From an uncultured bacterium (GTDB lineage Bacteria; Patescibacteria; JAEDAM01; Absconditabacterales; Absconditicoccaceae): a stretch of DNA of 12,049 nucleotides. The stretch is from the NCBI GenBank assembly GCA_937950065.1, contig CALFEN010000144.1:1-12049 (forward strand), in the 5' to 3' direction. The translations under genes were made by a program, and so were the position numbers. Under the pieces are notes generated by a model that searched no databases, had not been told where the DNA came from, and saw only the letters and a program-made list of their open reading frames with translations. Below, one piece after another: positions 1 to 12,049 of the stretch. Numbering within the stretch: position 1 is the first letter of the stretch; every line of letters begins with the position of its first letter.

Positions 1-47
1 ACGAGATAAGCTAGTGACTGGAGTTCAGACGTGTGCTCTTCCGATCT
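1..47 (+). other. Illumina TruSeq-type adapter/index primer (artefact)
   Basis: Not biological sequence. Bases 1-7 (ACGAGAT) are the end of the P7 flow-cell part of an indexed primer, bases 8-13 (AAGCTA) sit where the six-base index goes, and bases 14-47 match the Illumina multiplexing read-2 primer ending in GCTCTTCCGATCT. Genomic sequence starts at 48. An apparent ATG-like start inside this segment (near 33) is false. The left window edge is therefore a contig end. Confidence 0.97.
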
Positions 48-335
48 AGATTATCAAAAGTTTCTAAACTTTTGGGAATAGATTTGGATCCTAATATAAA
101 TGAAAAAGACACTGTTTCTGTAAATAATCTGTATGTGGTAACAAGAAATTTGGAAACAGCCATTGAAAATAAATATTATATACCTCCTGAATATACAAAT
201 AGATTAAAAAAAGCAGCAGATTTATTGTGAGATTTGAATAATTATAAATTTGGGACTTTTTCAAAAGAAAATCTTGATTTTGAAGCAATTTTAGTTAAAA
301 TGTCCTTAACACAAGATTCTTTCATTATTAACTAA
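48..335 (+). CDS. Unknown protein, 3' end only (5' truncated)
   Basis: The frame is open from the adapter junction to TAA at 333-335 and gives the last 95 residues of a protein whose start is missing. One internal TGA at 228-230 is read as Gly (LLGDLNN). The segment is polar and mostly helical-looking, with no membrane segment or catalytic motif that I recognise. It ends 9 bases before the ATG of the NfeD-like gene, which suggests co-transcription. The reading frame also runs back into the adapter, so an apparent Met at 33 is an artefact and not a start. I do not recognise the family. Confidence 0.7.
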
Positions 336-344
336 AAAAATAAA

Positions 345-776
345 ATGGATTTTTGGCTAACATGGATATTTTTATGACTTCTATTTGTTATAATAGAATT
401 ATTTTTGGGTACATTTGATTTTTTGGCTCTTTGATTTGCTGCTATATTGACATGACTTTTGTCCTTTAGTTTTAGTATTGCCCGTGATACATGGTATTAT
501 TCTGTAATCATATTTGTTGTAGCATGAGCACTAGCCATATATCTTAGCAGGAACTTTTTAGTTTCTCATTTTAAGAAAACTCCTCCAAAAAATCCCATGA
601 GTATGGATTCTATAGTTGGGGAACAATTTATAGTGCAGATGCAGGAGGGGACTAAAGTAATTTATTCGCAGTGACTTTATCGGAGGATGGTAAATGATGA
701 AAATATAAATCCTTGAGATACTGTAGAGGTAACCGCTGTAAAAAATAATAGATTAGAGATAAAAAAAATTATGTAA
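345..776 (+). CDS. NfeD-like membrane protein
   Basis: A 143-residue protein with the short NfeD layout. Three hydrophobic segments lie at about residues 5-24, 26-45 and 50-67, followed by a soluble domain (about 80-143) with the beta-rich pattern of an NfeD OB fold, including a PGDTVEV stretch and a conserved-looking QGLYRR segment. Short NfeD proteins are usually partners of stomatin/SPFH proteins in membrane microdomains; no stomatin gene is visible here, but the upstream gene is cut off. Six internal TGA codons are read as Gly. The start is chosen because the ATG opens the first membrane helix and follows an A-rich leader also found before the gene at 4639. No Shine-Dalgarno is seen. A terminator follows 18 bases after the stop. 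Family assignment rests on topology and C-terminal pattern. Confidence 0.8.
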
Positions 777-793
777 ACTGTTATAATATTTTG

Positions 794-831
794 AAAAAAA
801 TTCCAGGAAATTAACGTTTTGGAATTTTTTT
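794..831 (+). terminator. Rho-independent-type hairpin after the NfeD-like gene
   Basis: A perfect 12-bp inverted repeat: AAAAAAATTCCA (794-805) pairs with TGGAATTTTTTT (820-831) across a 14-base loop. The 3' arm ends in seven T. It lies 18 bases after the NfeD-like stop. The A-rich 5' arm means it could also act on the opposite strand. Confidence 0.75.
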
Positions 832-962
832 ATTTACTCAAAAAGTCTTAAAGATTTTATATTAGATTGCTTTTGTTTTTTTGTAATGACAGTGGTAAGT
901 ATATATTATTTAGAATAATTTATACTCTATGTTGCTATTTTTTTACTTTCTAAAAAAATCTC

Positions 963-990
963 TTAAAAAATTTTAAAAAATCTGTATAAT
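963..990 (+). promoter_or_regulatory. Promoter for the beta-helix protein gene
   Basis: A perfect -10 box TATAAT (985-990) lies 16 bases after a weaker -35 box TTAAAA (963-968), about 32 bases before the ATG at 1022. The 16-bp spacing matches the other four promoters in this window. Confidence 0.6.
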
Positions 991-1010
991 ATGTTTTTTA
1001 AATAATAAAA

Positions 1011-1028
1011 ATGCTCAAATTATGCTAA
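1011..1028 (+). other. Possible five-residue leader ORF overlapping the next start
   Basis: ATG at 1011 reads MLKLC and stops at TAA 1026-1028, overlapping the ATG at 1022 in another frame. This ATG, rather than the one at 1022, carries the A-rich AATAAAA leader typical of starts here. It could couple translation to the downstream gene or be chance. Evidence is weak. Confidence 0.15.
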
Positions 1029-2626
1029 TTAAAAAATTAGTAACTGAAGTAAAAATGCCTGAAGATTTGTTTCATGAAACACTTAAATTGATAGACGATT
1101 TTACTTTATTGAATTTTATAAGAGATATTCATAAACTTAAAAAAGAGGATTTTTTGTTTGCTAAAGATTCTGAAGATATATTTCAGGAACTTCATGAAGA
1201 AGGTAAAGTAAACATAGGAGATCAAGCTTATTATGCTCCTCATACGTTGGTTAGGTTGTACAGAAATCTTGAAAAGCATTTATTTTTTTCGAATATTTAT
1301 TTGAATCTAGGGAACTGATCAAATATACAAGAACTTAGGGCTACAGTGTGTGCTTTCCCAAAACAAAGAATAAACATAAATATATGAAAGAATTCTTCTT
1401 TGGCTCATGGTGTAAGATTTTCGATAAGTATGCCGTCTCATCAGGCTATAAAATTTGATATATGAGATAATGTTTTTGTATGAATATGAACGGATTTGAA
1501 CAATTGACTCACTATTCAGTCATGAGAAATTGATAGATTTACTTCTATATGATTTTGAGTTATTTTGGAGCGTGGTTGTAATATATGATGATGTGCTATC
1601 ATATGAGATGGCGCAACAATTTGAGCTTGAGTGCACATTCCTTCAAACTCTATGGTATTGCCTGGTAGAACTATTACTCAAGAGGTTGTATGAAATATTA
1701 TAACACTGGAAAGATATTTGAGTTTCCAGGACGCAGAGAAAAACAAGTTTAATTGAATTATAAGGCTTGAAAAAGATGAAGATAGACATTATATAGATGA
1801 GATATGACCTTTGTTTAAATTTCTGGAGAAGTTTAACAGGACTGTATTGGGAGAGAATCATCTTTTCCCAAATTTATACTGACTTATCAAAAAATATCAT
1901 AAAGAACAATACAATGAAATTATACAAAAATCTTGATGAAAATTTGTGAATATAAATCTTCCAAAGAACATGGGTAAATTTTTGTATCATTATTATATAG
2001 AAGCATTTGATCTATTTCAAAATCCAAAACATAAAATAAAGAAGTACGAATGAGAATTTACAGAGATAAAAATAGATAATCAGGTAAAGATATCTGAATG
2101 ATGAATAATGTACAATATCTGAAATACAACAATAAAATGAGATACAACAATAAATGGGATTGTAGTAAATAGATCCGGGGATGAATGAGGATCCCTTTTT
2201 ATAGAAGATTGTGAGATAGAACATTGAGTTGTTTTTCATGCGAAATGAGAAAAGAAACTTGAAGATGTGCACGTATGAAGACGGTCTATCATACATGGAA
2301 AGACAAAGGTTTCAAATTATAATATTTGAGAAGGGACTATGATCCATGCTTCCAATGTGGTCTCTTGAGAACCAAGCAATGAATGGTCAAGGTATACTAT
2401 TTGAAATAATGCGACTATAGTTTGAGCAAAAATAAAGGATTCTTCGATTTCAAGACATTGTCGTATGACATGACACGATATCGGGGTGAAAATAAAAAAA
2501 TCTGAAATATGAGCTTATACAACAGTGAGAGATGGCGTTCTGATAGAACAATCCATAATTTGATGAAATATAGAAATCCCTAGATGAGCTCAAATAAAAG
2601 ATGTGCAGATCCCTGTTGTAGAATAG
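1022..2626 (+). CDS. Left-handed beta-helix (hexapeptide-repeat) protein, possible acyltransferase
   Basis: A 534-residue protein that is intact only when about forty TGA codons are read as Gly; the standard code would stop it at residue 98. After a helical N-terminal part (1-100) come two long stretches of Ile/Val/Gly hexapeptide-type repeats typical of left-handed beta-helices. The first (about 106-222) contains IGDGATIGAGVHIP and ends in a VLPGRTITQEV segment. The second (about 346-534) includes the IGEGTMIHASNVV region. Charged helices (about 222-345) separate them. This fold is used by sugar O/N-acetyltransferases, GlmU/LpxA-type enzymes and gamma carbonic anhydrases. His residues lie within the coils, but I cannot identify a specific active site, so acyl transfer to a sugar or cell-wall substrate is inference. 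It has its own promoter (963-990), no signal peptide or membrane segment, and converges on the next gene. Confidence 0.8.
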
Positions 2627-2677
2627 AAAAATATAGATTCATTTTTTCACATAACCTGTTTAATTTATATATATAAT

Positions 2678-2696
2678 ATATTAGAATTTATACAAA
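2678..2696 (+). repeat. 19-bp exact repeat, copy 1 (3' of beta-helix gene)
   Basis: ATATTAGAATTTATACAAA occurs here, 51 bases after the stop of the beta-helix gene, and again at 7758-7776. Here an imperfect hairpin (AATAT / ATATT) followed by a short T run overlaps it, so a weak terminator or 3' UTR element is possible. Both copies lie just downstream of long plus-strand genes. Confidence 0.5.
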
Positions 2697-2730
2697 TATT
2701 TTTTGAGATTAATAAAATTTTGTTGTATAA

Positions 2731-4464
2731 TTAAATTGTTTTTTGTAATTCCTTTAGTTTCTCGTTGGCTTTTGCTATAATAGAGAATCGAGGAACTTCA
2801 CTTGTTTCTTCTTCCCTGCCGATGATTAGGACTCCATCTTCAAGATAAAATTTCTTTGCAATCATTATAATACGCTCTATCCCTGTTTTATAATCTATTT
2901 CATTTAAAATTTTAGAAAGAATTTTGGATAATATATTTTCTAATGTATAATCTTCATAAGGTAAAATAATAGTTGATAGGCTTTCAGCATCATTTATGTT
3001 AGCTACTTTTATAATTTTATCAGCTACTTCTGCACTTCTCAATTCATCAATTCAAGATGTATACAAGAAAAATAATGTATCAAAATTTGATATATTTTCA
3101 AAATTTATTCAGCAAATTAATTTTATTTGAGAGATTATTTCGAAATATTCTTTTGTTCAAGGTGATGAATTTTGACATTCTGAAATTAGTTTATTTAATC
3201 CTTCTCTCTGGCATAAAACTGCGATTAATTCATCCTTTATATCTCCATCAAAATACTTTTTCCTTTTATCGCAGATATATTGTTCTAGTTCCAATTGTTC
3301 CTTCCTTAATTCATTTCTTTTGGAAATTGCTATACTTAATAATTCTTCATATTCTGCAGATAAAGGTATTGATTTGCGGTATAGGAAATCTTTTATAGAT
3401 AAATAATCACAAATGGTATAAAGGTCATTCATCCCTTTTACTGCTTCTAATTCTTTTTTGCCTAATTCATATTTTTTTTTGAGTATCTCTTGTGAAAAAA
3501 AAGATACTTTTTTGTCCATGAGAAAGACATCAATAGTGTTTTCTAATTTGTCTAAACTCTTTAGATCTTTGGCTATAAGAATTTCGTTTGAAAGTAATCC
3601 TTCCAAAATTATATCTATTTCTTGGAATATTTCATTATCTTCTTGTAAGAAGTTTTTGATATAAGTCAGATTTTCTATTAATAGACTGTGGAGTAATGGT
3701 TTTGAGGCTTTTATGAGTCTATCTCTTACTTCAATTCTTAATTGTCTTAATCATGGAATGATGTAGTCTTCGTCTCATATACTTTTATATCGATTTATAT
3801 TCTCGTTTATCGTTTTTATCTGCTCGAATGTCGTAGAAACTGCTAACTTATCTCTTGTAAATGATATAAGCTTGTCTTGTAAATTATGAAACCACTTAAT
3901 ATCGTCTATATAATTTTGAATAACTCTTCATTCTCAATCTACATATAAGTTATATATTTTTGATATCTCTTCAAAGTTTTTTATCTTTTCGAAATTGTTT
4001 ATACAATATTCTTTGATCAACTGCAAAAGTATATATGTCTCTTTATCGTTTTCATCAAAATATTTGATAAGTTCCAAAAGTTGTTCCAATGACAGATCGC
4101 TATTTATGTATAATTTTTTGTCGTTTTTAATTTGTTTGTCTAATATTTGTTGTAAATAAGGATACTCTGGATCATCTTCAAAAAAGATCTCTAATAATAA
4201 TTTTTTTTGCTTAAAATTTAATATACTTGTATCTTTTATACATTTTTGAGCTTGCCTAATAAGGAATTCTCATCAATATAAGGTTAAATCTTGCATGTCT
4301 TTTGTAGAAAGATCATCCAAAACCTCTTTTAATTCTACGACTCATAGGAGAACTAGACTTGTAATAGATTCTATGCATTCTTTTTCTTCAAGAGAAAAAA
4401 TAATTTCATCTACTCAATCAGGAATTTCCTTACTGAATACATTACTAGTTTTTATGCTGTTCAT
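2731..4464 (-). CDS. Unknown large helical protein (577 residues)
   Basis: One frame runs from ATG at 4464 to TAA at 2731-2733 when internal TGA codons are read as Gly. The standard code splits it into several pieces in the same frame, so it is not a pseudogene. The product is rich in Lys, Glu, Leu and Ile with long predicted helices and no signal peptide or membrane segment. A charged stretch at about residues 370-405 has coiled-coil character. It may be an alpha-solenoid or scaffold-like cytoplasmic protein, but no motif gives a function and I do not recognise the family. It is transcribed from a good promoter (TTGACT/TATACT) divergent from the lytic transglycosylase/SGNH gene, with a palindrome between the two promoters, which suggests shared control. 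Its 3' end converges on the beta-helix gene. Confidence 0.8.
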
Positions 4465-4499
4465 TAATCTTATTTGGTAGATATAAAAATATAGCCGAT

Positions 4500-4527
4500 A
4501 GTATAATTATATAAAATATAAAGTCAA
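4500..4527 (-). promoter_or_regulatory. Promoter for the 577-residue protein gene
   Basis: On the minus strand TTGACT (4527-4522) is followed after 16 bases by TATACT (4505-4500), about 35 bases upstream of the ATG at 4464. It faces away from the promoter at 4577-4604. Confidence 0.7.
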
Positions 4528-4556
4528 TAGTATTTTTGTCGTATTATAATACTATT
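4526..4556. promoter_or_regulatory. Palindromic site between divergent promoters, possible operator
   Basis: GTATTATAATAC (4541-4552) is a perfect 12-bp palindrome. A wider inverted repeat AATAGTATT (4526-4534) / AATACTATT (4548-4556) encloses its left half. It lies between the two divergent promoters and touches the -35 box of the minus-strand one, a suitable place for a regulator to control both genes. AT-rich DNA makes short palindromes common, so the operator role is inference. Confidence 0.4.
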
Positions 4557-4576
4557 TTTCATAAGATGGTGAAAAT

Positions 4577-4604
4577 TTGACAAAAAAAAAGAATTGGTTA
4601 TAAT
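4577..4604 (+). promoter_or_regulatory. Consensus sigma-70 promoter for the transglycosylase/SGNH gene
   Basis: TTGACA (4577-4582) and TATAAT (4599-4604), both perfect consensus, are separated by 16 bases. The start codon at 4639 is 34 bases downstream and follows an A-rich leader without a Shine-Dalgarno. Confidence 0.85.
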
Positions 4605-4638
4605 TTAAAATAAAAATTTAATATTAAACAAAAATAAA

Positions 4639-7600
4639 ATGGCTGAACTTATGCCTTTTAACCCAGAAAACGACCTATTGCCGGTCGAATACAAAAGACT
4701 TGTAGAAATGGCAAAGAATGAAATTTCTTCTCAAAAATTCATGGAAAATGATGAATTAAGAATTTCTTTGGAGGAAGAATTATGAAGATATTTTTTGAAG
4801 CACGGTTTGACAGATGAAAATATAAATCAAAATCATACAACTGATGTTTATAGGAGATGGTATTTGCAATTATGCGAAAATGTGAAAAAAAAGAATCCAG
4901 ATTTTCAGATAAAAACAATCAATCAATTAAGAGAAGTTTATCAAAATTCACACCTTTCGTCAAAAACAAAAGAATCTTCTTGAGAACAAGGAATACAAGA
5001 AGATACTACAGAACCAATAACTAAAATAGAGATAAAATCTAAAGAATGAACCTATGCTATATGACAAAGAATCTGGAAGGAGATTATAGAAAAGTTTAAT
5101 ATTCCAAAAGAGCAGATAGATAATTTAAAGGAAGATATAAATAATTTTTTAAAATCATTTTTGAAGAAATATAAATTTTTCGCAGCTGGAGATGAAATAA
5201 AAATATATGATAATAAACTTGTTTTGAAAAGAGATGATAAGAATAAGCGAGATTTGGATGAGGTTTATTATGAATATAAATTATCTCAAAAACTAAATTC
5301 AAAGGCAGGAACTCTTCCTGCTACAGAAGGTGAGAATAATGTCCCTACAGATAAACAGCAGCCTGAAACCACGGTCCCTCCAACTCCTGTTGAACCGGCA
5401 CAACCACAGGATCCAAAAGCTACTGATCAGCCAAGTGCTCCAGTTCAAACTCCTGAAGGGAAATGATGAGATGGTAATTCTGGGTCTCCAGCACCGACTC
5501 CTAAAGAATGAGAACCTGATGAGCAAGAGAAATCAGTAACTCATGAAGCTCAAGCGAAGAAAATGGCTTTAGAGTTGATTTTTACATGACTTGGTAATTG
5601 ATTGGATACTTTTAAAGATGCTAAATATTGAGATTTAAAAAAATATATTGAGAAAAGAGATGATAAATTGGTATTTTTCTTGGATAGTTACTTGAATAGT
5701 CTCAGAATGAAGTGAAAAATGGAATTGGCTAATAAAATAGATGAGCAGGTGAAGAATGTTGGTAAGGAAAAATTTGAAAAGTATATAGTGAAAGCTTTAA
5801 GTGATATATGAATAAATGCTCAAACTTATGATAAGATACCTGATGATAAAAAATTGACAGAGCTATCTTTAAATTATATTCCTCCAAAAGCAGACATGTC
5901 TTGAGATATGAATAAATTTCAATGAGCTTTTAGAAAAGAGTCTCCTGCTTGAGATGGACAATGAGAGCAAGAAACTTGAGATTGAAAATGAAAACAACCG
6001 GAGCAGAAAGAAGAGAGCATGGAGAAACCTGATCCAAAAGTTAAAGAATCTTATCTTAAATATTATAGAACTTCTCATAAAAGTATGCATTTTTTCCAAA
6101 AAGTCGATGGGAAGACTAAAAGAATAGATGTTATAAAACATTGAAAACTTGTAGATGAAAAAGAATTTGTTAAAATGCTGGTTAGTGTAAAACATATTTA
6201 TGAGGAAGTATGATTCAAAAATTTTTCTTTGAGTGATATATATGGTTTGATATATGTAGAATCAGAATGATTTGATCCTTTGTCTACTTCCCCTGATAAT
6301 TTCAGTAGATGACTTATGCAAATGAGCAATAGCGCTGTGATAGATATGGGACATGATAGACCTGAAAGGTTTCAGAATCCAGCTATAGATAAAATAAGAC
6401 AAAAATGAAAAAGGAATTCATTAGGTAATTATGTAGTTAATGGCGATGTTTCAAAGACCCATTCTATATACAATTATGAAGATAATCTCAGATTGTGAAT
6501 GAGTTATCTTAAAGGTGTAGATGTATACTCTAAAATAGAGGAAGCAACATTAAACTTAGGATCACAAAGAGAGCAGATGAGATCTGCTTTAAGAACACAT
6601 TTAAGATTCAATGATTCATTATTTGATAAGATATTTGATGAGGTTTTAAATAAGGATTCTGCCTATTTCCAAAAATATATTAAATTAGTAAGATATAATC
6701 AATGCACAACTATTTTTGATAAAGGAATAGAGAGAAGGTTCGTATATGGTTTTTGGGTGTTAATGGCCTCAGCGTCTATGTTTGGTGGTGAAGGGAATTT
6801 TTCTAAGTGAAAAAGTAAAACTAAGTGATCAGAAAGATCAAGGACTCATGGCCGTTTAAAACCATGAAAGGAGTCTTGACAAACAGCAAGACCTGTAGAT
6901 GTTCCTGCACCAGCTCCAACACAACCTGCTCAGCCAAAAGCATCTGCAGAAACTTCAAGTGTTCCAACTCAACCATCAGTTGCTGAGCAGCCTAAAACTC
7001 CGGCACCAAAACCTACAGAGCATGCGTCTATTCCTTCGGTTCCTTCCAAACCTGAAGCACAGCCTGAACATAGAGAACATATAGATCGTAAGGATATTTG
7101 GGCAAAAACAGCTATCTTTGGGGATAGTATTACCGAAGGTTATGGTAGAGTGCTGATAGAATGATATAGAGATAGAAAGGGAACAAGAACAATGGAACCA
7201 GTAATGAAATGACATGTAGGGAAAGTTACTATAAGAGGAAAAGAACGAGAAGATATTTCTTGAGAACATTGTAAAGCTACAGTAAATATATCTTCCAAAG
7301 CTATATTATCAAATATAAGATCTTATTTAGAGCAGCATCCAAAACCAAATCTAAAATATGCAGTAATTATGGCATGAGCAAATGATTATTGAAATTCTGA
7401 TGTCCTTGATAATATTGCCAACGCAAAAGAACTTTTGGAAAAAGCTTGAGTAAAAGTTGTAATCTGAACTTATGCCTGTACTCATCCATGAGTAAAAGGT
7501 TTGAATAAGAAAATAAGAAATACTTTTGGAAGTTCTGTGCTTGATATTGAATCTAAAATGAAGTGATGAGATCTTAATAATAATTTATCCTGACTTGTCG

Positions 7601-7758
7601 CTGGTGATGGGTTACATTTGAATTCTAGCGGATATGCCAAGCAAGTGGAAATTATAGAGGCTTATCTGAAATCATTGGAAACTTGATGACAGAGAGGGCA
7701 GACAAGCGTTTCTGAAGCTGATCAACAGATGTTAGACATAGCATGAGCTCCTAAATAA
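4639..7758 (+). CDS. Fusion of lytic transglycosylase (SLT) domain and SGNH/GDSL hydrolase domain
   Basis: A 1039-residue protein, continuous only with TGA read as Gly. Order: an unknown charged N-terminal part (1-222), in which residues about 135-210 faintly recall LysM; a Pro/Thr/Gln-rich linker (about 223-299); a helical region; a Gly/Glu/Lys-rich linker (about 435-468); an SLT-type lytic transglycosylase domain (about 515-650); a second Pro/Ala-rich linker (about 752-814); and an SGNH hydrolase domain (about 820-1020). SLT signs are VESEGF with likely catalytic Glu541, GLMQ at 558-561 and NLRLG near 616-620. SGNH signs are GDS with nucleophile Ser830, GAND at 913-916 and DGLH with Asp990 and His993, so the catalytic residues look complete. 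SLT enzymes cleave glycan strands and SGNH esterases commonly remove acetyl groups, so joint processing of O-acetylated peptidoglycan is a reasonable inference. No signal peptide or clear membrane helix is present, so the export route is unknown. The second SLT-to-SGNH order and start (ATG after an A-rich leader, below a consensus promoter) are well supported. Confidence 0.85.
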
Positions 7759-7776
7759 TATTAGAATTTATACAAA
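7758..7776 (+). repeat. 19-bp exact repeat, copy 2 (3' of transglycosylase/SGNH gene)
   Basis: ATATTAGAATTTATACAAA begins on the last base of the stop codon of the transglycosylase/SGNH gene and runs up to the terminator hairpin. It is identical to 2678-2696. The role is unknown; it may be a shared 3' UTR element. Confidence 0.5.
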
Positions 7777-7780
7777 AAAG

Positions 7781-7805
7781 AGGGATATCTAAAATCCCTT
7801 TTTTT
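7781..7805. terminator. Bidirectional terminator between convergent genes
   Basis: AGGGAT (7781-7786) pairs with ATCCCT (7794-7799) across a 7-base loop. A run of T follows on the plus strand to 7805, and a run of A precedes it (7774-7779), which gives a T run on the minus strand. It can therefore end transcripts of both the transglycosylase/SGNH gene and prmC. Confidence 0.85.
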
Positions 7806-7875
7806 ATGGAGTAAAAAAATGTTTTAGTTGTTTTGGATTCTTTTGAACTTATAGGGAAATTGTATTTTTGGGATT

Positions 7876-8730
7876 TTATATTAAAGTGGCTTTAAGTATT
7901 TTTATATTGAAATGGAAAGTTGCAACTTTTTCAAAATTTATCCTGTCTTCGTATTCTTTAATAAGTTTGTCTGCTTGTCCGTCTAGCATTTCCAAAAACA
8001 TAGTGAATTTTGATTTTCAAGTTTTATTAAAATTCAATATTTGGTCAAACATTTTGCGGTAGAGATCTAATCAGTCTTCTCATCATACAAACGCTAATTT
8101 GGGTTCTCGTTTTTTTACATTATCTTCCACGTTGTCTTCAAACATTTTGTCAGGGATATAAGGCAAATTTGCAACCAATACAATGTCTTTATTATTTAAA
8201 TTTTTGGCTAGATTACCAAAGTCAAATAGATCCATTTCCAATAAATCTATCTTTGTTTCGGGTAATAATCTTTGTTTGTTTGTTTTGGCTACTTCCAATG
8301 CTTCAGGAAAATACTCTGTTAGATAAATCTGACTAATTTTATCTTTGTTGAAACTTGCTACACTCAATCAAAGTACTCAACATCAAGTTCATATATCTAT
8401 CAAAATATGTTTTTTATCCTGTTTTCCCAAAAAATCGTTTACGGATAAAATCATATATTCTGTTTCTGGACGGGGGATTAAAGTATCTTTATTTACAGTG
8501 AATTTTATTCCAAAAAATTCTACATAGCCAAATATATATTCCAAAGGCTTTTTTTGATAGAAATATTCATCATAGGATTTTTGTATACTTTCTAGATCTT
8601 TCCAATCTAATTCTCTTTCGCTGTGTGCAAAGATTTTCTCTCTGGAAATGTTTATATAATACGAAATAAGTTTCTCCAAAACTTTTTTGTTTTGATATTT
8701 TACATCTTGTAGTAAATCTATTATTCTCAT
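7876..8730 (-). CDS. prmC: PrmC/HemK, peptide chain release factor N5-glutamine methyltransferase
   Basis: A 284-residue protein of normal family length. PrmC transfers a methyl group from S-adenosylmethionine to the glutamine of the GGQ loop in release factors. A helical N-terminal domain with the PLEYIFGYVEFFG segment (62-74) and LIPRPETE (84-91) is followed by the methyltransferase motif I DIGTGCGVLG (112-121). The four glycines of that motif (114, 116, 118, 121) are all TGA codons. The substrate-binding NPPY motif appears as NLPY (188-191). The C-terminal part contains the usual late GGEDGLDLY segment. If UGA is sense here, RF1 should be the main or only class I substrate. The start ATG overlaps the end of the upstream gene by 10 bases, so the two are probably co-translated. 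The stop is TAA, and the bidirectional terminator lies about 70 bases beyond. Confidence 0.93.
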
Positions 8731-9311
8731 TTTTTTATTTTGCTTAATATCTCATAAATATCTTTTCTGGTAATCATTTTGTAGCTTTGATCTCTAAGGT
8801 CGTCGTCTAGAACTTTGTGATTTATTAGGTAATCATATATTTCATCAAAAGTTTTATTTTTGCTATTGAATATTAATCTACCAATGCTGTTTATAAATTC
8901 TTTTTCTGTGACAGTGCCTGTAAGAGAATTTCCAGAGAAATAATCAAAAAATCATGATTCACAGGATTGCAATATTTCTGTTTTGCTAGCATCAAACCCT
9001 GAAAAGTTGAAATGTGCACAATCATGAGTTCCTGTTGTTTCATTATATCAAGTGAAGAAATTCTTTTTTTGTAGTCTATATAATAAAAGTGCTGTTTCGT
9101 AGTTGGTCATATATCTGTCAAAAGGGGTTTGATCTGCGGGGATCTTGCTAATATTTCAACTATAAAGATACTCTGCAAATTTATATTCGTCAGAATTTTT
9201 TGAAATTTGATCTCATAGTGTGATTTTATACAAAATTACAGCAAAGATAAAAAACATAGTAAAAAATAATAATATTTTTTCTCGATCCAATTTTTTTGAT
9301 ATATCTTTCAT
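8721..9311 (-). CDS. Membrane-anchored protein with SLH-like repeats
   Basis: A 196-residue protein with one hydrophobic helix at about residues 12-30, which looks like an uncleaved N-terminal anchor, and a soluble remainder probably outside the membrane. That part contains segments resembling divergent S-layer homology modules: a TNYETALLLYRL stretch (69-80), a fuller module (about 97-148) with a CESGFFDYFSGN core ending in VTEKEFINSIGRLIF, and a shorter ITRKDIYEILSKI near the end. SLH modules bind cell-wall polymers, so attachment at the cell surface is likely, but the match is by eye. Two Cys (98 and 117) could pair. The ATG at 9311 is chosen because it precedes the charged residues before the anchor and sits below a good promoter. 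The gene ends with TAA inside the start of prmC; a TGA overlapping the prmC ATG is read as Gly. Confidence 0.75.
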
Positions 9312-9340
9312 TTTTTTGATATAAATAAACTTTGGGGAAG

Positions 9341-9368
9341 ATTATATCAATTATTATGTTTTTTTCAA
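9341..9368 (-). promoter_or_regulatory. Promoter for the SLH-like/prmC operon
   Basis: On the minus strand TTGAAA (9368-9363) and TATAAT (9346-9341) are separated by 16 bases, about 29 bases upstream of the ATG at 9311. This is the only clear promoter for the two-gene unit with prmC. Confidence 0.75.
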
Positions 9369-9391
9369 TAAATTTTTCTTCAAAAATTTAT
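9368..9391. other. Perfect AT-rich hairpin between minus-strand genes
   Basis: ATAAATTTTT (9368-9377) pairs perfectly with AAAAATTTAT (9382-9391) across a four-base loop, 26 bases after the stop of the second paralogue. No T run follows it on the minus strand, so it is not a standard terminator. It could still protect or end the upstream transcript before the operon promoter, which it touches. Confidence 0.5.
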
Positions 9392-9417
9392 CTGTCTGAA
9401 AAATGGATCAATTTCTT

Positions 9418-10092
9418 TTATATTTCTTCATCTCATCAGGTTCATGCTATATCGTAATTATCGTGCCATGTACTTGTGCGTCATTCGGGAAAAGGTTTAG
9501 TTTTTTTTTGCCTTTGGGTAGGGAGAATAACAGTTGGAGATGTTTTTGGAGGCTTCTTATAATGCTCATATCGCATTTTTCTCAAAATCATTTTAGTCTT
9601 TGCAGAGATATCTCTGTATATCTCTTTATCATTTTCCAGTCACAGTTGTTTATAGTTCGGTATAAAATTATCTTTTTCTCAATCAAAAGCTTCATCGAAA
9701 CTTTGGTATAAATTTGTTTCTTTTCAAGATATTAAACTATTAAAAAACTCTAAAAGTTTTGTTTTATATTTATTGATTATTTTTTGATAAATATTTTTTT
9801 GTTCCAGATTGAAAAAAAGGTTTTCCCTTTCTACCACTAAAATTTCATCAGCTAAATTTTCTGGTAATTGTTCTCCACAAAATGACAATAATATCTCTTT
9901 TTTACTGGTTTTGAGTTTGTAATTGTCGCGAAGTCATTTGATAATTTCTATAAATGTTCATCTATTAATGGTTGGATCTGGACTATCTTTAAATTTGATA
10001 TGATAAGCTAGAAATATATAAAGAAATATATATTCTTTATATATTCATTCTATAAATTCTATTGAATCTAAAGAATTTTTCTTTTCTAGCAT
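9418..10092 (-). CDS. Unknown protein, paralogue of the upstream gene
   Basis: A 224-residue protein from ATG at 10092 to TAA at 9418-9420, with TGA read as Gly. Its N-terminal part (GIYKEYIFLYIF, residues 16-27) matches the upstream neighbour's GIYEEYIYLAIF (21-32). Further matches are an NY pair and FCGEQ against FYGER. A later SFDEAF (131-136) matches the TFDEAF unit of the neighbour. The C-terminal end is basic and then Gly-rich (TGGDEEI). No signal peptide is evident, and the hydrophobic stretch near residue 22 is short and more like an amphipathic helix. Function and family are unknown. It starts 23 bases after the stop of its paralogue, with no promoter between, so the two form an operon. 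The ATG at 10092 is preferred because it aligns with the start of the neighbour. Confidence 0.75.
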
Positions 10093-10115
10093 GGGAGTAT
10101 TATTATTATATAAAT

Positions 10116-11015
10116 TTATACTGATTCGGTTTCTAGAACCATTTCTTTTAGAACTATCCTGAATTTTAGTAATAGACTGTTGTACAGATCTGCATTCAAT
10201 TTGATTATAGTTTTTAATATTATAGATTGGATAGTTGGGGTCTCATTCTCATAGTATTTATCTGTATTTATGGCTGCTGTTATATTTCTTTCTCATAGGA
10301 GTTTCTTCATTTGATCCCAATAATTTCATATAATTTGATCAAAGGACTGATCAAATGTTGCTCACTCTTTCATTCTATGCTTTATATCACCTGCAAATAT
10401 TTTTAATAAGTTAATTCTTTCTTGTCTTTCTTTTTTTTCAGACTGGATTTCTTCTCATTCGTTTTCTTTATCTTCAGTTCATGTTTTTTCTTCTTTCTTT
10501 TTTAGAGGTCTTTCTGATGCTATATTTTCAATAGTTATTTCCCCGGTTGGAGAGGGTAATAGTGAATCTATATGAGGAATATAAATATTCACGAGTCCCA
10601 GAAATGCTTCATCAAAAGTTTTTCCTTCTCTCATTTTTTCACGTATATCTTCATCAAATTTTTTAAATCTATCATTATACTTTTTTATAGCATTTTCGTA
10701 TTTACTCTTTTGAGCAAGAAGACTAGATAGCTCGATCCTGTCTTTTCAGACAATCTTTTGCATTCAAGAATTAAATCTTTCTCAATAAAATCCTATTAGA
10801 ATGTCTATAAAGGAGGCTGATATATTATAATTTGTTTGTATGCTAGTCAATATCTTCATTATAAGGATATCTTGTTCTGTAGGAGTCATTGCTGCTTTAG
10901 ATTCGTAATAGTATCTTATGAATATTGCAAGATATATATATTCTTCATATATACCACCTATGAGTGTTAATTTTTTATTTTCACATTCTTTTAGTATTTC
11001 AGGAGCTTTTTTCAT
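10116..11015 (-). CDS. Unknown protein with internal duplicated motif; first of a tandem paralogous pair
   Basis: A 299-residue protein from ATG at 11015 to TAA at 10116-10118; several internal TGA codons are read as Gly. After an N-terminal region shared with the downstream paralogue, it carries two copies of a helical unit 87 residues apart: DIREKMREGKTFDEAF (123-138) and DIKHRMKEGATFDQSF (210-225), with 9 of 16 residues identical. A highly charged Lys/Glu linker (about 170-203) separates them. No signal peptide, membrane segment or catalytic motif is recognised. It has its own consensus promoter and leads a two-gene operon. Its function is unknown; paralogy, repeats and charged linker are what the sequence shows. 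Confidence 0.78.
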
Positions 11016-11037
11016 CTTTACTGTTTTCTATATAAAA

Positions 11038-11065
11038 ATTATATAGATAAAAAATTTTTTGTCAA
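11038..11065 (-). promoter_or_regulatory. Consensus sigma-70 promoter for the paralogous pair
   Basis: On the minus strand a perfect TTGACA (11065-11060) and a perfect TATAAT (11043-11038) are separated by 16 bases, 22 bases upstream of the ATG at 11015. It is as strong by sequence as the promoter at 4577-4604. Confidence 0.85.
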
Positions 11066-11129
11066 ATTTTTATCGCAAATTAGGGTTTAATATATAATAA
11101 AATGAAGTAATATATTTGTAAGATATATT

Positions 11130-11936
11130 TTATAAATCATACAAACTTTTAAAATTAATCTTTAATTGATTTTGCAGGTTCTCGGGCGAAGGAGTTAATA
11201 ACTCTCCTACATAATCATATATATACTTTATAAATATAGGTTCGTTTGTAGTTCCTCTTTTTTTTTGAGGGGCTAGATATGGAGCGTCTGTTTCCAATAC
11301 TAACTTATTTAAATCCACTATTTTAAGGGATTCTTTTAGCTCTAGTGCTTTGGGATAAGTTAGGTTCCCAGCGAATCATATAAAGTAGTTCCTTAAAGTT
11401 TTATCTATTTTTTTTAATTCTTCTGGTCAGTAGCCTCGACAATGCAGGTATATCTTTAAATTTTTATAGTTCTTCAATACATCAAATGTTTCTTCAAATC
11501 AATCTCTGCTGTGCACTATCACAGGTAAATCCAGTTCCTGTGCTAAATCGCAGTGTAATGCAAATAATTCTTTTTGTTCATCTTCTGTTCATGGTGATTT
11601 TTCATAATGCATATCTATTCCTGTCTCACCTATTCCCACGATAAATTCTTTGTTTTTATTATACAGCTTTTTTAGATCATTCATAGCCTGCTCAAAGTCT
11701 TTTTGAGATATATTTTGATCTATTACTTCTATTGGGTGGTATCATATACTGCTTTTTACTATACAATTTATATCTTTAGAATCTTTGGCTATCTGTATTG
11801 CTTTGATGTTCCAATCATAATTTACTCCGATATTTACCAGTCATTCACCTCATTGTTTTACAAAAGATAGAAGATATTTCTTCCATTCGGGGTAGAGTAT
11901 TTCATCGTTGAGATGTGTGTGGCTATCGTAATACAT
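11130..11936 (-). CDS. tatD: TatD-family metal-dependent deoxyribonuclease/hydrolase
   Basis: A 268-residue protein of normal TatD length and a member of the amidohydrolase superfamily, cytoplasmic, with no signal peptide. TatD enzymes are divalent-metal-dependent nucleases linked to DNA repair and turnover. Metal ligands are in the expected order: His6 and His8 in SHTHL, Glu104 in GIGETGID, His142 in VIVHSRD, His165 in LHCRG and Asp217 in ETDAPYLAP. The usual HCFSG segment reads HCRGYG, a modest variation. The C-terminal KKRGTTNEP is the typical (R)G..NEP signature. Several glycines are encoded by TGA. The start ATG at 11936 is chosen because it places the HxH motif at the normal position. 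A frame ending in TAA 7 bases upstream suggests it is a downstream member of an operon that continues past the window. No clear terminator follows it. Confidence 0.93.
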
Positions 11937-11943
11937 AAGGGCT

Positions 11944-12045
11944 TTATCTAAAGTTTTCTAAAACACGTTCTTTATAATTATTTTTTTTAAAAAAACAATA
12001 CTTTTTTTGACTTTTTTCTAAAAATGCTTTTATATCAAAAAAATA
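11944..12045 (-). CDS. Possible 3' end of a gene upstream of tatD
   Basis: A 33-codon frame with protein-like codon content (for example DIKAFLEKSQKKY) ends in TAA at 11944-11946, 7 bases before the tatD ATG, a spacing typical of operon neighbours. It has no start codon, and a TAA precedes it at the window edge, just before a run of seven T. It could be the tail of a real gene with an indel in that homopolymer near the edge, or chance. It is too short to identify. Confidence 0.3.
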   Translation of the reverse strand, partial: YFFDIKAFLEKSQKKYCFFKKNNYKERVLENFR

Positions 12046-12049
12046 TTAT

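Follow-up and report, generated by a model that had tools for sequence, protein, structure and literature searches.

The window analysed here, a stretch of DNA of 12,049 nucleotides, carries a long gene in which an earlier note, written from the letters alone, had recognized a lytic transglycosylase fused to an SGNH hydrolase, with the suggestion that one polypeptide might deacetylate and then cut peptidoglycan. The locus raises the question of whether both enzyme modules are present in a single protein and, if so, which bonds and whose cell wall they would act upon.

A single reading frame with TGA as glycine

Positions 4639..7758 of the plus strand form one open frame of 1039 residues under translation table 25, in which TGA specifies glycine, while under table 11 stops interrupt the frame. 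The single protein described in the earlier note is therefore upheld, but only with TGA read as glycine at the 43 such codons that the frame contains. Four of them (544, 558, 620 and 913) coincide with glycines expected from the SLT and SGNH folds: Gly544 follows the catalytic Glu-Ser pair, Gly558 belongs to GLMQ, Gly620 to NLRLG and Gly913 to GxND. These positions lend good support to TGA as glycine, and its reading as tryptophan, the form in which the same gene, with two further substitutions, appears as database entry P0002, was rejected.

A promoter-like site on the plus strand (4577..4604, TTGACA-16-TATAAT) resembles a σ70 promoter with a perfect consensus match at 12/12 positions, which is the sole basis of its assignment, and is separated from the ATG by 34 bases; at the level of 9/12 positions the same scan found 33 sites, compared with 18.7 expected. 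A terminator-like hairpin flanked by T-runs on both sides (7781..7799, from the minus-strand listing, with the plus strand read by eye) sits between this gene and a convergent gene at 7876–8730.

The C-terminal SGNH domain

By its sequence, the C-terminal domain can be assigned to the SGNH family with certainty. In a full-length Pfam scan PF13472 scored 36.2 bits against a cut-off of 32.9, rising to 41.0 bits when the segment was scanned alone, and the domain spans residues 826–1004 (7114..7650, plus strand). The Ser, Asn and Asp-x-x-His blocks of the family are all present: motif position and the SGNH alignment place the nucleophile Ser830 in block I (GDS, 7126..7128), Asn915 in block III (GxND, 7381..7383) and Asp990 to His993 in block V (DxxH, 7606..7617), and Gly867, at the RGKERED position (7237..7239), was assigned by eye as the candidate glycine of block II. 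An AlphaFold model calculated without relatives reached a mean pLDDT of 50.6 in this part; a Foldseek search with this low-confidence model gave no match at E ≤ 0.001, the top row being the SGNH esterase 3mil (E 0.034) and the next rows unrelated folds.

Profile matches in the PDB included lipases, a sialate O-acetylesterase and PatB (E 3e-6), none of them favoured. PF13472 was matched end to end (residues 826–1000, profile positions 1–177 of 178), which leaves no space for an Ape-type β-sandwich insert; in this alignment the insert of ~115 residues typical of Ape1 is absent. The hallmark of PatB and OatA, an MBOAT partner or a fused Acyl_transf_3 domain, was likewise missing, being neither fused to the protein nor present in the nine proteins of the window that were scanned.

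The substrate of the SGNH domain is not readable from sequence, and SGNH enzymes act on many esters. The domain could therefore process a different envelope ester, carried by a surface polysaccharide, a teichoic acid or a lipid, leaving only the SLT-type domain to touch the glycan. The varied acylhydrolases among its closest solved profile relatives, with PatB at only E 3e-6, and the missing Ape-type insert are in line with this alternative, which we nevertheless consider rather unlikely in view of the company that SGNH domains keep in related proteins (see below).

A probable, divergent SLT-type domain in the middle region

The middle domain is probably a divergent SLT-type fold, as judged from profile scores and ordered motifs. 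In the full-length Pfam scan SLT was not matched at E ≤ 1, but residues 475–725 alone gave 18.0 bits with PF01464 (E 0.0022), below the cut-off of 21.3 and covering 39/117 profile positions. The SLT-like (lytic transglycosylase) domain extends over approximately residues 520–690 (6196..6708, plus strand), with extra inserts. Its motifs comprise Glu541, the predicted catalytic acid/base (6259..6261), GLMQ at residues 558–561 (6310..6321), in which Gly558 is encoded by TGA, NLRLGMSYL at residues 616–624 (6484..6510), which resembles the N-x-x-x-G-x-x-Y-L of SLT domains, and Tyr686-Asn687 (6694..6699), which resembles the SLT Y-N pair. All of the residues that the earlier note had singled out in the two domains (Glu541, GLMQ, Ser830, Asn915 and Asp990/His993) were recovered at these positions in the translated protein.

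Controls with shuffled sequences differ in outcome. A profile of 32 SLT relatives scored 5.1 bits in hmmsearch, which speaks against the assignment, as this value was equalled by 5/1000 shuffles of residues 481–720; in hhalign it scored 26.5 (probability 20%), in favour of the assignment, as 200 shuffles reached no more than 18.6 (1.8%). The ordered family motif E[ST]..GLMQ..NLxxGxxYL..YN, composed after the sequence had been seen, occurred in 0/200,000 shuffles. A profile combining the window protein with seven relatives matched Slt-type PDB entries, the best being 5ohu (E 3.8e-6). The AlphaFold model without relatives, with a mean pLDDT of 40.5 in this part, was too poor for the fold to be judged.

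The sub-cut-off score, the large inserts between the motifs and the absence of the Pro that usually follows GLMQ would also suit a degenerate, noncatalytic SLT relative, the protein then being an SGNH esterase with a wall-binding module. This is very unlikely, given that the catalytic Glu, GLMQ, NLxxGxxYL and YN are all retained, in order. Of the fusion originally proposed, the SGNH half therefore stands above its Pfam cut-off and the lytic transglycosylase half, being sub-threshold, is only probable; LysM, the third family named for the Pfam check, gave no match at E ≤ 1 in the 1039-residue protein, and a LysM-containing autolysin was rejected on this ground.

N-terminal region, linker and origin

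Residues 1–454 (4639..6000, plus strand) are charged, with a Pro/Thr-rich portion at ~220–295, and match no family over its cut-off. A Pro/Ala/Thr-rich linker, read from the translation, lies between the two enzyme domains at approximately residues 748–815 (6880..7083, plus strand). Hydropathy analysis of the 1039 residues revealed neither a signal peptide nor a membrane segment, the top 19-residue value being 1.0.

The protein stands isolated in direct searches. Residues 480–1039 retrieved only the same gene (one match among the 7992 candidates scored from a capped list), and the SLT-like and SGNH segments found no homologue among 140 candidates (E ≤ 1) and 247 candidates (E ≤ 0.01), respectively. 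No relative was found in genome contigs or viral contigs, and the comparison with 242 class genomes yielded one stop-interrupted match of 33 residues, with no frame there. Matches in NCBIfam and PHROGs were far below their cut-offs or had none (best E 0.006).

Phage endolysins and virion hydrolases commonly lack a signal peptide, as does the window protein. SLT matches are, moreover, common in phages, a tape-measure protein was among the PDB matches of the SLT profile, and GDSL_2 is noted in endolysins of uncultured phages in the accessible part of one report (PMC5968864). A phage-derived endolysin or virion hydrolase is nonetheless a most improbable identity and was rejected: the neighbouring genes look cellular by their family matches, with a hexapeptide protein, a methyltransferase and TatD over Pfam cut-offs and NfeD and PrmC_N sub-threshold, and a search of 50,697 phage records yielded no match to the C-terminal half of the protein. 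The SLT and SGNH half of a relative gave matches in 85 phage and 78 plasmid records, none of them covering more than 80% of this half.

Recurrence of the domain pair in related genomes

A related genome was reached through a TatD search, its tatD containing an in-frame TGA (L001, G001), and the code-25 order to which it belongs, with 49 genomes, served as the comparison set. SLT was detected in 28/49 and GDSL_2 in 15/49 of these genomes (E ≤ 0.001), and the flanks of the SLT matches were taken and their frames read under code 25. Some of the proteins found in this way begin with a region of ~500 residues, referred to here as the carrier domain, without a Pfam match over cut-off and without a PDB match at E ≤ 0.1. 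In a search in which at most four candidates were scored per genome and some matches were partial, the carrier domain was found once per genome in 27/353 class genomes, all 27 within the order of 49.

The combination of SLT and SGNH in proteins of ~1000 residues is clear, by domain scores, in four genomes. Both SLT and GDSL_2 exceed their Pfam cut-offs in L058, L059 and L061, and L060 has SLT over the cut-off with GDSL_2 below it (24.0). Two further cases are less clear: L085 appears to combine SLT, over the cut-off, with a faint SGNH domain for which no GDSL match was listed, and L128 an SLT-like segment (sub-threshold, 15.0) with an SGNH domain (PF00657, 26.6 versus a cut-off of 23.6). An SGNH profile from which all carrier proteins had been left out gave 33 to 58 bits for L061, L058, L128, L060 and L059, 13.5 bits for L138, only 4.0 for L085 and at most 2.5 bits for the other 20 carriers, and an SLT profile of the relatives scored L137 at 30.3 and L128 at 21.3 bits, neither of which had been included in it. 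Since the pairing recurs in six carriers (SLT or SLT-like with SGNH, one of them weak), the presence of both enzyme modules in one polypeptide, as first proposed, gains support from relatives.

The order of the domains, SLT and then SGNH, is the same in the window protein and in L058, L059, L060, L061, L085 and L128. In an alignment of eight SGNH domains, L138 has GNS instead of GDS and L085 lacks the His aligned to the DxxH block. A tree of 28 SGNH sequences, with long branches and with L049, L054, L056 and L057 left out as long or partial frames, grouped the window domain, with a support of 0.89, with the seven carrier SGNHs and with three proteins of the class that lie beyond the order, L058 being nearest to the window protein (0.75); 16 stand-alone SGNHs of the order and the class protein L121 fell outside this clade. 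Each of the 7/27 carriers bearing an SGNH domain (weak in L085) also has a glycan-cutting module, SLT or SLT-like in six and GH19-like in one, which argues against the idea that the SGNH domain serves a different envelope ester.

By domain content and phylogeny, the window protein thus shares the SLT–SGNH order and the SGNH clade with these relatives, minus their carrier domain and their locus. The carrier-domain profile scored −2.7 bits, a value matched or bettered by 238/500 shuffles, and hhalign gave a probability of 0.2%, so that membership of the carrier family was rejected. Outside the order, no listed match in the class search, with at most two candidates scored per genome, spans both domains. 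Among 379 genomes sampled from the phylum, SLT-only or SGNH-only matches occurred in 21 and a match spanning both domains in none; the known fusion genomes were not among the matches listed, so that this search lacks a positive control.

A carrier locus with differing C-terminal enzymes

The C-terminal modules of the 27 carriers are diverse: SLT or SLT-like with SGNH in six (weak in L085), SLT alone in one, SLT-like with a phosphatase-like module in one, GH19-like in three (L138 also with SGNH), phage-lysozyme-like in five, glucosaminidase-like in six and VanY in one, with two lacking an assignment and two short. Besides GDSL, only SLT (six proteins) and VanY (one) exceed Pfam cut-offs; the GH19, phage-lysozyme and glucosaminidase labels denote sub-threshold matches in some carriers and likeness by eye in the rest, and nine of the 27 were classed without a Pfam scan.

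Conservation of the locus was assessed by tblastn with eleven neighbours of the L060 gene, on fetched flanks that vary in length. Six of these neighbours encode RNase Y, an HflX-type GTPase, cytidylate kinase, a T4SS pilin (PF18895), a PilT-like T2SSE ATPase and LytR, and the further five match no family over cut-off. Counting L060 itself, at least one such neighbour lies near 19/27 carriers and a T4SS-pilin homologue near 14/27. All of the SLT and SGNH relatives except L061 have locus neighbours, the T4SS-pilin gene being in view for L059, L060 and L128. Shared neighbours together with differing C-termini suggest that one locus holds different wall hydrolases across species. L134, one of the eight carriers without L060-type neighbours, adjoins the gene for a coupling-protein ATPase that exceeds the cut-offs of TrwB_AAD_bind (29.0 bits) and of TraG-D_C (24.8 bits); no gene of this type was found near the other 26 carriers or in the window. 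A weak likeness between the window SLT segment and a frame beside the L134 carrier was discarded, as it lies outside the SLT motifs and the frame is the coupling-protein ATPase itself.

Of 18 carriers analysed for hydropathy, 14 contain no hydrophobic stretch within their N-terminal 70 residues (values up to 0.52). L059, L060, L131 and L133 have one when read from the first start codon; in L059, L060 and L131 it precedes the start that lines up with those of the other carriers, and the start of L133 is ambiguous. The short SLT proteins of the order (L062–L076), on the other hand, have N-terminal hydrophobic stretches of 1.7 or more. The carriers also tend to end in alanine (16/27 versus 5/141 other frames at the same loci), as an earlier, smaller sample that included L140, not a carrier, had indicated (12/19 versus 16/326); in G113 (368 kb), 9/306 frames end in Ala, the longest of which is the carrier. 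A C-terminal Ala was not accepted as a proven signal, since the carriers are kin, only 1/6 of the SLT and SGNH carriers has it and the window protein does not end in Ala.

The position of the carrier genes near T4SS-pilin and PilT-like genes, in 14/27, could mark enzymes that open the cell's own wall, for instance to let a pilus or secretion machine pass through it in the manner of VirB1-type hydrolases, and the TraG-type coupling protein beside L134 agrees with this. In the accessible part of one article, VirB1-like enzymes are described as degrading peptidoglycan for T4SS, with forms containing two wall-degrading domains among them (PMC12102498). Such a role is unlikely for the window protein, the gene for which is not at the T4SS-pilin/PilT-like locus and which lacks an N-terminal membrane anchor of the kind present in the short SLT proteins of the order; the near absence of enzymes for O-acetylating the own wall in relatives, detailed below, also argues against it.

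A broader proposal may be advanced tentatively, as a possibility short of an even chance: in these TGA=Gly bacteria a signal-less carrier would deliver interchangeable wall-breaking cargo into the host wall through the T4SS-pilin/PilT-like machine, the C-terminal enzyme being swapped at the locus, with an Ala tail that may aid sorting. The cargo would comprise SLT with SGNH, GH19-like modules with or without SGNH, and phage-lysozyme-like and glucosaminidase-like modules, the VanY member being off the locus, and the window protein would be an off-locus relative with SLT and SGNH on another N-terminus. The TraG-type coupling protein next to the L134 carrier makes this delivery somewhat likelier. 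The pattern of carriers and hydrolases in the relatives is a more surprising part of the results than the window protein.

Predicted function and target

From its motifs and profile matches, the window protein is a real, divergent and probably bifunctional wall enzyme. The preferred reading, in which confidence is evenly balanced, is that of a two-enzyme peptidoglycan degrader whose SGNH domain de-esterifies and whose SLT-type domain cuts, mainly in the wall of another bacterium reached by a signal-peptide-independent route. The SGNH domain would strip ester groups, most likely the O-acetyl group on C6 of muramic acid, which would otherwise prevent the 1,6-anhydro product from forming; the SLT-type domain would next cleave the glycan strand, and the Pro-rich linker may let both domains act on the same strand. 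The main target would probably be the wall of a bacterium on which the cell feeds, attained without an N-terminal signal peptide. We infer the acetylated muramic acid substrate, the order of action, the foreign target and the export of the protein.

According to the accessible part of the literature, lytic transglycosylases yield 1,6-anhydro-muramic acid, a C6 O-acetyl group precludes their action and SGNH-type Ape removes it (PMC6174289), and LtgA and Ape1 of Neisseria form a complex with mutual stimulation (PMC7083599). The C6 block and this partnership favour a scheme in which a single polypeptide first deacetylates and then cuts. The LtgA–Ape1 system pairs the same activities as those predicted here, with reciprocal enhancement as far as the available text describes it (PMC7083599), but divides them between two proteins that work on the O-acetylated wall of their own cell, whereas the window gene encodes one chain. 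Ape, in the part of the source consulted, has a β-sandwich insert (PMC6174289) that the window SGNH domain lacks. The earlier idea of deacetylation and then cutting is strengthened by the presence of both modules in one chain and by the LtgA/Ape1 precedent (PMC7083599, in its accessible part), and weakened by the missing insert.

The middle domain has the Glu, GLMQ, NxxxGxxYL and YN motifs in common with Slt70-type lytic transglycosylases (PF01464), but is divergent and sub-threshold, with inserts between the motifs and an attached SGNH domain. The C-terminal domain has the Ser, Asn and Asp-x-x-His blocks of PF13472 hydrolases and exceeds their cut-off but, unlike typical members, is joined to an SLT-like domain and clusters with the fused SGNHs of relatives. 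The code-25 carrier-hydrolases (L058, L059, L060 and L061, and less clearly L085 and L128) resemble the window protein in their C-terminal SLT followed by SGNH, in the absence of an N-terminal membrane segment and in the SGNH clade, and differ in the N-terminal domain of ~500 residues.

The earlier note had left open whether the enzyme acts on the cell's own wall or on that of a host. MBOAT was detected in 1/49 and Acyl_transf_3 in 2/49 genomes of the order, and neither in the seven genomes with SGNH-bearing carriers (G163, G166, G108, G149, G210, G051 and G178). The rarity of these known O-acetyltransferase families in related genomes, the completeness of which is not given, makes a foreign wall likelier than the own wall, and the choice is narrowed to this extent. 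Predators or epibionts are found among the bacteria with this genetic code. The accessible part of one description portrays Vampirococcus, an Absconditabacterium, as a killer of its host and contains the authors' proposal that secreted wall hydrolases serve this purpose (PMC8080830); a Gracilibacteria proteome, as far as the available text reports, contains two transglycosylases (PMC11452946). Both are presumed to be close kin of the window organism from the shared genetic code alone.

Conclusions

In the open-licence literature searched, no description of an SLT–SGNH fusion or of the carrier family was found, in agreement with the earlier remark that no enzyme of this architecture had been described in the lineage. 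The window protein would unite naturally, within Patescibacteria that read TGA as glycine, two activities that are established partners in other organisms, and makes the idea of deacetylation followed by cutting testable on a single polypeptide. In its relatives, wall hydrolases seem to form an exchangeable set linked to a locus for a pilus or a T4SS-like system. If this is true, such hydrolases would offer a concrete starting point for understanding how hosts are opened by predatory or episymbiotic Patescibacteria.

Results

The carrier domain, the N-terminal domain of about 500 residues found in proteins of the related code-25 order, was detected at 27 loci, with one match per genome, in a search of 353 class genomes in which at most four candidates were scored per genome. 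All matches fell within a single order, in 27 of its 49 genomes, versus none of the remaining 304 genomes of the class. The carrier domain has no signal, and the wall hydrolases at the C-termini of these proteins are exchangeable. The carrier genes, exemplified by L058:7960–10956, L130:4841–7039, L138:4763–7729 and L264:3846–6113 (positions within each locus), often lie at one locus, adjoining T4SS-pilin and PilT-like genes. The L134 carrier (4310–6829) lacks this usual setting and is followed directly downstream by a gene for a T4SS coupling-protein-like ATPase (L134:1202–4177, minus strand), in which TrwB_AAD_bind and TraG-D_C both score above their cut-offs.

Alanine is the last residue in 16 of 27 carriers, with tails such as NIA and NLA, compared with five of 141 other frames from the same loci.

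Three SGNH proteins from class members outside the carrier order (L116, L122 and L123) show no evident signal peptide. Their N-terminal part gave no Pfam match and contains a DGxLGxxT-like stretch resembling, by eye, peptidoglycan-binding domains. L116 and L122 also end in alanine; L123 does not.

Divergent to the gene under study (4639–7758), a 577-residue protein is encoded at 2734–4464 (minus strand), for which a Pfam scan returned no family above cut-off. The hexapeptide-repeat protein of 534 residues at 1022–2626 (plus strand) has matches in only two of the 353 class genomes (E ≤ 1e-8). Neighbouring genes at 9421–10092 and 10119–11015 (minus strand) encode a pair of uncharacterised paralogues that share 31% identity over 140 residues.

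Discussion

P0002, the public entry for the gene under study, was translated with TGA as tryptophan, and its GLMQ and GxND motifs are consequently spoiled. Through such translation, database searches may miss code-25 proteins.
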